Source: Micromonospora echinospora (GTDB lineage Bacteria > Actinomycetota > Actinomycetes > Mycobacteriales > Micromonosporaceae). Taken from it: a stretch of 64,000 nt of DNA. A program made the position numbers and the translations under genes. Numbering within the stretch: position 1 is the stretch's first letter; the number at the start of each line of letters is the position of its first letter. Location of the stretch: positions 5,843,001-5,907,000 of the forward strand of contig NZ_LT607413.1 in the NCBI RefSeq assembly GCF_900091495.1. The letters are read 5' to 3'. Shown here piece by piece: positions 1 to 64,000 of this stretch. Under the pieces are notes generated by a model. It was given only the letters and a program-made list of their open reading frames with translations, was not told the DNA's origin and made no database searches.

Positions 1-135
1 GATGCTCGTCTCGAGCATCGCGACGAACACCACCGCTCCGGCGGCGTAGACGAGCAGCCACCTGTCGCGCGTCGGGGTGGTCGCCCCGGAATGGCCGACC
101 GCCCGGCCCCGAGCATCTTCCGCGTCGAATCCCAT
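1..135 (-). CDS. MFS drug exporter, DHA2 (EmrB/QacA) type, N-terminal part only
   Basis: Reading leftwards from ATG at 135, 45 codons run off the left edge with no stop. They give a short polar N-terminus (about 24 residues) and then a first membrane segment WLLVYAAGAVVFVAMLETSI. A hydrophobic helix ending in M-L-E/D-T-S-I is the hallmark of helix 1 of 14-TM DHA2 proton-coupled exporters (the usual form is MLDTSIVNVAL). The third codon position is G/C-rich, as for a real gene. It is divergent from asnB. The call rests on one helix; the substrate is unknown. A plus-strand frame over the same bases has no recognisable content. Confidence 0.6.
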   Translation of the reverse strand, partial: MGFDAEDARGRAVGHSGATTPTRDRWLLVYAAGAVVFVAMLETSI

Positions 136-659
136 ACGCTACTGGTCGCTCCGCGCCAGCCTGCGGTTCCCGGAAACAATGTTACAGATGTCAATTCCTT
201 GGTAGGTGGCTCGCAGTCGGCCGCGTCGGCGATTCCGCCGGTGTCGGCCCTCATGTGCTGGTCGCCGCCGGCCCGGCGTGCCCGGTCGCCAGGACGGCCC
301 GAATGGTTCCCGGACATTTTTTCGCAACACGCAATTGCCGCAGTGCGGACCGATCGTCGCCATGCGCCCCGTCTCGCGGCGCGTGTCGGAGGCCGGTTTC
401 CTCCGGTCCGGGCGGAGCCGACACCAGCAAAGACATGCGTCAATGCGGTACGTTGCCCGGCGCGCGCCGTGCCGTGTCCGGCGGCGCGCCCGGACCTCGT
501 GGTCCGGTGGGCGATTCGGTCATGGAGATCGACTTAATGCCTTCAAAGCCGATAGGGATTACCTTCAACCCCACGCGGCCGGCTCGCGGTGTTCGTGGGC
601 CGTCGGTCCGATGCGGTACGCCCGCGATGCCGGGCCGCGCCGAGAGTGGAGGGGACGAC
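136..659. other. Divergent intergenic region between MFS and asnB
   Basis: About 520 bp separate the two divergent genes. The stretch near 170-200 is AT-richer than its surroundings and is the likeliest place for promoters, but I cannot fix a -10/-35 pair. An open frame in phase with asnB runs through here from 255, with an ATG at 522. It is rejected as coding because AsnB needs its Cys at position 2. I see no RNA gene or clear terminator. Confidence 0.4.
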
Positions 660-2498
660 ATGTGCGGAATCACCGGCTGGGCTTCCTTCGACCGCGACCT
701 GCGGTCGGAGCACCAGGTCATCGAGGCGATGGTCGCGACCATGACCCCTCGGGGTCCGGACGCGGGCGGGCGCTGGCTCGACGCGCACGCGGCCATCGGG
801 CACCGCCGCCTCGCCGTGATCGACATCATCGGCGGGCAGCAGCCGATGGTGGCCGAGTCGGCCGGCGCCGAGGTGGTGCTCACCTACAGCGGTGAGGTCT
901 ACAACTTCGTGGAGCTGCGCGATGAGCTGCGCCGCCTCGGCCACCCCTTCCACACCCAGAGCGACACCGAGGTGCTGCTCCGTGCCTACCTCGAATGGGG
1001 CGAGGAGGTGGTGCACCGCCTCAACGGCATGTACGCCTTCGCCGTGTGGGACCAGCGCCGCCAGTCGCTCATCCTGGTGCGGGACCGGCTGGGCATCAAG
1101 CCGCTGTACTACAGCCAGGCCGCCGGCGGGGTGCTGTTCGGCTCGGAGCCGAAGGCGATCCTCGCCCACCCGGAGGTCGAGCCCCGGGTGGACCTGGACG
1201 GCATCCGCGAGGCGTACAGCCTGCTGTTCAACACCGGCCCGTCGGTCTGGTCGGGCATCCGGGAGGTGCTGCCGGGGTCGGTGGTCCGGTTCGACCGGTC
1301 GGGCCTGACCGAGCGGACGTACTGGCGGATCGAGGCCCGGCCGCACACCGACGACCTGCCGACCACCCTGGCGAACGTCCGGCACCTGCTCGTCGACAGC
1401 GCCCACCGGCAGCTCGAGGCGGACGTGCCCCGGTGCACCCTGCTCTCCGGCGGTCTGGACTCCACCGTCCTGACCGCGCTGCTCAACCGGGAGATCCAGC
1501 ACCGGGAGGGTCCCGGAGAGCGCATCCGTTCGTTCGCCGTGGACTACCACGACCAGCAGGAACAGTTCACCGCCGACGTCCTGCGTTCCAGCCCGGACGC
1601 GCCGTTCGCCCGTGAGGCGGGCGAGTTCATCGGCTCGGACCACCACACGATCCTGCTCGACCCCGACCGGCTCCTCGACCCGGCGAACCGGCAGGCCGTC
1701 GTGATCGCCCGGGACTCGCCGATCGGTGTCGGCGACATGGACACGTCCCTCTACCTGCTCTTCGGTGAGATCAGGCGGACCTCCACCGTCGCGCTCTCCG
1801 GGGAGGCGGCCGACGAGGTCTTCGGCGGATACCCCTGGTTCCACTCGCCGCAGGCGCTCGCCGCCGACACCTTCCCCTGGCTGCTGGTCACCAACGACCG
1901 GCAGGCCATGCCGCTGCACCCGGACCTCTCCGCCAAGCTGCGGCTGCGCGAGTTCCAGGCGGACACCTACCGGGACGCCCTCGCGGCGGTCCCGGTGCAC
2001 GACGGGGAGTCGCCGGAGGAGCGGCGCGTCCGGGAACTGCTGCACCTGAGCCTCACCCGCTGGCTGCGGCAGCTCCTGCACCGCAAGGACCGGCTCAGCA
2101 TGGCGGTGGGTCTGGAGGTCCGGGTGCCCTACTGCGACCACCGGCTCGTCGAGTACGTCTTCAACGCGCCGTGGGCGATGAAGACGTACGACGGGCGGGA
2201 GAAGAGCCTGTTGCGGTCGGTCGCCCACGGCCTGGTGCCGCAGTCGGTGCTGGACCGGCTGAAGAACCACTACCCCTCCACGCACGACGTCCGCTACAAC
2301 CGGGGGGTCCAGCAGCAGGCCGCCGACGCGTTGAAGGACCCGCACAGCGTGCTGCGCGAGATCGTGGACGTCGACGGCGTCCGGCCCGCGCTGGAGGTGC
2401 CGCCGGAGAAGCTCGGGTGGGGTCACCGGCTGCGCCTGGAGCGGGTCATCGACCTCTCGCTCTGGCTCGGGTACTACAACCCCACCATCGTCCTCTGA
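660..2498 (+). CDS. asnB: Asparagine synthase (glutamine-hydrolysing), AsnB family
   Basis: Converts aspartate, glutamine and ATP to asparagine, glutamate, AMP and PPi in the cytoplasm, or amidates a related carboxylate. The start is ATG 660 after GGAGGGGACGAC, giving 612 residues, normal for actinobacterial AsnB. The protein begins MCGITGW: Cys2 is the glutaminase nucleophile once Met is removed, so longer starts are excluded. The N-terminal class II amidotransferase half (about 1-220) carries the RGPD motif. The synthetase half has the PP-loop SGGLDST near residue 265 and GEAADEVFGGY near 380. Both active sites look complete, so it is not a lasso-peptide cyclase. It stands alone; whether it is housekeeping or serves a biosynthetic pathway cannot be told. 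Confidence 0.9.
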   Translation: MCGITGWASFDRDLRSEHQVIEAMVATMTPRGPDAGGRWLDAHAAIGHRRLAVIDIIGGQQPMVAESAGAEVVLTYSGEVYNFVELRDELRRLGHPFHTQSDTEVLLRAYLEWGEEVVHRLNGMYAFAVWDQRRQSLILVRDRLGIKPLYYSQAAGGVLFGSEPKAILAHPEVEPRVDLDGIREAYSLLFNTGPSVWSGIREVLPGSVVRFDRSGLTERTYWRIEARPHTDDLPTTLANVRHLLVDSAHRQLEADVPRCTLLSGGLDSTVLTALLNREIQHREGPGERIRSFAVDYHDQQEQFTADVLRSSPDAPFAREAGEFIGSDHHTILLDPDRLLDPANRQAVVIARDSPIGVGDMDTSLYLLFGEIRRTSTVALSGEAADEVFGGYPWFHSPQALAADTFPWLLVTNDRQAMPLHPDLSAKLRLREFQADTYRDALAAVPVHDGESPEERRVRELLHLSLTRWLRQLLHRKDRLSMAVGLEVRVPYCDHRLVEYVFNAPWAMKTYDGREKSLLRSVAHGLVPQSVLDRLKNHYPSTHDVRYNRGVQQQAADALKDPHSVLREIVDVDGVRPALEVPPEKLGWGHRLRLERVIDLSLWLGYYNPTIVL

Positions 2499-2545
2499 GC
2501 CGTCGCTTCCGGCGGTGGTGGACGGTCGTGCCGGGGCTCCGCGCG

Positions 2546-2574
2546 TTGCAGTAACACTTAACCTTCTTTATAGT
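2546..2574 (+). promoter_or_regulatory. Predicted sigma70-like promoter of the cellulase gene
   Basis: TTGCAG (2546-2551) and TATAGT (2569-2574) are separated by exactly 17 bp, inside a conspicuously AT-rich patch in otherwise GC-rich DNA, about 40 bp upstream of the cellulase start. No CebR-type TGGGAGCGCTCCCA box is visible. Prediction from consensus only. Confidence 0.5.
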
Positions 2575-2614
2575 TCGATGGCAATAAATACCGTCATCGT
2601 TCCTGGAGGTGCTC

Positions 2615-4012
2615 GTGCGACTTCGCGGCAGACCGATCCTGGTGGCCGGCCTCATCGCGGCGGTGGCGCTGGCGCCGCTCGCCCTGTCCACCACCGCCGG
2701 TGCGGCAACGACACCGACCGCGAGTTTCACCAAGGTCAACGACTGGGGCGCCGGGTGGGAGGGTCGCTACACGATCACCAACTCCGGCACCACCTCGATC
2801 ACCTCCTGGCGGCTGGAGTTCGACCTGCCGGCCGGCACCACGGTCGGCTCGTACTGGGACGCGCTGTTGACCAGCAGCGGGCAGCACCACACGTTCACCA
2901 ACCGGTCCTGGAACGGCACGGTCGCCCCGGGCGCCTCGGTGACCTTCGGCTTCGTCGGCAACGGCTCCGGCGCCCCGGTCGGCTGCACCCTCAACGGTCA
3001 GCCCTGCGGCGGCGGCACCACGCCGACCACGCCGCCGCCGTCCACCACCGCCCCGCCGACCACACCGCCGCCGACCGCCGGCACCCCGGTCGCGGCCAAC
3101 GGCCAGCTCCGGGTCTGCGGTCGCCAGCTCTGCAACCGCAACGGCAAGGCGATCCAGTTGCGCGGCATGAGCACGCACGGCATCCAGTGGTACGCGAACT
3201 GCGCCACCCCTGCCTCGCTGGACGTGCTCGCCCGGGAGTGGAACGCCGACGTGCTGCGGATCTCGATGTACATCCAGGAGGGTGGCTACGAGACCGACCC
3301 CCGCCGCTTCACCGACATGGTGCACAACTACATCGAGCTGGCCACCGCCCGGGGCATGTACGCCATCGTCGACTGGCACATGCTCAGCCCCGGCGACCCG
3401 AACCACAACCTCACCCGGGCGCGCACCTTCTTCGCCGAGATCGCCGAGCGGCACAAGGACAAGGTCAACGTGCTCTACGAGATCGCCAACGAGCCCAACG
3501 GGGTCTCCTGGAGCAGCATCAAGAGCTACGCCGAGCAGGTCATCCCGGTGATCCGCAGCCGTGACCCGGAGGCCGTGGTCCTGGTGGGCACCCCGGACTG
3601 GTCCTCGCTCGGCGTCTCCGGCAGCGGCGGCGGGGTCGACACGATCGCGGCCAACCCGGTCACCGGCGGCAACCTGATGTACGTCTTCCACTTCTACGCC
3701 GCCTCGCACGGCGACCTGTACTACAACACCTTCGCCCAGGCCGCCGACCGGCTGCCGCTCTTCGTCACCGAGTTCGGCACCCAGGAGTACACCGGTGACG
3801 GCCCCAACAACTTCACCATGTCCCAGCGGTACCTCGACCTGATGGCCAGCAAGAAGATCAGCTGGACGAACTGGAACTTCTCCGACGACTTCCGTTCCGG
3901 TGCCGTCTTCACCACCGGCACCTGCGGCAGCGGTCAGTTCGGCGGCACCAGCCGCCTCAAGCCGGCCGGCGCCTGGATCCGGGACCGGATCCGCACCCCC
4001 GACGACTTCTGA
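2615..4012 (+). CDS. Secreted endoglucanase: CBM2 - Thr/Pro linker - GH5
   Basis: Extracellular cellulase cleaving beta-1,4-glucan. GTG 2615 is preferred over GTG 2609 because TGGAGG (2604-2609) then sits 5 bp upstream; 465 residues. Order: signal peptide (about 1-32, ending STTAGAA), a family 2 cellulose-binding module (about 33-130, with the conserved surface tryptophans in NDWGAGWEG and NRSWNG and a Cys pair), a TTPTTPPPSTTAPPTT-like linker (about 135-155), then a GH5 barrel. The proton donor is Glu293 in IANEPNG and the nucleophile Glu386 in FVTEFGT. It appears monocistronic, with its own promoter and a strong terminator shared with the convergent gene. Intact, and about the usual length for such two-domain cellulases. 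Confidence 0.92.
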   Translation: MRLRGRPILVAGLIAAVALAPLALSTTAGAATTPTASFTKVNDWGAGWEGRYTITNSGTTSITSWRLEFDLPAGTTVGSYWDALLTSSGQHHTFTNRSWNGTVAPGASVTFGFVGNGSGAPVGCTLNGQPCGGGTTPTTPPPSTTAPPTTPPPTAGTPVAANGQLRVCGRQLCNRNGKAIQLRGMSTHGIQWYANCATPASLDVLAREWNADVLRISMYIQEGGYETDPRRFTDMVHNYIELATARGMYAIVDWHMLSPGDPNHNLTRARTFFAEIAERHKDKVNVLYEIANEPNGVSWSSIKSYAEQVIPVIRSRDPEAVVLVGTPDWSSLGVSGSGGGVDTIAANPVTGGNLMYVFHFYAASHGDLYYNTFAQAADRLPLFVTEFGTQEYTGDGPNNFTMSQRYLDLMASKKISWTNWNFSDDFRSGAVFTTGTCGSGQFGGTSRLKPAGAWIRDRIRTPDDF

Positions 4013-4021
4013 GGCTGGCCG

Positions 4022-4065
4022 AAGGGGCCCCGTCCTGCCGTCACCGGTGGAGGACGGGGCCCCTT
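4022..4065. terminator. Bidirectional terminator
   Basis: Perfect 15-bp inverted repeat, AAGGGGCCCCGTCCT (4022-4036) and its complement (4051-4065), with a 14-nt loop, lying between the convergent cellulase and Ig-like protein genes. Confidence 0.8.
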
Positions 4066-4069
4066 CTCG

Positions 4070-6055
4070 TCAGCGGTGGCCGGCGGTCGTCCGGACGCCG
4101 CCCCTCGGCCGCGGAGTCGGTGCCGTCGAGGTGACCCGGTTGGCCCCGGCCTCGACGGTGAAGGTGTACTGCGTGCTCATGGAGCGGGTGCCGGCGGCCG
4201 TGACGCTGCGAACGGCCAGTCGGTTCGTGCCGGTTCCCGTCGGCGTCCAGGTCAGCGTGGCGGTGCCGTCGGGCTGGGCGGCGATCGTGACGTACGGGCC
4301 GTAGTTCATCGAGTATTCGTACGCCGTCGTGCCGGTCAGGCGCGGCGTGAAGCTGAACGTGCCCGTGGCGAGGGGGCCGCTGCCGGTGGCCGGGAAGTCG
4401 GTCGAGGTGACCCGGGGTCCGTCCACGACCGACCAGGACGTGCCGCCCTGCTCGGTCCGCACCCCGGCGGCGTCGCGCGCGACGACGGTGACGTAGTGGT
4501 AGCCACCCTTGGTCGAGGTGAATCCGAAGGTGACGCTGCCGTCGGCGGCCGGTGCGAGGACCTGCTTCGTGGCCTCGTCGCCGTTGAGCGTGGCCACGTA
4601 CTCGACGACGTTCGCCATCCGGGTGCGGGCCGTGAAGGTGGCCGGCGTTCCCACGTCGGTGCCGCCGGTGCGGGTCACCGTGGGCGCCGCTCCGTCGACC
4701 GAGACGGAGGTCCAGCGCGGTTCGGAGAGGGTGCCGTCCGTGCTCCGGCTCTGGAAGCGGAGGCCGATGACACTGGTTCCGGTGGCCGTCCAGGTGAGGT
4801 CGGCGGTGCCGTCCGCGCGGGCCGGCACGGTGATCTTCTCGACGGGCGGTTCCGTCAGGCCCGAGTGCTGCGGCCAGTAGAGGTACGCCTCGACCTGGGG
4901 TGCCCGGGGCGCGAGGTGGAACGTGAGCGACGAGCCGATCGTCACGCCCCGGTCGGTGTCCCCGGTGAGCCTGGGACCGTTGTCGACGGTGAACGCATAG
5001 GCGCGGGGAGCGTGTGCCGTGCCGTCGTGGGTGACGCTGTGGACGTGGAGGGTCTGCCGGCCCGCGCGGGTGGGGGCGATCATGACCGTCGCCGTCCGGT
5101 CGGCGCCGAGCGGCGCCGTCCCCGACGGCCCGTCCTCGTCGATCCGCCAGACGAACGACGCCGTGCCGGTGACGGTGGCGGTCAGCTCGAACGCCCCGGG
5201 CACCCCGACGTTGTAGTTGAGGTTCGATCCCCAGTCCGGGTACGCGGCCGAGAAGATCGCCGGGCGGGTCTCCCTGACGTAGAACTCGTGGTAGGCCGCC
5301 CCGGACCAGTTCCCGGCTCGGTCGACGGCGTGGACGGCCAGCGAGTGGTGGCCGGCCGCCCGGGGAGTCCACCCGATGGTCGCCGGCCCGCCGAGGGCAT
5401 CCGTGTCCACCAGGGCGTAGTCGGAGTCGTCGCTGAGCTCGGCGGAGTGGAACCGGTAGCGGTAGCCGACGGTGTCGTCACTGGCCGAGGTGAGCGTGAA
5501 CGCGCCCGGCACGCCGATCGCGCCGCTGGCGTCGTCCCAGCTTCCCGCCGGATACACGGCGGAGGTGACGGTCGCTGCCGGGCCACCGGTGCGGTCGACG
5601 GTGAAGTGGCAGGTGCTGCTCCACGGCGACGCGTCCGTGCCGTCGAGGACGCGCACCCGCCACGCGTACGTGACACCGTCGAGTTGCTTCGACTCGTCCT
5701 CGAGTTGGACGTAGACCTGGTCGCTCTGCTCGCCGACGTTCCGGAGCCACTGCTGCGGCTGTTCGGGCGTGGTGGTGTCCCACACCTGGAACTCGGCCTG
5801 CAGGCCGGTTTCCTCGCTGGTACGGCTGAAGGTGCCCCGCAGCACGACGGCCTGGGCGTCGTTGAGCCTGCTCGGGCTCAGGTGCGGTCCCGGCGCGGCC
5901 GTGGCGCAGGGCTGGTCGGCCGTCCGCAGATCGGTGGGCGCGGTCACCGCCGCGGCGGCCGGAACCGCCGCCAGCCCCGCCGCCAGTGCGCAGCTGAGCG
6001 TCGATGCCACGACCAGCACCGTGGTCCGGCGATGGGCTCGCGAGAATGAAGGCAA
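4070..6055 (-). CDS. Secreted protein made of Ig-like/fibronectin-type repeats, function unknown
   Basis: I do not recognise a catalytic domain. The start chosen is TTG 6055, because GGGGAG lies 6 bp upstream and the protein then opens with a textbook signal peptide (PSFSRAHRRTTVLVV..., cleaved near AAAAV); ATG 6094 is the alternative. Of 661 residues the first third holds a longer beta-rich unit (VVLRGTFSRTSEETGLQAEFQVWD). The rest is a string of roughly 90-100-residue beta-sandwich repeats, each starting near G-x-P-G-A/T-F-x-L/F-T and ending in phrases such as HSLAVHAVDRAGN, TLHVHSVTHDG, YHYVTVVARDAAG, NRLAVRSVTAAG and a tail like YTFTVE. Such proteins are exported and usually bind surfaces or glycans; that role is inference. 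No sortase or lipobox signal is visible. It converges on the cellulase gene. Confidence 0.75.
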   Translation of the reverse strand: MPSFSRAHRRTTVLVVASTLSCALAAGLAAVPAAAAVTAPTDLRTADQPCATAAPGPHLSPSRLNDAQAVVLRGTFSRTSEETGLQAEFQVWDTTTPEQPQQWLRNVGEQSDQVYVQLEDESKQLDGVTYAWRVRVLDGTDASPWSSTCHFTVDRTGGPAATVTSAVYPAGSWDDASGAIGVPGAFTLTSASDDTVGYRYRFHSAELSDDSDYALVDTDALGGPATIGWTPRAAGHHSLAVHAVDRAGNWSGAAYHEFYVRETRPAIFSAAYPDWGSNLNYNVGVPGAFELTATVTGTASFVWRIDEDGPSGTAPLGADRTATVMIAPTRAGRQTLHVHSVTHDGTAHAPRAYAFTVDNGPRLTGDTDRGVTIGSSLTFHLAPRAPQVEAYLYWPQHSGLTEPPVEKITVPARADGTADLTWTATGTSVIGLRFQSRSTDGTLSEPRWTSVSVDGAAPTVTRTGGTDVGTPATFTARTRMANVVEYVATLNGDEATKQVLAPAADGSVTFGFTSTKGGYHYVTVVARDAAGVRTEQGGTSWSVVDGPRVTSTDFPATGSGPLATGTFSFTPRLTGTTAYEYSMNYGPYVTIAAQPDGTATLTWTPTGTGTNRLAVRSVTAAGTRSMSTQYTFTVEAGANRVTSTAPTPRPRGGVRTTAGHR

Positions 6056-6460
6056 GTTGGTCTCCCCGTGACGGAACGATTCGTGGTCACCCATCGAAGA
6101 GGATCGCACGCCTGCGTGACCACGGAAGCCCCGTTCGGCGTCGCGCGGACGACGGCACCGCATCCTGCGCCCGCCGGGTGACACGCGACCGTCGCCGGCG
6201 TCGACAAGAACTTCGAGAGTGCCGCGCCAAGACCTACCTGGAGTTCAACGTGCTCGCCCGGGACTTCGCGATCGGGATAACCCCGGAGTTGTTTTCCGGC
6301 GTTGCGGCCACCTGCTTCGCCCGTCCGTCCACGTGAGCCCCGACCGTCCGCGCCGGCACGGGCCACGGGCATTCCTGCGACCCGGCGAACCCCGATTACG
6401 GCAAGATTATTACATTGTCGAGCATGGATTAACTGGCTGACTCGTGGCATTGTTGCCCGC
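6056..6460. other. Divergent intergenic region, AT-rich near 6400
   Basis: About 400 bp between the secreted Ig-like protein (leftwards) and the enolase-superfamily gene (rightwards). The stretch 6398-6435 (aagattattacattgtcg and following) is the most AT-rich and is the likely promoter zone for the rightward operon. I see no tRNA, palindrome or convincing small gene. Confidence 0.4.
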
Positions 6461-7525
6461 ATGGAAGTACGCGTCCGTCGTACGACTCTGCGTCTGCTCA
6501 CGACGTTCCGGAGTTCACGTCTCGCCTACGACTCGACCGACACCTGCATCGCGACGATCGGCCACGGCGGCGTCGCGGGTCAGGGGGAGGGCACACCGGC
6601 CTGGGCGCACGGGGAGACACTCGAGGAGGTCATCGAGGCGGTCGCGGCGGAGGGCGCGAAGGTCCTCGGTCCCGACCTGTCCGACCCTGACGAGGTGCTC
6701 GACCGGGTGGCGGAGTGGGCGGCGCCCGTCGGTGCCCGGATGGCCCTCGACGGCGCCGTGCACGACTGGCTCGGCCGGAGGGCCGGACAGCCGACCTGGC
6801 GGTTGTTCGGCCTGTCCCGCACCCTCGCGCAGCCGACGGGATACACGATCGGTATCGCGAGCGTGGCGGAGACCCTGGAGGTGGTGGCGAACGCTCCGGA
6901 CGTGGGGGCGTTCAAGATGAAGGTGCGCAGCGCCGAGGATATCGAACGGTTGGCCGCCGTCCGCGCGGTGACCAGCCGTCCGATCCGGATCGACGCCAAC
7001 GAGGCATGGAGCTTCGAGACGGCCCGGGACCTGACCCCGCGCCTGCGTGACCTCGACATCCAACTCATCGAGCAGCCCTTCCCCACGGACGCGGTCGACA
7101 CCTACCGCCGCTACCGGGACCTGCCCGACCGGCTGCCGGTCTTCCTCGACGAGGGCTGCACCGACGTCGCCAGCGTCCATGCCGCTCGTGGCCTCGCCGA
7201 CGGCGTCGTGGTCAAGCTGGCCAAGTCGGGCGGCGTCCGGGCCACCCGCCGGGTGATGGAGGCCGCGCGGCGGCTCGGCCTCTCGGTGATGCTCAGCTGC
7301 AACTGCGAATCGGAGCTGGCGCTCAGCCAGGCTGCGCTGCTGGCTCCGCTCGCCGACCGGATCGACATCGACAGCCAGTTCCTCCTTCGCGATCCGCCCT
7401 TCCGGGGTCTGGGGCTCGACCAGGGGCGGATCGTGCTCGGGGACGCCCCGGGTCTGGGGGTCGTGCCCGGTCCCGAGGACCCCCCGATCCCCGACGCCGG
7501 GCCCGGACCGGCTGCGGAGTCCTGA
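6461..7525 (+). CDS. Enolase-superfamily enzyme, dipeptide epimerase/muconate-cycloisomerase-like
   Basis: Start ATG 6461 gives 354 residues beginning MEVRVRRTTLRLLTTF, matching the usual N-terminal cap (about 1-115) of mandelate racemase/muconate lactonising enzymes. The barrel shows the family pattern: KMK in GAFKMKVR (catalytic Lys on strand 2), the metal ligand Asp in RIDANEAWS, Glu in LIEQPF, Asp-Glu in VFLDEGC, and a second catalytic Lys in VVVKLAKSGG. This pattern is typical of L-Ala-D/L-Glu epimerases and other dipeptide or N-acyl amino acid racemases; the exact substrate cannot be read. The ribosome site is weak. Only 2 bp separate it from the following MFS gene, so they are an operon. 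It probably epimerises a peptide-like product or precursor of the neighbouring ligase. Confidence 0.8.
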   Translation: MEVRVRRTTLRLLTTFRSSRLAYDSTDTCIATIGHGGVAGQGEGTPAWAHGETLEEVIEAVAAEGAKVLGPDLSDPDEVLDRVAEWAAPVGARMALDGAVHDWLGRRAGQPTWRLFGLSRTLAQPTGYTIGIASVAETLEVVANAPDVGAFKMKVRSAEDIERLAAVRAVTSRPIRIDANEAWSFETARDLTPRLRDLDIQLIEQPFPTDAVDTYRRYRDLPDRLPVFLDEGCTDVASVHAARGLADGVVVKLAKSGGVRATRRVMEAARRLGLSVMLSCNCESELALSQAALLAPLADRIDIDSQFLLRDPPFRGLGLDQGRIVLGDAPGLGVVPGPEDPPIPDAGPGPAAES

Positions 7526-7527
7526 CG

Positions 7528-8766
7528 GTGGGCCGGTACCGGACCGGGGCCACGGCGTGGCCCCGGTCTCCCCGGCAGGCGCCGGTGCCTCGCGGTCGCT
7601 CCTTCACCGGTGCCCAGATCGCGCTGCTGACGGGCGGTTTCCTGGTCAACGTCGGCTCGTTCTCGGTCTATCCGTACCTTGCCGTACTGCTGCGCGAGCG
7701 GATGGGCGCGGACATGGCGCAGGTCGGCCTCGTGCTCGGCGTGGCGACCCTGGTGCAGTTCGCCAGCGCTCCGGCCACCGCGGCGCTGGCCGAGCGGCTC
7801 GGCCTGCAACGGTCCCTGGTCGGCGCCCTGGTCATGTACAGCCTCGGCGGTGGCGCCTTCCTCGCGGGGGCGGACAGCCCGGCGCTCACCATCGCGGGAC
7901 TGTTCCTCGTCTCCGGTGGCGGTTCGCTCTACTCACCCGCCTACCGCAGCTACCTCGTGCACGGGGCGAGCCCGGAGCAGCGGCCCCGGTTGGTCTCCGC
8001 CGGCAACGCCGCGGGGAATCTCGGTATCGCCCTCGGGCCGGTGGTGGGGGCTCTGCTCATCCAGCACCCGGGCCGGATGTTCGCCGTCGTCACGGCCGTC
8101 TACACCAGCCTGGCGGTCGCCCATCTCTTCCTCCGTCGGGAGGGACGCACCGAGGACGCCCCGCCGGTCGAGCCGTTCCGGCGCATGCTGGCCGGCCTGG
8201 CGGTGCTGCCCTTCGTGGTCACCGCGCTCTCCTACTACGTGCACATGCAGTTCTTCCAGTACCTGTCGAGCTACGCCCAGGGCCGGGTGGCCACGGTGTT
8301 CTTCGGCGCGACCATGATGGGGTACTCACTCGGCCTGGTCCTCGTGCAGCCGCTGGTGGCGCAGCGGGTCGAGCGGACGAGCTATCCAGTGGCGATGGCG
8401 ATCGGGTTCGGCTGCCTGGCGGTGGGGATGCTCTCCTTCGCCGCCGGAGACGAGGTCGGTATCGCGGTCGGCGTCGCCGCGATCAGCGTCGGCAGCGCGG
8501 TGCTGCTGCTCAAGAACGACCTCGAGGCGTTGGCGAGGTCCCGACGGTCCGCGACCGTGGTCTTCGGCCAACAACGACTGGCCGTCGGTGTCGGCTCCTT
8601 CCTCAGCGGCGCGGTCGGCGGCAACGTGTACGGGCTGTTCGAGAGCGGGGGCCGCCTCCCGGGATTCTGGCTGGTCGTGGCCGCCCAGTGCGTCCTGCTC
8701 CCTCCGCTCGTGCTGGGTGCGCACCGGCTGTGCCGACGCGCACCCGGCACGGGGGAGGGGGCCTGA
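7528..8766 (+). CDS. MFS transporter (12-TM)
   Basis: 412 residues from GTG 7528, two bases after the epimerase stop. About twelve hydrophobic segments; the first is ALLTGGFLVNVGSFSVYPYLAVLL, and the loop after helix 2 carries the MFS-type stretch AERLGLQRSL. Helices 4-6 (LFLVSGGGSLYSPAYRSYL, ISxALGPVVGALL) resemble small-molecule exporters of the DHA1 type. It is co-transcribed with the epimerase and next to ligase and methyltransferase genes, so export of the pathway product is a reasonable guess. It converges with the PLP enzyme gene; 69 bp separate the stops, with no strong hairpin seen. Confidence 0.8.
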   Translation: MGRYRTGATAWPRSPRQAPVPRGRSFTGAQIALLTGGFLVNVGSFSVYPYLAVLLRERMGADMAQVGLVLGVATLVQFASAPATAALAERLGLQRSLVGALVMYSLGGGAFLAGADSPALTIAGLFLVSGGGSLYSPAYRSYLVHGASPEQRPRLVSAGNAAGNLGIALGPVVGALLIQHPGRMFAVVTAVYTSLAVAHLFLRREGRTEDAPPVEPFRRMLAGLAVLPFVVTALSYYVHMQFFQYLSSYAQGRVATVFFGATMMGYSLGLVLVQPLVAQRVERTSYPVAMAIGFGCLAVGMLSFAAGDEVGIAVGVAAISVGSAVLLLKNDLEALARSRRSATVVFGQQRLAVGVGSFLSGAVGGNVYGLFESGGRLPGFWLVVAAQCVLLPPLVLGAHRLCRRAPGTGEGA

Positions 8767-8835
8767 ACCGTGGGCGTCCGGTGGCCCGGACGGCCGCGTC
8801 CGGCCCCGGCGGTCGCCCGTGCTGCCGGCGGGCTC

Positions 8836-9936
8836 TCACCCTCTCCCGGCCGGTCTCCCCGCCGACGGACCGGGGCGGCGGGACCCGACGACGACCGCCG
8901 ACGGGGACGGGTGGCCACGTCGTGCCCACCGCATGGTCGACCAGGGTGGGGTCAGCTCGTCGAGCGAGCCGATCTCGACCGGTTCGAGGGTGCCGGGGTC
9001 CGGGGCCTCCCGGTGCCGGGCGAACACCTGCTCGACGTAACGGTGTCCGGTGTCGGCCCCGACCAGCAGGTGGGTCCGCTCCGGACGGCGCCGCGCCTCC
9101 CACAGGGCGGTGAGGTACGCCGCGCCGGTGGAGAGACCGGCGAAGACCGCGTGCGCGCGCATCAGCGCCACCGTGCCGGCCATGGCGTGCCGGAAGCTCA
9201 TCCAGTGCACCCGGTCGTAGAGCTCGTGACGGACGTTGTCGAAGGGGATGGCGCTGCCGATGCCGGCGATGATGGCCTCCGGGTCCTGGAAGCGTTCGCT
9301 GCCGAAACTCACGCTGCCGAACGGCTGGACGCCGATCAGCGGGGTCGCGGGGTCGTGCTCCCGCAGCGGCTGGATCAGGCCGGCGCTCGACGCGCCCGTG
9401 CCGACGCTGGCGACCACGGCCAGGGGCGCGTCGGGCAGGGCCTGGCGCACCAGCTCCGCCATCTCCCGGTAGCCCCGGTAGTGGACCGGGTCGTGGTACT
9501 GGCGCATCCAGTGCATGCCGGGGTTGACGCGCAGGAGTTCCTGCACCCGTGCCACCCGTCGGTGCTGGTCGAGCCGCAGGTCACGCTCGGGGGGCATCTG
9601 GTCCACGGTGGCGCCGAGGATCTCCAACTGCGCCCGGATGGTCGGGGTCACCGTCGTCGAGGCCACGATGTGGCAGCGCAGTCCGTAGCGGTGGCAGACC
9701 ATGGCCAGGGCGAGGGCGTAGATGCCGCTGGAGCTGTCGACGAGGGTGTCACCGGGGCGGACGGTCCCCGCCTTCAGCAACGCGCGTACCGCTCCCAGCG
9801 CGGCGTAGATCTTCAGGGTCTCGGAACGGGCGAGCACCACGTTCCCGGACAGTCGGATGAAACTCGGTGCCTTGACCGCGTCGGTGACATGGGAGTGCAG
9901 CAGCGTCGTACTCGTCGAAGCACCGCTGAAGGGCAT
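8836..9936 (-). CDS. PLP-dependent enzyme of the cysteine synthase / SbnA-like fold, with altered cofactor-binding motif
   Basis: 366 residues from ATG 9936, preceded by GAGGAG about 8 bp upstream. The fold-type II plan is clear. ETLKIYAA has the likely Schiff-base Lys. SSSGIYALALA stands where the substrate/cofactor loop SSGNTGIALA normally is, and SVGTGASSAGL where the phosphate-binding GTGGT loop is. TGHRYVEQVF near the C-terminus resembles the D-T/S-G-x-R-Y-L end of cysteine synthases. The Asn of SGNTG, which hydrogen-bonds PLP O3', is Ile here, so the chemistry may differ from beta-replacement. Relatives include O-acetylserine sulfhydrylases and the 2,3-diaminopropionate enzyme SbnA. It is divergent from the methyltransferase/ligase genes, sharing a 414-bp control region. 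The final 30 or so residues look like low-complexity tail. Confidence 0.75.
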   Translation of the reverse strand: MPFSGASTSTTLLHSHVTDAVKAPSFIRLSGNVVLARSETLKIYAALGAVRALLKAGTVRPGDTLVDSSSGIYALALAMVCHRYGLRCHIVASTTVTPTIRAQLEILGATVDQMPPERDLRLDQHRRVARVQELLRVNPGMHWMRQYHDPVHYRGYREMAELVRQALPDAPLAVVASVGTGASSAGLIQPLREHDPATPLIGVQPFGSVSFGSERFQDPEAIIAGIGSAIPFDNVRHELYDRVHWMSFRHAMAGTVALMRAHAVFAGLSTGAAYLTALWEARRRPERTHLLVGADTGHRYVEQVFARHREAPDPGTLEPVEIGSLDELTPPWSTMRWARRGHPSPSAVVVGSRRPGPSAGRPAGRG

Positions 9937-10350
9937 GACGGATCACTCCTCTGTGCTCGGTCGGGACGGGCCGCGATGGTGGGCGGCCGCAGCAGTGGAT
10001 GGCGCGATCGTGCCCGGATTAGGGCGAGCGCAGACACTATATTTACACTAGCAGATACATAATGGGAGGGACGTGGCCTGTCTTTCCGTCATGCGGTACA
10101 TCAGGTGTGCATTTCGTGGAAGCGGGACCCTGAATCCTCGCCCATTGGATGCCGTGCCCTGGGTGATGGTATGGTTCCGAGTCGACGGGGATTCATGCCA
10201 GTCACGCTAAGACTCGTATGGATGAGTGTGCGTCCATCGAATTGATCTTCAGATTGGCATCCGCTGCGGAATTCCGGCCTCCTGTGGAGGGCTTTCCGCG
10301 CCGTCGTGCGACCTGTTGTGCGTCCGCCGCCGTACGAATCGGAGCTGCCG
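9937..10350. promoter_or_regulatory. Divergent control region with tandem ACACTA repeats
   Basis: 414 bp between the PLP gene (left) and the methyltransferase-ligase operon (right), without a credible gene. It has an abrupt AT-rich core at 10031-10065. ACACTA occurs at 10034-10039 and again at 10045-10050, exactly 11 bp apart, so both copies lie on one helix face. Read on the minus strand the first copy overlaps TATAGT, a possible -10 for the PLP gene. Direct repeats at 11-bp spacing are what SARP-type activators bind, but the heptamer does not match one I know. Confidence 0.4.
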
Positions 10351-11109
10351 ATGGAGTGGTTTGAAGACGACACGTTCTGGGTGGACTTCGCGGGAGCCCT
10401 GTTCGCTCCCGCCCGCCGGCAGGAGGCGGCGAACTGGGTGGCGACCTCACCGCTGCTGGACCTGCCGGCCGGCGCCGCGGTGCTCGACCTGGGCTGCGGC
10501 CCCGGGACGTACGCCGTCCCGCTCGCCGAACGCGGCGCCCGGGTCACCGGGGTGGACCTCAGCCAGGCGATGCTGGACCGCGCGCGGGAGGCGACCGAGG
10601 CGGGCGGGCTGAAGGTCCGCCTGGTCCGCGCCGACATGCGGGAGTTCGTCGAGCCGGACTGCTACGACCTGGTCATCAGCATGTACACGTCCTTCGGCTA
10701 CTTCGCCGACCCGGCGCAGAACCAGCGCGTGCTGGACCACGCCCGGCGGAGCCTGGTGCCCGGCGGTCGCCTGCTGCTGGACCTGTTCAGCAAGGAGATA
10801 TTCGCCCGCTGGGCCGGCGTCCCGAAGGTGGTGGACGTCGACGGCGGTTCCCTGTTCATGCGGGACACCATCCTGGACGACTGGACCCGGTTCCGCAGCG
10901 ACTGGACCCTCGTGCAGGGCGACACCGCCCGGCACGGGTTCTTCGAGCAGTTCGTCTACAGCGCCGCCGAGATCCGCGCCATGCTGACCGCCGCCGGCTT
11001 CACCGGGATCCGCTGCTTCGGCGGGTTCGCCGCAGAGCCGTACGACAACCACGCGAAACGACTGGTCGTGGAGGCGATCCGCCCGCTGGACGCCGAGGAG
11101 GCACCGTGA
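10351..11109 (+). CDS. Class I SAM-dependent methyltransferase
   Basis: 252 residues from ATG 10351, with CGGAGC about 6 bp upstream. Motif I is VLDLGCGPGTYA (near 50), followed by VTGVDLS (motif II acidic loop) and RADMREF (post II), as in small-molecule methyltransferases. The N-terminus MEWFEDDTFWVDFAGALF is typical of a widespread family of 240-260-residue enzymes of unknown substrate, with a C-terminal beta-sheet region seen also in glycine/sarcosine-type N-methyltransferases. It overlaps the ATP-grasp gene by 4 bp (GTGA), so translation is coupled and both act in one pathway. Methyl acceptor unknown. Confidence 0.8.
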   Translation: MEWFEDDTFWVDFAGALFAPARRQEAANWVATSPLLDLPAGAAVLDLGCGPGTYAVPLAERGARVTGVDLSQAMLDRAREATEAGGLKVRLVRADMREFVEPDCYDLVISMYTSFGYFADPAQNQRVLDHARRSLVPGGRLLLDLFSKEIFARWAGVPKVVDVDGGSLFMRDTILDDWTRFRSDWTLVQGDTARHGFFEQFVYSAAEIRAMLTAAGFTGIRCFGGFAAEPYDNHAKRLVVEAIRPLDAEEAP

Positions 11110-12329
11110 CCATCGCGCTCATCGAGGCCCTCACCTTCGGACTGGCCCACCTGCGGGACGCCGCCGCCGAGGAGGGACACCGGCTGTGCCTGCTCACCGG
11201 GAACCGGGCGGTGTACTCGTACGAACTCGACCGGCTGGGGCCGGACGACCTGACGGTGATCGACGTCGACACCACCGACGTCGCGGCCTGCGCTGCGGTC
11301 CTCGACCGGATCCCCGACCTGGCCGGGCTGGTCAACTCCACCGACACCTGGATGCTGCCCGGGGCGGAGCTGGCCGAACGGTTCGGCCTGGCCACCCTCG
11401 GCCTGGACACCGCCCGTACCCTGCGGGACAAAGCCGAGGTGCGTAACCTGCTGCACCGGGCCGGACTGAGCCGGGCCGGCGCGATCCGGGTGGAGCCGAC
11501 GGCCGAGGCGGTCAGCGCAGCGGTCGCGGCGATCGGCCACCCCGTGATCGTGAAGGACTCGGCGGGCACCTCCTCCCGTTCGGTCTGGTTGATCCGCGAC
11601 GACGACGAACGCGACCGGGCCGTCCGCCAGGTCGCCGACGCCACCCTGATGGGTTCGCACCTCGTCGCCGAACCGTACTTCCCCGGTCCCGTCTACAGCG
11701 CCGAGACGGTGACCGGGGAGGGACGCACCAGGCTGCTCGGGGTCGGGGTGCACATCCACACGCCGGAACCGGTCCGGCGCGAGGAGGCCGTCGCCTTCCC
11801 GGTGGCCTTCCCCGCCGAGGAGTTCGCGCACCTAAAGACCTGGATCGGCAAGGTCCTCGACGCGGTCGGGTTCTCGTCCGGGATCGCCCACACCGAGTTC
11901 GCCCGCACCCCGGACGGCCCGGAGGTGGTGGAGGTCAACGGACGGATCGCCGGGGCGGTCATCGGGGAGATGATGTGCCGCTCCCTGGGGACCAACGTGT
12001 ACCGCGCGGTGATCGACGCCGCCCTCGGTCGCCGGCCCCGGCTGCTGGACGTACCGCTGTCTCCCGGACCCGGCTACGGCATGACCTTCCTGCACCCCCC
12101 GGCGCCGGGCCGCCTCGCCGGCTGGCGCGGGCCGGAACGGCTCGGGCTCTTCCCCGGGCGGCCCGAGTTCTATCCGACCGCCCGGATCGGGGACCGGATC
12201 GTCCACCTCGCCGACCAGCGGGGCTGCACCGCCCTCGTGTTGGCCGAGGGGGCCACCGCCGAACTGGGCCTCTACCACTCGCTGGCCGCCGCCGGCACCG
12301 TCACCCACGACATGCGACCGCTGGACTGA
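11106..12329 (+). CDS. ATP-grasp carboxylate-amine ligase
   Basis: 407 residues from GTG 11106, with GAGGAGG upstream in the end of the methyltransferase gene. The central ATP-grasp fold shows the pre-grasp region (about 1-95), the lysine and glycine-rich loop VIVKDSAGTSSRSVWLI (near 150), a hinge LVAEPYFPGPVYSAETV, and the metal-binding FARTPDGPEVVEVNGRIAG, where Glu and Asn hold Mg-ATP. Family members form amide or peptide bonds through an acyl-phosphate (carnosine synthase-like, D-Ala-D-Ala ligase-like, BacD-like). Placed between two methyltransferases and near an epimerase, it probably joins two amino-acid-like units. The substrates cannot be told from sequence. Confidence 0.85.
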   Translation: MTIALIEALTFGLAHLRDAAAEEGHRLCLLTGNRAVYSYELDRLGPDDLTVIDVDTTDVAACAAVLDRIPDLAGLVNSTDTWMLPGAELAERFGLATLGLDTARTLRDKAEVRNLLHRAGLSRAGAIRVEPTAEAVSAAVAAIGHPVIVKDSAGTSSRSVWLIRDDDERDRAVRQVADATLMGSHLVAEPYFPGPVYSAETVTGEGRTRLLGVGVHIHTPEPVRREEAVAFPVAFPAEEFAHLKTWIGKVLDAVGFSSGIAHTEFARTPDGPEVVEVNGRIAGAVIGEMMCRSLGTNVYRAVIDAALGRRPRLLDVPLSPGPGYGMTFLHPPAPGRLAGWRGPERLGLFPGRPEFYPTARIGDRIVHLADQRGCTALVLAEGATAELGLYHSLAAAGTVTHDMRPLD

Positions 12330-12348
12330 CCCCGACAGGAGGCGCACC

Positions 12349-13095
12349 ATGAGGAACTACGGACCGGACACCTACGGCGAGACCAACGCCGACGTCTACG
12401 ACGAGTGGCATGCCGACCTCGACCCGGCGGACGCCGTCCGCTGCCTGGAGGAGTTGATCAAGGAGGGACCGGCGGGACCGGTCCTCGAACTGGCGGTGGG
12501 CACCGGCCGGGTGACCATACCCCTGGCCGAGCGGGGAGTCGACCTGCGGGGCGTCGACGCCTCCGAGGCCATGGTCGCCATCATGCGCGCCAAGCCCGGC
12601 GGCGATCGGATCCCGGTCACCATCGGCGACATGGCCGACGTCGACCCGGGGACCGACGACCAGTTCGCCATGATCTTCGTCGTCTTCACCACCTTCTTCT
12701 TCCTCATGAGCCAGGAGGAGCAGGTCCGCTGCTTCGCCAACGTCGCCCGGCGACTGGTGCCCGGTGGCCGGTTCGTCCTGGAGTGCCTGGTGCCGGACAT
12801 GGCCCGTTACCAGCGCAACCAGAGCGTCGACGCCCACCGGGTCGACCAGGACCACGTACGCCTGGTCGCGGTCCGGCACGACCCGGTCGACCAGCGCTTC
12901 GACGGCCAGCACATCCTGATCAGCGACGAGGGGATCCGCCTCGCCCCGGTCTCCATGCGGTACGCCTGGCCCTCGGAACTCGACCTGATGGCCCGCCTCG
13001 CCGGGCTCGAACGCCGTCATCGCTGGGGCGGCTGGCGCGGCGAGCCCTACCTCGGCAGCGGCACCCACGTCACCGTCTACGAGAAGCCCGCCTGA
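12349..13095 (+). CDS. Class I SAM-dependent methyltransferase (second)
   Basis: 248 residues; AGGAGG ends 7 bp before ATG 12349, itself 19 bp after the ligase stop. Motif I reads VLELAVGTGRVTIPLA and motif II LRGVDASEAMVA, with IGDMADV after it. The pattern LELAVGTGR is common in actinobacterial methyltransferases with low sequence constraint on substrate. It differs clearly from the enzyme at 10351 and is not a recent duplicate. Third gene of the methyltransferase-ligase-methyltransferase run; a 203-bp gap with no obvious terminator follows before the binding protein. Confidence 0.8.
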   Translation: MRNYGPDTYGETNADVYDEWHADLDPADAVRCLEELIKEGPAGPVLELAVGTGRVTIPLAERGVDLRGVDASEAMVAIMRAKPGGDRIPVTIGDMADVDPGTDDQFAMIFVVFTTFFFLMSQEEQVRCFANVARRLVPGGRFVLECLVPDMARYQRNQSVDAHRVDQDHVRLVAVRHDPVDQRFDGQHILISDEGIRLAPVSMRYAWPSELDLMARLAGLERRHRWGGWRGEPYLGSGTHVTVYEKPA

Positions 13096-13298
13096 CCGTC
13101 GCCCGGACCGTGTCCCGCCGGCCCGCCCGGCTAGCGGGGCACGACTCCGTCACCACCTGCGGAAGGCGGGGGAACGGCCACCGTTCGGTGGAATCGCGTC
13201 GTCGCCGGGAACCCGGCCGCCGTGCCGAGCGACTGGAGGGACAGCGTCCGCGACAGCCGTCCGGACCGTCGGACCGGCACAGGCGGCGGAGGAACCCG

Positions 13299-14294
13299 AT
13301 GACCCGACCACGGTGGACGATCGCGGCGCTCGTCGTCGCGCTGACCCTGGTGGCCGCCGGCTGTGGTGCCCGGGTCGAGCCGGAGCGCCCGCGCGGCTCG
13401 GCCGCCCCGCCGGTCACGGTGGTCAACTGCGGCCGGGAGGTGACCTACGGCGGCGTCCCCGAGCGGGCGGTCGTGTACGACGTCGGCATGTCCGAGATGA
13501 TGTTCTCGTTGGGCCTGGCACCCCGCACCCGGGGTTGGGTGGCGAACCGGGTCTACGGCGGCATCGACACCTCCGCCTACCGGCGGGACTTCGAGCGGGT
13601 CGACCGGCTGGGCGACAGCCGGATCAGCCTGGAGATCGTGCTCCGGGCCGGGGCCGACTGGGTCTTCGCCGGCCACAACCAGGGCTTCGTGGAGTCCCGG
13701 GGCATCACCCCGGCGATCCTCGCCGGCCACGGCATCGGCAGTTACGTCCTCACCGAGACCTGCGGCGGAGCCGGTGGCCCGGCCGACCGCGTGACACCCC
13801 TCGACGGGGTGTACACCGACTACCGGAACCTCGGCCGGATCTTCGGGGTGTCCGCACGGGCCGAGGAGGTGATCGCCGGCATGCGGCGGGACTTCGCCGC
13901 CGCCTCGGCCGGGAAGCCGGCCGACCCGGCCCGGATCCTGGTGTCCGACGTGTACGAGGAGAAGCCCTACGTGGCCGGCGCCGCCAGCGTCGCCACCGCG
14001 ATCGTCGAGCAGGCCGGTGGCCGCAGCGTCACCGACGACCTCGACCGGACATGGGACAGCGTGGGCTGGGAGACCGTGGTGGCCGCAGACCCCGAGGTCA
14101 TCGTCATCGTGGACTACGGGGTGTCGTACGAGGAGAAACGGGCCGCCCTGATGCGGACCCCGGCGATGAGGAACGTGACCGCCGTGCGGGAGGGAAGGAT
14201 CTTCCGCCTGGAGTTCGCCGACGTGATGGCGGGCCCCCGGGCGGCGACCTCGGCCCGGAAACTCGCGGGGTACCTGCGCTCCGTCGGCCGGTGA
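13299..14294 (+). CDS. Siderophore-type ABC importer, substrate-binding lipoprotein
   Basis: 331 residues from ATG 13299 (GGAGGAACCCG upstream). The signal peptide ends in a lipobox TLVAAGC, so the mature protein is lipid-anchored outside the membrane. The two-lobe class III binding-protein signature is present: PERAVVYDVGMSEMMFSLGLAPRTRG, then RISLEIVLRAGADWVF and the backbone helix, and VVAADPEVIVIVDYG. This family carries ferric siderophores, haem or cobalamin; some actinobacterial members are annotated, tentatively, as F420-0 transporters. It converges, with only 4 bp between stops, on the matching ATPase and permease genes. Substrate unknown; import of the product of the adjacent genes is an inference. 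Confidence 0.82.
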   Translation: MTRPRWTIAALVVALTLVAAGCGARVEPERPRGSAAPPVTVVNCGREVTYGGVPERAVVYDVGMSEMMFSLGLAPRTRGWVANRVYGGIDTSAYRRDFERVDRLGDSRISLEIVLRAGADWVFAGHNQGFVESRGITPAILAGHGIGSYVLTETCGGAGGPADRVTPLDGVYTDYRNLGRIFGVSARAEEVIAGMRRDFAAASAGKPADPARILVSDVYEEKPYVAGAASVATAIVEQAGGRSVTDDLDRTWDSVGWETVVAADPEVIVIVDYGVSYEEKRAALMRTPAMRNVTAVREGRIFRLEFADVMAGPRAATSARKLAGYLRSVGR

Positions 14295-14298
14295 ACGT

Positions 14299-15081
14299 TC
14301 ACCCGCCCGCCGGTCCCTCCGGCGCGTCGTAGAGCAGTTGGGCCGCCCCCGTCCGGGGATGCCTGACCACCACGGCGTCCACCTCGAAGACCCTCCGCAC
14401 CAGTTCGGCGGTGAGCACCTCGACCGGCGGACCGACCGCGACCAGACGTCCCTCGTGCAGCACGGCGATCCGGTCGCAGACCGTGGCGGCGAGGTTCAGG
14501 TCGTGCAGCGCCACGAGGGTGGTCAGCCCGGCCCGGCGCAGCAGACCGAGCAGGGCGAGCTGGTGACGGATGTCGAGGTGGTTGGTGGGTTCGTCCAGGA
14601 CGAGCACCCGCGGTTCCTGCACCAGGGCCCGGGCGATGAGCACCCGCTGGCGCTCCCCGCCGGAGAGCGTGAGCACGCTCCGGTCGGCGAGGTGCGCGAC
14701 GTCGAGCCGGTCCAGGGCACGCCGGCAGAGCTCCCGCTCGGCGCGGGTCAACCGCTCGTGGTCGCGGCGGTGGGGCGCCCGCCCCATGGCGACCACCTCG
14801 AAGACGGTGAAGTCGAGCTCCACCCGCTGGTCCTGGGTCAGGGCGGCCACCCGACGGGCGGCGTCGCGCCGGCGCATCCCGTGCAGGTCCGCGCCGTCGA
14901 GCAAAATCCGACCCGCGGCGGGGGCCAGGGCACGGTACACGCAGCGCAGGGTGGTGGACTTGCCGCTGCCGTTCGGGCCCACCAGACCGACGACCTCGTC
15001 GTGACCGACCGTGAGCCGCAGGGCCGCCACGAGCGCCCGCCCGTCGACGCGGACCGTCAGGTTCTCGAGGAGCAGGTCCAT
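14299..15081 (-). CDS. Siderophore-type ABC importer, ATP-binding protein (FecE-like)
   Basis: 260 residues from ATG 15081, which overlaps the permease stop by one base (TGATG). Walker A GPNGSGKSTT (near 35), Q-loop LTQDQRVELDF, signature LSGGERQRVLIARAL, Walker B RVLVLDEPTNHLD and switch ALHDLNLA are all intact. The E-P-T-N-H-L-D and H-D-L-N phrases are characteristic of the FecE/BtuD/FhuC group. A C-terminal stretch VFEVDAVVVRHPRTG is also usual for iron-chelate ATPases. Works with the permease upstream and the lipoprotein at 13299. Confidence 0.88.
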   Translation of the reverse strand: MDLLLENLTVRVDGRALVAALRLTVGHDEVVGLVGPNGSGKSTTLRCVYRALAPAAGRILLDGADLHGMRRRDAARRVAALTQDQRVELDFTVFEVVAMGRAPHRRDHERLTRAERELCRRALDRLDVAHLADRSVLTLSGGERQRVLIARALVQEPRVLVLDEPTNHLDIRHQLALLGLLRRAGLTTLVALHDLNLAATVCDRIAVLHEGRLVAVGPPVEVLTAELVRRVFEVDAVVVRHPRTGAAQLLYDAPEGPAGG

Positions 15082-16220
15082 CAACGCCCCCCGAACAGGT
15101 AGCCGCGACGGCGCATCAGGGTGATGAAGACCGGCACCCCCACCAGCGCGGTGACCACACCGACCGGCAGCTCCAGCGGCGCGACGGCCACCCGGCAGAG
15201 CAGGTCCACCCAGACCAGGAAGCAGCCTCCGACGAGCGGCGCGACGAGAAGGACCCGCCGGTGGCCGGAGCCCACCACCATGCGGACCATGTGCGGGACG
15301 ACCAGGCCCACGAAGCCGATCACCCCGCTGACCGCCACCAGCACCCCGGTGACTCCGGCGGTGAGGACGAACAGGCGCCGTCGCAGGCCGGTGCCGTCGA
15401 TGCCCAGGCTGGCCGACGTCTCGTCCCCCATCGACAACACGTCCAGGGACCGGCTGCTGCGCCAGAGCAGGACGGACGCGACGCCGGTGACCACGGTGGC
15501 CACCGGCAGCGAAGCCCAGTTCGCGGTGCCGAGTCCCCCCAGGGTCCAGTACAGGACGGTCCGCGCGGCGTCTCCTCGGGGGGAGAGGAAGACCAGCAGG
15601 CTGGTCACGGCCTGCAGGGCGTACGCCGTCGCGATACCGGTCAGCACGAGGCGCAACGGGGTGAGACCGGCGGTGCCGCGGGCCGCCAGGAACACCAGGG
15701 CCGACGCGGCGAGGGCCCCGCCGAAGGCGGCCACCGACAGGGCGTGGACGCCCAACGCGGTGAACATCCCGAAGACCACCACCAGGCAGGCGCCGACGGA
15801 GGCCCCGGAGGAGATGCCCAGCACGTACGGGTCGGCCAGCGCGTTGCGGACCATCGCCTGCGTGGCCGTCCCCACCAGGCTCAGGCCGGCGCCCACCACC
15901 ACGGCGAGCAGCACCCGGGGTGCCCGGACGTCCCAGACGACGGAGTACGCGGCCACCTCGTCGGCGCGGATCGACCCTCCGGTGATCGCCGCTGCCAGGT
16001 AACGGACCGTGTCCTGCAACGGCAGGGTGGTCGGACCCAGGGCGATGCCCAGCACCACCGAGCCGGCCAGCACCACCGACAGGGTCGCGACCATCGGCGG
16101 CAGCGGTCGACCCGCTGGCCCGCAGGTCGCCCCCGGTCCCGGCTTCCTCTCGGGGTCCACGGGTACCCGTACCTCGACGTCGAGCACCCGGCCGCCACCG
16201 CGATCCGGTCCACCGTTCAT
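15081..16220 (-). CDS. Siderophore-type ABC importer, FecCD-family permease
   Basis: ATG 16220 follows GAGGAGGGGACG and is preferred over the in-frame start at 16247; 379 residues. A polar N-terminal tail of about 45 residues precedes nine or ten membrane segments. The family phrases RAPRVLLAVVVGAGLSLVGTATQAMVRNALADPYVLGISSGAS (spread over about 115-160) and FVGLVVPHMVRM near 290 (the ATPase-coupling loop) identify FecCD permeases for iron chelates or corrinoids. First gene of a two-gene leftward operon; its promoter must lie in 16221-16700. Confidence 0.88.
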   Translation of the reverse strand: MNGGPDRGGGRVLDVEVRVPVDPERKPGPGATCGPAGRPLPPMVATLSVVLAGSVVLGIALGPTTLPLQDTVRYLAAAITGGSIRADEVAAYSVVWDVRAPRVLLAVVVGAGLSLVGTATQAMVRNALADPYVLGISSGASVGACLVVVFGMFTALGVHALSVAAFGGALAASALVFLAARGTAGLTPLRLVLTGIATAYALQAVTSLLVFLSPRGDAARTVLYWTLGGLGTANWASLPVATVVTGVASVLLWRSSRSLDVLSMGDETSASLGIDGTGLRRRLFVLTAGVTGVLVAVSGVIGFVGLVVPHMVRMVVGSGHRRVLLVAPLVGGCFLVWVDLLCRVAVAPLELPVGVVTALVGVPVFITLMRRRGYLFGGR

Positions 16221-16726
16221 CGTCCCCTCCTCGCCTCGCGGGCTCACCCACCGTGACCGGAGCCCCTACGGTAGGTCGCTCCAACGGGTGGTCGAGTTCC
16301 GAGGGGCGGCGGACGAGCTCGACGGGAGCGTGGGTCCGCTGGCCACAGGGCGGCCTGCGCGTCGAGTGGTAATCAGGGCTAGACCAGTATTTCCGACTGG
16401 GTGGCGGGCCGCGTAAACCGACCCTGAGCAGGGTAAATAGTGCTGTCGTCGAGGGTTCCGGCGGTGCGGAAGGTGCCCTTGGGGGCTCTGGACCCCCCGG
16501 TCTGCCCTTGACGTAGCCAGGAGCGGCAGGGATTCTCGTTACTGGCATAGACCATGCCTCAGAACCCCTACCAGGCCTCCGGGCCCGACGGCCGATCCGC
16601 GCCCCTGCTGACCCGACCGGATCGGCGGCCGCGCCGGCCAGCGATCTGCGGTGGCCAGACCACCGCGTCCCGCGCCGGCACCCCCACCGGCGGAAAACAC
16701 TTATTGGACCGACAAGTGGAGGTCGC
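16221..16726. promoter_or_regulatory. Divergent control region, permease / GH84
   Basis: About 500 bp with no convincing gene. It contains a dre-like operator (16374-16390, listed separately) and a GGTGG-CCAGA-CCACC inverted repeat at 16650-16664. A sharply less GC-rich stretch, 16695-16710, lies just upstream of the GH84 ribosome site. A short frame from 16554 has no family resemblance and is not called. Confidence 0.45.
16374..16390. promoter_or_regulatory. dre-like GntR operator (site 1)
   Basis: CAGGGCTAGACCAGTAT matches the operator at 20923-20939 in 14 of 17 positions, and the DasR/NagR consensus (ACTGGTCTAGACCAGT) in 13 of 16. It lies 337 bp before the GH84 start, rather far for direct promoter control of that gene unless the transcript has a long leader. 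Confidence 0.45.
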
Positions 16727-19700
16727 GTGTTACTGGCACGCTCTTTTCGCGGTCGTCGTCACCGCCCTGTCATGTTCGCCGTCTCGGTCGCGCTCGTCGC
16801 AGGTGTGCTGAGCCCCCTACCGGCCGGTGCCGAGCGACCGGCTCCCACCGGCGCGACGCGGATCCTCCCGGTGCCGCAGCAGATCGACTCGCGTCCGGGA
16901 ACCGTGGTGCTGTCCGGTGCCGTCGACGTCGTGGCGGGCGGGTCCGCCGACCCGGCGGCGCGGACGGCGCTGGTGGAACTGCTCGCCGAGCACGGCGTCA
17001 CCGCCCGCGTCGTCCCCGACGGAGACCTGTCGGCACGCGGCCCGATGATCGTTCTGGGCGGACCGGGGGAGACCCCGGTGAGCGCGGACGCGCTGCGCGC
17101 CCTCGGCGTCACCGGCCCGGAGGCGCTGCCCGGTGAAGGGTACGTGCTGGCCGCCGGTCGCGACGGACACGGCCGACAGCGGATCGTGCTGTCCGGGAAG
17201 GATACCGCCGGCACGTTCTACGCCGTGCAGTCGCTCCGGCAACTGCTCGAACGGAAGGGCTCCCGGGTAGCCGTCGACGGCGTGCAGATCCGCGACTGGC
17301 CGGGATACAAGATCCGCGGCGGCATGGAGTCCTTCTACGGCCCGGTGTGGTCGCAGGAGGACCGGCGTTCGCAGATCGAGTTCCTGGCGCGCCACAAGAT
17401 GAACCAGTTCTTCTACGGGCCGGCGGACGACCTGCGTACCGGGTCGAACTGGGACTCGTTGTACGAGGCGGCGGAACTGGCCCGGTTGAAGGAGATCGTC
17501 GACCTGGCGAAGTCCCGCCACGTCGACTTCGTGTACCGGATCTCACCGGAGGCGCCGCTGGCGCCCAACAAGGGGATCTGCCACGTACGCGGGACCGACC
17601 GGGCCAAGCTGCTGGCCCGCTTCGACCAGATGTGGGAGATCGGCGTCCGCAGCTACGTCATCGCCTGGGACGACGTGTCGGGCAACTTCGCCTGTCAGGA
17701 GGACCGGGACGCCTACGGGGGCGACCCGTCGCCGCTGGCGGTGGCCCAGGCCGAGGTCACCAACTTCGTGCAGCAGGAGTTCATCGAGAAGCGCCCCGGG
17801 GCCAGCCGCATGGTGACCGTGCCGACGGAGTACTGGGGCATGACGAAGACGGCGTACACCAACCGCTTCGACGAGCTGGTCAGCACCGACGTCGACCTCT
17901 ACTGGACGGGGCCGGCCGTGGTCCCGTCGAGCATCACCGAAGCCGACCTCCGGGCCGCCCAGGACGTGTGGTCGCGGCACCGGATCATGCTCTGGGACAA
18001 CTACCCGGTCAACGACTACAGCCCCAACCGGCTGCTGCTGGGCCCTCTGGAGAACCGCGACGCCACCATGGCGGACAAGGTCATCGGCATCTCCTTCAAC
18101 GGGCTCGTCACCTTCCAGGAGGCCTCGCAGATCCCCCAAGGCACCCAGGCCGACTACGCCTGGAACCCGGGGGCCTACGACGCGGACCGCTCGTGGACGC
18201 GCACGTTGCAACACCTCGGGGGCGACGCGTACGAGGAGCTGCGGCTCTTCGCCGACAACAACCGGGCCAGCGTCCTCGACCAGAGCGCGCGGCCGGAGTT
18301 CGCCGCGCTCGTCAACCGTCTCATCGCCGACTACCGGGCGGGTCGACCGGTGGACGCCCAGCTCGACCGGGTCGACCGTGAGCTGCGCCGTCTGGAGGAA
18401 CTTCCCGCCGCGCTCCGGGCGAAGCTCGACAACCCGCTCCTGCTCAAGCAGATCGGGCCCTGGCTGGACCGGGTCGGCGTGACCGGTCAGGCCGGACGGG
18501 CGGCGGTGCGCATCCTCCGGGCCCAGGACCGGGGCGCCAGCGAAGCCGCCTGGCTGGCCCGGCGCGACCAGGCAGCCGCCCGTGGCATCCTCGACCGCAC
18601 GTGGCACCAGATCAGCCCCGGGCCGGTCGACGACCTGCTCAGCTTCGCGGCGGCGCAGAACGACGCCTACGTCGGCGACCGCTGGTTCGGTGACCTCGGC
18701 GCCCCCACCGGCGCGCCGGCCGCCGCCGCCGGATCCGGGCTGGGGCTGCTCACCGACCGGCGGGACGACACGGCCTATGTCGCCGCCGGCGCACCACAGG
18801 CCGGTGACGCCGTCACGGTCCCGATCACCAAGCCGCACAAGCTGTCGGCGGTGACGGTGGTGCAGGACGCGACCGCCCCGGCGGACGGCATGATCCAGGC
18901 GCTCGTGGACGGCAGCTGGGTGAACCTCGGGCCGCTCGCCGAGGGGTTCACCAAGGTGCCCGCCAAGGACCTGGCCGCCAGCGCGGTACGGATCCAGTGG
19001 ACGCCCGGCACCGTCGCGCCGCGCGTGTACGAGATCGTCCCGCACTACTCCGACGTGCTCCGTGGCCGACTCTCGGTCGAGCCGTCGGGCGCGCTCGTCG
19101 CACCGGGGGCGACCAAGCGGTTCCAGGTCGCGCTGGAGGTGTTCGCCGAGGACGGGGTGAGCGGACGGGTCACCGCCGCCGGCCCGGACGGCTGGACCAT
19201 CACCCCGGCGACGCAGGTGCTCCGGGCCCGCCCGGACGGGCGGACCATCGTCACCAGCGTGCCGGTCGCCGTCACCGTCCCGGCCGACGCCGCCGAGGAG
19301 CGTCACCAGGTGACGGTGACGTTCCACAAGGACGGCGCGACACCGGTGACGGTGTCGCTGCCGATCGTCGTGGGCGACGGCAGCTACCCGGAGTTCGTGT
19401 CCGGGGCCGACCCGGCCGGCTACTGGAGGTTGGGCGACGCGGCCGGTTCCCGGACCGCCGTCGACAGTGCCACCGACGGGCGTGACGGCACCTACCTGGG
19501 TGCCGAGCCGGGTGTCGAGGGGGTGCTCGCCGGTGACGGCGCGGCCGACGTCGGGGACGGCTACGTCGACGTGCCCCGGGGCCCACGGACCAACCTGAAC
19601 GGGCCGTTCACGTTGGAGGCGTGGGTCAAGCTCGACCTGCTCGTGCCCACGCCGGGGCAGGCGATCATCGAGAGCTACCACACCCCGGCGACCAACGGGT

Positions 19701-20044
19701 ACGTCCTCCGGGCAGAGAACGGTGTCCTGCAGGCGTGGACGCTCGGCGCTCCCGGCAAGGGGCACGGCGTCGTGACCGGTCGCACCCGGCTGACGCCGGA
19801 CCGCTGGCACCACGTCGCCGCCGTGTTCGACGGGTCGCGACTGACCGTGTACCTCGACGGCGTCGCGGACAACAGCGTCGCGACGACGGTCGCCCCGGGC
19901 GTCGGCACGGCGAGCATCAAGCTCGGTGGCCGCGGGGACGACACCTTCCAGCGGCTCCAGGGCGACCTCGACGAGGCGGCGATCTACGATCGCGCGCTGA
20001 CGGCGGCCGAGATCGAGAAGCACTACTTCGCCGGACTGCGGTAG
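16727..20044 (+). CDS. Secreted GH84 beta-N-acetylglucosaminidase with carbohydrate-binding and LamG-like C-terminal domains
   Basis: 1105 residues from GTG 16727 (GTGGAGG 4 bp upstream). A signal peptide (about 1-35) is followed by an N-terminal GH20b-like domain (about 45-165). The GH84 barrel (about 175-480) has the paired catalytic Asp315-Asp316 in IAWDDVSGNF, the substrate-assisted pair of hyaluronidase-type hexosaminidases/O-GlcNAcases. Then come a helical spacer, a discoidin-like beta domain (about 645-765), an NEW3-type beta domain (about 785-890) and a concanavalin-like LamG domain (about 895-1105, with AGYWRLGDAAGS and WHHVAAVFDG). It removes terminal GlcNAc from glycans outside the cell and feeds the adjacent importer. 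Codon 2 is TTA, the rare leucine codon read by the bldA tRNA in streptomycetes. Confidence 0.9.
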   Translation: MLLARSFRGRRHRPVMFAVSVALVAGVLSPLPAGAERPAPTGATRILPVPQQIDSRPGTVVLSGAVDVVAGGSADPAARTALVELLAEHGVTARVVPDGDLSARGPMIVLGGPGETPVSADALRALGVTGPEALPGEGYVLAAGRDGHGRQRIVLSGKDTAGTFYAVQSLRQLLERKGSRVAVDGVQIRDWPGYKIRGGMESFYGPVWSQEDRRSQIEFLARHKMNQFFYGPADDLRTGSNWDSLYEAAELARLKEIVDLAKSRHVDFVYRISPEAPLAPNKGICHVRGTDRAKLLARFDQMWEIGVRSYVIAWDDVSGNFACQEDRDAYGGDPSPLAVAQAEVTNFVQQEFIEKRPGASRMVTVPTEYWGMTKTAYTNRFDELVSTDVDLYWTGPAVVPSSITEADLRAAQDVWSRHRIMLWDNYPVNDYSPNRLLLGPLENRDATMADKVIGISFNGLVTFQEASQIPQGTQADYAWNPGAYDADRSWTRTLQHLGGDAYEELRLFADNNRASVLDQSARPEFAALVNRLIADYRAGRPVDAQLDRVDRELRRLEELPAALRAKLDNPLLLKQIGPWLDRVGVTGQAGRAAVRILRAQDRGASEAAWLARRDQAAARGILDRTWHQISPGPVDDLLSFAAAQNDAYVGDRWFGDLGAPTGAPAAAAGSGLGLLTDRRDDTAYVAAGAPQAGDAVTVPITKPHKLSAVTVVQDATAPADGMIQALVDGSWVNLGPLAEGFTKVPAKDLAASAVRIQWTPGTVAPRVYEIVPHYSDVLRGRLSVEPSGALVAPGATKRFQVALEVFAEDGVSGRVTAAGPDGWTITPATQVLRARPDGRTIVTSVPVAVTVPADAAEERHQVTVTFHKDGATPVTVSLPIVVGDGSYPEFVSGADPAGYWRLGDAAGSRTAVDSATDGRDGTYLGAEPGVEGVLAGDGAADVGDGYVDVPRGPRTNLNGPFTLEAWVKLDLLVPTPGQAIIESYHTPATNGYVLRAENGVLQAWTLGAPGKGHGVVTGRTRLTPDRWHHVAAVFDGSRLTVYLDGVADNSVATTVAPGVGTASIKLGGRGDDTFQRLQGDLDEAAIYDRALTAAEIEKHYFAGLR

Positions 20045-20053
20045 CCATCCCCA

Positions 20054-20101
20054 CCAGATGCGCGTCAGCCGCCCTGCGGCGGGGGGCTGACGTGCATCTG
20101 G
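20054..20101. terminator. Bidirectional terminator overlapping the end of the GntR gene
   Basis: CCAGATGCGCGTCAGCC (20054-20070) pairs with GGCTGACGTGCATCTGG (20085-20101): 17-bp arms with one mismatch and a 14-nt loop. It sits between the convergent GH84 and GntR genes, and the right arm codes for the last residues of the regulator. Confidence 0.7.
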
Positions 20102-20838
20102 ATGGCGTAGCGGTCGCCGCGGTAGAGCGACCGCCCGTACTCCACGACCTTGCCCATGTTGTCGACGGAGATGCGCTCGATCAGGAAGGCCGGGGTGTCC
20201 TCGGCGACCTCGAGGCGCTTCGCCTCGGTGGCGGTCAGCCGCGCGATGGTGACGACCTGCCGGGCGGATTCGAGCCGGACCCCGAAGACGCGGCCGAGGA
20301 CGTCGTAGAGCGAGTCGTCGCGTCCCAGCACGTCGAGCAGGGTGGGGAAGCGCGCGGCGGCGAGGTTGGTCCGTTCCAGGGCCATCGGGATCCCGTCGGC
20401 CGTGCGGATCCGCTCGATGTAGTGGGTCGGCTCGCCGGGAGCGATGTCGAGGTTGGCGGCGACCGTGCGGGTGGCCGGGCGGGTGCGGCCACGGTAGCTC
20501 TTGGCGCCCGGCGTCATGCCGCGGATCCGCATGTCCTCGCTGAAGGAGCGGAAGATCTCCGAGTGGGTCAGGGTCGGGTGCTGCACGAAGGTGCCGCGTC
20601 CGGGCACCCGGCGCACCATCCCCTTGCTCTCCAACGCGTCGATGGCGCCCCGGACGGTCATCCGGGCCACCGCGAAGCGCTCGGCGAGGACCCGTTCGGA
20701 GGGGAGGAGCGCGCCGTCTCGGGAGTCCAGGACCAGGGCGGTGAGCACGTCGGTGATGTGCTTGCCCTTGCCGCGGTTCTGCTCCGCCAGCAACGATTCG
20801 AGCGTTCCGTCGCTCGGCTCGTGTCGCGTCCGTGGCAC
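20065..20838 (-). CDS. GntR-family regulator, HutC/DasR type (wHTH + UTRA)
   Basis: 257 residues from GTG 20838. The N-terminal winged helix (about 28-95) has LPSERVLAERFAVARMTVRGAIDALESKG, with wing VRRVPGRGTFV. The remainder is a UTRA effector domain (LERTNLAAARFPTLL, LLIERISVDNMGKVVEYGRSLYRGDRY). UTRA regulators of this group sense phosphorylated sugars, commonly GlcNAc-6-P or GlcN-6-P. It is divergent from the sugar-transport operon with a dre-like operator between them, so autorepression and repression of the operon are likely. The first 25 residues (MPRTRHEPSDGTLESLLAEQ) are an extra polar extension. Confidence 0.88.
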   Translation of the reverse strand: MPRTRHEPSDGTLESLLAEQNRGKGKHITDVLTALVLDSRDGALLPSERVLAERFAVARMTVRGAIDALESKGMVRRVPGRGTFVQHPTLTHSEIFRSFSEDMRIRGMTPGAKSYRGRTRPATRTVAANLDIAPGEPTHYIERIRTADGIPMALERTNLAAARFPTLLDVLGRDDSLYDVLGRVFGVRLESARQVVTIARLTATEAKRLEVAEDTPAFLIERISVDNMGKVVEYGRSLYRGDRYAIQMHVSPPPQGG

Positions 20839-20922
20839 GACTCGGTTCTCCCTTCCCCGCTGTTGACGCCATCGTACGGGCAGTTCGTGGTTCCCAGGGG
20901 GAGGCCGACTACCCGTTGACCG

Positions 20923-20939
20923 CCGGTCTATACCAGTAT
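20923..20939. promoter_or_regulatory. dre-like GntR operator (site 2) over the transport-operon promoter
   Basis: CCGGTCTATACCAGTAT is an imperfect palindrome matching ACTGGTCTAGACCAGT in 13 of 16 positions. It lies directly after TTGACC (20916-20921) and ahead of a weak -10 (TATTAC at 20937), 58 bp before the binding-protein start. A repressor there would block the polymerase. Confidence 0.65.
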
Positions 20940-20996
20940 TACAGTCGAGCTCCCCGCCGGTCCGACGGGGTGGTCGCGACGACGATCGGAGACGTG

Positions 20997-22262
20997 ATGA
21001 CCAGGAAATACGGTGTGTGGGGAGCGGCGGCGGTGCTCACCGTCAGCCTCGCCGCGTGCGCGCCCGGCAGCGGGGACGGCGGCGACGCCGTCAACCTGAA
21101 GGTCTGGGGATGGCGGCAGGAGGACGTCGCCGCGTACAACAAGATCTTCCAGATCTACGAGGACGCCCACCCCGGCGTGACAGTGGAGTACGTCCCCTAC
21201 AAGAACACCGAGTACGACACCATCCTCAAGACCGGGCTGACCGACGCCAACGGCCCGGACGTGGCGCAGCTGCGCTCCTACGGCCTGCTCCAGCCGCTGG
21301 TCGCCGCCGGTGGCCTGGTGCCCCTCGACGACGTCAAGGAGTTGGGCGGCTTCCCGGAACCGGTCCTCGACGGCGCCCGGGGCGAGAGCGACGAGAAGGT
21401 CTACGGCGTCCCGTTCGCCCTCCAGACCCTGCACGTGATCTACAACCAGAAGCTCTTCGAGGACAACGGCATCACCGCCCCCACCACCTGGGCGGACATG
21501 ATCGCGGCGTTCGACAAGCTGAAGAGCGCCAAGGTCATCCCGCTGGCGAGCACGGTCACCGACACCTGGATGCTGCCGATCCAGCACGAGATCTTCGGGG
21601 CCACCACGTACGGCGGCCCCGACTACCTCGACAAGATGCTCACCGGCGGGGCGAAGTTCACCGACGGGCCCTGGGTGAAGTCGCTCGAGACCTGGAAGAG
21701 CACCGACAAGTACTGGGCGCCGCAGTCGTCCGGGATGAGCTACGCCGACGCGCAGGCGCTCTTCACCGCCGGCCGGGCCGCGATGTTCCCCGGCGGCATC
21801 TGGGAGCTCGCCGTGTTCCAGAAGGCCAACCCCGACCTGAAGATGGGCATCTTCAACGTGCCGCCCGCCCCCGGGGCGCCGGTCGACAAGACCCTCGTCC
21901 CCGGCTACGTCGACGGGTCGTTCGGGGTTTCGGCGAAGTCCGCCAAGCGCGAGGCGGCGCTGGACCTGGTGCGGTGGATGGCGTCGGAGGAGTTCGGCCG
22001 GGCGTACTCCGACGAGCTGCGGCAGATCTCGGCGGTGCCCGGCGTCCAGCCGAAGGACGACCTCCTGGCCCAGGCGTTGCGGACGTACCAGGAGAACCCG
22101 AGCCCGTACGTCACCTACGCGTACTTCTCCGGTGGAACGCCGACCGCGTGGGACCTCGCCTCGGCGGCGTTCTCCGACTACCTGCTCGGGCGACGCACCG
22201 CCGCCGACGCGGCCGGACACATCCAGCGGGGGGTCGACCAGTGGTTCCGGCCCAGGAACTGA
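20997..22262 (+). CDS. Sugar ABC importer, family 1 substrate-binding lipoprotein
   Basis: 421 residues from ATG 20997. The signal peptide carries a lipobox VSLAAC. The mature part has the family 1 extracellular solute-binding pattern: LKVWGWRQEDVAAYNKIFQIYEDAHPGVTVEYVPY, DVAQLRSYGLLQPL, VYGVPFALQTLHVIYNQKLFEDNG and GRAAMFPGGIWEL. It captures a mono- or oligosaccharide, probably GlcNAc-containing given the GH84 and kinase neighbours. First gene of a seven-or-fewer-gene operon running to 26978. A hairpin straddles its stop and the next gene's start, commonly a device that lets the binding protein be made in excess. Confidence 0.88.
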   Translation: MTRKYGVWGAAAVLTVSLAACAPGSGDGGDAVNLKVWGWRQEDVAAYNKIFQIYEDAHPGVTVEYVPYKNTEYDTILKTGLTDANGPDVAQLRSYGLLQPLVAAGGLVPLDDVKELGGFPEPVLDGARGESDEKVYGVPFALQTLHVIYNQKLFEDNGITAPTTWADMIAAFDKLKSAKVIPLASTVTDTWMLPIQHEIFGATTYGGPDYLDKMLTGGAKFTDGPWVKSLETWKSTDKYWAPQSSGMSYADAQALFTAGRAAMFPGGIWELAVFQKANPDLKMGIFNVPPAPGAPVDKTLVPGYVDGSFGVSAKSAKREAALDLVRWMASEEFGRAYSDELRQISAVPGVQPKDDLLAQALRTYQENPSPYVTYAYFSGGTPTAWDLASAAFSDYLLGRRTAADAAGHIQRGVDQWFRPRN

Positions 22263-23191
22263 CCGTCCGTCCCACCCGGCGGCGTCGCCGCCAGGTGGGA
22301 CGGACCGCGCCGGGGTGGATCGCGGCGTTCTGCCTGCCGGCCTTCGTCCTCTACGGGCTCTTCCTCGTGGTGCCCCTGCTCACCGCCTTCTACTACGGCT
22401 TCTTCCGCTGGGAGGGCACCCGCCAGGGGGAGTTCGTCGGGATCGGCAACTACCAGGAGATCCTCACCCGCTATCCGCTCAGCGACCAGATCTCCGCCGC
22501 GCTCGGGCACAACGTGCTCTTCTTCGTCGGCACCATGGCCATCCAGAACACCGTCGGGTTGGGCCTGGCCGTGCTCCTGCACCGCAGCCCCCGGGGGAAG
22601 CGGTTGTTCCAGACCCTCTTCTCGCTGCCCTACCTGATCAGTCCGCTGATCGTCGGCTACATCTGGTCGCTCCTGCTCAGCCCCACCTTCGGTCCGATCA
22701 ACGTCGCGCTCAGGGGGGTCGGCCTGGACTCGTGGGCACGTCCGTGGCTCGGCGAGCCGGACACCGCGCTGCCGGTGCTGATCCTGGTCAACGCCTGGCA
22801 GTGGGTCGGCGGGCCGATGCTCATCTTCGGCGCCGCCCTGGCCGGTGTCCCGCGCGAGCTGGAGGAGGCCGCCGCCATGGACGGCGCGTCGGCCACCCGG
22901 ACCTTCTGGAGCGTCCGGTTCCCGCTGCTGATGCCGGCGGTCGGGGTGATCACCGTGCTGACCTTCATCGGCTGCTTCAACATCTTCGACCTCGTCTACG
23001 CGCTGGGCGGATCCGACGGCGGACCCGGCGGCGCCATGGACGTGCTGGGCCTGCTCTACTACCGGACCGCCTTCCAGGGCGGCAGCAACGCGATCGGAGA
23101 GTCCTCGGCGTTGGCCATGCTCATCTTCGTGCTCATCTTCGGGATCTCCGTCGCCCTGGAGCGGGTGCTCCGTCGCCGGGAGGTCACGTGA
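22241..23191 (+). CDS. Sugar ABC importer permease (MalF-like)
   Basis: GTG 22241, overlapping the binding-protein gene by 22 bp, has AGCGGGGGG upstream and gives 316 residues; GTG 22295 is an alternative with no ribosome site. Six membrane segments begin at WIAAFCLPAFVLYGLFLVVPLL. The ATPase-docking EAA loop reads ELEEAAAMDGASATRTFWSVRFPLLMP (about 205-230), as in carbohydrate-uptake family 1 permeases. The N-terminal arginine-rich stretch is encoded by the long hairpin at 22267-22303. Confidence 0.88.
   Translation: MVPAQELTVRPTRRRRRQVGRTAPGWIAAFCLPAFVLYGLFLVVPLLTAFYYGFFRWEGTRQGEFVGIGNYQEILTRYPLSDQISAALGHNVLFFVGTMAIQNTVGLGLAVLLHRSPRGKRLFQTLFSLPYLISPLIVGYIWSLLLSPTFGPINVALRGVGLDSWARPWLGEPDTALPVLILVNAWQWVGGPMLIFGAALAGVPRELEEAAAMDGASATRTFWSVRFPLLMPAVGVITVLTFIGCFNIFDLVYALGGSDGGPGGAMDVLGLLYYRTAFQGGSNAIGESSALAMLIFVLIFGISVALERVLRRREVT
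22267..22303. repeat. Stem-loop at the binding-protein/permease junction
   Basis: CCGTCCCACC (22267-22276) pairs with 22294-22303, and GGCGGCG/CGCCGCC pair inside, making a stem of about 17 bp just after the binding-protein stop and within the permease 5' coding end. Likely protects the upstream mRNA or limits permease translation. Confidence 0.6.
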
Positions 23192-24084
23192 GCGCCCTGC
23201 TGACCACCCCCCGTCGCACGCCGCCGGCCACCGGCGGCTCTCCACGCCCGGGGGCCACCCGCCCCCGGTCGCTGACCCGGAGCATCGGCGTCCAGGTCGT
23301 GCTCTGGACGTACGCGGCAGTCGCCTTCGGTCCGCTGCTGCTGGTGCTGATCGGCTCGTTCCGGTCCAACGCGGACATCCTCCGCGCGCCGGTCGGGCTG
23401 CCCAGCTCGTTCGACGTCAGCAACTACACCCGTGCCTGGGAGACCGCGTCGATCTCGACGTACTTCCTCAACTCCCTGGCTGTCACGGCCGCCTCGGTGG
23501 TGCTGTGCGTAAGCGTGTCGGCGCTGGCCGCCTACGCCCTGTCCCGGTGGCGGTTCCGGGGGCGCGCCCTGCTGGCGGCGTTCTTCCTGTCGGGACTGAT
23601 GATCCCGGCGAAGCTCGGCCTGCTGCCGGTGTTCTACATGTTCCAGTCGATGAACCTGATCGACAGCCGGATCGGGCTGGTGCTGCTCTACGCGGCCAGC
23701 GGCGTCCCGTTCTCCGTCTTCGTGATCATGGGCTTCATGCGGGGGCTCCCCGGGGAACTGGAGGAGGCCGCGCGGATCGACGGCGCGCACGAGGGACGCC
23801 TGTTCGTGTCGATCGTGCTGCCCCTGATGCGTCCGGCGCTCGCGGTGGTGACCGTCTTCCAGTTCGCGCCGACCTGGAACGACTTCTTCTATCCGCTGGT
23901 GCTGCTGCGCAGCAGCGAGAAGTACACCATCCCGGTCGGGCTGACCCGCTTCTTCGGCGAGTTCGCCGCCGATCGCGGCACCCTGTTCGCCGGGCTCGTG
24001 ATCGCGCTGGTCCCGTTGGCCGTGGTGTTCGCGCTGGCCACCCGGCAGATCGTCGCCGGCCTGACCGCCGGGATGTCGAAATGA
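23188..24084 (+). CDS. Sugar ABC importer permease (MalG-like)
   Basis: 298 residues from GTG 23188, overlapping the previous stop by 4 bp (GTGA). A polar Pro/Arg-rich tail of about 30 residues precedes six membrane segments. The EAA loop is ELEEAARIDGAHEGRLFVSIVLPLMRPALA. No ATPase gene is present in the operon. In actinomycetes such importers commonly share the multitasking ATPase MsiK encoded elsewhere; that is family knowledge, not seen here. Confidence 0.88.
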   Translation: MSALLTTPRRTPPATGGSPRPGATRPRSLTRSIGVQVVLWTYAAVAFGPLLLVLIGSFRSNADILRAPVGLPSSFDVSNYTRAWETASISTYFLNSLAVTAASVVLCVSVSALAAYALSRWRFRGRALLAAFFLSGLMIPAKLGLLPVFYMFQSMNLIDSRIGLVLLYAASGVPFSVFVIMGFMRGLPGELEEAARIDGAHEGRLFVSIVLPLMRPALAVVTVFQFAPTWNDFFYPLVLLRSSEKYTIPVGLTRFFGEFAADRGTLFAGLVIALVPLAVVFALATRQIVAGLTAGMSK

Positions 24085-25016
24085 CCGTGACGATCACCAT
24101 CGACGGCGGGAAGTCGCAGCTCAGGATGCTGCTGCGCACGCCCACGGGCCGTCAGCTCGGGGTCGGGCCCGGCTTCTCCTACCGGCCCCACGAGGACGGC
24201 GTCGACCGGATCCTGGCCGCCGTCCGCGACGCCGCGGCCACCATCGCCCTTCCCGAGCGGGTGGCGGGTGTGGTCGCCGGTCTGACCGGCGTACCGGGCG
24301 AGGACGCCGAGCGCCGACGCCTCGCCCACGCCCTCACCGGGCTCCTCGGCGGCCCGGCCGTGGTCGTCGAGGACAGCGTCCTCGCCCACGCCGGTGCCCT
24401 CGGCGGTGCCGGCGTGGTCCTGTGCGTCGGCACCGGGACGACGGTCCTGGCGGTGGCCGCCGACGGCGTCCACGCCAGGCTGGACGGCTGGGGCCCGCAT
24501 CTCGGCGACCGGGGCAGCGCGTACGCCGTCGGGCTGGCCGGGATGCGCGCCGCCACCGCCGCGTACGACCGCACCGGCCCGGGAACCGAGCTGGCCGACC
24601 GCCTCGTCGCGGCGCTCGGTGGCCGCGACCTGGCGGCGCTCCAGCGCTACTACCGGGATCCGGATCTCGTCCCCCGGACCGCCGCCTTCGCCGTCGACGT
24701 CCTCGACGCCGCCGACCGGGCCGACCCGGTGGCCGGCCGGATCTGCGCCGGTGCGGCGACCGACCTCGCGGACGCGGCGCAGGCGGCGACCGCGCGGCTC
24801 GGTCTCGACGGGGCGGAGCGCCGGGTGTCGTACAGCGGACGGCTCCTGGCTGCGGGGAACGTCCTGCACCGGGCGTTGTCGGCGGAACTCGCCGCCCGGG
24901 GGCTGCCGCTGGTCGCTCCCCGGGCGGAACCGCTCGACGGCGGGCCCACGCTGCTGGACGGCACCGGGCCCTACGCCCGCCTGCTGGCAGACCAGAGTCC
25001 GGGCGGTGTCGCATGA
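24081..25016 (+). CDS. BadF/BadG/BcrA/BcrD-type kinase, probable N-acetylhexosamine kinase
   Basis: 311 residues from ATG 24081, overlapping the permease stop (ATGA). The ASKHA nucleotide-binding fold is clear: ITIDGGKSQLRMLL (phosphate 1 loop), VVVEDSVLAHAGAL, VVLCVGTGTTVLAV (phosphate 2) and WGPHLGDRGSAYAVG, the last being diagnostic of the GlcNAc kinase branch. It phosphorylates an incoming amino sugar in the cytoplasm. Coupling to the importer fits this. Whether the substrate is GlcNAc, MurNAc or another hexosamine cannot be settled. Confidence 0.82.
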   Translation: MTVTITIDGGKSQLRMLLRTPTGRQLGVGPGFSYRPHEDGVDRILAAVRDAAATIALPERVAGVVAGLTGVPGEDAERRRLAHALTGLLGGPAVVVEDSVLAHAGALGGAGVVLCVGTGTTVLAVAADGVHARLDGWGPHLGDRGSAYAVGLAGMRAATAAYDRTGPGTELADRLVAALGGRDLAALQRYYRDPDLVPRTAAFAVDVLDAADRADPVAGRICAGAATDLADAAQAATARLGLDGAERRVSYSGRLLAAGNVLHRALSAELAARGLPLVAPRAEPLDGGPTLLDGTGPYARLLADQSPGGVA

Positions 25017-26236
25017 GGGTCGGACACGGGACGGCGTGTCTCGCGGTCGTGCCCGGCGAACCGATGGGTGGGTACGTCGACCGCTCGCAGGGGGTCCAGG
25101 ACGTGCTCGACCCGCTCGAGGTGCACGTGGTGACCTTCGCTGACGACGGTCACCGGTTCGCGCTGGTGGTGGTGGACCTGATCTGTGTGAACACCGACGT
25201 CGTCGAGCGGACCCGGGCCGCCCTGCGGGACGTCGGGGTGTCGTCCTGCTGGGTCGCGGCCACGCACACCCACGCGAGCCCGGAGGCGGGTTGCGCCCCC
25301 GGCGGCGGGGTCACCCCACCGCACGTCGGCGACCGGCTCGTGGCCGCGTCGCTCGCGGCCGCGCGCGGGGCCGTGGCGGCCGAGCGGGCAGCCCGGCTGA
25401 CCGCCACCCGCACCCTGGTCTCCGGACTCGCGGGTCGCCGCAACGTCGTGGACCCGCCACCGATGGACATTCCGGTCGACACGATCACGGTCACCGTGGG
25501 TACGGACGTGGTCGGCCTGATCGTGGTCTCCCCGGTCCACCCGACCATCCTCCCCGCCGCCAACAACCACGTGAGCGCGGACCTGACCGGAGGGATCCGT
25601 CGGGCCCTGTCCGCGCCCGACCGGTGGGTGGTCGTCGCCACCGGCGCCGCCGGCGACATCAGTACCCGGCACACCCGCCAGGGGCACGGACCACCCGAGG
25701 TGGACCGGCTCGGCGCCCGGGTGGCCGACCGGTTCGTGCCACCGCCGGCACCCGTCGGTGGCGGTCCGGCCGCCCCGGTGCGCCCGCCGGTCTCGCGGAG
25801 CGTGCGCCTGCGGCCCAAACAGCCGGCGGAACTCGACGCGTCCGCGCGCCCGATTCCCCAGGTCCGGAACGAGCGCATCCGCCGGGTCCTGCACCAGGGG
25901 CTGCGGATCGCGCGGGAACAGGCCGCCCGCCAGCGCAGCGAACCGTACGAGGTCGAGATCGCGGCGGTCGACCTCGACGGTGTGACGGTCGTCGGCGTGC
26001 CCGGCGAACTGTTCCTGGAGCTGGGGGAGGCGATCCGGACCCGGGCGGGTGGCGTCGTGGTCCTCGGCTACACGAACGGCTACCTCGGCTACCTGCCCGC
26101 CCGCGACACCCCGCCCTGCTACGAAACCTTCGCCAGTCCGGTCAGCGCCGGCAGCGGCGAGATCGTCGTCGAAACCGCCGTCGAGGCGGCCCGCGAGGCC
26201 GCCCGCGACCGTCGTTCCAGGAGGAACCGTGCCTGA
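25013..26236 (+). CDS. Neutral/alkaline ceramidase N-terminal-domain-like hydrolase, probably cytoplasmic
   Basis: 407 residues from ATG 25013, overlapping the kinase stop (ATGA). The metal-binding stretch VAATHTHASPEAG (near 80-92) matches the histidine motif THTHSGPGG of non-lysosomal ceramidases; FALVVVDLICVNTDVVERTRAAL before it and VVATGAAGDISTRHTR (compare N-x-G-D-V-S/P-N) after it also fit. GYTNGYLGYLPARDTPPCYETF near the end is typical of the family too. It lacks a signal peptide and the C-terminal Ig domain of true ceramidases, so lipid hydrolysis is unlikely. Position between a sugar kinase and a SIS protein suggests it cleaves an imported, possibly N-acylated, sugar or glycoconjugate. 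Function is inference. Confidence 0.7.
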   Translation: MRVGHGTACLAVVPGEPMGGYVDRSQGVQDVLDPLEVHVVTFADDGHRFALVVVDLICVNTDVVERTRAALRDVGVSSCWVAATHTHASPEAGCAPGGGVTPPHVGDRLVAASLAAARGAVAAERAARLTATRTLVSGLAGRRNVVDPPPMDIPVDTITVTVGTDVVGLIVVSPVHPTILPAANNHVSADLTGGIRRALSAPDRWVVVATGAAGDISTRHTRQGHGPPEVDRLGARVADRFVPPPAPVGGGPAAPVRPPVSRSVRLRPKQPAELDASARPIPQVRNERIRRVLHQGLRIAREQAARQRSEPYEVEIAAVDLDGVTVVGVPGELFLELGEAIRTRAGGVVVLGYTNGYLGYLPARDTPPCYETFASPVSAGSGEIVVETAVEAAREAARDRRSRRNRA

Positions 26237-26978
26237 ACCTACCTACGCCGCCATCGCGCGGACCGCGCTCGACCAGATCCTCGCCACCCAGCTCACGGCG
26301 ATCGAGTCGGCGGCCACGCTCGTCGCCGACTCGATCGCCGCCGGTGGTGTGCTCCAGGCTTTCGGGACCGGCCACTCGCGGATCGTCACCCTCGAACTCG
26401 CGGCGCGTGCCGGTGGCCTCGCCCCGGTCAGCATGCTGGCGGTCAAGGACCTCGTGATGTTCGGCGGCGCCGACCCGGGGCCGATCCTGGACCCGACGTA
26501 CGAGCGGGAGTCCGGCCTGGCCGAGCGGATCTACGCGCTCGCCGCGCCCGCCGCGCACGACCCCTTCCTGATTGTCTCCAACTCCGGCATCAACGCCGCC
26601 GTGGTCGAGATGGCGACGCTGGCCCGGGACCGGGGACACCCGATCATCGCCGTCACCTCGCTCACCCACACCCGGTCGGCCGGGGCACGGGCGACCGGCG
26701 GACCGCACCTGGCCGACCTGGCGGACGTGGTGATCGACAACCTCGCTCCGGCCGGGGACGCGGCGCTGGAGATCAGCCCGGGAATCCGGATCGGGGCGCT
26801 GTCGTCGCTCACCGGGGTCTTCGTCGCCCAGATGCTCACCGAGCTGGTCTGCCGCCGGCTCCTGGACCGGGGTCTCGACCTGCCGGTCTACATCTCGGCG
26901 AACCTCGCCCAGGGCGACGCGCACAACGCGGCCCTCCAGGAGCGGTACCGCGAGCGGGTCCGTCCGATCGAACCGTGA
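26229..26978 (+). CDS. SIS-domain sugar-phosphate protein
   Basis: 249 residues from GTG 26229, overlapping the previous gene by 8 bp, with CCAGGAGG upstream. One SIS domain of the sugar-isomerase type: GVLQAFGTGHSRIVTLELAARAGGL (phosphosugar loop), DPFLIVSNSGINAAVVEMATLARDRGHPIIAVTSL (Ser-rich S-N-S-G loop) and a C-terminal helix bundle. Such single-domain proteins include MurQ-like etherases, GmhA-like isomerases and uncharacterised GlcNAc-linked proteins; the MurQ catalytic Glu region is not clearly matched. Last gene of the operon; acts on the kinase product, most probably an isomerase or deaminase-like step. Confidence 0.78.
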   Translation: MPEPTYAAIARTALDQILATQLTAIESAATLVADSIAAGGVLQAFGTGHSRIVTLELAARAGGLAPVSMLAVKDLVMFGGADPGPILDPTYERESGLAERIYALAAPAAHDPFLIVSNSGINAAVVEMATLARDRGHPIIAVTSLTHTRSAGARATGGPHLADLADVVIDNLAPAGDAALEISPGIRIGALSSLTGVFVAQMLTELVCRRLLDRGLDLPVYISANLAQGDAHNAALQERYRERVRPIEP

Positions 26979-27011
26979 CTCCTCGGCCCCGCCGCCGGAG
27001 CCCCGGGTCCG

Positions 27012-27989
27012 TCAGTCGGTGCGGACCGGGGCGGCCGGGATGACGTCCCGCCGGTCGACGGCGGTGACGTCGTCCGGCGGTCGCGGGCTCCGGTCGTCGT
27101 CGGCGAGGCGCGGGCTCGGGTCCTCGTCGGGGGGCTCCGGCGGGGAGATCCAGGTGACCAGCACGACCGAGATGATCATGAGGAGGAACCAGGAGGCGAG
27201 CTTCGCCGGGGAGACGGGTTGCCAACCGTCCAACTGGCCGGGGTAGAGCCAGGCGTTCGACCAGGTGGCGATGTTCTCCGCGAGCCAGATGAAGAACGCG
27301 ACGAGGAGGAAGGCCAGCAGGAGCGGCATGCGCCACCGGAGCCGGAAGACGCGGAACTGCATGACACAACGCCCGAACACCAGCACGACGAGTGCGACGA
27401 GGACCCAGCGGGCGTCCCAGACGTAGTGGTTGGTGAAGAAGTTGACGTAGATGGCGACGGCCAGGACGGCCGTCGCCCACCGCTTCGGGTAGCGGACGAA
27501 ACGCAGGTCGAACAGCCGGTGGACCCGGACCATGTAGGAGCCCACCGCGGCGTACATGAAACCGGTGAAGAGGGGCACCGCGCCGACCCGCAGGACGCCG
27601 TCGGGCGCGTAGGACCACGAGCCGACGTCGGTCTTGAACAGCTCCATGGCGGTGCCCACGAGGTGGAACAGGAGCACGACCCGCAGCTCGCGCAGGGTCT
27701 CCAGGCGTCCGGCCACCATCACGACCTGGATGGCGACCGCGGCGACGGTCAACGCGTCGTTGCGGGCGAGCGCCGCGTCCTCCGGATACCACAGGTGCGC
27801 CGCCATGATGACCGCGAGCATCGCCCCGCCGAACACGCACGCCCAGGCCTGCTTGAGTCCGAAGGCCAGGAACTCGGTCAGCCAGGCGAGCGGCCCGCGC
27901 CGGGGCAGCCGGGCCAGGACCGCGCGGACGCGGGCGTCGATCGCCCGTTCGCCGGAGGTCAGGTCGGTCGATTTGGAAGGGGTGCGCAC
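27012..27989 (-). CDS. DUF817 family integral membrane protein
   Basis: 325 residues from GTG 27989. After a charged N-terminal 35 residues there are about eight hydrophobic helices. Family-typical phrases are FLAFGLKQAWACVFGG, HLVGTAMELFKTDVGSWSY (the most conserved part), PLFTGFMYAAVGSYMVR, YVNFFTNHYVWDARW and WFLLMIISVVLVTW. The C-terminal 50 residues are polar and acidic, and presumably cytoplasmic. The family has no known function. It converges on the SIS gene and stands alone. Confidence 0.8.
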   Translation of the reverse strand: MRTPSKSTDLTSGERAIDARVRAVLARLPRRGPLAWLTEFLAFGLKQAWACVFGGAMLAVIMAAHLWYPEDAALARNDALTVAAVAIQVVMVAGRLETLRELRVVLLFHLVGTAMELFKTDVGSWSYAPDGVLRVGAVPLFTGFMYAAVGSYMVRVHRLFDLRFVRYPKRWATAVLAVAIYVNFFTNHYVWDARWVLVALVVLVFGRCVMQFRVFRLRWRMPLLLAFLLVAFFIWLAENIATWSNAWLYPGQLDGWQPVSPAKLASWFLLMIISVVLVTWISPPEPPDEDPSPRLADDDRSPRPPDDVTAVDRRDVIPAAPVRTD

Positions 27990-28055
27990 CGCCCAGACGC
28001 TATCGGGCCGGCGCGGCCCACCGGGCCGTCACCCGGTGGGCCGCGCGTGGGGCGC

Positions 28056-28880
28056 TCAGAAGGCGGTCGCCACCGAGCCCTTGTAGCGCTCGCCGATGAA
28101 CGTCTTCACCTCGGCGGAGTGCAACAGCTCCTCCAGCTTCCGTACCCGGGGGTCGCTGTCGCCGCCGTCGCGGACCACCAGCAGGTTCGCGTACGGGTTG
28201 CCGTCCCCCTTCTCCAGTGCGAGCGCGTCGGTGGCCGGGGTGAGGCCGGCGTCGATGGCGTAGTTGCCGTTGATCACCGCTGCGGCGGTGTCGTCGAGGC
28301 TGCGGGGCAGCTGCGCCGCCTCCAGCTCCCGGAACTCCAACTGCTTCGGGTTGTCGACGATGTCGCGGGTGGTGGCCTTCACCCCGGCGCCCTCCCGGAG
28401 TGTGATCACACCGTTCTCCGCGAGCAGGTTGAGCGCCCGGCCCGAGTTGGACGGGTCGTTCGGGAGGGCGACCACGCCCTTGGCCGGCAGGTCGGTGAGG
28501 CTGTCGACCTTCTTCGAGTACACCCCGAGCGGCTCGATGTGCACCGGCTTGAGGGCGGTGAAGCGGTAACCCTTGGCGGCCTTCTCCTCGTCCAGGTACG
28601 GGACGTGCTGGAAGTAGTTCGCGTCGAGTTGCCCGTCGGCGAGCGCCCGGTTCGGCTGCACGTAGTCGGTGAACTCCACGATCTCCAGTTCCAGCCCGGC
28701 CTTCTCCGCCAGGTTGTCCTTGACGTAGGTGAGGATCTCGCCGTGCGGCACCGGGCTGACGCCGACCTTGAGCGCGGCGTCGGTGGGTGTCGAGGTGCCG
28801 GTGTCGTCCGTGCCGGAGCCGCAGGCGGTGAGGGCCAGGACGAGGGTGGCGATGATCAGCGAGGGCAGTCTGCGTCGCAC
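28056..28880 (-). CDS. metQ: Methionine ABC importer, binding lipoprotein MetQ
   Basis: 274 residues from GTG 28880. The lipobox LALTAC is followed by the NlpA/MetQ fold: LKVGVSPVPHGEILTYVKD, VEFTDYVQPNRALADGQLDANYFQHVPYLDEE (the aromatic and Asn ligand-binding run) and VALPNDPSNSGRALNLL. It binds D/L-methionine outside the membrane. Last gene of the leftward metNIQ operon, 45 bp after metI. Confidence 0.93.
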   Translation of the reverse strand: MRRRLPSLIIATLVLALTACGSGTDDTGTSTPTDAALKVGVSPVPHGEILTYVKDNLAEKAGLELEIVEFTDYVQPNRALADGQLDANYFQHVPYLDEEKAAKGYRFTALKPVHIEPLGVYSKKVDSLTDLPAKGVVALPNDPSNSGRALNLLAENGVITLREGAGVKATTRDIVDNPKQLEFRELEAAQLPRSLDDTAAAVINGNYAIDAGLTPATDALALEKGDGNPYANLLVVRDGGDSDPRVRKLEELLHSAEVKTFIGERYKGSVATAF

Positions 28881-28925
28881 GGTGGTGCCTTTCTCCCTGT
28901 CGTCCAGGGCGGTCGACGTGGGTGA

Positions 28926-29582
28926 CTATCGGTGGGACAGGTGCCGGGCGAGCCGGTCACCGAGCATCTGGACGGCCTGCACGAGCACGATCAGCAGCAC
29001 GACGGTGCCGATCATCACGTCGTCCTCGAACCGCTGGTAGCCGTAGCGCAGGGCGAGGTCGCCGAGGCCCCCGCCGCCGACCACGCCCGCCATCGCGGAG
29101 TACCCGACGAGCGCGACGACCGTGATGGTCAGCCCGGCCACCAGGCCGGGCCTGGCCTCGCGGAGCAGGACCTTGACGATGATCTGCCAGCGGGAGGCGC
29201 CCATCGCCCGGGCCGCGTTCACCACGTCGTGGCCCACCTCCCGGATCGAGGTCTCGACGATCCGGGCGTAGAACGGGATGGCGCTGACGGTCAGCGGGAC
29301 GATGGCGGCGGTGGTGCCGATGGTGGTGCCGGTGACGGCCCGGGTGAACGGGATGATCGCCACCAGCAGGATGATGAAGGGCAGGGACCGGCCGACGTTG
29401 ACGACGAGGCCGAGCAGGGCGTTCACCGCCGGGGCCGCCAGCAGGTTGCCCCGGTCGGTGAGGACCAGCAGGACACCGACCAGCAGCCCGCCGATCCCGG
29501 AGAGCAGGGTGGCGACGCCGACCATGTAGGCGGTCTCGGTGAGGCCCTGCCGGAGCAGGTCCACCAGGTCCGGGGCGATCAT
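28926..29582 (-). CDS. metI: Methionine ABC importer permease MetI
   Basis: 218 residues from ATG 29582, overlapping the metN stop by 4 bp. Five hydrophobic helices; the EAA loop reads VVNAARAMGASRWQIIVKVLLREARPGLVAG, and SLPFIILLVAIIPFTRAVTGTTIG is diagnostic of MetI. Usual family length. Confidence 0.93.
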   Translation of the reverse strand: MIAPDLVDLLRQGLTETAYMVGVATLLSGIGGLLVGVLLVLTDRGNLLAAPAVNALLGLVVNVGRSLPFIILLVAIIPFTRAVTGTTIGTTAAIVPLTVSAIPFYARIVETSIREVGHDVVNAARAMGASRWQIIVKVLLREARPGLVAGLTITVVALVGYSAMAGVVGGGGLGDLALRYGYQRFEDDVMIGTVVLLIVLVQAVQMLGDRLARHLSHR

Positions 29583-30559
29583 CGGGCGGCCTCCACGGTC
29601 AGTCCGGCCCCGCGCAGGTCGTGCAGCGCGCCGGCCAGTCCGGGCGCGGCCTCGGGGAGCGCGAGGCGCAGCCGGCCCGCCCGGGTGGCGGCGAGCTGCT
29701 CGACGGCGCCGGCCACGATCCGGACGTCCAGGTCGTGCCGGCGGGCGAGGGTGGCGACGACGTCGTCGCCGGCCCGCCCGGTCAGCGTCACGTCGACGAG
29801 GACGTGGTCGGGCATGGTCGGCACCGGGCCCAGCGGGAAGAGGTCCCGGGCGAGCTGCGAGTCGGGACGGTTGACCAGGTCGGCCACCGGCCCGGACTCG
29901 ACGAACCGGCCGTCCCGCATGACCGCCACCGCGTCGCAGAGCCGTTTGACCACGTCCATCTCGTGGGTGATCAGCAGGATGGTCAGGCCGAGCCGCCTGG
30001 TGAGGTCGCGCAGGAGGGTGAGGATGGCTCCGGTGGTGTCCGGGTCGAGCGCCGAGGTCGCCTCGTCCGACAGGAGCAGTCGGGGGCGGCTGGCGAGGGC
30101 CCGGGCGATACCGACCCGTTGCTTCTGCCCGCCGGAGAGCTGGGCGGGGTACGCGTCCGCGCGGTCGGTGAGATCGACCAGGTCGAGCAGCTCCTCGACG
30201 CGGGCGGCCCGCTTCCGGCGGGGCACGCCCATCACCTCCAGCGCGAAGCTCACGTTGCCGGCGGCCGTACGGGAGTGCAGCAGGGCGAAGTGCTGGTGGA
30301 TCATGCCGATGTCCTGCCGGGCGCGCCGGAGGTGGCGCTCCGGCAGCCCGGTCAGTTCCACCCCGGCGACGGTCACCCGGCCCTCGTCGGGGCGTTCCAG
30401 CAGGTTGACGCAGCGCAGCAGGGTACTCTTGCCCGCGCCGCTGCGGCCGACGACGCCGAACACCTGGCCCTCGGCGACGGTGAGGTCGACGCCGTCCACG
30501 GCGGTGACCGGGCCGCCCCGGGTGGGGAAGGTCTTCCGCAGACCTTCGATGCGAATCAC
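29579..30559 (-). CDS. metN: Methionine ABC importer ATPase MetN
   Basis: The start is placed at GTG 30559, because AGGA lies 8 bp upstream; an in-frame TTG 30577 would add six residues. 326 residues. Walker A GRSGAGKSTLLR, Q-loop IGMIHQHFALLHSRT (MetN-specific), signature LSGGQKQRVGIARAL, Walker B LLLSDEATSALDP and switch LITHEMDVV are intact. The last 90 residues form the NIL regulatory domain, which in relatives binds methionine and shuts the transporter. First gene of metNIQ. A 19-bp palindrome about 105-125 bp upstream may control it; no SAM riboswitch could be recognised. Confidence 0.93.
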   Translation of the reverse strand: MIRIEGLRKTFPTRGGPVTAVDGVDLTVAEGQVFGVVGRSGAGKSTLLRCVNLLERPDEGRVTVAGVELTGLPERHLRRARQDIGMIHQHFALLHSRTAAGNVSFALEVMGVPRRKRAARVEELLDLVDLTDRADAYPAQLSGGQKQRVGIARALASRPRLLLSDEATSALDPDTTGAILTLLRDLTRRLGLTILLITHEMDVVKRLCDAVAVMRDGRFVESGPVADLVNRPDSQLARDLFPLGPVPTMPDHVLVDVTLTGRAGDDVVATLARRHDLDVRIVAGAVEQLAATRAGRLRLALPEAAPGLAGALHDLRGAGLTVEAAR

Positions 30560-30662
30560 GGTGGTGTTCCTCGTCAATCCAACGGGGTCAGGGGTGCTGC
30601 CGGGGTCGCCGGACCGGTGGGGATCGGGTCGCCCGGGGAGCCCGGAGCGAATAGGCGATCTT

Positions 30663-30681
30663 CCCTACCTGACAAGTAGGG
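30663..30681. promoter_or_regulatory. Palindrome upstream of metNIQ
   Basis: CCCTAC-N7-GTAGGG, perfect 6-bp arms, in an AT-richer spot between the divergent metN and histidine kinase genes. On the minus strand the loop contains TTGTCA, a possible -35 for met. Could be an operator or a small hairpin; regulator unknown. Confidence 0.4.
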
Positions 30682-30880
30682 TACTCGGTGACCTGGGAAG
30701 ACCCGCAGGCTGCGCCCCCGAACGTGAGGCGGAACACGCCGCGCCAGGAACACCGACCCGACCTGCCGACCGGGGCCGGGCGGGAACGCCCCGGCCCCCG
30801 AACGTGGGGCCGTCGCCGCACCGTGTCCGGCGGACCGCGGCCGTTCGCCGTCGGCCGGCGCGATGTGCCATCGTCGCGGC

Positions 30881-32146
30881 ATGACAGTGCATCCCACGCC
30901 CTGGCGGCGGCCCGGTCCGTCGCCCGAGCAACGGCGCACCGACGTCCTGGTCGGCGTGGCCGTGGCGGCGGTCGCGCTGCTCAACCTCACCCTGGCCAAC
31001 AGCGCCGGCCAGTTCGTCCTCGGCCCGCCGCCCGCCTGGCCGGAGCAGGTGTTCTGGACGCTGGCCTGCACGGTGCCGCTGGTCGTGCGCCGGCGCTGGC
31101 CGGTCGCCGTCGCGATCGTGATCTCCGTGGCGTTCATCGCGGCCCAGTTCCGCCAGTCGCCCGAGCAGCAGGTCTCCAACGGAGCGCTCTACGCGGCCGT
31201 GTACACGGTCGGCGCCTGGAGCGCCGACCGCGGGTGGGCCCGCCGGGTGCGGATCGGCATCATCGCCGCGATGTTCGGCTGGCTCGCCCTCTCCGTCGCG
31301 CTGACCGTGGCCGACATCCCACCGGACGCGTTCTCCGACGCGAACGGCCCACTGGAGCCGCTGCTCGCGGTCCTGGTCAACAGCGTGCTGATCAACGTGT
31401 TCTTCTTCGGCTTCGCGTACCTCTTCGGCGACACCGCGTGGACGTCGGCCCGCCGGCAGCACCAGCTGGAGGTGCAGGCCGACCAGCTCCGCCGGTCGCA
31501 GGCCGACGCCGCCCAGGTCGCGGTCATGGGGGAGCGGGTACGCATCGCGCGTGAGCTGCACGACGTGGTGGCGCACCACGTGTCGGTGATGGGTGTGCAG
31601 GCCTCGGCGACCCGGCGGGTGATGGACAAGGACCCGGACAAGGCGCGCACCGCGCTGGCAGCGGTCGAGCAGAGCGCCCGGACGGCCGTCGACGAGCTGC
31701 GCCGGATGCTCAACCTGCTGCGCGCCAGCGGCTCGGACGAGCGGCCGGGCGGTGTGGGGATCGACCGGATCGAGGAACTCGTGACCAACGCCCGGGACGC
31801 CGGTCTCGACGCCCGGTTCGGCGTGTACGGTCAGCCGGTGCCACTCCCGGAGTCCCTCTCGCAGGCGGCGTACCGGATCGTCCAGGAGGCCATCACCAAC
31901 ACGCTGAAGCACGCGAGCGCCACGGAGGTCGACGTGCGGATCCGCTACCACGCCACCGAACTGGAGATCGACGTGGCCGACAACGGGCGCGGCGCGCCGC
32001 CGGGGGCCACCGCCGGCGTCGGGCTCGGCCTCATCGGCATGCGGGAGCGGGTCACCGCCCACGACGGCGCGCTGACGGCCGACTCGCGGCCCGGCGGCGG
32101 GTTCCGCGTCCGGGCCCGGTTCCCCCTGGTGCGGGTGCCGGCGTGA
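30881..32146 (+). CDS. Sensor histidine kinase, NarL-partner (HisKA_3) class
   Basis: 421 residues from ATG 30881 (in-frame upstream start at 30863 judged weaker). Four or five membrane segments occupy about 25-190. They are followed by a dimerisation domain with the phospho-acceptor His in ERVRIARELHDVVAHHVSVM, then an ATPase domain with N box AITNTLKHA, G1 DNGRGAPP and G2 GLGLIGMRERV. There is no large extracellular sensor, so it probably senses the membrane or a partner transporter. It overlaps its regulator by 4 bp and precedes an ABC exporter. Confidence 0.92.
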   Translation: MTVHPTPWRRPGPSPEQRRTDVLVGVAVAAVALLNLTLANSAGQFVLGPPPAWPEQVFWTLACTVPLVVRRRWPVAVAIVISVAFIAAQFRQSPEQQVSNGALYAAVYTVGAWSADRGWARRVRIGIIAAMFGWLALSVALTVADIPPDAFSDANGPLEPLLAVLVNSVLINVFFFGFAYLFGDTAWTSARRQHQLEVQADQLRRSQADAAQVAVMGERVRIARELHDVVAHHVSVMGVQASATRRVMDKDPDKARTALAAVEQSARTAVDELRRMLNLLRASGSDERPGGVGIDRIEELVTNARDAGLDARFGVYGQPVPLPESLSQAAYRIVQEAITNTLKHASATEVDVRIRYHATELEIDVADNGRGAPPGATAGVGLGLIGMRERVTAHDGALTADSRPGGGFRVRARFPLVRVPA

Positions 32147-32811
32147 GCGCGATCCGGGTGCTGCTCGCCGACGACCACCACCTGGTGCGGACCGGGTTCC
32201 GGGTCATCCTGGAGGCGGAGGACGACATCGAGGTGGTCGGTGAGGCCTCCGACGGTCGGCAGGCGGTCGACCTGGCCGCCCGCCAGCGGCCCGACGTGGT
32301 GCTGATGGACGTCGAGATGCCCGGCACGGACGGGCTGGAAGCGACCCGGCGGATCGTCGCGGCCGACACCGGACCCGCCGTGCTGATCCTCACCACGTTC
32401 GACCGGGACGACTACCTGTTCGCCGCCCTCCAGGCCGGCGCCAGCGGCTTCCTGCTCAAGAACGGCACGCCGGAGGCGCTGATCGACGCGGTGCGCGTGG
32501 TGGCCCGGGGCGACGCGCTGCTCGCGCCCGAGATCACCCGCCGGGTCATCGCCACGTTCGCCCGGCCGGGCGCGCCGACCGGCGGCCGGGCCGACGGCGC
32601 CCGCCTGTCCGAGCTGACCCCGCGCGAGCACGAGGTGCTGGTGCTGCTGGCCGGCGGGGCCACCAACGCGGAGATCGCGACCGCCCTGTTCCTCGGCGAG
32701 GCGACCGTGAAGACCCACGTCAGTCGGGTGCTGGCCAAACTCGGGCTGCGTGACCGGACGCAGGCGGTCGTGTACGCGTACGAACACGGGGTCGTCACCC
32801 CCGGAGCCTGA
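32143..32811 (+). CDS. Response regulator, NarL/FixJ family
   Basis: 222 residues from GTG 32143 (GTGA overlap). The receiver has ADDHH, phosphorylation site Asp in PDVVLMDVEMPGTDG, conserved Thr in LILTTF and Lys in GFLLKNGTPE. The C-terminal LuxR helix-turn-helix reads LTPREHEVLVLLAGGATNAEIATALFLGEATVKTHVSRVLAKLGLRDR. Partner of the preceding kinase; the likely target is the following ABC pair. Confidence 0.93.
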   Translation: MSAIRVLLADDHHLVRTGFRVILEAEDDIEVVGEASDGRQAVDLAARQRPDVVLMDVEMPGTDGLEATRRIVAADTGPAVLILTTFDRDDYLFAALQAGASGFLLKNGTPEALIDAVRVVARGDALLAPEITRRVIATFARPGAPTGGRADGARLSELTPREHEVLVLLAGGATNAEIATALFLGEATVKTHVSRVLAKLGLRDRTQAVVYAYEHGVVTPGA

Positions 32812-32890
32812 TCATCCGTCGCGCGACGGACCCCGACGGTCGATCGTGCGACGGAGGCTGCCGGGGGCGATCCTGCCTACCGTCGTGGAT

Positions 32891-33784
32891 ATGACTTCGC
32901 TTCTGCATCTCGAGGCGGTGAACCGCGACTTCGGCGACCGGCGGGTGCTGCGGGACGTCACCTTCGACGTGGCACCGGGCCGCCTGACCGGGTTCGTGGG
33001 CGCCAACGGCGCGGGGAAGACCACCACGATGCGCATCATCCTGGGCGCACTCGCCGCCGACTCCGGCACGGTGACCTGGGGCGGCGCGCCACTGACCCGC
33101 GACGTCCGGCGCCGCTTCGGCTACATGCCGGAGGAACGCGGGCTCTACCCGAAGATGTCCGTCCGCGAGCAGTTGGTCTACCTGGGCCGGCTGCACGGCC
33201 TCGGCGCGGACGCGGTCGCAAGCAACGTCGACGCCCTGCTCACCCGCCTCGGTCTCGGCGAACGGGCCGACGACACGCTGGAGAAGCTGTCGCTGGGCAA
33301 CCAGCAGCGGGCGCAGATCGCCGCCGCCCTGGTGCACGAGCCGGACCTGCTGGTGCTGGACGAGCCGTTCTCCGGTCTCGACCCGCTGGCCGTCGACACG
33401 GTGCTGACGGTGCTGCGCGAGTACACCGAGCGCGGCGTCGCGGTGCTGTTCTCCAGCCACCAGCTGGAACTGGTCGAGCGGCTCTGCGACGACCTGGTCA
33501 TCATCGCCGACGGCGTGGTGCGGGCCGCCGGTGGACGCGAGCGCCTGCGCCAGACGTACGCCCTGCCCCGGTACGAGATCCGGGTCGACGGCGACGCCGG
33601 CTGGCTGCGCGACCAGCCGGGGGTGACCGTGGTCGACCTGGACGGCGCGCACGCCGTCTTCGACCTGGCCGACGGCGTCGACGACCAGTCGGTGCTGCGC
33701 GCGGCGCTCGACCGGGGACCGGTGCGCGCGTTCCGTCCCCTCACCCCGTCCCTGGCCGAGATCTTCCGGGAGGTCACGCGATGA
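32891..33784 (+). CDS. ABC exporter ATPase, NatA-like
   Basis: 297 residues from ATG 32891. Walker A GANGAGKTTTM, Q-loop FGYMPEERGLYPKMSV (the ERGLYPKM phrase is characteristic of NatA-type sodium/bacteriocin exporters), signature LSLGNQQRAQIAAAL, Walker B LLVLDEPFSGLDP and switch SSHQLELVERL. The C-terminal 70 residues follow the DUF4162-like extension of such ATPases. The stop overlaps the permease ATG. Confidence 0.88.
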   Translation: MTSLLHLEAVNRDFGDRRVLRDVTFDVAPGRLTGFVGANGAGKTTTMRIILGALAADSGTVTWGGAPLTRDVRRRFGYMPEERGLYPKMSVREQLVYLGRLHGLGADAVASNVDALLTRLGLGERADDTLEKLSLGNQQRAQIAAALVHEPDLLVLDEPFSGLDPLAVDTVLTVLREYTERGVAVLFSSHQLELVERLCDDLVIIADGVVRAAGGRERLRQTYALPRYEIRVDGDAGWLRDQPGVTVVDLDGAHAVFDLADGVDDQSVLRAALDRGPVRAFRPLTPSLAEIFREVTR

Positions 33785-34857
33785 CCACGTTCGACGCCGT
33801 CCGCATCGTCGCGGCCCGGGAGATCCGGGTCAAGCTGCGGGACAAGACGTTCATCTGGAGCACCGTCGTCTTCCTGCTGATCGCGGTGGCCGCGACGGTC
33901 CTGCCGGGCATGTTGGGCGGCGGTCCGTCGTCGGTGGCCGTGGTCCAGGGCGCGACCGCCACGGCCCTGTCCGACGCGGGACTCGACGTCCGTACGGTCG
34001 GCGACGACGCGGAGGCCGAGCGGCTGGTGCGTGACGGCGACGTGGACGCGGCGGTGGTCGCCGGCCCCCGGGTGCTGGCCATGGACGACGAGCCGTCGGA
34101 GGTGGTCGACGCGCTCAGCGTCCGCCCGGCCGTCGAACTGCTCGACCCGAACGCGGTCGACCCGGCGCTCGCCTTCCTCATCCCGTACGCGTTCGCGTTC
34201 GTCTTCTTCATCACCTCGCTGACGTTCGGGTTGCAGATCGCGCAGAGCGTCACCGAGGAGAAGCAGACCCGGATCGTGGAGATCCTGGTCGCGGCGGTGC
34301 CGGTCCGGGCGTTGCTGGCCGGCAAGGTGGCCGGCGGGACCCTCCTCGCCTTCGGGCAGATCGCGCTGATCGCCCTCGTCGCGTACGTCGGGGCGTCGAT
34401 CGCCGGCGCGCCGGGCGACGTGCTGTCGCTGCTCGGCCCGGCGATCGGCTGGTTCCTGCCGTTCTTCGTGGTCGGGTTCGTGATGCTGGCCGCGTTGTGG
34501 GCCGCCGTCGGCGCGCTCGTGAGCCGGCAGGAGGACATCGGCGGCGCGTCCACGCCCATGCAGATGGTGGTGATGCTGCCGTTCTTCGCGGTGGTGTTCC
34601 TCCAGGACAACCCGACCGTCATGACGATCCTGTCGTACCTGCCGGTGTCCTCGCCGATCGCGATGCCGGTGCGGCTGTTCACCGGCGACGCGGCCGGCTG
34701 GGAGCCGTTCCTGTCGTTGGCGATCCTCGCGGTCACCGCGGTGGCGATGGTGTTCGTCGGCGCCCGCATCTACGAGGGGTCGCTGCTGAAGACCGGTGGC
34801 CGGATCCAGTTCGCGGCGGCGTGGCGCGACCGGGAGGCCACCCGCCTGGCCGACTGA
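33781..34857 (+). CDS. ABC exporter permease, NatB/ABC-2 type
   Basis: 358 residues from ATG 33781 (ATGA overlap). The first helix (FIWSTVVFLLIAVAATVL) is followed by an extracytoplasmic domain of about 110 residues (VAVVQGATATALSDAGLDVRTV...), then five or six helices (AFLIPYAFAFVFFITSLTFG onwards) with LQIAQSVTEEKQTRIVEILVAAV, the typical ABC-2 coupling helix. With the ATPase and two-component pair it mirrors Bacillus natKR-natAB, an Na+-extrusion module; substrate here unproven. Confidence 0.85.
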   Translation: MTTFDAVRIVAAREIRVKLRDKTFIWSTVVFLLIAVAATVLPGMLGGGPSSVAVVQGATATALSDAGLDVRTVGDDAEAERLVRDGDVDAAVVAGPRVLAMDDEPSEVVDALSVRPAVELLDPNAVDPALAFLIPYAFAFVFFITSLTFGLQIAQSVTEEKQTRIVEILVAAVPVRALLAGKVAGGTLLAFGQIALIALVAYVGASIAGAPGDVLSLLGPAIGWFLPFFVVGFVMLAALWAAVGALVSRQEDIGGASTPMQMVVMLPFFAVVFLQDNPTVMTILSYLPVSSPIAMPVRLFTGDAAGWEPFLSLAILAVTAVAMVFVGARIYEGSLLKTGGRIQFAAAWRDREATRLAD

Positions 34858-34865
34858 GCCACGTG

Positions 34866-34897
34866 CCGGACCGCCGGGGCGCTCCCCGGCGGTCCGG
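34866..34897. terminator. Bidirectional terminator
   Basis: Perfect 14-bp stem, CCGGACCGCCGGGG (34866-34879) with 34884-34897, and a 4-nt loop, between the convergent natB-like and cobF genes. No T-run. Confidence 0.7.
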
Positions 34898-34908
34898 GCG
34901 CGACCCGG

Positions 34909-35679
34909 TCAGCCGGCGGTGACCGGGTCGCGGCGGCGCAGCAGGTAGGTGTCCATGATCCAGCCCTTGCGCTCGCGGGCCGCCCGACGGGTCTCGACGA
35001 TCTCCGGTGCCACCTCGGCCAGCGGTCCGGCGACCAGGATCTCGTCGGCCGTGCCGAGGTACGCCCCCCAGTAGATGTCGAGGTCCTCGCCGACGTGCCG
35101 GGTAAAGGTGCAGTTGGCGTCGAGCATCACCACGATGTCGTCCACGTCCGGCGGCAGCCCGTCGGCGATCCGGCGGCCGGTGGTCACCAGGAACGGCCGA
35201 CCGACCCGGTTGAGCCCGATCCGGTGCCGGGCGGCCAGCGTGGACACGCTGCTCACCCCCGGCACGACGACGTGGTCGACGTCGAGCTTCCCCCGCGCCT
35301 CGATCTCCTCGACCACCGCGAGGGTGCTGTCGTAGAGGGCCGGATCGCCCCAGACCAGGAACGCGCCGGTGCCGCCGTCGGCGAGGTGCTCGGCCATCGC
35401 CGCCTCCAGCAGGTCGGCCCGGTCCCGCCGCCAGTCGTCCACCGCCCGGACGTACCCCTCGGCGGTGCGGTCCCGGTCCGGGTCGCGGACCTCCACCACC
35501 CGGTGGTCGTCCCGGGCGAAACGACGCATCAGCTCCTGCCGCAGGGCGATCAGGTCGTGCTTCTCCGCGCCCTTGTCGAGGACGAAGAAGACATCCGTCC
35601 GGCCCAGGGCCTCCGCCGCGGCCAGGGTGAGCTGGCCCGGGTCACCCGCGCCGATACCGATGATCAGGATTGTCCGCAC
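34909..35679 (-). CDS. cobF: Precorrin-6A synthase (deacetylating), CobF
   Basis: 256 residues from GTG 35679. Methylates precorrin-5 at C-1 with loss of acetate, in the aerobic cobalamin pathway. Opens ILIIGIGAGDPGQLT, the tetrapyrrole methylase loop, with FFVLDKGAEKHDLIALR, AFLVWGDPALYDSTL and VVPGVSSVSTLAARH as CobF-specific runs. Third gene of the leftward cobL-cobM-cobF operon, 5 bp after cobM. Confidence 0.93.
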   Translation of the reverse strand: MRTILIIGIGAGDPGQLTLAAAEALGRTDVFFVLDKGAEKHDLIALRQELMRRFARDDHRVVEVRDPDRDRTAEGYVRAVDDWRRDRADLLEAAMAEHLADGGTGAFLVWGDPALYDSTLAVVEEIEARGKLDVDHVVVPGVSSVSTLAARHRIGLNRVGRPFLVTTGRRIADGLPPDVDDIVVMLDANCTFTRHVGEDLDIYWGAYLGTADEILVAGPLAEVAPEIVETRRAARERKGWIMDTYLLRRRDPVTAG

Positions 35680-35684
35680 GGCGC

Positions 35685-36455
35685 TCAGTGTGCCCCAGGC
35701 AGGCGACGCTTCGCCGCCCGGTCCCGGTCCGGGGAGTAGAGGTAGCTGTCCGGGAACGCGTCGGCGGCCAGCACCCGACCGACGATGATCACGGCGGTCC
35801 GGCGTACCCCGGCCTGCTCGACCTTCTCGGCGATGTCGGTCAGGGTGCCGCGCAGGATCACCTCGTTCGGGCGGCTGGCGTTGGCCACCACCGCGACCGG
35901 GCAGTCCGCGCCGTAGTGCACGGCGAGCTGGGCGGCCAGCTCCCGGGTCCGGGCGACCGCCAGGTGCAGCACCAGGGTGGCCCGGCTGCGGCCGAGTTCG
36001 GCGAGGTCCTCCCCGGGCGGCATCGGCGTGGACCGGGCCTGGGTGCGGGTGAGGATCACCGTCTGACCGACCGTCGGCACGGTCAGCTCCCGGCCCAGCG
36101 ACGCCGCCGCGGCGGCGTACGACGGCACGCCGGGCACGATCTCGTACGGCACACCGGCCGCGTCGAGCCGGCGGACCTGCTCGGCCACGGCGCTGAACAC
36201 GGCCGGGTCACCGGAGCAGAGGCGGGCGACGTCCTCCCCGGCGGCGTGCGCCGAGGTCATCTGCGCGACGATCTCGTCGAGGGTCAGGTCGGCGGTGTCG
36301 ACCAGCCGCGCCCCGGGCGGGCAGACGGCGAGCAACTCGTCCGGGACCAGGCTGCCCGCGTAGAGGCAGACCCGGGCGCGGGCCAGGATCCGCTGCCCCC
36401 GGACGGTGATCAGGTCGGCGGCGCCCGGTCCGGCGCCGATGAAGTACACGGTCAC
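35685..36455 (-). CDS. cobM: Precorrin-4 C11-methyltransferase, CobM
   Basis: The GTG at 36455 overlaps the cobL stop (GTGA), preferred over ATG 36473; 256 residues. VYFIGAGPGAADLITVRGQRIL, VCLYAGSLVP, ARLCSGDPAVFSAVAEQ and VPGVPSYAAAAASLGRELTVP are clear CobM signatures. Converts precorrin-4 to precorrin-5 with SAM in the cytoplasm. Confidence 0.94.
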   Translation of the reverse strand: MTVYFIGAGPGAADLITVRGQRILARARVCLYAGSLVPDELLAVCPPGARLVDTADLTLDEIVAQMTSAHAAGEDVARLCSGDPAVFSAVAEQVRRLDAAGVPYEIVPGVPSYAAAAASLGRELTVPTVGQTVILTRTQARSTPMPPGEDLAELGRSRATLVLHLAVARTRELAAQLAVHYGADCPVAVVANASRPNEVILRGTLTDIAEKVEQAGVRRTAVIIVGRVLAADAFPDSYLYSPDRDRAAKRRLPGAH

Positions 36456-37678
36456 GGCCGTACCACCGCCCACTGCACCAGGGGCCGGGCCGGTTTCCAG
36501 CCGGTGAACCCACCCAGCGGCGCGGCCCGGTCCACCGCCAGACGGGTCAGGTCGCCGCCGAGCCGGGCGGCCCGTTCGCCGAGCTCCCGCTCACCCTCCA
36601 GGGTGACCGCGTGCGCGACCAGCCGGCCGCCGGGGCGCAGCGCGTCCCACACGACGTCGAAGAGCCCCGGCGCGCTGAGTCCACCACCGACGAAGACCGC
36701 GTCCGGGGTGGGCAGGTCGGCCAGCGCCTCCGGCGCCCGGCCCTGCACCACCCGCAGGTGCGGCACGCCGAGCGTGCGGGCGTTAGCGGTGATCCGCGCG
36801 ACCCGTTCCGGCCGCCCCTCCACCGCGATCGCCGCCGACGCCGGGTCGGCCCGCAGCCACTCGATGCCGATGCTGCCGCAGCCGGCGCCGACGTCCCAGA
36901 GCAGCTCACCACCGGTGGGGGCGAGACGGGACAGGGCCAGCGCGCGGGCCTCCCGCTTGGTCAACGCCCCGTCGTGGTCGAACGCGTCGTCGGGCAGCCC
37001 CGGCACCGTCGACAGGGGCCGCGTGCCGTCGGCGGCGACCACCCGGACGGCGACCACGTTGAGCGGGTCGCCGGGGGCTGCCGTCCACTTGCCGGCCGTG
37101 CCGTCGACGCGCTGCTCCCGGTCCGCGCCGAGCGCGGCCAGGACGGTCAGTTCGCTGGGGCCGTACCCGGCGTCGGTCAGCGTCCGGGCCAGGGCGGCGG
37201 GGGTGTGCGCGTCGTTGCTGAGCACCAGCAGCAGCCGGCCGGGGACCAGGTCACGGCGGACCCGGTCCAGGTCCCGCGCGACGGCGCTGTGCACGGTGAC
37301 CCGCTCCACCGGCCAGCCCATCCGGGCACAGGCCAGCGAGATCGCCGACGGGTGCGGCACGGTGCGCACCCGGTCCGGTCCGAGCAGCCCCACCAGGCGG
37401 GTGCCGATGCCATACCACATCGGGTCACCGCTGGCCAGGACGCAGATCCGCCGGTCGGCGTGGGCGGCGAGCAGGCCGGGCAGGGCGGGCAGCAGCGGCG
37501 TCGGCCAGGGCACCCGCTCGGCCCGGACCGACTCGGGGAGCAGGTCGAGGTGGCGTCGGCCGCCGACGACGACCTGGGCGTCCGTCACCGCCCGCCGGCC
37601 GGCCGCGCCGAGGCCGGTCCAGCCGTCGGCGCCGACGCCGACCACGGTGACCGGGTCCAGGGTTGTCGAGAGGCTCAC
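36452..37678 (-). CDS. cobL: Precorrin-6Y C5,15-methyltransferase (decarboxylating), CobL
   Basis: 408 residues from GTG 37678. A two-domain enzyme: an N-terminal CbiE-like tetrapyrrole methylase (about 8-205; VTVVGVGADGWTGLG, VCVLASGDPMWYGIGTRLV-like run) and a C-terminal CbiT-like Rossmann methylase with decarboxylase activity (about 235-408; LLWDVGAGCGSIGIEWLRAD). The fused form is normal in the aerobic pathway. First gene of the leftward operon; its start is only about 70 bp from the divergent cobalamin riboswitch, which itself reads the other way. Confidence 0.94.
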   Translation of the reverse strand: MSLSTTLDPVTVVGVGADGWTGLGAAGRRAVTDAQVVVGGRRHLDLLPESVRAERVPWPTPLLPALPGLLAAHADRRICVLASGDPMWYGIGTRLVGLLGPDRVRTVPHPSAISLACARMGWPVERVTVHSAVARDLDRVRRDLVPGRLLLVLSNDAHTPAALARTLTDAGYGPSELTVLAALGADREQRVDGTAGKWTAAPGDPLNVVAVRVVAADGTRPLSTVPGLPDDAFDHDGALTKREARALALSRLAPTGGELLWDVGAGCGSIGIEWLRADPASAAIAVEGRPERVARITANARTLGVPHLRVVQGRAPEALADLPTPDAVFVGGGLSAPGLFDVVWDALRPGGRLVAHAVTLEGERELGERAARLGGDLTRLAVDRAAPLGGFTGWKPARPLVQWAVVRP

Positions 37679-37747
37679 GCGGCGAACGGTAGCCGAGGAT
37701 GATCGGCACCTGTCGTGGCGGGGGTGGATGTGACATCATCTGCGGCG

Positions 37748-37862
37748 ACGGCACGGTGAGGAACACCGGTGGGTCGGCCCGGAGGGTCGGCGAATCCGGG
37801 GCGGTCCCGCCACTGTGATCCGTCCGGCGGGGTCGCCGGGCGGAGAGCCAGACACTCGCCTC
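37748..37862 (+). ncRNA. Cobalamin (B12/AdoCbl) riboswitch
   Basis: Conserved blocks in order on the plus strand: GGTGAGGAACACCGGTG (about 37755-37771), GAATCCGGGGCGGTCCCGCC followed by ACTGTGA (37792-37818, including the B12 box GCCACTG), and GAGCCAGACACTCGCC (37845-37860). This matches the cobalamin element closely. The start codon of the chelatase gene lies about 85 nt further on, with a G/C-rich helix (near 37897-37920) that could act as the expression platform. It turns off the plus-strand cob operon when cobalamin is abundant. Boundaries approximate. Confidence 0.93.
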
Positions 37863-37947
37863 GCCGTCTCGTGCCGCCGGCGGAGACTCCTTGCGGTGGC
37901 GCGGTCGTTGACCGGTCGCGGGCGAGGAGACCCGTGCGAGGTGAAAG

Positions 37948-40020
37948 GTGCTGACCGTGCGGTCGTACCCGTTCTCCGCCGTCGTCGGAATGGACGACAT
38001 GGCGTTGGCCCTCAGTCTCTGCGCCGTCTCGCCCGGGATCGGCGGGGTGCTGGTGCGGGGCGAGAAAGGCACCGCCAAGTCCACCGCGGTCCGGGCGTTG
38101 ACCGCGCTGCTGCCCCCGGTGGAGGTGGTGGCGGGCTGCCGGTTCTCCTGCGACCCGGCGGCGGCCGACCCGCGCTGCCCGGACGGCCCGCACCCCGAGC
38201 CGGTGGCCGCGCAGGTGCGGCCCGCCCGGCTGGTGGAGCTGCCGGTGGGGGCCAGCGAGGACCGGGTCCTCGGCGCGCTGCACCTGGAACGCGCGCTCAG
38301 CGAGGGCGTCACCGCCTACGACCCGGGCCTGCTGGCCGGCGCGCACCGGGGCCTGCTCTACGTCGACGAGGTCAACCTGCTGCACGACCACCTGGTCGAC
38401 GTGCTGCTCGACGCGGCGGCGATGGGCCGCGCCACGGTGGAGCGGGAGGGCGTGTCGGTGACGCACGCCGCCCGGTTCGTCCTGGTCGGCACGATGAACC
38501 CCGAGGAGGGGGAGCTGCGTCCGCAGCTGCTGGACCGGTTCGGCCTGACCGTCGAGGTCGCGGCCAGCCGGGACCCCCAGGTGCGGGCCGAGGTGATGCG
38601 GCGGCGGCTGGCGTACGAGGCCGACCCGGACGCCTTCGCCGCCCGGTACGCCGACGCCGACGCCGCCCTCGGCGAGCGGGTCGCCGAGGCGCGGGCGCTG
38701 CTGCCGAAGGTCGAACTCGACGACGACACCGTGCTGCGCATCGCCGCGCTCTGCGCCGCCGCCCAGGTCGACGGGATGCGCGCCGACCTGGTCATCGCCC
38801 GGACCGCGATGGCGCACGCCGCCTGGTGTGGACGCACCGACGTGCAGGTGGGCGACGTGCGGGTGGCGGCGCGATTGGCGCTGCCGCACCGGCGCCGTCG
38901 TAACCCGTTCGACCCGCCCCAGCAGGACGAGGCCGAACTCGAACGCGCGCTGCACGAGGCGGGCCTGGACGAGCCGCCCCCACCGCCGGAGGACCCGGAA
39001 CCGCCGGAGGGCCCCGACGGGCCGGGCGGACCGGACGACCCGGACGGCCCCGAGGATCCCGGTGGTCCCGGGGGAGCGGGCCCGGACGACTCCACCACCG
39101 GCGACGAGACCCCACCGGACGGCCAGCGCACCGGCGGCGAGCCGTCCCCGTCCGGCTCCGGCCCGGCCGCCGACACGCCGCCGACGCCGGCCGGTGCCCC
39201 GTACCGGGCCCGGCTGTTGACCGTGGCCGGCACCGGAGCCGGCACCGCCGGGCGTCGCTCCGCCGCCGTCACCTCCGTCGGCCGGACCGTCGGCACGGTA
39301 CGCCCCAACGGTCCCGCCTCCGGCCGCCCGCACCTGGTGGCGACGCTGCGCGCTGCCGCGCCCCACCAGCGGGCCCGGGGGCGGCGCGGCCCCGGCGTCC
39401 TGGTCCGGCCCGGGGACGTCCGCCTGCCGGTCCGGCAGGGCCGGGAGAGCAACCTGATCCTGTTCTGCGTGGACGCCTCCGGCTCGATGGGGGCGCGGCA
39501 GCGCATCGGCGCGGTCAAGGCCGCCGTGCTCTCCCTCCTCCTCGACGCCTACCAGCGGCGCGACAAGGTGGGCCTGGTCACCTTCCGGGCGACCGACGCG
39601 GAACTGACCCTGCCCCCCACGTCCAGCGTGGACGTGGCCGCGGCCCGCCTGGAGGCCCTGCCGACCGGCGGGCGGACCCCGCTGGCGGAGGGGCTGCTGC
39701 GCGCCCGCGAGGTGCTGCGCGTCGAGGCGATCCGGGACCCGCGCCGCCGGCCGCTGCTCGTCGTGGTCACCGACGGGCGGGCCACCGCCGGCCCGGAGGC
39801 CCTGTCGCGCGCCATGCGCAGCGCCCGGCTGCTCGCCGCCGACGGCGTACCGGCCGTGGTGGTCGACTGCGAGCAGGGCCGCATCCGGATGCGGCTGGCC
39901 GCCGAACTCGCCGCGACCCTGGCCGGTGAACATCTGCCGCTGTCCGACGTCGCCGCGCCCACCCTCACCCAGGCGGTGCGCTCCCGCACCGCCACCCGAC
40001 ACGGAAGCGGGGCAGCCTGA
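37948..40020 (+). CDS. Magnesium/cobalt chelatase family protein: AAA+ (I) and VWA (D) halves fused
   Basis: 690 residues from GTG 37948 (GAGGTGA upstream). The N-terminal AAA+ module (about 1-320) has Walker A GEKGTAKSTAVRAL, Walker B GLLYVDEVNLL and sensor GTMNPEEGELRPQLLDRFGL, as in BchI/ChlI. Then comes an acidic Pro/Gly/Asp-rich hinge (about 335-405), and a VWA domain (about 500-690) with the MIDAS ILFCVDASGSMGARQR, as in BchD/ChlD. In actinobacteria this protein works with CobN to insert cobalt into hydrogenobyrinic acid diamide. No cobN is in the window. Riboswitch-controlled first gene of the operon with cobO and cobBA. Confidence 0.88.
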   Translation: MLTVRSYPFSAVVGMDDMALALSLCAVSPGIGGVLVRGEKGTAKSTAVRALTALLPPVEVVAGCRFSCDPAAADPRCPDGPHPEPVAAQVRPARLVELPVGASEDRVLGALHLERALSEGVTAYDPGLLAGAHRGLLYVDEVNLLHDHLVDVLLDAAAMGRATVEREGVSVTHAARFVLVGTMNPEEGELRPQLLDRFGLTVEVAASRDPQVRAEVMRRRLAYEADPDAFAARYADADAALGERVAEARALLPKVELDDDTVLRIAALCAAAQVDGMRADLVIARTAMAHAAWCGRTDVQVGDVRVAARLALPHRRRRNPFDPPQQDEAELERALHEAGLDEPPPPPEDPEPPEGPDGPGGPDDPDGPEDPGGPGGAGPDDSTTGDETPPDGQRTGGEPSPSGSGPAADTPPTPAGAPYRARLLTVAGTGAGTAGRRSAAVTSVGRTVGTVRPNGPASGRPHLVATLRAAAPHQRARGRRGPGVLVRPGDVRLPVRQGRESNLILFCVDASGSMGARQRIGAVKAAVLSLLLDAYQRRDKVGLVTFRATDAELTLPPTSSVDVAAARLEALPTGGRTPLAEGLLRAREVLRVEAIRDPRRRPLLVVVTDGRATAGPEALSRAMRSARLLAADGVPAVVVDCEQGRIRMRLAAELAATLAGEHLPLSDVAAPTLTQAVRSRTATRHGSGAA

Positions 40021-40634
40021 TGCCACAGGGCCAACCGGTCGCCGTCCCCGACGACGGTCTCACCACCCGGCAGCGGCGCAACCGGCCGTTGCTGATCGTC
40101 CACACCGGTGCGATGAAGGGCAAGTCGACCGCCGCGTTCGGGCTGGCCCTGCGCGGCTGGAACCAGGGCTGGTCGATCGCCGTGTTCCAGTTCGTCAAGA
40201 GCGCCAAGTGGACGGTGGGGGAGGAGAACGCCCTCACCACCCTCGGCCGGGTGCACGAGGAGACCGGCCAGGGCGGTCCGGTGTCCTGGTACAAGATGGG
40301 CGCCGGCTGGAGCTGGAGCCGCACCCAGGGCACCGAAGCCGACCACGCCGCCCAGGCCGCCGAGGGCTGGGCGGAGATCAAGCGCCGGATCGCCGCCGAC
40401 GAGCACGACCTGTACGTGCTCGATGAGTTCACCTACCCGATGAAGTGGGGCTGGGTCGACGTCGACGACGTGGTGGCCACCCTCGCGGAGCGTCCCGGCC
40501 GGCAGCACGTCGTGATCACCGGCCGCGACGCGGACCCGCGACTGGTCGCCGCCGCCGACCTGGTGACCGAGATGACCAAGATCAAGCACCCGATGGACTC
40601 GGGTCAGAAGGGCCAGCGGGGGATCGAATGGTGA
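40020..40634 (+). CDS. cobO: Cob(I)yrinic acid a,c-diamide adenosyltransferase, CobO/BtuR type
   Basis: 204 residues; the ATG shares its A with the previous stop (TGATG). The P-loop is GAMKGKSTAAFGLALR, with FQFVKSAKWTVGEENAL, LYVLDEFTYPMKWGWVDVDDVV and HVVITGRDADPRLVAAADLVTEM. It attaches the 5'-deoxyadenosyl group to cobalt, completing the corrin ligand. Usual length for the family. Confidence 0.95.
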   Translation: MPQGQPVAVPDDGLTTRQRRNRPLLIVHTGAMKGKSTAAFGLALRGWNQGWSIAVFQFVKSAKWTVGEENALTTLGRVHEETGQGGPVSWYKMGAGWSWSRTQGTEADHAAQAAEGWAEIKRRIAADEHDLYVLDEFTYPMKWGWVDVDDVVATLAERPGRQHVVITGRDADPRLVAAADLVTEMTKIKHPMDSGQKGQRGIEW

Positions 40635-42877
40635 CCGCGCCGCCCCGGATCCTGGTCGCCGCCCCGGCTTCCGGACAGGGCAAGACCACCGTCGCCACCG
40701 GCCTGATGGCGGCCCTGCGGCAGCGTGGCCTGACGGTCAGCGGCCACAAGGTCGGCCCGGACTACATCGACCCCAGCTACCACGAACTCGCCACCGGCCG
40801 CCGGGGCCGCAACCTCGACCCGTTCCTCCAGGGCGAACAGCGCATCGTGCCGCTCCTGCTGCACGGCGCGACCGTGGGCACGCCCGCCGACGTCGCGGTC
40901 ATCGAGGGCGTGATGGGCCTGCTCGACGGGGCCGTCGGCCGCGCCGGCTTCGCCTCCACCGCCCACGTCGCCCGACTCACCCGCACCCCGGTGCTGCTGG
41001 TCGTCGACGTCTCCGGCACGTCCCGCAGCATCGCCGCGCTGGTGCACGGCTTCGCCACCTTCGACCCGCAGCTCACCGTCGCCGGGGTGATCCTGAACAA
41101 GGTGGGCTCCGCCACCCACGAGGCGGAGATCCGCGAGGCGCTGGTCTCCACCGGCGTGCCGGTGCTCGGCGCGCTGCGCCGGGACGCCGCCCTGGACACC
41201 CCCAGCCGACACCTCGGGCTGGTGCCGGTCGCCGAACGGGCCGCCGCGGCCCGCCGTACCGTGGACGCGCTTGCCGCCCACGTCGCCGCCGGGGTCGACC
41301 TCGACGCGGTGCTCGCCGTCGCCCGCCGCGCGCCCGCCCTGACCGGCCCGGCCTGGGACCCGGTCGCCGAACTCGGCGGGTTCACCGCCGACGCGACCGT
41401 CGCGGTCGCGTCGGGCGCGGCGTTCACCTTCCGGTACGCCGAGACCGACGAACTGCTCTCCGCCGCCGGCCTGCGCCTGGCGACCGTCGACCCGCTGCGC
41501 GACGAGGCGCTGCCCGCCGACTGCGCCGGGCTCTACCTGGGCGGCGGCTTCCCCGAGGTGTACGCCGCCGACCTCTCCGCCAACCAGCCGATGCGCGCGG
41601 CGGTGGCGGCCGGCGCCGCCGCCGGCCTGCCCGTGGTGGCCGAGTGCGCCGGCCTGCTCTACCTCGCCCGGGAACTCGACGGCGCGCCCATGACCGGGGT
41701 GCTCGACGCCACCGCCCGGATGACCGACCGGCTCGTCCTCGGCTACCGGGAGGCCCGCGCGGTCACCGCCGGCGTGCTCACCGACGCCGACGACCTGGTC
41801 ACCGGGCACGAGTTCCACCGCACCCGGGTCGACCCGGTCGGCGAGCCGGCGCACGCCTGGCGGTTCCGGCCCCGCCCGTCGGTCGCCCACGGCACCACCA
41901 GCCATGCGGTGGACGGCTTCGTCACCGGCTCCGACGGCAGTGTGCACGCCTCCTACCTGCACGTGCACTGGGCCGGTCACCCCCGGTTGGCCGCCCGGTT
42001 CGCCGCCGCCGCGCACCGGCACCGCACCGGCACGTCGATCCCCGTGCCGCGCCACCCCTTGGAGGACACCGTGGTCCCGGTGCCCACGTCGGACGTGCCC
42101 GCGTCCACCCCGGACGCCCCGGCCACCGGCCGGGTGACCCTGGTCGGCGCCGGCCCCGGCGACCCCGACCTGATGACCCGACGCGGACTCGACCGCCTCG
42201 CCGAGGCCGACGTCGTGGTCGCCGACCGGCTCGTGCCGCACGCGCTGCTGCGCGAACTGCGGACCGGCGTGCGGGTGATCGACGTGTCCAAGGTGCCCCG
42301 CGGCGCGTTCGTCCCGCAGGAGCGGATCAACGAGATCCTCGTCGAGGAGGCCCGCGCCGGCCACCAGGTGGTCCGGCTCAAGGGCGGCGACTCGTTCGTC
42401 TTCGGCCGGGGCATGGAGGAGGTCCAGGCCTGCCAGGCGGCGGGCGTCCCGGTCGAGGTGGTGCCCGGCATCTCCAGCTCGATCTCCGTACCGGAGCTGG
42501 CCGGGGTGCCGGTCACCCACCGGGGACTGACGCAGGGCTTCACCGTCGTCTCCGCCCACCTGCCCCCGGGCGATCCGGGCAGCACCGTCGACTGGGCCGG
42601 GGTGGCCCGCGCCAACACCACGATCGTGCTGCTGATGGCGGTGCAGACCCTGCCCGACGTCACCGCCGCGCTGATCGGCCACGGCATGGACCCGGCGACC
42701 CCGGCGGCCAGCATCGAGAACGGCGGCACGCCGGCGCAGCGGGTGCTCACCGGCCGACTGGACGAGATCGCCGAGGTCGCCGCCGCGCACCGGCTGCGCC
42801 CACCCGCCATCACGGTGATCGGCGAAGTCGCCGCGTTCGCTCACACCGCCCACCCGGCACCGGCGGCCACCGGCTGA
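40628..42877 (+). CDS. Fusion: cobyrinic acid a,c-diamide synthase (CobB) - uroporphyrinogen-III C-methyltransferase (CobA)
   Basis: 749 residues; ATG 40628 overlaps the cobO end, and the next codon, GTG 40631, is an alternative. Residues 1 to about 460 are CobB: ATPase loop APASGQGKTTVATGLMAAL, KVGPDYIDPSYH, the class I amidotransferase nucleophile Cys340 in PVVAECAGLLYL and the partner His near HASYLHVHW. It amidates the a and c side chains using glutamine and ATP. A Pro/Thr/Asp-rich linker (about 470-500) leads to CobA/SUMT, from about 503: VTLVGAGPGDPDLMTRRGLDRL, VVRLKGGDSFVFGRGMEEVQA and VPGISSSISVPELAGVPVTHRG. This makes precorrin-2. The two activities are early and middle pathway steps, so the fusion is unusual but both halves look complete. 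Confidence 0.9.
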   Translation: MVTAPPRILVAAPASGQGKTTVATGLMAALRQRGLTVSGHKVGPDYIDPSYHELATGRRGRNLDPFLQGEQRIVPLLLHGATVGTPADVAVIEGVMGLLDGAVGRAGFASTAHVARLTRTPVLLVVDVSGTSRSIAALVHGFATFDPQLTVAGVILNKVGSATHEAEIREALVSTGVPVLGALRRDAALDTPSRHLGLVPVAERAAAARRTVDALAAHVAAGVDLDAVLAVARRAPALTGPAWDPVAELGGFTADATVAVASGAAFTFRYAETDELLSAAGLRLATVDPLRDEALPADCAGLYLGGGFPEVYAADLSANQPMRAAVAAGAAAGLPVVAECAGLLYLARELDGAPMTGVLDATARMTDRLVLGYREARAVTAGVLTDADDLVTGHEFHRTRVDPVGEPAHAWRFRPRPSVAHGTTSHAVDGFVTGSDGSVHASYLHVHWAGHPRLAARFAAAAHRHRTGTSIPVPRHPLEDTVVPVPTSDVPASTPDAPATGRVTLVGAGPGDPDLMTRRGLDRLAEADVVVADRLVPHALLRELRTGVRVIDVSKVPRGAFVPQERINEILVEEARAGHQVVRLKGGDSFVFGRGMEEVQACQAAGVPVEVVPGISSSISVPELAGVPVTHRGLTQGFTVVSAHLPPGDPGSTVDWAGVARANTTIVLLMAVQTLPDVTAALIGHGMDPATPAASIENGGTPAQRVLTGRLDEIAEVAAAHRLRPPAITVIGEVAAFAHTAHPAPAATG

Positions 42878-42903
42878 CCCGTTCGTGCAGACAGGGGGCA
42901 CCG

Positions 42904-42926
42904 GGTCGATCCCGGTATCGCCCATG
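42904..42926 (+). other. tRNA T-arm/acceptor-like fragment (possible att scar)
   Basis: Within 42896-42925, ACCGG-GTCGATC-CCGGT forms a 5-bp stem with a 7-nt loop like a T-arm (loop has G in place of T54), followed by ATCGCCC and A like an acceptor 3' strand. No 5' part of a tRNA is present upstream, where cobA coding continues. It lies at the left edge of a lower-GC segment, the usual place for an integration scar. Weak evidence. Confidence 0.25.
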
Positions 42927-42933
42927 CAGGCCG

Positions 42934-42966
42934 AAGGCCACTTCCGATCGAGGAGGTGGCCTTTCT
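42934..42966 (+). terminator. Terminator of the cobalamin operon
   Basis: AAGGCCAC (42934-42941) pairs with GTGGCCTT (42956-42963), 14-nt loop, followed by TTCTGCTG. 56 bp after the cobB-cobA stop. Confidence 0.65.
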
Positions 42967-43125
42967 GCTGCTCGTGCAGCAGTACGTCGGTGGCCGAGGG
43001 AATCGTCGAGCCGTTTGCGGGCGTCCCGGGTCACGGTGGACGACACCGGATGTAGATCTCTATCTGGTCGCCGACCTATGAAAAGCATCTCAGCTGCTCG
43101 ACCATTCGAGCGTCTGATGACGAGT

Positions 43126-43156
43126 GCCGGGGCTGGGCTTCTGGCCCTGCCCCGGC
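43126..43156 (+). terminator. Hairpin, possible terminator
   Basis: GCCGGGGCTGGG (43126-43137) and CCCTGCCCCGGC (43145-43156) pair with one T-T mismatch, 7-nt loop, followed by GCCTTTCGG. It lies in the otherwise gene-poor 42878-43411 stretch, where a 40-codon frame from 43078 has no resemblance to known proteins and is not called. Confidence 0.5.
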
Positions 43157-43411
43157 GCCTTTCGGAGGGCTACATGAAGTGCGTCGAGCCGATAACTTGA
43201 TCTGTCGTTGGACCAGGAAGGGGGCGATCAGATCCCGTTTTGGCGAACGCCGCATTTTTCGACACCGCTCTGGGGAAGGCGCTCGGGGTGGCGCGCAACG
43301 AGTAGTTCTCCGTCTATGTGCTCGGCGCAGGCGGGCTATCCGCAGCCGGCCGACACTCTCTGCTACCCTCCGATCACAAATATCCGAGGTTGGCTGTCAG
43401 TGGGAGTGCGG

Positions 43412-44695
43412 ATGGAAGCATCGGGGAACAGCCCCCACCGAGGGCTAGCAGGTGACAGGGCTTTTAGGGCCTATGTCGCTGGCCAAGCGGTGTCGAGCTT
43501 CGGGACGTTCATGGAATACACCGCGCTCTACTGGCTGGTCAACCGAGTGGCGGAAGGAAACGCTCTAGTCCTGTCCCTCGTGGCGGCGGTCCAGTTCGTG
43601 CCCATGCTGGTGTTGAGCCGACCGGTTGGGCGGGCGGTCGGTCGGATGTCACGTCACCGCACGCTCCTTATCACCCAGTTTGCTCAGATGGCGGTGTCAG
43701 TCCTGCTTGCGGTGCCGTTGCTCATCTTCGGCTGGGCTAGTGTCTGGTGGATCGGCGCGACGGCCTTGCTGCTCGGGTGTGTCCACGTGGTCGATTCTCC
43801 AGCGCGACAAATGTTCATGAAGGATCTCGTCGGTATTGAGCGGTTGCGTCGTGCGGTTGGCACCTACTCCACGGCCGTAGGCGGGGCCCGTATCGTCGGC
43901 CCGGCTGCGGCCGGATTCCTGATTGCCGGCATCGGCGAGGGGTGGGTGTTTCTCCTCAACGCCGTGTCGTACCTGGCGGTGGTCTTCTCTCTGAATTACG
44001 TGCGACGCGTGCGTGGCGATTCGATCGGTGGCGCGACGGTCACCGGCCAAAGATCCAGCGGCGGGGCGCGGCTCACCCGGATCCCCCAGGCGATCCGTCC
44101 AGCGCTTCTGCTCACCTTGCTGCTTGGCGGTTTCGCCTACCAGTTCCAGATCACCGGCCCGTTGATGGTTGTCACGGTTTTGCATGACGACTCCGTTACC
44201 TACGGGTTGATCGGCATGTGCACTGCAGTAGGTGCGATCGTTGGTAGCGTCGTCTCGGCCCGGCGTTCCGCACCCACCACCGGCGAGTACGTGACCTGGT
44301 CAACTGCGTTTGGAGTTATGGCTCTGTTCGCCGCGATGGCCACTAATTCCGTCTGGTTTGGTGCCGCGATGGCCGGCGTTGGAATGGCGCTTTCCCTTTT
44401 CACCACGACCGTCGTCGTTTTCATCCAACACCGCGCCACTGACAGCGAGCAGGGACCGGCGCTGGCTGCCTATAACGCTGCGTATATGGGGTTCATCCCT
44501 CCCGGGGCCGTCGTCGTGGGTGCTATCGCCGAATACCTTGGTGTCCGCTGGGGCATCGCGCTGCCGTCAGTCGCGCTCCTGGTGGCCGCCGGATACGCGG
44601 CGATCAAGCTCCGGACAACGCCGACCACCCGACCTGAGGAAGATGCGGAAGCGAGCACCGATCTGCTCGCCCGTAATGTCCACGAAGCATTATGA
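43412..44695 (+). CDS. MFS transporter, EntS/MFS_3-like, in a lower-GC segment
   Basis: 427 residues from ATG 43412 (GTGGGAGTGCGG upstream); an open frame extends back to 43208 but without coding character. Twelve hydrophobic segments beginning RAYVAGQAVSSFGTFMEYTALYWLV. The 2-3 loop is SRPVGRAVGRMSRHRTLLI, and VDSPARQMFMKDLVGIERLRRAVGTYSTAVGGARIVGPAAAGFLI is typical of the EntS/macrolide-efflux-like branch. Codon use is clearly less G/C-biased than its neighbours, and the last sense codon is TTA, so it was probably acquired by transfer. Substrate unknown. Confidence 0.85.
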   Translation: MEASGNSPHRGLAGDRAFRAYVAGQAVSSFGTFMEYTALYWLVNRVAEGNALVLSLVAAVQFVPMLVLSRPVGRAVGRMSRHRTLLITQFAQMAVSVLLAVPLLIFGWASVWWIGATALLLGCVHVVDSPARQMFMKDLVGIERLRRAVGTYSTAVGGARIVGPAAAGFLIAGIGEGWVFLLNAVSYLAVVFSLNYVRRVRGDSIGGATVTGQRSSGGARLTRIPQAIRPALLLTLLLGGFAYQFQITGPLMVVTVLHDDSVTYGLIGMCTAVGAIVGSVVSARRSAPTTGEYVTWSTAFGVMALFAAMATNSVWFGAAMAGVGMALSLFTTTVVVFIQHRATDSEQGPALAAYNAAYMGFIPPGAVVVGAIAEYLGVRWGIALPSVALLVAAGYAAIKLRTTPTTRPEEDAEASTDLLARNVHEAL

Positions 44696-44696
44696 T

Positions 44697-45046
44697 CTCT
44701 GATCCGATTCTCACCCATTCGTCGAAGACAAGGGCACCTGGACTACTGGGCGCGTACTCCGATCCTGCCCAGAGCTACCTGGCGGGATGCCACGGCCGAC
44801 TTTTTCGGGGTGACGGATGTACTCGCGACCTTGACTGGCAGCGCTCTTCGGCCGCCTCATGTCCGGTTAGTTGAGGGAGGTCGGCCCGTCTCGGCGGAGC
44901 GCTTCACTGACGCGGTGCACATTGCCCACGGCATCATCACAGACGCCGTTGGCCCCGAGCGTCTGCTGTCTGAGTTCCGGCAGGGCGCTACGTTGATGCT
45001 TGACCTTCGGCCTTGTCATCACCGCCAACCACCGTCGACATCCTGA
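44697..45046 (+). pseudogene. Truncated JmjC/cupin-family protein remnant
   Basis: In the frame directly after the MFS stop, translation gives GHLDYWARTPILPRAT, then DFFGVTDVLATL, PPHVRLVEGGRPVSAERFT and ERLLSEFRQGATLML. That order matches the N-terminal third of JmjC/cupin-4 (ribosomal oxygenase-like) proteins: x-Y-W-x-x-x-P-x-L, a short helix, R-x-V-x-x-G, and the F-x-x-G-A-T-x-V-L run before the His-x-Asp iron site. The only start codon in frame is GTG 44810, which would cut off the front. After GATLML the match stops and a TGA follows at 45044-45046, before any metal ligand. So both ends are missing and it cannot be a working oxygenase. Confidence 0.5.
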
Positions 45047-45134
45047 CTTGCCGCGATCCGCTCGTCCCGAGGGTCACGAGTGTCCCCGGCTCGCGGCGCG
45101 GATGAACCGGCGGCGTCGGCTGATTCCGGTCCGG

Positions 45135-46421
45135 TCAGGCGGGGCCGGTGACCAGCGGGTCGTGGACCCGGCCGAGGAACAGTGGTACGCCGGTGAGCCG
45201 GTCGTGGACGACGTACAGGAATGGCCGGTTGACGAAGAACTGCGGCCCTTGCGGGATCGACGGCGGCCGGATGATGACGGCCGACGCGGCTGCGGCCTCG
45301 GTGCCCTTCTCGTCCACCGCGATGAACGTCTCGTGCGCCACGTCGTCGATGCGCAGGGCCGGTTCGGTGCTCATGGCGGTGAAGTCGGCCTGTGACGTGA
45401 ATGCCGTGGGCATGCCGAGGCTGCCCAGTGCGGCACGCAGCTCGACTGGTAGGCGGAACGTCCACCGGGGCAGGCGCAGTTGGACGTCGGTGGTTCGGAA
45501 CCCGGTCAGCAATGCGCCGAGCCATGTCGCATCGAGCTTCGCCTCGACCGCCGCGAGATCGTCCCGGGTCGGCATGACGATCGCCATGGCAAGCCCGTCG
45601 CCCGAGTACGGCACGTCGACCGCACGCCACCCGTCCCCTTCGAGGTACCCCATCCTGTCGAAGGGCCCACGCATGACCGGAACGTCCACAACGGTGCCGT
45701 CATCCCGGGTGAACGGCCCCGCCGCCGTGGCCGTCACGGTGAACGGGTACTTCCATGCCGCCCTGAGGTAGGTCGTGTTGGTCAGCATCAGGCTGGTGTC
45801 GGCGCTCACGACGCCGGACTTCAACAACTCCGGGATCTTCGCGTTGGTCCGATCGGACACCCAGGCGTTGATCTCCTGGCGGGCCACCTCCGGCGCGCCA
45901 CGGAAGTCGACCGGGTGCGGCGCGGCACCGTAGTAGCCGGCCAGGGTGTCCCGGAACCCGGGCCGCAGGACCAGGTCGAGGCGTGTCCACAGGGCGTTGG
46001 CCGTGGTCAGCCGAGGCTGCTTGATTCCGTCACCGTCTTGGTACCGGCCAGTGAGCGTCTGGTCGACGGTGTTGAACCCGCTGTCGAGCGCGCTGGGCCG
46101 CGGATACGGCGCGTGGAGCACCGTGTCCATCTCGTCCGCCGTGGTCGCGCCGGCGCCCGCCCTGGTCATCGCGAGCGCGAGCCCGACCGAGTACGGCGCG
46201 CACACCACATTGCCGCCTGCGCGGGACGACGCCAGAGTGCGGTAGAGGTCGGCTGTGAAGCCGCGTACGGCGGCCGCGGCGGCCTGCATCGTGGCGGGGT
46301 CGGGGGGTATGCGTACCGTATCCGTCGACGGCGCGCCGGGCCGACGGGGATGACCTGGGGCGGCGGTAAGGGCAGCGGCCGCGAGTGGCACCGACCGCAG
46401 AATTGATCGACGCGAGACCAT
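45135..46421 (-). CDS. Serpin (serine protease inhibitor) with Tat-type signal
   Basis: 428 residues from ATG 46421 (TTG 46439 is a poorer alternative). The N-terminus VSRRSILRSVPLAAAALTAAP has a twin-arginine motif, so it is exported folded. Serpin signatures run throughout: NVVCAPYSVGLALAMTRAGAGATTADEM, INAWVSDRTNAKIPELL, LMLTNTTYLRAAWKYPF, and the hinge and reactive-centre loop DEKGTEAAAASAVIIRPPSIP, ending in FVNRPFLYVVHD. The hinge keeps the small residues needed for loop insertion, so it is probably inhibitory. P1 is likely within AVIIR, pointing to an elastase-, subtilisin- or trypsin-like target; the exact residue is uncertain. Confidence 0.92.
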   Translation of the reverse strand: MVSRRSILRSVPLAAAALTAAPGHPRRPGAPSTDTVRIPPDPATMQAAAAAVRGFTADLYRTLASSRAGGNVVCAPYSVGLALAMTRAGAGATTADEMDTVLHAPYPRPSALDSGFNTVDQTLTGRYQDGDGIKQPRLTTANALWTRLDLVLRPGFRDTLAGYYGAAPHPVDFRGAPEVARQEINAWVSDRTNAKIPELLKSGVVSADTSLMLTNTTYLRAAWKYPFTVTATAAGPFTRDDGTVVDVPVMRGPFDRMGYLEGDGWRAVDVPYSGDGLAMAIVMPTRDDLAAVEAKLDATWLGALLTGFRTTDVQLRLPRWTFRLPVELRAALGSLGMPTAFTSQADFTAMSTEPALRIDDVAHETFIAVDEKGTEAAAASAVIIRPPSIPQGPQFFVNRPFLYVVHDRLTGVPLFLGRVHDPLVTGPA

Positions 46422-46496
46422 GTGGCGACGGTAGGGCAAGCCCGGTGACGGCCGCCAGGCACAGGTTCCCCTTTAATCGGTATCCGACAATGTGTG

Positions 46497-46727
46497 TCAT
46501 GCAGCCGTCCGCCCAGTTGACCGCGCTGGCCGACGCGATCTCCGCCGATCTGGCGATTCCCGGCCGGTGAACGGCCACAGGTGGATGACCAACTGGGTGG
46601 CGGCGGCTTCGAGGGTTTCGCCGGCTTCGTATTCGGTGACGGCGGTGGTGCGGGTTTCCTGGGTGTCGTGCAGGACGTAGAGCATCGTGACCCGGGCGGG
46701 GTCGGCTCGTTCCATGTCGTCGCTCAT
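46497..46727 (-). CDS. Small hypothetical protein
   Basis: 76 residues from ATG 46727 (GGGGAG directly before it); ATG 46715, with better spacing, would give 72. The part DTQETRTTAVTEYEAGETLEAAATQLVIHLW has strict G/C third positions, as in a real gene, while the last 15 residues are Arg-rich and look non-coding. No family recognised. It could be a fragment of a larger lost gene. Surrounding bases 46422-46879 hold nothing else I can support. Confidence 0.3.
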   Translation of the reverse strand: MSDDMERADPARVTMLYVLHDTQETRTTAVTEYEAGETLEAAATQLVIHLWPFTGRESPDRRRSRRPARSTGRTAA

Positions 46728-46879
46728 CTCCCCGTCGCCGCCCGCGACGTTCTCCGCACCGCCGAAGCACTTCGGCAGGCGAAGTGCCACCCCACCCGGC
46801 CGAGACGACACCGGGCGTCTGACCCCAGATTCCGATCACGACGGTCCCGAGCTGGCCGTTCGGACGACGCCGGTCCGAT

Positions 46880-48229
46880 CTAGAGGCCCTCTGGCCGGAA
46901 GCCCCCGGCCAGAGCGGCCTCGCGCAGTTCTCTGCGCTGCCGACTGGCGACGAGGACCTCCGTGACGACCAGGCTGACACAGATGGCCGCCAGCAGGCCG
47001 AGCGCCACCACCGCCGACAGCTGGCCGGCGGCCGGGACGAGCGCCACGAGCAGCGCTGCGGTGATGAGTCGCGGCAAGACGACCCGTTTGAGCAGGCGGG
47101 TGATCCGCAGTTGGAAGCCGACGTGGGAGAGCAGGAACAGGGCTGCTCCACCGTAGAGGGCGTAGGAGGCCAGGCCCTCCAGCTGCACGGGCGAACGGAC
47201 CAGTTCGTTGGCCTTGATGATCTCCACTACCTTGTGCAGTCCGACGGCGAACAGCATGATGCCGGCGATCATCGGCAGATGCAGGTAGCTGTAGGCGTCG
47301 CGGGCGTAGGCGACCCGGCGCTGGACGGGGTTCTGGATCAGCGTCCGTTCGGCGGCGATCGCGACGACGTCGAAGTATGTCCAGCCCAGTGCGGCGGCGG
47401 TGACGATGGCGAAGACGAGGGCCGCGATGAGCGATCCCGTCATCGGCACGCTGCTGCTGGTCAGGCCAACCGCGATGAGCGTCTCGCCCAGGGCGACGAG
47501 CACGATGAGGCCGTGCCGCTCCGCCCAGTGCCGGGCCGAGATGATGTGCCACCCCCACGACCGCATCACCAGCGCGCGGCCGTAGTCGATGATGACGGCG
47601 AGCACCCAGAGCCCGGTCTGGCTGGCCCTGACCAGCCACGGGTCGTCGAACAGTCGCTGCGGCACGACGGCGGCGGAGAGCAGGAGGACGGAAGCGACGA
47701 ACAGCGGCGCGGCGATCACCAGGACGATGCGCGGTCTCGTGTCGGGAACGGCGTACCAACGCAGCGCCAGGTGCACCAGCCGAACGACCACGAAGCACGC
47801 CACGAACACCACCGGACCGGAGATTGCCGCGCCCCGGAGGTCGGTGAACGCCTGCCGGACCGCCACCGCCATCACCAGGGTGACCACCGTGACGAACAGC
47901 AGCGCGATCCGGATCAGCCCGACCCGGGTCTGGAGGCTGTTGCCCAACCAGGCATAGATGGACCACGTCGACCACAGCAGGGCCAGCGCGAGCATCCCGT
48001 TGAGCACACCGTGACCGGTGAAGTCGTCGTCCATCAACTCGACGACCTGGATGAATGCGAGGACGAACACCAGATCGAAGAAGAGTTCCACGCTGGTTAC
48101 GCCGACGCCCTCGCGGAGCGGTCGAACGCCGCGCGGCGCTCGCGCCGGCCTGTCGTCGGATGTTCCGTCCTCCTCACCCACCACAGGGCAGATTGTGGCA
48201 GCGGGCCGTACCGAAGATGCTCGAATCAC
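46880..48229 (-). CDS. Low-temperature-requirement A (LtrA) family membrane protein
   Basis: 449 residues if started at GTG 48229; the true start may be further in, since the first 40 residues are poorly constrained and no ribosome site decides it. VTSVELFFDLVFVLAFIQVVELM (near 43-65) and RHWAERHGLIVLVALGETLIAVG (near 230-252) are the two defining LtrA motifs. About 12 helices. The role of the family is unclear; named from a Listeria mutant with poor growth in the cold. Confidence 0.88.
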   Translation of the reverse strand: MIRASSVRPAATICPVVGEEDGTSDDRPARAPRGVRPLREGVGVTSVELFFDLVFVLAFIQVVELMDDDFTGHGVLNGMLALALLWSTWSIYAWLGNSLQTRVGLIRIALLFVTVVTLVMAVAVRQAFTDLRGAAISGPVVFVACFVVVRLVHLALRWYAVPDTRPRIVLVIAAPLFVASVLLLSAAVVPQRLFDDPWLVRASQTGLWVLAVIIDYGRALVMRSWGWHIISARHWAERHGLIVLVALGETLIAVGLTSSSVPMTGSLIAALVFAIVTAAALGWTYFDVVAIAAERTLIQNPVQRRVAYARDAYSYLHLPMIAGIMLFAVGLHKVVEIIKANELVRSPVQLEGLASYALYGGAALFLLSHVGFQLRITRLLKRVVLPRLITAALLVALVPAAGQLSAVVALGLLAAICVSLVVTEVLVASRQRRELREAALAGGFRPEGL

Positions 48230-48295
48230 TGATCGTGGACGCGCGACCAGGGGCCCGTGGCGGGGGAGCTGACGTCGTGCCCGGGCGTGGCGGGA

Positions 48296-49042
48296 TCAGG
48301 CGACGAGCAGGCGAAGGCCGAGCTCGGCGGCGTCGAGGTCGACGAGTTCGCGGTTGCGTTCCGCCCAGCGGCCCGAGGCGAGGTCGGTCCGGAGGTCGTG
48401 CACTGCCCGCTGCTCGGCCTCCGGACCGACCCTGGTCCAGACCGACACTCCGCGACGGACGTTCTCGTCGAGATACGCCTTGGGTCGCCGCCAGTAGGCC
48501 TCGAAGAAGCCGTCGACGCAGTCCCACGGGACGGGCACCGGCTCCGTGCGGGCCCCGATCGCGTCGGCCAGTTCGGTCAGCGAGGGTCGGCCGGCAACGA
48601 GGTCCGCGACCTCGGGCAGGTAGTCGCGCGTCAGCCAGAAGCGCCGGAGCCATCCGGCGTCACTGGTGTCGTGCGTGAACACCACCACGCGGCGGGCGAC
48701 GCGCTGCATCTCGCGCAGACCCGCGATCAGGTCCGGCCAGTGGTGGACGGTCGCGAAGGCCATCGCCGCGTCGAAGGACTGGTCGTCGAACGGCAGGCGT
48801 TCGGCCGATCCCACCAGGCACGGCGGCGCTCCCGGAAGACGCTGCGACCGCATGAGCGCCGACGGTTCCACCGCGAGGACGTACCGGTCGGTGGGCTCGT
48901 AGGAGCCGGTGCCGGCCCCGACGTTCAACACCGTGCGCGCGTCGCCGAGCGCAGCCCAGACCCGTGCGGCGATACGCGGCTCGGTGCGCCGCGTCACGGT
49001 GTACGTCGCTCCGATGGTGTCGTACAGCTGCGCGCCGGACAT
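48296..49042 (-). CDS. Class I SAM-dependent methyltransferase (UbiE/Methyltransf_11 type)
   Basis: 248 residues from ATG 49042, with AGAGAGG about 7 bp upstream, chosen over the start at 49105. YDTIGATYTVTRRTEPRI is a common opening of this group. Motif I is VLNVGAGTGSYEP, motif II VLAVEPS, then GSAERLPFDDQSFDAAMAFATVHHW. The VHHW phrase and the C-terminal WDCVDGFFEAYWRRPKAYLD are characteristic of a widely conserved actinobacterial family of unknown substrate. Stands alone. Confidence 0.85.
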   Translation of the reverse strand: MSGAQLYDTIGATYTVTRRTEPRIAARVWAALGDARTVLNVGAGTGSYEPTDRYVLAVEPSALMRSQRLPGAPPCLVGSAERLPFDDQSFDAAMAFATVHHWPDLIAGLREMQRVARRVVVFTHDTSDAGWLRRFWLTRDYLPEVADLVAGRPSLTELADAIGARTEPVPVPWDCVDGFFEAYWRRPKAYLDENVRRGVSVWTRVGPEAEQRAVHDLRTDLASGRWAERNRELVDLDAAELGLRLLVA

Positions 49043-49208
49043 GTCGCTGCCTCTCTGGCCGTCACGATCCCCGGATGCCCTGTCACGGGGGCACCGCTTC
49101 GTCACGTTAACCGTTGCACGATCGAGAAGCGACTATCCGTCGCTTTCCGCTGGTGCCGCGTTCCCTTTCGCTCGGGAATCGTCCAGCCCGCCCACCGGAC
49201 CTCGGCGG

Positions 49209-49769
49209 TCAGGTGGCCGCGCGTTCCCGTGCGTCCGGCCAGGGTGCCATCTCGTCGAAGTCCTCGCCTTCCTCGGCCTTGACCCACCAGCCCGTGTCGT
49301 CGACGTAGTGTTCGAACCACGCCGCCAGGCTGGGGGAGTCGATCCACCAGGCCGCATCGGGATCCCCCGGATTGGGTTCGAACAGGAGAACGGTTCCCTG
49401 CTCGCTTCGGCAGTCGACACACGCGAACATGCCGCAACCCCAGGTCAGGATCGGCAGGACCCCTTCCGGCCAGGCCCACTCGGTGCCGGCGTACCGGGCC
49501 CGCGCCTGGAGGTAGCATTCGACCGCCTTCTCCGAGGTCGGGCCGTCCGTCAGGCTGAAGAGCTGTTCGCCGGGGCCGAAGCCACCGTTCGAGAAGTCCC
49601 GGTAGATCGTCGCGAGTAGGGGATGCAGCGGGAATCCCAGCCGCTCTTCCGCGCTGTCGATCAGGTCCGGGGACAGTGGGGCTGGCAGGCCGGCGGTGAG
49701 CGGTGTCGTCGGCTCGTCCTCGCGAGCCCGGTCGGCAATCCGCGCAAGAAGTTCGGTGTAGTTCGCCAC
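49209..49769 (-). CDS. SMI1/KNR4 (SUKH-1) family protein
   Basis: 186 residues from GTG 49769. LSPDLIDSAEERLGFPLHPLLATIYRDFSNGGFGPGEQLFSL is the SUKH-1 core (about 30-72), followed by LPILTWGCGMFACVDCRSEQGTVLLFEPN and a C-terminal WFEHYVDD helix. SUKH proteins often act as immunity proteins against contact-dependent toxins, but many stand alone; no toxin gene is next to it here. Start weakly supported (no clear ribosome site). Confidence 0.82.
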   Translation of the reverse strand: MANYTELLARIADRAREDEPTTPLTAGLPAPLSPDLIDSAEERLGFPLHPLLATIYRDFSNGGFGPGEQLFSLTDGPTSEKAVECYLQARARYAGTEWAWPEGVLPILTWGCGMFACVDCRSEQGTVLLFEPNPGDPDAAWWIDSPSLAAWFEHYVDDTGWWVKAEEGEDFDEMAPWPDARERAAT

Positions 49770-50009
49770 AGGGAGCGATCATGCCGGAGGCGTACGTCAT
49801 TTTCGCCTCGCCCTTCGTCGCTGCCGACGACCGACCGATCGACGGGCGCGCCCGCTGATCGTGCGCCACAACTCCATGATCGACGGGGTGGACGTCGCGG
49901 CCGGTCGACGATGCTGCCCGCCCCGCGTCACGCGGTCGTGCGGGCCAACCGCCACGCAGGACCAAAATAGGCTCGTCGTATTCGTCGTTGTGCCGGGGAG
50001 ATAGCGTGC

Positions 50010-50720
50010 ATGCCTGTGGATCGACTGACGATTGAGCAGCGGGTAGGCAAGCTTCTCAAGGGCGATGACGTCGACGACGAGGATGTACGACTCTTCCTGA
50101 CACGTCTCATGCAGATTCAGGAAGCCCAGGGGCGGGATGCGACCAGAGCGATTTCCCGAGGAGTCGCCCTCGCGGCGGTGTTCGTCTTCCTTTCGCACAG
50201 CAAGATTCTCGAAGCTGAACTGCTGGGAATGAAGGTCAACGACATCTCACCGCTCCGGCTCGTCGTCCCGGTCGCCATGATGCTGATGGTGCTTCGCGCT
50301 GTCGCCATCATGCGCCTGTCCGCCTTCTACCGTCGGGTCTTCGAGGAGGTGGTCAGGCGGCATCTTCCGAACTGGTACGCGTCCGGCCTGTCTCCCTTGC
50401 TCACCCCCTGGAGGGGACCGATGCTGACCCATGCCAGCCGTACGCGACTCGATGCGACCGAGCATCCGGGTGTCGATCGCCTGCACCAGATGACCAGAAT
50501 GGTGGACGCCTCGGCAAGCGTCGCTGCTCTCGTGTTGTTCCAGGTGTACGTCTTCGTCAGCCTGTTCCAGGATCCGAAGGTTCCGGCCGTCGCGACTGGT
50601 GTCTCTCTCGTTCTGTCGTCGGTTCTGCTGATTCTGGTGGCGGCCTACCTCTGGTTCGTGAAACGCAGTGGTCAGCATCGGGTCGATTCGGTGAGGGTGT
50701 GCGAGCGGCAGAACGTCTGA
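50010..50720 (+). CDS. Hypothetical membrane protein, four helices
   Basis: 236 residues from ATG 50010, with GGGGAG about 11 bp upstream. A polar N-terminal 45 residues rich in Asp/Glu precedes helices near 47-63, 82-101, 167-186 and 191-216, with a loop of about 65 residues between the second and third (LPNWYASGLSPLLTPWRGP). No family recognised. Codon use is slightly less G/C-biased than its neighbours. Ends 140 bp before the large inverted repeat. Confidence 0.65.
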   Translation: MPVDRLTIEQRVGKLLKGDDVDDEDVRLFLTRLMQIQEAQGRDATRAISRGVALAAVFVFLSHSKILEAELLGMKVNDISPLRLVVPVAMMLMVLRAVAIMRLSAFYRRVFEEVVRRHLPNWYASGLSPLLTPWRGPMLTHASRTRLDATEHPGVDRLHQMTRMVDASASVAALVLFQVYVFVSLFQDPKVPAVATGVSLVLSSVLLILVAAYLWFVKRSGQHRVDSVRVCERQNV

Positions 50721-50858
50721 TGCTCGGGTGGGTTCGACGCCCCGGGGTGCAGCCGGAGCAGTCGACCCAGGTCGTACGGATCCCGAACGGCTTGCGCCTC
50801 GACCTCCGGCACCCCGGGTCGGTGGCGACCTGTCACCGCCTGCCATCGGTGCCTCGCT

Positions 50859-50916
50859 GTGGTAGCAGGGGTCCCCTGTTCGGCAGAAAGCGGTAACAGG
50901 GGACCCCTGCTACCAC
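50859..50916. repeat. Perfect 22-bp inverted repeat with 14-nt loop
   Basis: Arms 50859-50880 and 50895-50916 are exact reverse complements; the core CAGGGGTCCCCTG on each side is itself palindromic. The fold would be very stable. There is no T-run. Position, after the membrane-protein gene and before the mod operon, fits a terminator. The exactness of the arms and the self-palindromic core also fit a dispersed repeat element. Confidence 0.75.
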
Positions 50917-50933
50917 CCGGGCCGGGCGGCCTA

Positions 50934-51023
50934 GCATCTGCCGGGGGTTTGCGGGCTCATTGCTGACTTCTGCAAGGGTGGTCAGGTGCATCGGGTGGCA
51001 GATGCGGGCGTTAGAGTGTCCCG
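50934..51023 (+). promoter_or_regulatory. Leader/promoter of the molybdate operon
   Basis: GCATCTGCC (50934-50942) and GGCAGATGC (50997-51005) are a perfect 9-bp inverted repeat 54 bp apart, enclosing a smaller CTGAC...GTCAG pair. TAGAGT (51012-51017) is a -10-like hexamer ending 6 bp before the GTG at 51024, so the mRNA may be leaderless. If so, the repeats are protein-binding sites; if transcription starts further left they could fold as a leader RNA. Confidence 0.4.
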
Positions 51024-51440
51024 GTGACGAGCTACCGGATCGGGGAGGCCGCCGAGCTGCTCGGCGTGAGCGCCGACACCGTTCGCCGTTGGGTCGACGG
51101 GGGACGGTTGCCGGCCGGGCGGGACACACACGGTCACCGGGTGATCGACGGGGTGGAGCTGGCCGCGTTCGTCCGGGCCCAGGCCGCCGAGCCCGACGAC
51201 CGGTCGGAGTTCTCCTCGGCGCGCAACCGGTTGCGGGGCATCGTCACCGCCGTGACGAAGGACGCGGTGATGGCACAGGTCGACATCCAGGCCGGCCCGT
51301 TCCGGATCGTGTCGCTGATGAGCCGGGAGGCCGTCGACGAGTTGGACCTGCGGGTCGGCGCGGTGGCGGTCGCGGTGATCAAGTCGACCACGGTGGTGGT
51401 GGAACGCCCGTCGGTGGCGCGGGGGAGGGCGGGATCGTGA
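51024..51440 (+). CDS. HTH + Mop domain molybdate-responsive protein
   Basis: 138 residues from GTG 51024. The N-terminus (MTSYRIGEAAELLGVSADTVRRWVDGGRLPAG, about 1-32) is a MerR/excisionase-type winged helix. The C-terminus (about 65-132; SARNRLRGIVTAVTKDAVMAQVDIQAGPFRIVSLMSREAVDELDL) is a TOBE/Mop molybdate-binding domain. It overlaps modA by 4 bp, so it is probably the operon's molybdate sensor and regulator, in place of ModE. Confidence 0.88.
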   Translation: MTSYRIGEAAELLGVSADTVRRWVDGGRLPAGRDTHGHRVIDGVELAAFVRAQAAEPDDRSEFSSARNRLRGIVTAVTKDAVMAQVDIQAGPFRIVSLMSREAVDELDLRVGAVAVAVIKSTTVVVERPSVARGRAGS

Positions 51441-52192
51441 GGGTGCGCGGCATCCTGGCCGGCGTGGTCGCGTCGGCCGTGTTGGCCGGGTGTGGCGGCG
51501 GTGACCCCGCCGACGCGCCCGGGGAGACCGTCACCGTCTTCGCGGCGGCGTCCCTGACCGACGCGTTCACCACGATCGCCGGGGACTTCGAGGCCGACCG
51601 GCCGGGCACCCGGGTGCGCCTGACCTTCGCCGGCAGCTCGGCCCTGGCCACGCAGATCAACCAGGGGGCTCCGGCCGACGTGTTCGCCTCGGCGGCGCCC
51701 GCCCCGATGCGGACCGTCACCGACGCGGGCAACGGCGACGGCACGCCGGTCGTCTTCGCCCGCAACCAGTTGGTCATCGCGGTGCCGAAGGGCAACCCGG
51801 CCGGGGTCGCCGGGCTGGCCGACCTGACGAGACCCGGGACGAAGGTCGCGCTCTGCGCCGAGCAGGTGCCCTGCGGTGCGGCGGCGCGCACCGCGCTCGA
51901 CGCCGCCGGGGTCGCGCTCACCCCGGTCACCCTGGAACAGGACGTCCGGGGCGCGCTGTCCAAGGTCACCCTCGGTGAGGTGGACGCCGCCCTGGTCTAC
52001 CGCAGTGACGTCCGGGGCTCGGACGACGTGCAGGGCGTCGAGTTCCCCGAGTCGGCCCGCGCGGTCAACGACTATCCGATCGTCGTGCTCGCCGACGCCC
52101 CGAACCGCTCCGGGGCGCGCGCCTTCGTCGACCACGTACGGTCCGAGCGGGGCCGGACGGCACTCACCGCCGCCGGCCTGCAGTCCCCGTAG
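51437..52192 (+). CDS. modA: Molybdate-binding lipoprotein ModA
   Basis: 251 residues from GTG 51437 (GTGA overlap). The lipobox SAVLAGC is followed by VTVFAAASLTDAFTTIAGDFE (the A-A-S-L oxyanion-binding run), LTFAGSSALATQINQGAPADVFASA and ALVYRSDV. Binds MoO4/WO4 outside the membrane and passes it to ModB. Confidence 0.94.
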   Translation: MRVRGILAGVVASAVLAGCGGGDPADAPGETVTVFAAASLTDAFTTIAGDFEADRPGTRVRLTFAGSSALATQINQGAPADVFASAAPAPMRTVTDAGNGDGTPVVFARNQLVIAVPKGNPAGVAGLADLTRPGTKVALCAEQVPCGAAARTALDAAGVALTPVTLEQDVRGALSKVTLGEVDAALVYRSDVRGSDDVQGVEFPESARAVNDYPIVVLADAPNRSGARAFVDHVRSERGRTALTAAGLQSP

Positions 52193-52197
52193 CGCCG

Positions 52198-53001
52198 ATG
52201 CGGTTGCGTGCCCCCCGGGCCGTACGGTGGCAGGTGCCGGTCGGGCTGCTCGTGCCGGCCGCCCTCGGCCTGCTCCTGCTGGTGCTGCCGCTGGTCGGAC
52301 TGTTGGTCCGGGCGCCCTGGTCGGACCTGCCGGGCCGGCTGACCGAGCCCGGCCTGCTCACCGCCCTGCGGCTCTCGCTGGTCTCGGCGACCCTGGCCAC
52401 GCTGCTGTGCCTGCTGCTCGGTGTGCCGCTGGCCTGGTTGCTGGCCCGGGTCGAGTTCCCCGGCCGGCGGGTGGTCCGCGCCCTGGTCACCGTGCCGATG
52501 GTGTTGCCCCCGGTGGTGGGCGGGGTGGCGTTGCTGCTGGTCTTCGGCCGGCGGGGCCTGCTCGGCGGTTGGCTCGACGAGACGTTCGGCGTCACGCTGC
52601 CGTTCACCACCGCCGGGGTGGTGCTCGCCGAGGCGTTCGTGGCGATGCCCTTCCTGGTCGTCGCGGTGGAGGGGGCCCTGCGCGGCGCGGACCGCCGCTT
52701 CGAGGAGGCCGCCGCGACCCTGGGCGCCGGTCGCTGGAGTACCTTCACCCGGGTCACCCTGCCGCTGGTGGCGCCCGGGGTGACCGCTGGGGCGGTGCTC
52801 TGCTGGGCCCGTGCGCTCGGCGAGTTCGGCGCGACCATCACCTTCGCCGGCAACTTCCCGGGCACCACGCAGACCATGCCGTTGGCGGTCTACCTGGCGC
52901 TGGAGACCGACCTGGAGGCGGCGATCGTGCTGAGTCTGGTGCTGTTGGTCGTCTCGGTCACCATCCTCGCCGCGTTGCGCGACCGGTGGGCCGTCCGGTG
53001 A
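52198..53001 (+). CDS. modB: Molybdate ABC permease ModB
   Basis: 267 residues from ATG 52198, 5 bp after modA. Five or six helices; LRLSLVSATLATLLCLLLGVPLAWLLAR and the EAA loop RFEEAAATLGAGRWSTFTRVTLPLVAPG followed by WARALGEFGATITFAGNFPG are the ModB signatures. The stop overlaps modC by 4 bp. Confidence 0.94.
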   Translation: MRLRAPRAVRWQVPVGLLVPAALGLLLLVLPLVGLLVRAPWSDLPGRLTEPGLLTALRLSLVSATLATLLCLLLGVPLAWLLARVEFPGRRVVRALVTVPMVLPPVVGGVALLLVFGRRGLLGGWLDETFGVTLPFTTAGVVLAEAFVAMPFLVVAVEGALRGADRRFEEAAATLGAGRWSTFTRVTLPLVAPGVTAGAVLCWARALGEFGATITFAGNFPGTTQTMPLAVYLALETDLEAAIVLSLVLLVVSVTILAALRDRWAVR

Positions 53002-54065
53002 GCGGCGGCCTGGACGCCCACCTTGTCGTCGACCGGGGCGGGTTCCGTCTCGACGTGCGGTTGCGGGTCGCTTCCGGTGAGGTGGTCGCGCTGCTGGGCC
53101 CGAACGGGGCCGGCAAGACCACCGCCCTGCGGGCCCTTGCCGGGCTGCGACCGCTGACCGCCGGGCACGTCACCCTCGACGGCCGGGACCTCGACCGTCC
53201 CGCCGAGGGGTCGTGGACGCCGCCGGAGCGCCGCCGGGTCGGCGTGGTGTTCCAGGACTACCTGCTCTTTCCGCACCTCAGCGCGGAGGAGAACGTGGCG
53301 TTCGGGCCCCGCCGGCAGGGGCTCGACCGGCGGGCGGCCCGTGCCATGGCCCGGCAGTGGCTCGACCGGGTCGGTCTGGCCGGACACGCCGCCTGCCGGC
53401 CCCGGGAACTCTCCGGTGGGCAGGCGCAGCGGGTCGCGCTGGCCCGGGCGTTGGCGGTCCGGCCGGCGCTGCTGCTGCTCGACGAGCCGCTCGCCGCCCT
53501 CGACGCCCGGACCCGTCTGGACACCCGGACCGAACTCCAGCGGCACCTGGCCGCGCACCCGGGGCCGACCCTGCTGGTCACCCACGATCCGCTGGACGCC
53601 CTGGTGCTCGCCGACCGGCTGGTCGTCGTCGAGGCGGGGAGTGTGGTGCAGGAGGGTGACGCGGCCACCGTCACCGCCCGTCCCCGCACCGACTACGTCG
53701 CCCGGCTGGTCGGACTCAACCTGCATCGCGGGCACGCCGCCGGTAACCGGGTCCGGCTGCGCGAGGGACTGACGCTGACCACCGCCGACCGGGGCGACGG
53801 GGACGCCTTCGTCGCCTTCCCGCCGTCGGCGGTCGTGCTCCACCCCGAGCCGCCGGGGAAGGGCCGGGGCAACACCTGGGCGGCCAGCGTCGCCGACGTC
53901 GAGCGCCACGGCGACAACCTCCGGGTACGCCTGGCCGGTCCGCTCCCGGCGGCTGCCGACGTGCCCCCGTCCGCCGCCGCCCGGTTGCGCCTCACCGCCG
54001 GTGCGCCGGTCTGGGCTGCCGTCGAGCCGGCCGCGATCAGCGCCTACCCGGCGGCGGACACCTGA
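52998..54065 (+). CDS. modC: Molybdate ABC ATPase ModC
   Basis: 355 residues from GTG 52998. Walker A GPNGAGKTTALR, Q-loop GVVFQDYLLFPHLS, signature LSGGQAQRVALARAL, Walker B LLLLDEPLAALD and switch LLVTHDPLDAL are intact. The C-terminal part (about 235-355) is a TOBE-like domain (LVGLNLHRGHAAGNRVRL, AAVEPAAISAYPA) that senses molybdate in relatives. Last gene of the operon. Confidence 0.93.
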   Translation: MSGGLDAHLVVDRGGFRLDVRLRVASGEVVALLGPNGAGKTTALRALAGLRPLTAGHVTLDGRDLDRPAEGSWTPPERRRVGVVFQDYLLFPHLSAEENVAFGPRRQGLDRRAARAMARQWLDRVGLAGHAACRPRELSGGQAQRVALARALAVRPALLLLDEPLAALDARTRLDTRTELQRHLAAHPGPTLLVTHDPLDALVLADRLVVVEAGSVVQEGDAATVTARPRTDYVARLVGLNLHRGHAAGNRVRLREGLTLTTADRGDGDAFVAFPPSAVVLHPEPPGKGRGNTWAASVADVERHGDNLRVRLAGPLPAAADVPPSAAARLRLTAGAPVWAAVEPAAISAYPAADT

Positions 54066-54077
54066 CGTCCGGGGTCC

Positions 54078-54094
54078 GTCAACCGCAGGTTGAC
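54078..54094. promoter_or_regulatory. Palindromic operator 1 (GTCAACC-N3-GGTTGAC)
   Basis: GTCAACCGCAGGTTGAC, perfect 7-bp arms. Its right half forms the -35 hexamer TTGACT (54090-54095) of the Clp-N/HTH gene. Confidence 0.75.
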
Positions 54095-54124
54095 TTCGCT
54101 AGATCGTCAACCTATGGTTGACGT
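54090..54124 (+). promoter_or_regulatory. Leaderless promoter of the Clp-N/HTH gene
   Basis: TTGACT (54090-54095), 17-bp spacer, TATGGT (54113-54118). The expected start of transcription, 7 bp on, is the A of ATG 54125. There is no ribosome site, which agrees with a leaderless transcript. Confidence 0.65.
54106..54122. promoter_or_regulatory. Palindromic operator 2 (GTCAACC-N3-GGTTGAC)
   Basis: GTCAACCTATGGTTGAC, identical arms to operator 1, 28 bp centre to centre, covering the -10 hexamer and ending 2 bp before the ATG. Confidence 0.75.
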
Positions 54125-54859
54125 ATGACGAATCCCGTCCAGATGAGCAACCAGGTACGCCTCGACGACCTGATCGAGGCGATCAAGCGCGTGCACCCCG
54201 ACACCCTCGACCAGCTCTCCAGCGCAGTGGTGGCCGCCGACCACCTGGGCGAGGTCGCCGACCACCTGATCGGCCACTTCGTCGACCAGGCCCGCCGGTC
54301 GGGCGCCTCGTGGACCGAGATCGGCCGGAGCATGGGCGTCAGCAAGCAGGCCGCCCAGAAGCGGTTCGTCCCGAAGGGGGGCGAGACCCCGATGGACCCG
54401 AGCGAGGGCTTCAGCCGGTTCACCCCACGTGCCCGTAACGTCGTGATGGCCTCGCAGAATGAGGCTCGTGCCGCCGGCAATCCCCAGATCGGCCCGGAAC
54501 ACCTGGTCCTCGGACTGCTCGCCGAGCCGGACGCGGTGGCGGCCAGGGTGATCACCGCGCAGGGGGTCACCCCGGAGGCGGTCCGCGAGGCGGTGACCGC
54601 CGTGCTGCCGGCGGCGGTGCCCGAGGTGCCGGACCTGATCCCCTACAACGCCGATGGCAAGAAGACGCTGGAGTTGACCTTCCGGGAGGCGCTGCGGCTG
54701 GGGCACAACTACATCGGCACCGAGCACATCCTGCTGGCCCTCCTCGAACAGGAGGACGGCGACGGGGTGCTCACCCGCCTCGGGATCGACAAGGCGTCGG
54801 CGGAGGCCGGCATCGCGGCGGCCCTCGAAGCCGCCGTGCGGATCACCCCCGCCGAATGA
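54125..54859 (+). CDS. HTH protein with Clp-N (ClpA/C N-terminal) repeats
   Basis: 244 residues from ATG 54125. The first 95 residues carry a helix-turn-helix, ASWTEIGRSMGVSKQAAQKRF (about 60-80). Residues 98-240 hold two Clp-N helical repeats: FTPRARNVVMASQNEARAAGNPQIGPEHLVLGLL and LELTFREALRLGHNYIGTEHILLALL. There is no AAA+ ATPase domain. In Clp ATPases this N-domain binds substrates or adaptors, so the protein may link protein quality control to transcription. The twin operators over its own promoter indicate autoregulation. Confidence 0.88.
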   Translation: MTNPVQMSNQVRLDDLIEAIKRVHPDTLDQLSSAVVAADHLGEVADHLIGHFVDQARRSGASWTEIGRSMGVSKQAAQKRFVPKGGETPMDPSEGFSRFTPRARNVVMASQNEARAAGNPQIGPEHLVLGLLAEPDAVAARVITAQGVTPEAVREAVTAVLPAAVPEVPDLIPYNADGKKTLELTFREALRLGHNYIGTEHILLALLEQEDGDGVLTRLGIDKASAEAGIAAALEAAVRITPAE

Positions 54860-54864
54860 GCGGC

Positions 54865-54897
54865 GGCGCGGGCGTCCCGGACCGGGACGCCCGCGCC
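54865..54897 (+). terminator. Terminator after the Clp-N/HTH gene
   Basis: Perfect 14-bp stem GGCGCGGGCGTCCC (54865-54878) with 54884-54897, 5-nt loop, 6 bp after the stop codon. Confidence 0.7.
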
Positions 54898-55013
54898 GTC
54901 ATGGGTCCACGCGCTGGGCCCATTACCCGCATCTGATGTCCCGGGGGAGGCGGCGGTCGGTTTTCCGTCACCTACGACGTCGCTGAGTGCGATCGTCCGA
55001 ACACGAGGCTACG

Positions 55014-56351
55014 ATGTGCGGACGTTCCCGCCGGAAGGGTCGTCCCCCGTTGCGCCGTGCCGCGATCACCTCCCCCTCGGCCCCGAGTCAGGGGCGTCAC
55101 GCCCCGTCCGGTTCGACGGGGTGGATCCGCCTCGCCCGCGCGGCTGTCCTCGTCGTGACCGGGGTCGGCGCGGCCCTGCTCGCGGTCGCGATCTCCGCTG
55201 CCCCGGCTCGCGCGGAGACCGGCGAGGCTGGTGGAGAGCCCGGGCGCCTCGCCGAGGTGGTGACCCACGTTCGGCAGCTCGGGCGCGGCGAGATTCTCGC
55301 GGTGCCGTCCCGTGAACCCGCCGCCGCGCCGGCCGGGATTCCCCTGCGGGCCGGACGGCCCGCTGTCGACGACCGGAAGCGGCTTCCCGTGGCCCCGGCC
55401 CGATCGGCCCCGACGTCGCCGGCAATCGGGGAGACGCCACTGTCCCGCCGGTCGGACCGGGAGACCGGAACGCGGCCCCGGCCGGAGCCGGTCGTGCCCC
55501 GGATCGTCTCCCGGATCCTGCCGTCGCGCGCCGCGCCGCCGGCAGAGCCGCCGGTCGCGCCGGTCGACGGGCCGGTGCGGCCCCCCGTGTCCGCTCCGCC
55601 GGCCACCCCGGACGGAGCCGCACCCACGCCGGTGACCACCCGGCCCCGGCCCCCGGTTCCCGTCGCGCCACCCCGACCGGCGCCGGACGGCGGGCCGGCC
55701 GGTCCGGTGGACGGGCCCGCCGTGTCCGCGCCGGAACCCGCGTCGCCTCCCGGTCGGATCCCGCTGCCACCCCGACTGGTCGGGGTGCTGGACGGTGCGC
55801 TGCGGCCGATCCTCGATCTGCTCACCGACGTCCTCGGTGGGGTGCTCGCTCCGATCCTCGACCTGCCGGGTGGTGGCGGCGACCCGCCGCTCCCACCGGG
55901 ATCGCCGCCGCCGGCCGCGCCGGTGCCGGCACCCGTGCCCGACGCGCCCGTGCCCGTGCCCGTGCCCGTGCCCGACAGTCCGACGGATGGTCCGCCGGTC
56001 ACGGGTCCGCTCGTCCAGCCCCCCTGGGTCCACAATGGAGTATCGGGTCCGTCGGGTCCGGCGGGGAGCGGCGAGTCCTGGAGCCCGTTGTGGGTGCCCG
56101 GCTCCGGGTCCGGCCACCGGATGGTGCCGGCCGCGCCGACCCTGGACTCCGGCTCGGCGTCCGGCGACTCGTCCGATGTGCCGGTCGCGCCCGGCGACGA
56201 CCGGGTCAGCGGTGACAGCGGCCCCCGGGCCGGCGCGTCCCTACCACCCGAGGCGTCCCACCCGGACCGTACCGTCCGGCACGCTCTCGCCGAGGTGCCG
56301 CCGGCACCTGCCCGGGGCCGATCTCCCACGGTGGCCGCCCGCCCCGGCTGA
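55014..56351 (+). CDS. Secreted or membrane-anchored Pro/Ala-rich protein, function unknown
   Basis: 445 residues from ATG 55014 (GAGG 5 bp upstream), chosen over GTG 54987. A basic N-terminus of about 45 residues precedes a hydrophobic segment, RAAVLVVTGVGAALLAVAIS, and AAPARAETG, a likely signal-peptidase site. The rest is low-complexity Pro/Ala/Gly/Ser sequence, with one short amphipathic region, LVGVLDGALRPILDLLTDVLGGVLAPILDL (about 250-285), and a VPVPVPVPV run. No catalytic domain and no LPXTG seen. Proteins of this make-up are common upstream of developmental or envelope genes in actinomycetes. Any link with the regulators downstream is inference. Confidence 0.65.
   Translation: MCGRSRRKGRPPLRRAAITSPSAPSQGRHAPSGSTGWIRLARAAVLVVTGVGAALLAVAISAAPARAETGEAGGEPGRLAEVVTHVRQLGRGEILAVPSREPAAAPAGIPLRAGRPAVDDRKRLPVAPARSAPTSPAIGETPLSRRSDRETGTRPRPEPVVPRIVSRILPSRAAPPAEPPVAPVDGPVRPPVSAPPATPDGAAPTPVTTRPRPPVPVAPPRPAPDGGPAGPVDGPAVSAPEPASPPGRIPLPPRLVGVLDGALRPILDLLTDVLGGVLAPILDLPGGGGDPPLPPGSPPPAAPVPAPVPDAPVPVPVPVPDSPTDGPPVTGPLVQPPWVHNGVSGPSGPAGSGESWSPLWVPGSGSGHRMVPAAPTLDSGSASGDSSDVPVAPGDDRVSGDSGPRAGASLPPEASHPDRTVRHALAEVPPAPARGRSPTVAARPG
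55946..55974 (+). repeat. GCCCGT tandem hexamer repeat
   Basis: Nearly five copies of GCCCGT in phase with the reading frame, coding for alternating Pro-Val. Copy number could vary between strains by slippage. Confidence 0.8.
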
Positions 56352-56549
56352 GTACGCCCTCCCGTCGTCCGCCCCGGCTCCCGGAGCCGTCCGGCCGACG
56401 ACGGGTCGCGTGGGCTCCATTCGTCCGCTTCGGAAGCGGCGGAGCCCGAGGGCCGTACCCCTTTTTCCGCGTGCGTACCGGCCCCCGCCCCCCTGTTCCG
56501 GGAGTCGGTCGGGTGGCCGTCGCGACGCGTACCCGAGATCGGAGAGTGC

Positions 56550-57167
56550 GTGGTGATCCGCGTTGTCGTGGTGGAGGAGATGGGGCTGCTGCGCGGTGCG
56601 CTCTGTGCCGTGCTGTCCCACGAGGAGGACATGGAGGTGGTGGCGGCGGTCGCGGACGTCGGCGAGGTGCCCGCCGTGGTGCGGCGCACCACGCCGGACG
56701 TCGTCGTGCTCGATCTGCTGCCGGAGTCGCCCGAGTCGCCCGGCCTGGTCCGGACGATCGAGGAGATCGCCGGCCAGGCGCCCAAGGTGGCGGTCCTGGC
56801 GATGAGCTACCGGTGGAGTCCTTCCGTGCTGGAGGCGGCGGTGTCCGCCGGGGCGCGGGGGTTCATCGGCAAGGACGGGCCGCTGGAGGAGTTGGTTCGG
56901 ATGATCCGGTCGCTCGCCGCCGGGGAGCGGGTCATCGACCCGACGGCGGCGGTGGCGGTGCTGAGCCCGCCGAAGAGTCCGTTCACCCCCCGGGAACTGG
57001 ACGTGCTGCGTGCGGCTGCCGAGGGGTTGCCGCTCAAGGAGATCGCCCGCCGGCTCTTCCTGGCGCACGGGACGGTGCGGAATCATCTGTCGGCGATCCT
57101 GCGCAAGACCGGATCCCGTAACCGGATGGAGGCGATCCGCCGCGCCCAGCGCGAGGGCTGGCTCTAG
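56550..57167 (+). CDS. LuxR-type response regulator, RamR/AmfR-like, intact receiver
   Basis: 205 residues from GTG 56550. Receiver residues are conserved: acidic pair Glu9-Glu10, phospho-acceptor Asp55 in VVVLDLL, Lys108 in GFIGKDG. The C-terminal helix-turn-helix is FTPRELDVLRAAAEGLPLKEIARRLFLAHGTVRNHLSAILRKTGSRNR, ending in REGWL. The R-K-T-G-x-R-x-R-x-E-A run with a terminal G-W-L/I is typical of the RamR/AmfR branch. No kinase gene is adjacent. Likely controls the lanthipeptide operon, together with or instead of the next regulator. Confidence 0.85.
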   Translation: MVIRVVVVEEMGLLRGALCAVLSHEEDMEVVAAVADVGEVPAVVRRTTPDVVVLDLLPESPESPGLVRTIEEIAGQAPKVAVLAMSYRWSPSVLEAAVSAGARGFIGKDGPLEELVRMIRSLAAGERVIDPTAAVAVLSPPKSPFTPRELDVLRAAAEGLPLKEIARRLFLAHGTVRNHLSAILRKTGSRNRMEAIRRAQREGWL

Positions 57168-57538
57168 CGGGGCCGGTGGTGGGGTCGGGCCGACTGACCC
57201 CGCCGCCGGGACTCCCTCGCGACCCCGTTGCGCCCGCCGCCGTGCGTGGTGGACCCGAACGGCGATGGCGTGTAGTCGTCGGTGGCATGTCCAGGCCGTT
57301 CAGTCCCGTGCAAAGGACTTTCCGGCCTCATCGGTCATCGTGGAACTCATCCGACTGGACAGCGGTACCGGCCGAACATCTGATTCGGTATTGTCCATTC
57401 GGGAGGGACGGGGGGCCGTACGGGGGAATCCGTCAAAGTCTCATTTTTCGCCACGGGTTTCGTCATGCCGATCGGACGTTACATCGGCGTGATGCGACGT
57501 TAACTTCCCATGCTTTCCGGCAATTCGGGAGGAAATTC
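57168..57538 (+). promoter_or_regulatory. Intergenic region between the two regulators, with GACGTTA direct repeats
   Basis: 370 bp that become markedly AT-richer after 57370. GACGTTA occurs at 57475-57481 and 57496-57502, 21 bp apart (two helical turns), 36-64 bp before the start codon of the second regulator. No gene seen; an in-frame extension of that regulator back to 57176 lacks coding character. Confidence 0.4.
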
Positions 57539-58123
57539 GTGATCCGTACCATGCTTGCCCTCGACGGCACGCTGATCCGCGGTGCGTTGGCCCTGGTGCT
57601 CGCCGCCGAACAGGACATCAGCGTGGTGGCCGAGGTGGATCGGGGCGACGAGATCCAGCCCATGCTCTGGACGAAGCTGCCCGACGTGGCGGTGGTCGAC
57701 CTCGACCTGATCGACGACGGCGGGGCCGGCACCGTCGGACCGTGCCCGATGCTGGTGCTGGCCGACCGGCGTCGGGTCCGGGGACTGCACCACGTGCTCG
57801 CCGGCGGGCGGACGGTCGGCGTTCTCGCCAACGACGTCTCACCTCACCGGGTGGTCGACGGTGTGCGCCGGCTCGCCCGGGGAGAGACGGTGGTCGACGC
57901 GGAGCTGGTGCTCGCCGCGCTCACCGCGACCAGCCCGCTCACCGGGCGGGAGACCGAGATCCTGGAGTTGACCGCGGCGGGGGCGACGGTCGCGGAGGTG
58001 GCCGGCTCACTGGGCCTCTCGCCGGGGACGGTACGCAACCACCTCGGCCGGATCGCCCGGAAGGCGGGCGCGCGTACCCGGGTGGAGGCGGTCCGTGTCG
58101 CCCAGGACGCCGGGTGGATCTGA
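57539..58123 (+). CDS. LuxR-type regulator, RamR/AmfR-like, degenerate receiver
   Basis: The GTG at 57539 follows GGGAGGAAATTC; 194 residues. The receiver keeps Asp54 (VAVVDLDL). However, the acidic pair is reduced to Leu8-Asp9 (LALDGTLIRGAL), and the conserved Lys is Asn98 (VGVLANDV), so normal phosphorylation is doubtful; RamR-type regulators are known to work atypically. The DNA-binding half is LTGRETEILELTAAGATVAEVAGSLGLSPGTVRNHLGRIARKAGARTR, ending DAGWI. It converges on the lanthipeptide operon with 88 bp between stops. Probable pathway-specific activator. Confidence 0.85.
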   Translation: MIRTMLALDGTLIRGALALVLAAEQDISVVAEVDRGDEIQPMLWTKLPDVAVVDLDLIDDGGAGTVGPCPMLVLADRRRVRGLHHVLAGGRTVGVLANDVSPHRVVDGVRRLARGETVVDAELVLAALTATSPLTGRETEILELTAAGATVAEVAGSLGLSPGTVRNHLGRIARKAGARTRVEAVRVAQDAGWI

Positions 58124-58211
58124 CGGGACGGCACCGGCCCGATCCGGCCGGTGCCCGGTCCCGGCCGGGGGCGTCCGGAACCAGGTCGGGACGCCGTTGG
58201 CGCGCTTCCCG

Positions 58212-60143
58212 TCAGGCGGGTCCGGTCCGCGCGGGTGAGCCGGCCGGCGGTGACGACGCCGGCAGGTCGTCCCAGTACCCGACCAGTTCCCGGTAGGTGG
58301 CGGACCGGGCGAGCAGCTCCCGGTGCTCACCGAGCACCGGGAGCTCCCCGTCCAGGACCAGCACCCGGTGCGCCCGCAGCGCGGACGTGATCCGGTGGGC
58401 GACCACGACCAGGGTGCCGGGCCGGCGGGCGAAGGCATCCTCGACCAGTGCCTCGGCGGCCGGATCCAGGTGGCAGGTCGCCTCGTCCAGGATGGCCAGT
58501 GGGGCGGGGGCAAGCCAGGCCCGCACCGCCGCGATCACCTGCCGCTCCCCGGCGGAGAGCGCCGTCGGCACCACCGGCGCGTCCAGCCCGCCCAGCCGGC
58601 CGGCCAGGGGCCGGGCACCCAGCGCGTCCAGTGCCGCCGTGAGGACCGCGTCGTCCGCGTCCGGACGCAGGTAGCGCAGGTTCGCCGCGAGCGAGCCGCT
58701 GAAGACGTACGCCTCCTGGGGCACCAGCACCCGCAACCGGGCGAGCCGGTCGGCGTCAACGGTGTCGACCGGCGCACCGGCGATCACCACCGAGCCCGCC
58801 TCGGGACGCACCAGACCGGAGACCAGGGCCGCCAGGGTGGACTTGCCCGCCCCGCTCGGTCCGACCACCGCGAGGTGCTCGCCGGGGGCGAGGGTGAGCG
58901 AGAAATCCGCGAGCACGGGGCGGGCGCGCGGGCCGTACCGGAAGGTCAGCCGGTGGACGTGCAACGCCGGGGTGCCGCCCGGCACGGGCGGGCGTGTCCC
59001 GTCCGCCGACCCCGGTGGCCGACGTCCGGTCACCGGGCCGTGTTCCGTGGTGAACACGTCGTTCCGCCCGGGGCCCGTGGCGGATGCCCCGTTCCGCGTC
59101 GCGCCGCCGTGCTGCGCCGGGACGGTTCCGGCGGGACCGGGCGGGCTGGTGCGCAGGATCCGCTCCAGGGCCACCACGTACCGCAGGCCGCCCCCGCCCA
59201 CCCCCTGCACCAGGGCCCGCAGGGCCGGTTGCAGCCCCGTCGAGACGTAGACCAGCGCGCCGAGCACCGCCCCGGCGGTCACCCCCCGGTCCACCAGCCA
59301 CGACGCGGCGAGCATCAGCACCGCCAACGGCGCCCACCCGCCCAGGCCGAGGCTGAGGCTGCGCAGGGCGGTCATCCGGGCGACGGTCCGCTCGGCGTCG
59401 GCCTGTGTCGCGATCCGCGCCGCGACTCCGGCGACCACCCGGTCCTGCGCGCCGCAGGCGAGCACGTCCCGGTGGCCGGCCAACGCGGTCGCCGCCGCCT
59501 CGCCGAGCGCCTCCCCGGCCCGCACGTAGCGGCGTTGGTGGGCGACCATCGCCGGCAGTCCGGCGACGAACACCACCAGCCCGGCCAGCAGGGGCACGGC
59601 GACCAGGCCGGCGACCAGCGGGGCCAGCGCGACCAGGCCGAGCAGCGCCGAGACAGCGGCGAAGAGGAAACCGCGCACCACCATCAGCAACCCGCCGAAG
59701 GCGTCCCGGACCACTTCGACCTGCTGGGTCAGCCGGGCCACCGCCGCGCTCTCCGACCCGATGCCGCCGGTGGTCGCCGCGCGCAGCGCGCTCCGCACCA
59801 CCCGGTCGGCCAGTTCGTCGCGGAACGGCTCGACCACCGCCCCGAGCGCTCGGTACACCCCGCCGGTGGCTGCCGCGCCGACCAGCATCGCCACCGCCAG
59901 CACGCCGAGCCAGACCAGGCCGGTGCCGAACCGCCCGGCCAGGAACCCCTGGTCCACCGCCCGGGCGACCAGGAAACCGGAGAGCAGCGCCGGCACCGAC
60001 TCGGCGGCCGACCAGCCGGCGAGCCGGCCGAGTTCCCGTCGTCGGGCCCGCAGCGCCCGGCCGGTCTCCCGGAGCACCCCGGCGGGCGGCTGTCGGGAAC
60101 CTGTCGTCGGCGGGGCGTCGTCCCGGGCAGGGGAGTGGGTCAC
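58212..60143 (-). CDS. ABC exporter (membrane + ATPase domains fused), lanthipeptide cluster, RamA/RamB-like
   Basis: 643 residues from GTG 60143, overlapping the preceding ABC gene by 4 bp. Six membrane helices lie in about 45-330. A Pro/Gly-rich insert (about 345-385) precedes the nucleotide-binding domain: Walker A GPSGAGKSTLA, Q-loop VLVPQEAYVFSGSL, signature LSAGERQVIAAVRAW, Walker B LAILDEATCHLD and VVAHRITSAL. The signature L-S-A-G-E is a variant of LSGGE. Half-transporter paired with the gene at 60140, as in ramAB. Confidence 0.88.
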   Translation of the reverse strand: MTHSPARDDAPPTTGSRQPPAGVLRETGRALRARRRELGRLAGWSAAESVPALLSGFLVARAVDQGFLAGRFGTGLVWLGVLAVAMLVGAAATGGVYRALGAVVEPFRDELADRVVRSALRAATTGGIGSESAAVARLTQQVEVVRDAFGGLLMVVRGFLFAAVSALLGLVALAPLVAGLVAVPLLAGLVVFVAGLPAMVAHQRRYVRAGEALGEAAATALAGHRDVLACGAQDRVVAGVAARIATQADAERTVARMTALRSLSLGLGGWAPLAVLMLAASWLVDRGVTAGAVLGALVYVSTGLQPALRALVQGVGGGGLRYVVALERILRTSPPGPAGTVPAQHGGATRNGASATGPGRNDVFTTEHGPVTGRRPPGSADGTRPPVPGGTPALHVHRLTFRYGPRARPVLADFSLTLAPGEHLAVVGPSGAGKSTLAALVSGLVRPEAGSVVIAGAPVDTVDADRLARLRVLVPQEAYVFSGSLAANLRYLRPDADDAVLTAALDALGARPLAGRLGGLDAPVVPTALSAGERQVIAAVRAWLAPAPLAILDEATCHLDPAAEALVEDAFARRPGTLVVVAHRITSALRAHRVLVLDGELPVLGEHRELLARSATYRELVGYWDDLPASSPPAGSPARTGPA

Positions 60144-61864
60144 GGCGTGCCCTCCCCGGCCTGGAAGACCGCCCGGTAGGCCGGGTCCGACCAGAGGAGA
60201 CGGTGTGGGGCGAGGGCCCGCAGCCGTCCGCCGTCGAGCCAGGCCACCAGGTCGGCCGCCGCCGCTGTCGCCGTCCGGTGGGTGACCACCAGGCGGGTAC
60301 GCTCACCGGCCCGCCCGGCGATTGCCCGGGAGACCCGGTGCTCGGTGGCGGTGTCCAGGCTGGACGTCGCGTCGTCGAGGACGAGCAGCCGTTCGGCGGC
60401 GAGCGCGCGGGCCAGCCCCAGCCGCTGCGCCTCGCCTCCGGAGAGCGGCGCCCGGTGCAGCGGGGTGCGGAAGCCCTCCGGCAGGCGGCCCACGCAGTCG
60501 TCCACCGCCGCCGCGCGGGTCGCGGCGAGCACCGGGGGAGTGGCCGGGGCGTCCGGTGGTGGGACCGCGGCGTCGGCGGGCAACGCCAGCCCGACCGCCT
60601 CGTGCACGGTCGCGCCGACCAGGACCGGCCGCTCGAAGGCGTACCCCACCGCGCGGCGCAGCGTCGCCGGGTCGAGCCGGTGCAGCGGCACCCCGTCGAG
60701 CAGCACCTCACCGGCGTCCGGGTCGTGCAGCCGACCGGCCACCGCAGCGAGGGTGGACTTGCCCGACCCGGAGACGCCGACCACGGCGACCGTGCCACCG
60801 GCGGGCACGGTCAGGTCGACCCCGGAGAGGATCGGACGGCCGTCGTCGGCATGGACGGTGACCTCGCGCAACGTCAACTCACCCCACCCCCGGGGCAGGG
60901 ACCGGTCGCCGACCGGGGCCACCGGAAGGGCCAGCGGTTCGGCGAGACGGTGCGCGCCGGCGCGGACCCGGACCAGGCGGTTGAGGGCGGCCACCGCCGC
61001 GCCGAGTCCCGCGCCGAGAGTCGCGTACCGGACGGCGGCCACCAGCTCGCCGGGGGTGAGCCAGCCGGCGGTCAGCCCGTACCCGCCGACGGCGATCACG
61101 GCCAGGGTCAGCAGCGGCGCCACAGCGGCGGTCCGGGCACCCGCGCGGGCCAGCAGCTCCCAGCTGCGGCGGCCGTGTTCGGCCAGCTCGGGCAGGGGTT
61201 CGAGGATCCGTTCCCGCTCCTGGTCGACGGTGCCGGCGGCGGCGACGGTGCGCGCCCCACCCGTCGACTCCAACAGTCGCCCGGCGATCGCGCCGAGGAC
61301 CCGCTGGTAGGCGGTGATCACCGTGGAGGAATCGGTGACGAAGGCACGCAGCAGCACGGTCAGCAGGACCAACCCCGCGAACAGGGTCAGGCCGAGCGCC
61401 GGCGCCAACAGGGTGAGCGCGACGACGCTGCCCAGCGGGGGGATCACCGCGACCGCGCCGAGGACCACCGCGTTGCCGGCCTGCCCGGCGTCGGCGGCCT
61501 GGGCGACCAGCCGGGCGGTCAGGTCGCCCACCGGGTGCCGGCGCGCCTGCCGGACGTCCAGGCGGAACAGGTGGCGGGTCAGCTGGTCGCGCAGCCGGGC
61601 GGTGGCCCGGGCCGCACCGTACCCGGTGGCCAGGTCGCTGAGCGTGTCGGTGGCGATCAGCACCGCCACCAGGACACCGGCGACCAGCGGCCACCAGCGG
61701 GAGCCGTCGCCGAGCGCGGCGTCCACGGCGTGACCGAGAGCGGTGGGCAGGAACAGTTGGGCGGCGGCGCCGAGCAGCGCGACCCCGGCCAGGGCGATCG
61801 TCCAGCCACCGCCGTGCCGCACCGACCGGCGTACCAACCGGTCCCCGGGTGACCGCGTCCCCAT
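60140..61864 (-). CDS. ABC exporter (membrane + ATPase domains fused), lanthipeptide cluster, RamA/RamB-like
   Basis: ATG 61864 follows GGGAGGACGA and is preferred over 61879; 574 residues. Six helices (about 20-300), then Walker A GVSGSGKSTLA, signature LSGGEAQRLGLARAL, Walker B LLVLDDATSSLD and VVTHRTATAA. The Walker B catalytic residue is Asp (D-D-A) instead of Glu, so this half may hydrolyse ATP poorly and rely on its partner, a common asymmetry in heterodimeric exporters. Sits 69 bp downstream of the precursor gene. Confidence 0.88.
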   Translation of the reverse strand: MGTRSPGDRLVRRSVRHGGGWTIALAGVALLGAAAQLFLPTALGHAVDAALGDGSRWWPLVAGVLVAVLIATDTLSDLATGYGAARATARLRDQLTRHLFRLDVRQARRHPVGDLTARLVAQAADAGQAGNAVVLGAVAVIPPLGSVVALTLLAPALGLTLFAGLVLLTVLLRAFVTDSSTVITAYQRVLGAIAGRLLESTGGARTVAAAGTVDQERERILEPLPELAEHGRRSWELLARAGARTAAVAPLLTLAVIAVGGYGLTAGWLTPGELVAAVRYATLGAGLGAAVAALNRLVRVRAGAHRLAEPLALPVAPVGDRSLPRGWGELTLREVTVHADDGRPILSGVDLTVPAGGTVAVVGVSGSGKSTLAAVAGRLHDPDAGEVLLDGVPLHRLDPATLRRAVGYAFERPVLVGATVHEAVGLALPADAAVPPPDAPATPPVLAATRAAAVDDCVGRLPEGFRTPLHRAPLSGGEAQRLGLARALAAERLLVLDDATSSLDTATEHRVSRAIAGRAGERTRLVVTHRTATAAAADLVAWLDGGRLRALAPHRLLWSDPAYRAVFQAGEGTP

Positions 61865-61933
61865 TCGTCCTCCCGACACGCGTGTGCCCCGGGCGGGTAC
61901 GTCTACCCGCCCGGGGCTCGCTTGGTGATTCGA

Positions 61934-62053
61934 TCAGTCGCAGGACGTGACCGACAGCGAGCTGCCCTCGCAGAGGAGCAGGCTCAGCCCACTGGTGTCG
62001 CCGCCGCCGTGGGTGCGGTCGGCCTCCATGCCCTGAAGGTCCAGAAGCGTCAT
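61934..62053 (-). CDS. amfS: SapB/AmfS-type class III lanthipeptide precursor
   Basis: 39 residues from ATG 62053 with GGGGAGGTGATTTGAC directly upstream; too short for routine gene finding. The leader opens MTLLDLQGME, matching the N-L-F/L-D-L-Q-x-M-E box of RamS/AmfS needed for recognition by the synthetase. The core (about 20-39), TSGLSLLLCEGSSLSVTSCD, holds two S-x-x-S-x-x-x-C units (Ser21-Ser24-Cys28 and Ser31-Ser34-Cys38), the pattern for labionin or lanthionine rings. SapB ends ASLLLCGDSSLSITTCN, nearly the same plan. The ATG overlaps the synthetase stop (ATGA). Product: likely a surface-active morphogenetic peptide for aerial growth. Confidence 0.93.
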   Translation of the reverse strand: MTLLDLQGMEADRTHGGGDTSGLSLLLCEGSSLSVTSCD

Positions 62054-64000
62054 GTCAAATCACCTCCCCCCGAGGTCTCGGTCGTCAGGCTCGCCCCCGT
62101 TGGTGAGGGGAGTTCGGGTGCGCCGGCCAGCGGCGCGAGGAAGGGCAGCGTCAGCGGTTCGTCGTGCCGCGCCGCGCCCAGGGCGAACAGCACACCGGCG
62201 GTGCCGGTGGCGAGGTCCATCGAGAGCCGCAGCAGCTTCTCGCCGGGGAAGGCCACCCCGTCGGCGTACGGCATGGCGTGCCAGGCCAGCCGCCGCAGCT
62301 GCGCGTCGAGTTCCTGCCGCTGCTCGGGCGTGCGGGCGGTCGCCGCGAGGTAGGCGACGATTCCCGCCCGGCCCGCGAAGAGGCCGCTCTGCGCGTACAT
62401 CGGGGACCGGGCCGCCTGGTACGCCGCAGCGCTCGCCCGGGCGAACCCGTCGTCGTGGCGGTGCGTCAGGTACTGGTCGATGGCCAGCCCCACACCGACG
62501 CCGCCCTGTCCGAGGTAGGGCATGGTCCGCCAGCCCTCGTTGACCTCAAGGGCGCCGTTCGGGCGTACCACGCACCGACGCAGGTCCTGGCGCAGGGCCG
62601 TGGCGGCGTGCTCCAGCAGCGTCGCGTCCCCGGTCAGCTCGTACAGGCGCACCAGCATCAGCGCCGGCCCGCTCCGACCGCGCAGCAGCCCGGCGTACGG
62701 GTGCACACCACCGCTGATGTCCGGTCCGGGGTCGTCGGCGAGCCGGTCGACCACCCGTTCGGCGGCCTGCCACGCGGCGTCGCGCAGCCCGGACTCCCCG
62801 GTGCGTCCGGCCAGGTCGGCCAGGTTGAGCGCCACTCCTGACAGGCCACTGAGCAGGCTGTGGTCCAGCCGGTCCCAGGGCTCCCGGAGGCAGATCTCGA
62901 CCACGTCCAGCGCGTCCTGCCGGCGGCCTAGCCGCTCCAGCGCGTACGCGACCCCGTGCAGCCCGTCGTAGAAGCCGAGCCGGGTGCCGGAGACCGGGTT
63001 CTTCGCCCGCCGGACCAGCCACTCCTCGTGTTCCGGCCGGCGGCCCGCCCCGGTCTGCGCCAGGGTGTGCAGCACCCCGGCCGCGCCGTACGCGAGGTTG
63101 AGCCCGCCGCTGCGGAACTGCTCGATGTCACCGGGGAAGAGCCGGTCGTTCCGGTCCGGGGTGGCGCTGGCGAGGATCGCCCGGGCGAGCCGGTCCCGGA
63201 CGGTCGGCCAGTCGTCGGCGGCCAGGTCCGGCACGGGCACGCCGGTCGGTACGGAGCCGGCGCCGGTCGCACCCGTCGCGTCGGACCCGGTCTCCGCGGC
63301 GAACGCGGCGGTGATCTCGTCGACCGCCGGGTCGAGGAAGGAGCGGGGGACCGGGAAGTTCTCGGCGATGACGTCGGCCAGGTGCGCGGCCTTCGCCGGG
63401 GAGAGCCGGACCAGCTGGGTCAACGGGAGGAACAGCGCCAGGCGGAGGCAGGCCAGGGCGTACCGGTCGGCGGCCTTGCCCCGGACGTGGCGGGGCGCGG
63501 CGAAACCCTGGTTACGCAGGCCCGGCCGGTGGCTGTCGTCCTCGGCGGCGGCGACCTCGAAGTCGATGAGGGCGATCCGGTCGTCCGGTCGCACCATGAT
63601 GTTGGACATGTGCAGGTCGCCGTAGACCACGCCCCGGTCGTGGATCGCCTGCACGGCGGTCTCGACCTGGGTGTAGACGTCCCGCGCCCACCGGGTGTAC
63701 GCCGCCAGCTTCTCCTCGGTGGCGTCGGCGACGACCAGCGGGTGCCGGTTGGCGAGCACCTTGTTCAGCGGGCGTCCCTCGACGAACTCCAGCGCGAGGA
63801 ACCGGTGCTCGCCGAGGGTGAACTCGTCGTGCAGCCGGGGCAGCTGCGGCAGGTCGGCGAGCCGGCGCAGCATCGCCGCCTCCCGCTCCAGCCGGGCGAC
63901 CGCGTCGGTTCCGTCGGAGTCCAGGCCGGCCAGGGGGCGGGCCTCCTTGAGCACCACCTGCGCGTCGTCGCGGGTGTCCCGCCCCACGTAGAGGCCGCCG
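62050..64000 (-). CDS. lanKC: Class III lanthionine synthetase LanKC (RamC/AmfT-like), N-terminus outside the window
   Basis: About 650 residues are visible; the lyase domain and the kinase start lie beyond 64000. The kinase part begins with a glycine-loop end (GGLYVGRDTRDDAQVVLKEA, with the ATP-binding Lys), then FLALEFVEG, the catalytic loop VVYGDLHMSNIMV and metal loop ALIDFEV. A LanC-like cyclase domain follows (about residues 300-640 of the visible part): LAYGAAGVLHTLAQ, GFYDGLHGVAYAL, LLSGLSGVALNLAD, YLGQGGVGVGLAIDQYL. The zinc ligands (Cys, Cys-His-Gly) of class I/II/IV cyclases are absent, which defines class III. It phosphorylates and dehydrates Ser in the precursor and closes the rings. 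Confidence 0.93.
   Translation of the reverse strand, partial: GGLYVGRDTRDDAQVVLKEARPLAGLDSDGTDAVARLEREAAMLRRLADLPQLPRLHDEFTLGEHRFLALEFVEGRPLNKVLANRHPLVVADATEEKLAAYTRWARDVYTQVETAVQAIHDRGVVYGDLHMSNIMVRPDDRIALIDFEVAAAEDDSHRPGLRNQGFAAPRHVRGKAADRYALACLRLALFLPLTQLVRLSPAKAAHLADVIAENFPVPRSFLDPAVDEITAAFAAETGSDATGATGAGSVPTGVPVPDLAADDWPTVRDRLARAILASATPDRNDRLFPGDIEQFRSGGLNLAYGAAGVLHTLAQTGAGRRPEHEEWLVRRAKNPVSGTRLGFYDGLHGVAYALERLGRRQDALDVVEICLREPWDRLDHSLLSGLSGVALNLADLAGRTGESGLRDAAWQAAERVVDRLADDPGPDISGGVHPYAGLLRGRSGPALMLVRLYELTGDATLLEHAATALRQDLRRCVVRPNGALEVNEGWRTMPYLGQGGVGVGLAIDQYLTHRHDDGFARASAAAYQAARSPMYAQSGLFAGRAGIVAYLAATARTPEQRQELDAQLRRLAWHAMPYADGVAFPGEKLLRLSMDLATGTAGVLFALGAARHDEPLTLPFLAPLAGAPELPSPTGASLTTETSGGGDLT

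Follow-up and report, generated by a model that had tools for sequence, protein, structure and literature searches.

A SapB/AmfS-type class III lanthipeptide locus with two tandem RamR-like regulators in Micromonospora echinospora

A SapB/AmfS-type locus at the right end of the window

The right end of a 64,000-base stretch of the Micromonospora echinospora chromosome (hereafter the window) carries what is, with a probability of about 0.86, a functional SapB/AmfS-type class III lanthipeptide locus. Membership in this known kind of locus is well supported, and the gene content, gene order, intact frames, purifying selection, ring motifs and conserved upstream element are established. The new details are modest: the regulator is doubled, chaplins are missing, and the core peptide is altered and seems to have been conserved again.

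The genome (G000) is a single contig of 7,775,486 bases, of which the window covers positions 5843001-5907000; its right flank was read from a 20-kb stretch (L009, G000:C1:5897001-5917000). The genes for LanKC, the precursor and two ABC proteins all run in one direction at the right end of the window, as in the ram and amf operons, and two regulator genes, Reg1 and Reg2, stand in tandem, both convergent with this minus-strand operon (Table 1). An earlier note, made from the window's sequence, had described the order LanKC-precursor-ABC-ABC with a convergent LuxR-type regulator, and every part that it named lies where it was placed. The interval given there, 57539..64000, holds these genes correctly but begins too late and omits Reg1 (56553-57167). 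Read from the sequence, the LanKC stop overlaps the precursor start by 4 bases and the two ABC genes overlap by the same length, which points to coupled translation.

Table 1. Features of the locus, in window coordinates
Feature	Position	Strand	Evidence
LanKC (class III lanthionine synthetase, RamC-like)	62050..64704 (past 64000 outside the window)	-	L009 8050-10704
SapB/AmfS-type precursor, 39 aa, MTLLDLQGMEADRTHGGGDTSGLSLLLCEGSSLSVTSCD	61937..62053	-	NF033212, 54.5 bits
ABC exporter subunit 1, RamA-like position, 579 aa	60140..61879	-	Pfam ABC_tran and ABC_membrane; place conserved
ABC exporter subunit 2, RamB-like position, 643 aa	58212..60143	-	Pfam ABC_tran; place conserved
Reg2, RamR-like LuxR/NarL-type putative orphan regulator, 194 aa	57539..58123	+	GerE, 55.7 bits
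Reg1, tandem RamR/DesR-like response regulator, 204 aa	56553..57167	+	Response_reg, 43.1 bits; GerE, 56.9 bits
Perfect inverted repeat of 10 bp in the gap between Reg2 and the convergent operon	58130..58155	.	Sequence and fold z

Synthetase, precursor and exporters

LanKC is 884 aa long from a GTG start, with no internal stop in the flank. Scored without its first codon, it reached 1122.7 bits against the class III LanKC model NF038151 (cut-off 575) and matched 833 of 833 model positions. The sequence-based objection raised by the earlier note, a stop or frameshift in the then unseen N-terminal part of LanKC, therefore falls away: past the window's edge the frame is complete and intact. The Pfam domains RamC_N, Pkinase and LANC_like make up the complete protein of lyase, kinase and LanC-like parts that defines class III, and the closest solved structures by sequence are the LanKC enzymes 8sap and 9wop. 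As a candidate second LanKC, nothing else in the genome passed; only this one exceeds the cut-off, and 19 further matches cover just the kinase stretch of the model.

The precursor passes the SapB_AmfS_lanti model (NF033212, cut-off 25), scores 27.3 bits against the general class III model NF038159, under its cut-off of 30, and contains two SxxSxxxC ring motifs, SGLSLLLC and SSLSVTSC. For TSGLSLLLCEGSSLSVTSCD minus four waters, the predicted mass [M+H]+ is 1899.88. ABC 1 passes Pfam ABC_tran (72.6 bits) and ABC_membrane (67.9 bits). ABC 2 passes ABC_tran (78.2 bits), with a weak ABC_membrane match of 20.2 bits, under the cut-off of 28. Among the NCBIfam transporter models, none reached its cut-off for either protein.

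Likeness to known systems

Named loci for comparison were the best 80 of 216, found with RamS as the first row of the query and hence RamS-like by choice; 77 are titled Streptomyces and the rest Kitasatospora, Streptomycetaceae or 'Actinobacteria'. The ramCSAB/ramR-like organisation proposed in the earlier note was borne out against these 80, with precursor and LanKC over curated cut-offs. Shared with ramCSAB/ramR of Streptomyces (SapB) are the gene order, a class III LanKC, a precursor with two SxxSxxxC motifs, two ABC half-transporters, a convergent LuxR-type regulator and a similar upstream element. In contrast to ram, with its one regulator, the M. echinospora locus has two in tandem, 34-41% identical to ten Streptomyces-type regulators; in its core Gly-Leu replaces Arg-Ala, Glu-Gly replaces Gly-Asp and the end is acidic, and its genome has no chaplins. 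The amfTSBA/amfR locus of Streptomyces griseus (AmfS) has a layout of the same kind, and its precursor belongs to the same family, by family name only.

More than 4,000 SapB/AmfS-family sequences are held at NCBI (PMC13380574). SapB-type clusters of the same kind have been reported from Micromonospora strains, in the same or a neighbouring genus (PMC5765111, PMC7918784, PMC9967187, PMC13140871); the available portions of these papers say nothing of core variants, tandem regulators or missing chaplins. A literature search that was not aimed at each point met no printed account of chaplin absence in the genus, the two regulators, the core variant or the operator-like element.

Distribution and chromosomal place

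Of 200 genomes drawn from the Micromonosporaceae, 82 carry the precursor family (81 over the cut-off), and a search with the M. echinospora precursor found it in 82 of the 160 genus genomes. From the 82 carrying genomes of the genus we fetched 39 loci, and the synteny comparison suggested earlier showed the same gene order in all 39, within the limits of each contig. In L059 and L118 LanKC is truncated or lies off the contig, and in a few loci ABC 2 or both ABC genes match only piecewise.

In a LanKC tree of 33 loci, those of the genus fall into a group with at least two precursors and a mostly one-precursor group, with M. echinospora as the outer branch of the latter. This tree excludes four relatives fetched later (G235, G252, G296 and G207), in which the locus lies beside the same Clp_N and kynureninase genes as in M. 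echinospora. The Clp_N flank gene was present in all 16 genomes asked. In seven genomes fetched for Clp_N, five without the precursor and two with the cluster elsewhere, neither the cluster nor kynureninase was found beside it within 19-kb stretches. The locus probably moved to or arrived at this place once, in the sublineage of M. echinospora.

An altered core peptide in one sublineage

We read 83 precursors from 52 of the 82 carrying genomes, some of the loci having been chosen for low score. Two SxxSxxxC motifs are retained in all 83, and the core is nearly invariant, 77 fitting S-x-A-S-L-L-L-C-G-D-S-[SG]-L-S-[VIL]-T-T-C. The six deviating cores are those of M. echinospora and G252 (SGLSLLLCEGSSLSVTSCD), G235 (SGLSLLMCDGSSLSVTSCD) and G249 (SNASVVLCPISVMSLITC), together with a GD-to-GN variant in G262 and another in G293. 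M. echinospora and two relatives have the core SGLSLL[LM]C[ED]GSSLSVTSCD, with both ring motifs retained. The alterations are loss of Arg/Gln, Ala to Leu, GD to EG, Thr to Ser and Asn to Asp; the computed net charge is -2 versus 0 and the hydropathy 0.71 versus 0.39. Because G296 and G207 have near-canonical cores at the same chromosomal place, the core change arose within the sublineage.

The M. echinospora precursor is 90% identical to that of G235 and 76% identical to that of G252. Against G235, the core shows 4.5 synonymous and 4.5 nonsynonymous changes. Against G252, it shows 1 synonymous and 0 nonsynonymous changes in 19 codons, with a LanKC dS of 0.16 and 90% identity. This last comparison suggests, over those 19 codons, that the altered core was held again after its change.

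Two tandem regulators

Reg1 matches both the receiver and the GerE domains of Pfam. Reg2 passes for the GerE/LuxR domain, with no match to the Pfam receiver domain, and the 21 NCBIfam models that match it all score below their own cut-offs. Aligned with DesR, both resemble DesR/NarL-type proteins along their length. Reg1 and Reg2 fall into separate groups in a tree of 60 regulators, and each group draws on several genera; the Streptomyces proteins join neither firmly, and several branches are long. Reg1 and Reg2 are RamR relatives and at most putative orthologues.

Regulator rows of at most 150 columns, including Reg2 of L044 and L108, were left out, so that 37 Reg1 and 35 Reg2 rows from the genus remained. 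In M. echinospora the Reg2 receiver is degenerate, with the phospho-Asp position kept and both the switch Thr and the conserved Lys missing. Residues were counted at the DesR active-site positions of the phospho-Asp, the switch Thr/Ser and the Lys, and the counts depend on the alignment: Asp, Thr/Ser and Lys occur in 35/35, 0/35 and 0/35 Reg2 rows, in 25/37, 32/37 and 31/37 Reg1 rows, and in 10/10, 3/10 and 9/10 of the ten Streptomyces-type regulators. No kinase was recognised among the neighbouring genes scanned. Both proteins resemble orphan regulators whose control by phosphorylation is weakened or lost.

The tandem pair occurs in 37 of the 39 fetched genus loci; L054 and L055, which make up the remainder, are cut by contig ends. 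The 22 loci fetched from the family's other genera include 7 with a convergent pair; in the others the regulators are single, absent or separated. Among the best 80 of 216 named loci, the 68 Streptomyces-type loci that extend 5.5 kb or more downstream were searched by tblastn with Reg1 and Reg2, which a distant regulator could escape; LanKC-LanA-ABC-ABC is convergent with exactly one regulator in 65 and with none in 3. These counts make the doubled regulator common to SapB-type loci of the genus and several sister genera; it is not peculiar to M. echinospora. Similar clusters are said to occur in most streptomycetes and only sporadically elsewhere, with ramR confined to streptomycetes (PMC4255298).

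An operator-like element upstream of LanKC

The window's lineage has a dense conserved block about 80-140 bp upstream of LanKC, made up of TGACttttGTCA, GTGCG-N3-CGCAC/T, TGACta and CACTgg. Streptomyces upstream regions have GTGCGttCCGCAC, followed by TGAC about ten bases later. In M. echinospora the element lies at window-equivalent ~64785-64843, outside the window. We sought a joint pattern, GTGYG-N3-YGCAY-N7..11-TGAC, up to 250 bp before LanKC, leaving out loci whose LanKC N-terminus was unmatched or not covered (L059 and L118). It was picked after both alignments had been viewed, so the counts are a description and no independent test. The pattern occurs in 15/26 loci of the window's lineage (shuffles 0/520), 53/78 Streptomyces-type loci (0/1560), 2/7 other tandem loci (0/140) and 0/15 single-regulator family loci (0/300). 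The second genus lineage has it in 0/11 loci (0/220) and a looser form in 8/11 (1/220).

An operator unique to the ram locus was considered and rejected. M. echinospora has a close form at a single place, before LanKC, but one match came from the backwards control too; across the genus, 142/160 genomes have at least one match, and by eye the backwards controls are lower though comparable in magnitude. The 5 stretches fetched for it, L222 to L226, all carry a second site with this symmetric shape. In L226 this site adjoins a histidine-kinase/response-regulator pair (HisKA_3; Response_reg and GerE), which indicates that the element is not RamR-specific. In L224 and L225 the start of a regulator beside the second site is visible by eye only. 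The upstream element is best read as a putative operator of the wider DesR/RamR helix-turn-helix kind.

Surface partners and the role of the peptide

SapB is explained as helping Streptomyces hyphae, together with chaplins, to break the water surface. Chaplins (PF03777) exceeded the cut-off in 119/200 family genomes, with 0 among the 38 genus members of that draw. The chaplin search proposed in the earlier note, run on M. echinospora and the 160 genus genomes, found none over the cut-off (0/160), with two weak matches below it. Rodlin gave no match in M. echinospora, and the control likewise matched nowhere, so its absence is unproven.

In one study none of the Micromonospora strains formed aerial hyphae, yet almost half had a sapB cluster; the discussion in that paper adds that some strains were reported with aerial hyphae and deems a loss of sporulation on them plausible (PMC5765111). 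The puzzle of such a cluster without aerial mycelium is already published, and so is the earlier note's fair suggestion that the role may differ in the absence of a classical aerial mycelium. Elsewhere, however, Micromonospora and Verrucosispora are listed among SapB-precursor matches and termed aerial-hyphae formers (PMC9011353).

In the mechanism that we favour, LanKC would bind the precursor through its LLDLQ leader, which resembles the LELQL motif by which a Bacillus LanKC holds its leader between the kinase and lyase domains (PMC10604976). It would phosphorylate and eliminate the serines of both SxxSxxxC motifs and give each motif one thioether ring, either lanthionine or labionin. Export would fall to the two ABC proteins, and a protease encoded elsewhere would trim the leader; the leader protease of the Bacillus LanKC lies outside its cluster (PMC10604976). 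The two RamR-like, presumably orphan regulators would switch transcription through a compound operator in the roughly 140 bp before LanKC. The role is the least certain step: the product may be a small amphiphile that coats the colony or spore surface of a chaplin-free actinomycete.

One competing account, that the altered core is a lineage-specific signal or antimicrobial and not a surfactant coat, we consider unlikely. It would fit the shift in core net charge from 0 to -2 and a core held after its change, identical in M. echinospora and G252 while LanKC differs by 10%, although 19 codons are few, and the hydrophobic LL[LM] block, both ring motifs and the leader are retained. Durhapeptin and rochsin A, labionin-bearing class III morphogens from Streptomyces whose ring type is established, share the class III type of core with M. 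echinospora. The core of durhapeptin needs hydrophobic residues for activity, and a durhapeptin variant was active only on some Streptomyces with related clusters, but durhapeptin is itself a morphogen, so such specificity is compatible with a surface role (PMC13380574).

We find it improbable that the cluster is a relic, kept or transmitted but now unused in bacteria without aerial hyphae. Its patchy presence in the genus (82/160), the 0/160 count for chaplins and the strains without aerial hyphae of PMC5765111 all agree with disuse, but the genes are intact, the upstream element is conserved, dN/dS of LanKC and ABC1 against the four same-place relatives (G235, G252, G296 and G207) is 0.28-0.36, and 27 of the 52 genomes read have two or three precursor copies. 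Least probable is another class III lanthipeptide, of the labyrinthopeptin or lipolanthine kind, that merely resembles SapB. SxxSxxxC is also the labionin motif. The synthetase does not foretell the ring type (PMC13380574), but the precursor passes the SapB/AmfS model while staying under the cut-off of NF038159, and it sits in a two-transporter operon with convergent RamR-like genes.

Within the SapB/AmfS-type reading, a more specific and rather doubtful proposal is that the peptide of the genus does its work with no chaplins beside it, as an amphiphile on the surface or in the coat of substrate-borne spores. It would be switched by two regulators, a degenerate Reg2 that lacks the Lys and a more typical Reg1, and in the sublineage the core would have been rewritten once, then held, no longer matching congeners. 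A genus with the peptide in about half of its species, no chaplins over the cut-off and reportedly little or no aerial mycelium offers a natural test of the peptide's action on its own, in which the altered core could serve as a variant.

Intergenic region

No Rfam element reached the gathering threshold across the 20-kb stretch L009. The inverted repeat between the operon and Reg2 gave a fold z of -1.88 for a plus-strand stretch and -3.32 for a longer minus-strand stretch, and has no T-run; it is a possible two-way terminator.

Genes flanking the SapB-type locus

Two ORFs adjoin the locus. The 454-aa ORF preceding Reg1, the first of the tandem LuxR-type regulator genes, had no Pfam or NCBIfam matches. 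Among relatives carrying the locus at the same chromosomal place, it shares 60% identity with its counterpart in G235; matches in G252, G207, and G296 are only partial. The 781-aa ORF beside LanKC has kynureninase as its C-terminal half, and its N-terminal ~370 aa matched no Pfam family. Full-length tblastn rows for this ORF were obtained in G235, G252, and G207.

ORFs adjoining the regulator and LanKC genes
ORF	Window position	Position in L009	Strand	Remark
454 aa	54987-56351		+	precedes Reg1
781 aa	64921-67266 (equivalent)	10921-13266	-	C-terminal half kynureninase

A symmetric element (GTCAC-N9-GTGCG-N3-CGCAC-N9-TGAC) with the same shape as the operator-like pattern upstream of LanKC was observed in five genus members (G123, G216, G212, G162, and G236; stretches L222-L226, near 2955-3065). 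The L226 copy sits at a histidine-kinase/response-regulator pair. A pattern scan of the M. echinospora genome found no copy of this symmetric element.

Variation among loci

Two or three precursor gene copies are present in 27 of the 52 genomes with genus loci whose precursors were read. Matches were split for Reg2, the second regulator, in G252 (L108, 5663-6243) and fragmented for both ABC genes in G253 (L122, 10112-13558), which may reflect either true breaks or sequencing errors. The family locus of G010 (L071) gave no ABC gene match between LanKC/precursor and the regulators, both of which are present; its precursor is of the SapB type. In G249 (L110), the precursor (9976-10089) has a further strongly altered SapB-type core, ASNASVVLCPISVMSLITC, which retains both SxxSxxxC ring motifs; the locus is otherwise ordinary.
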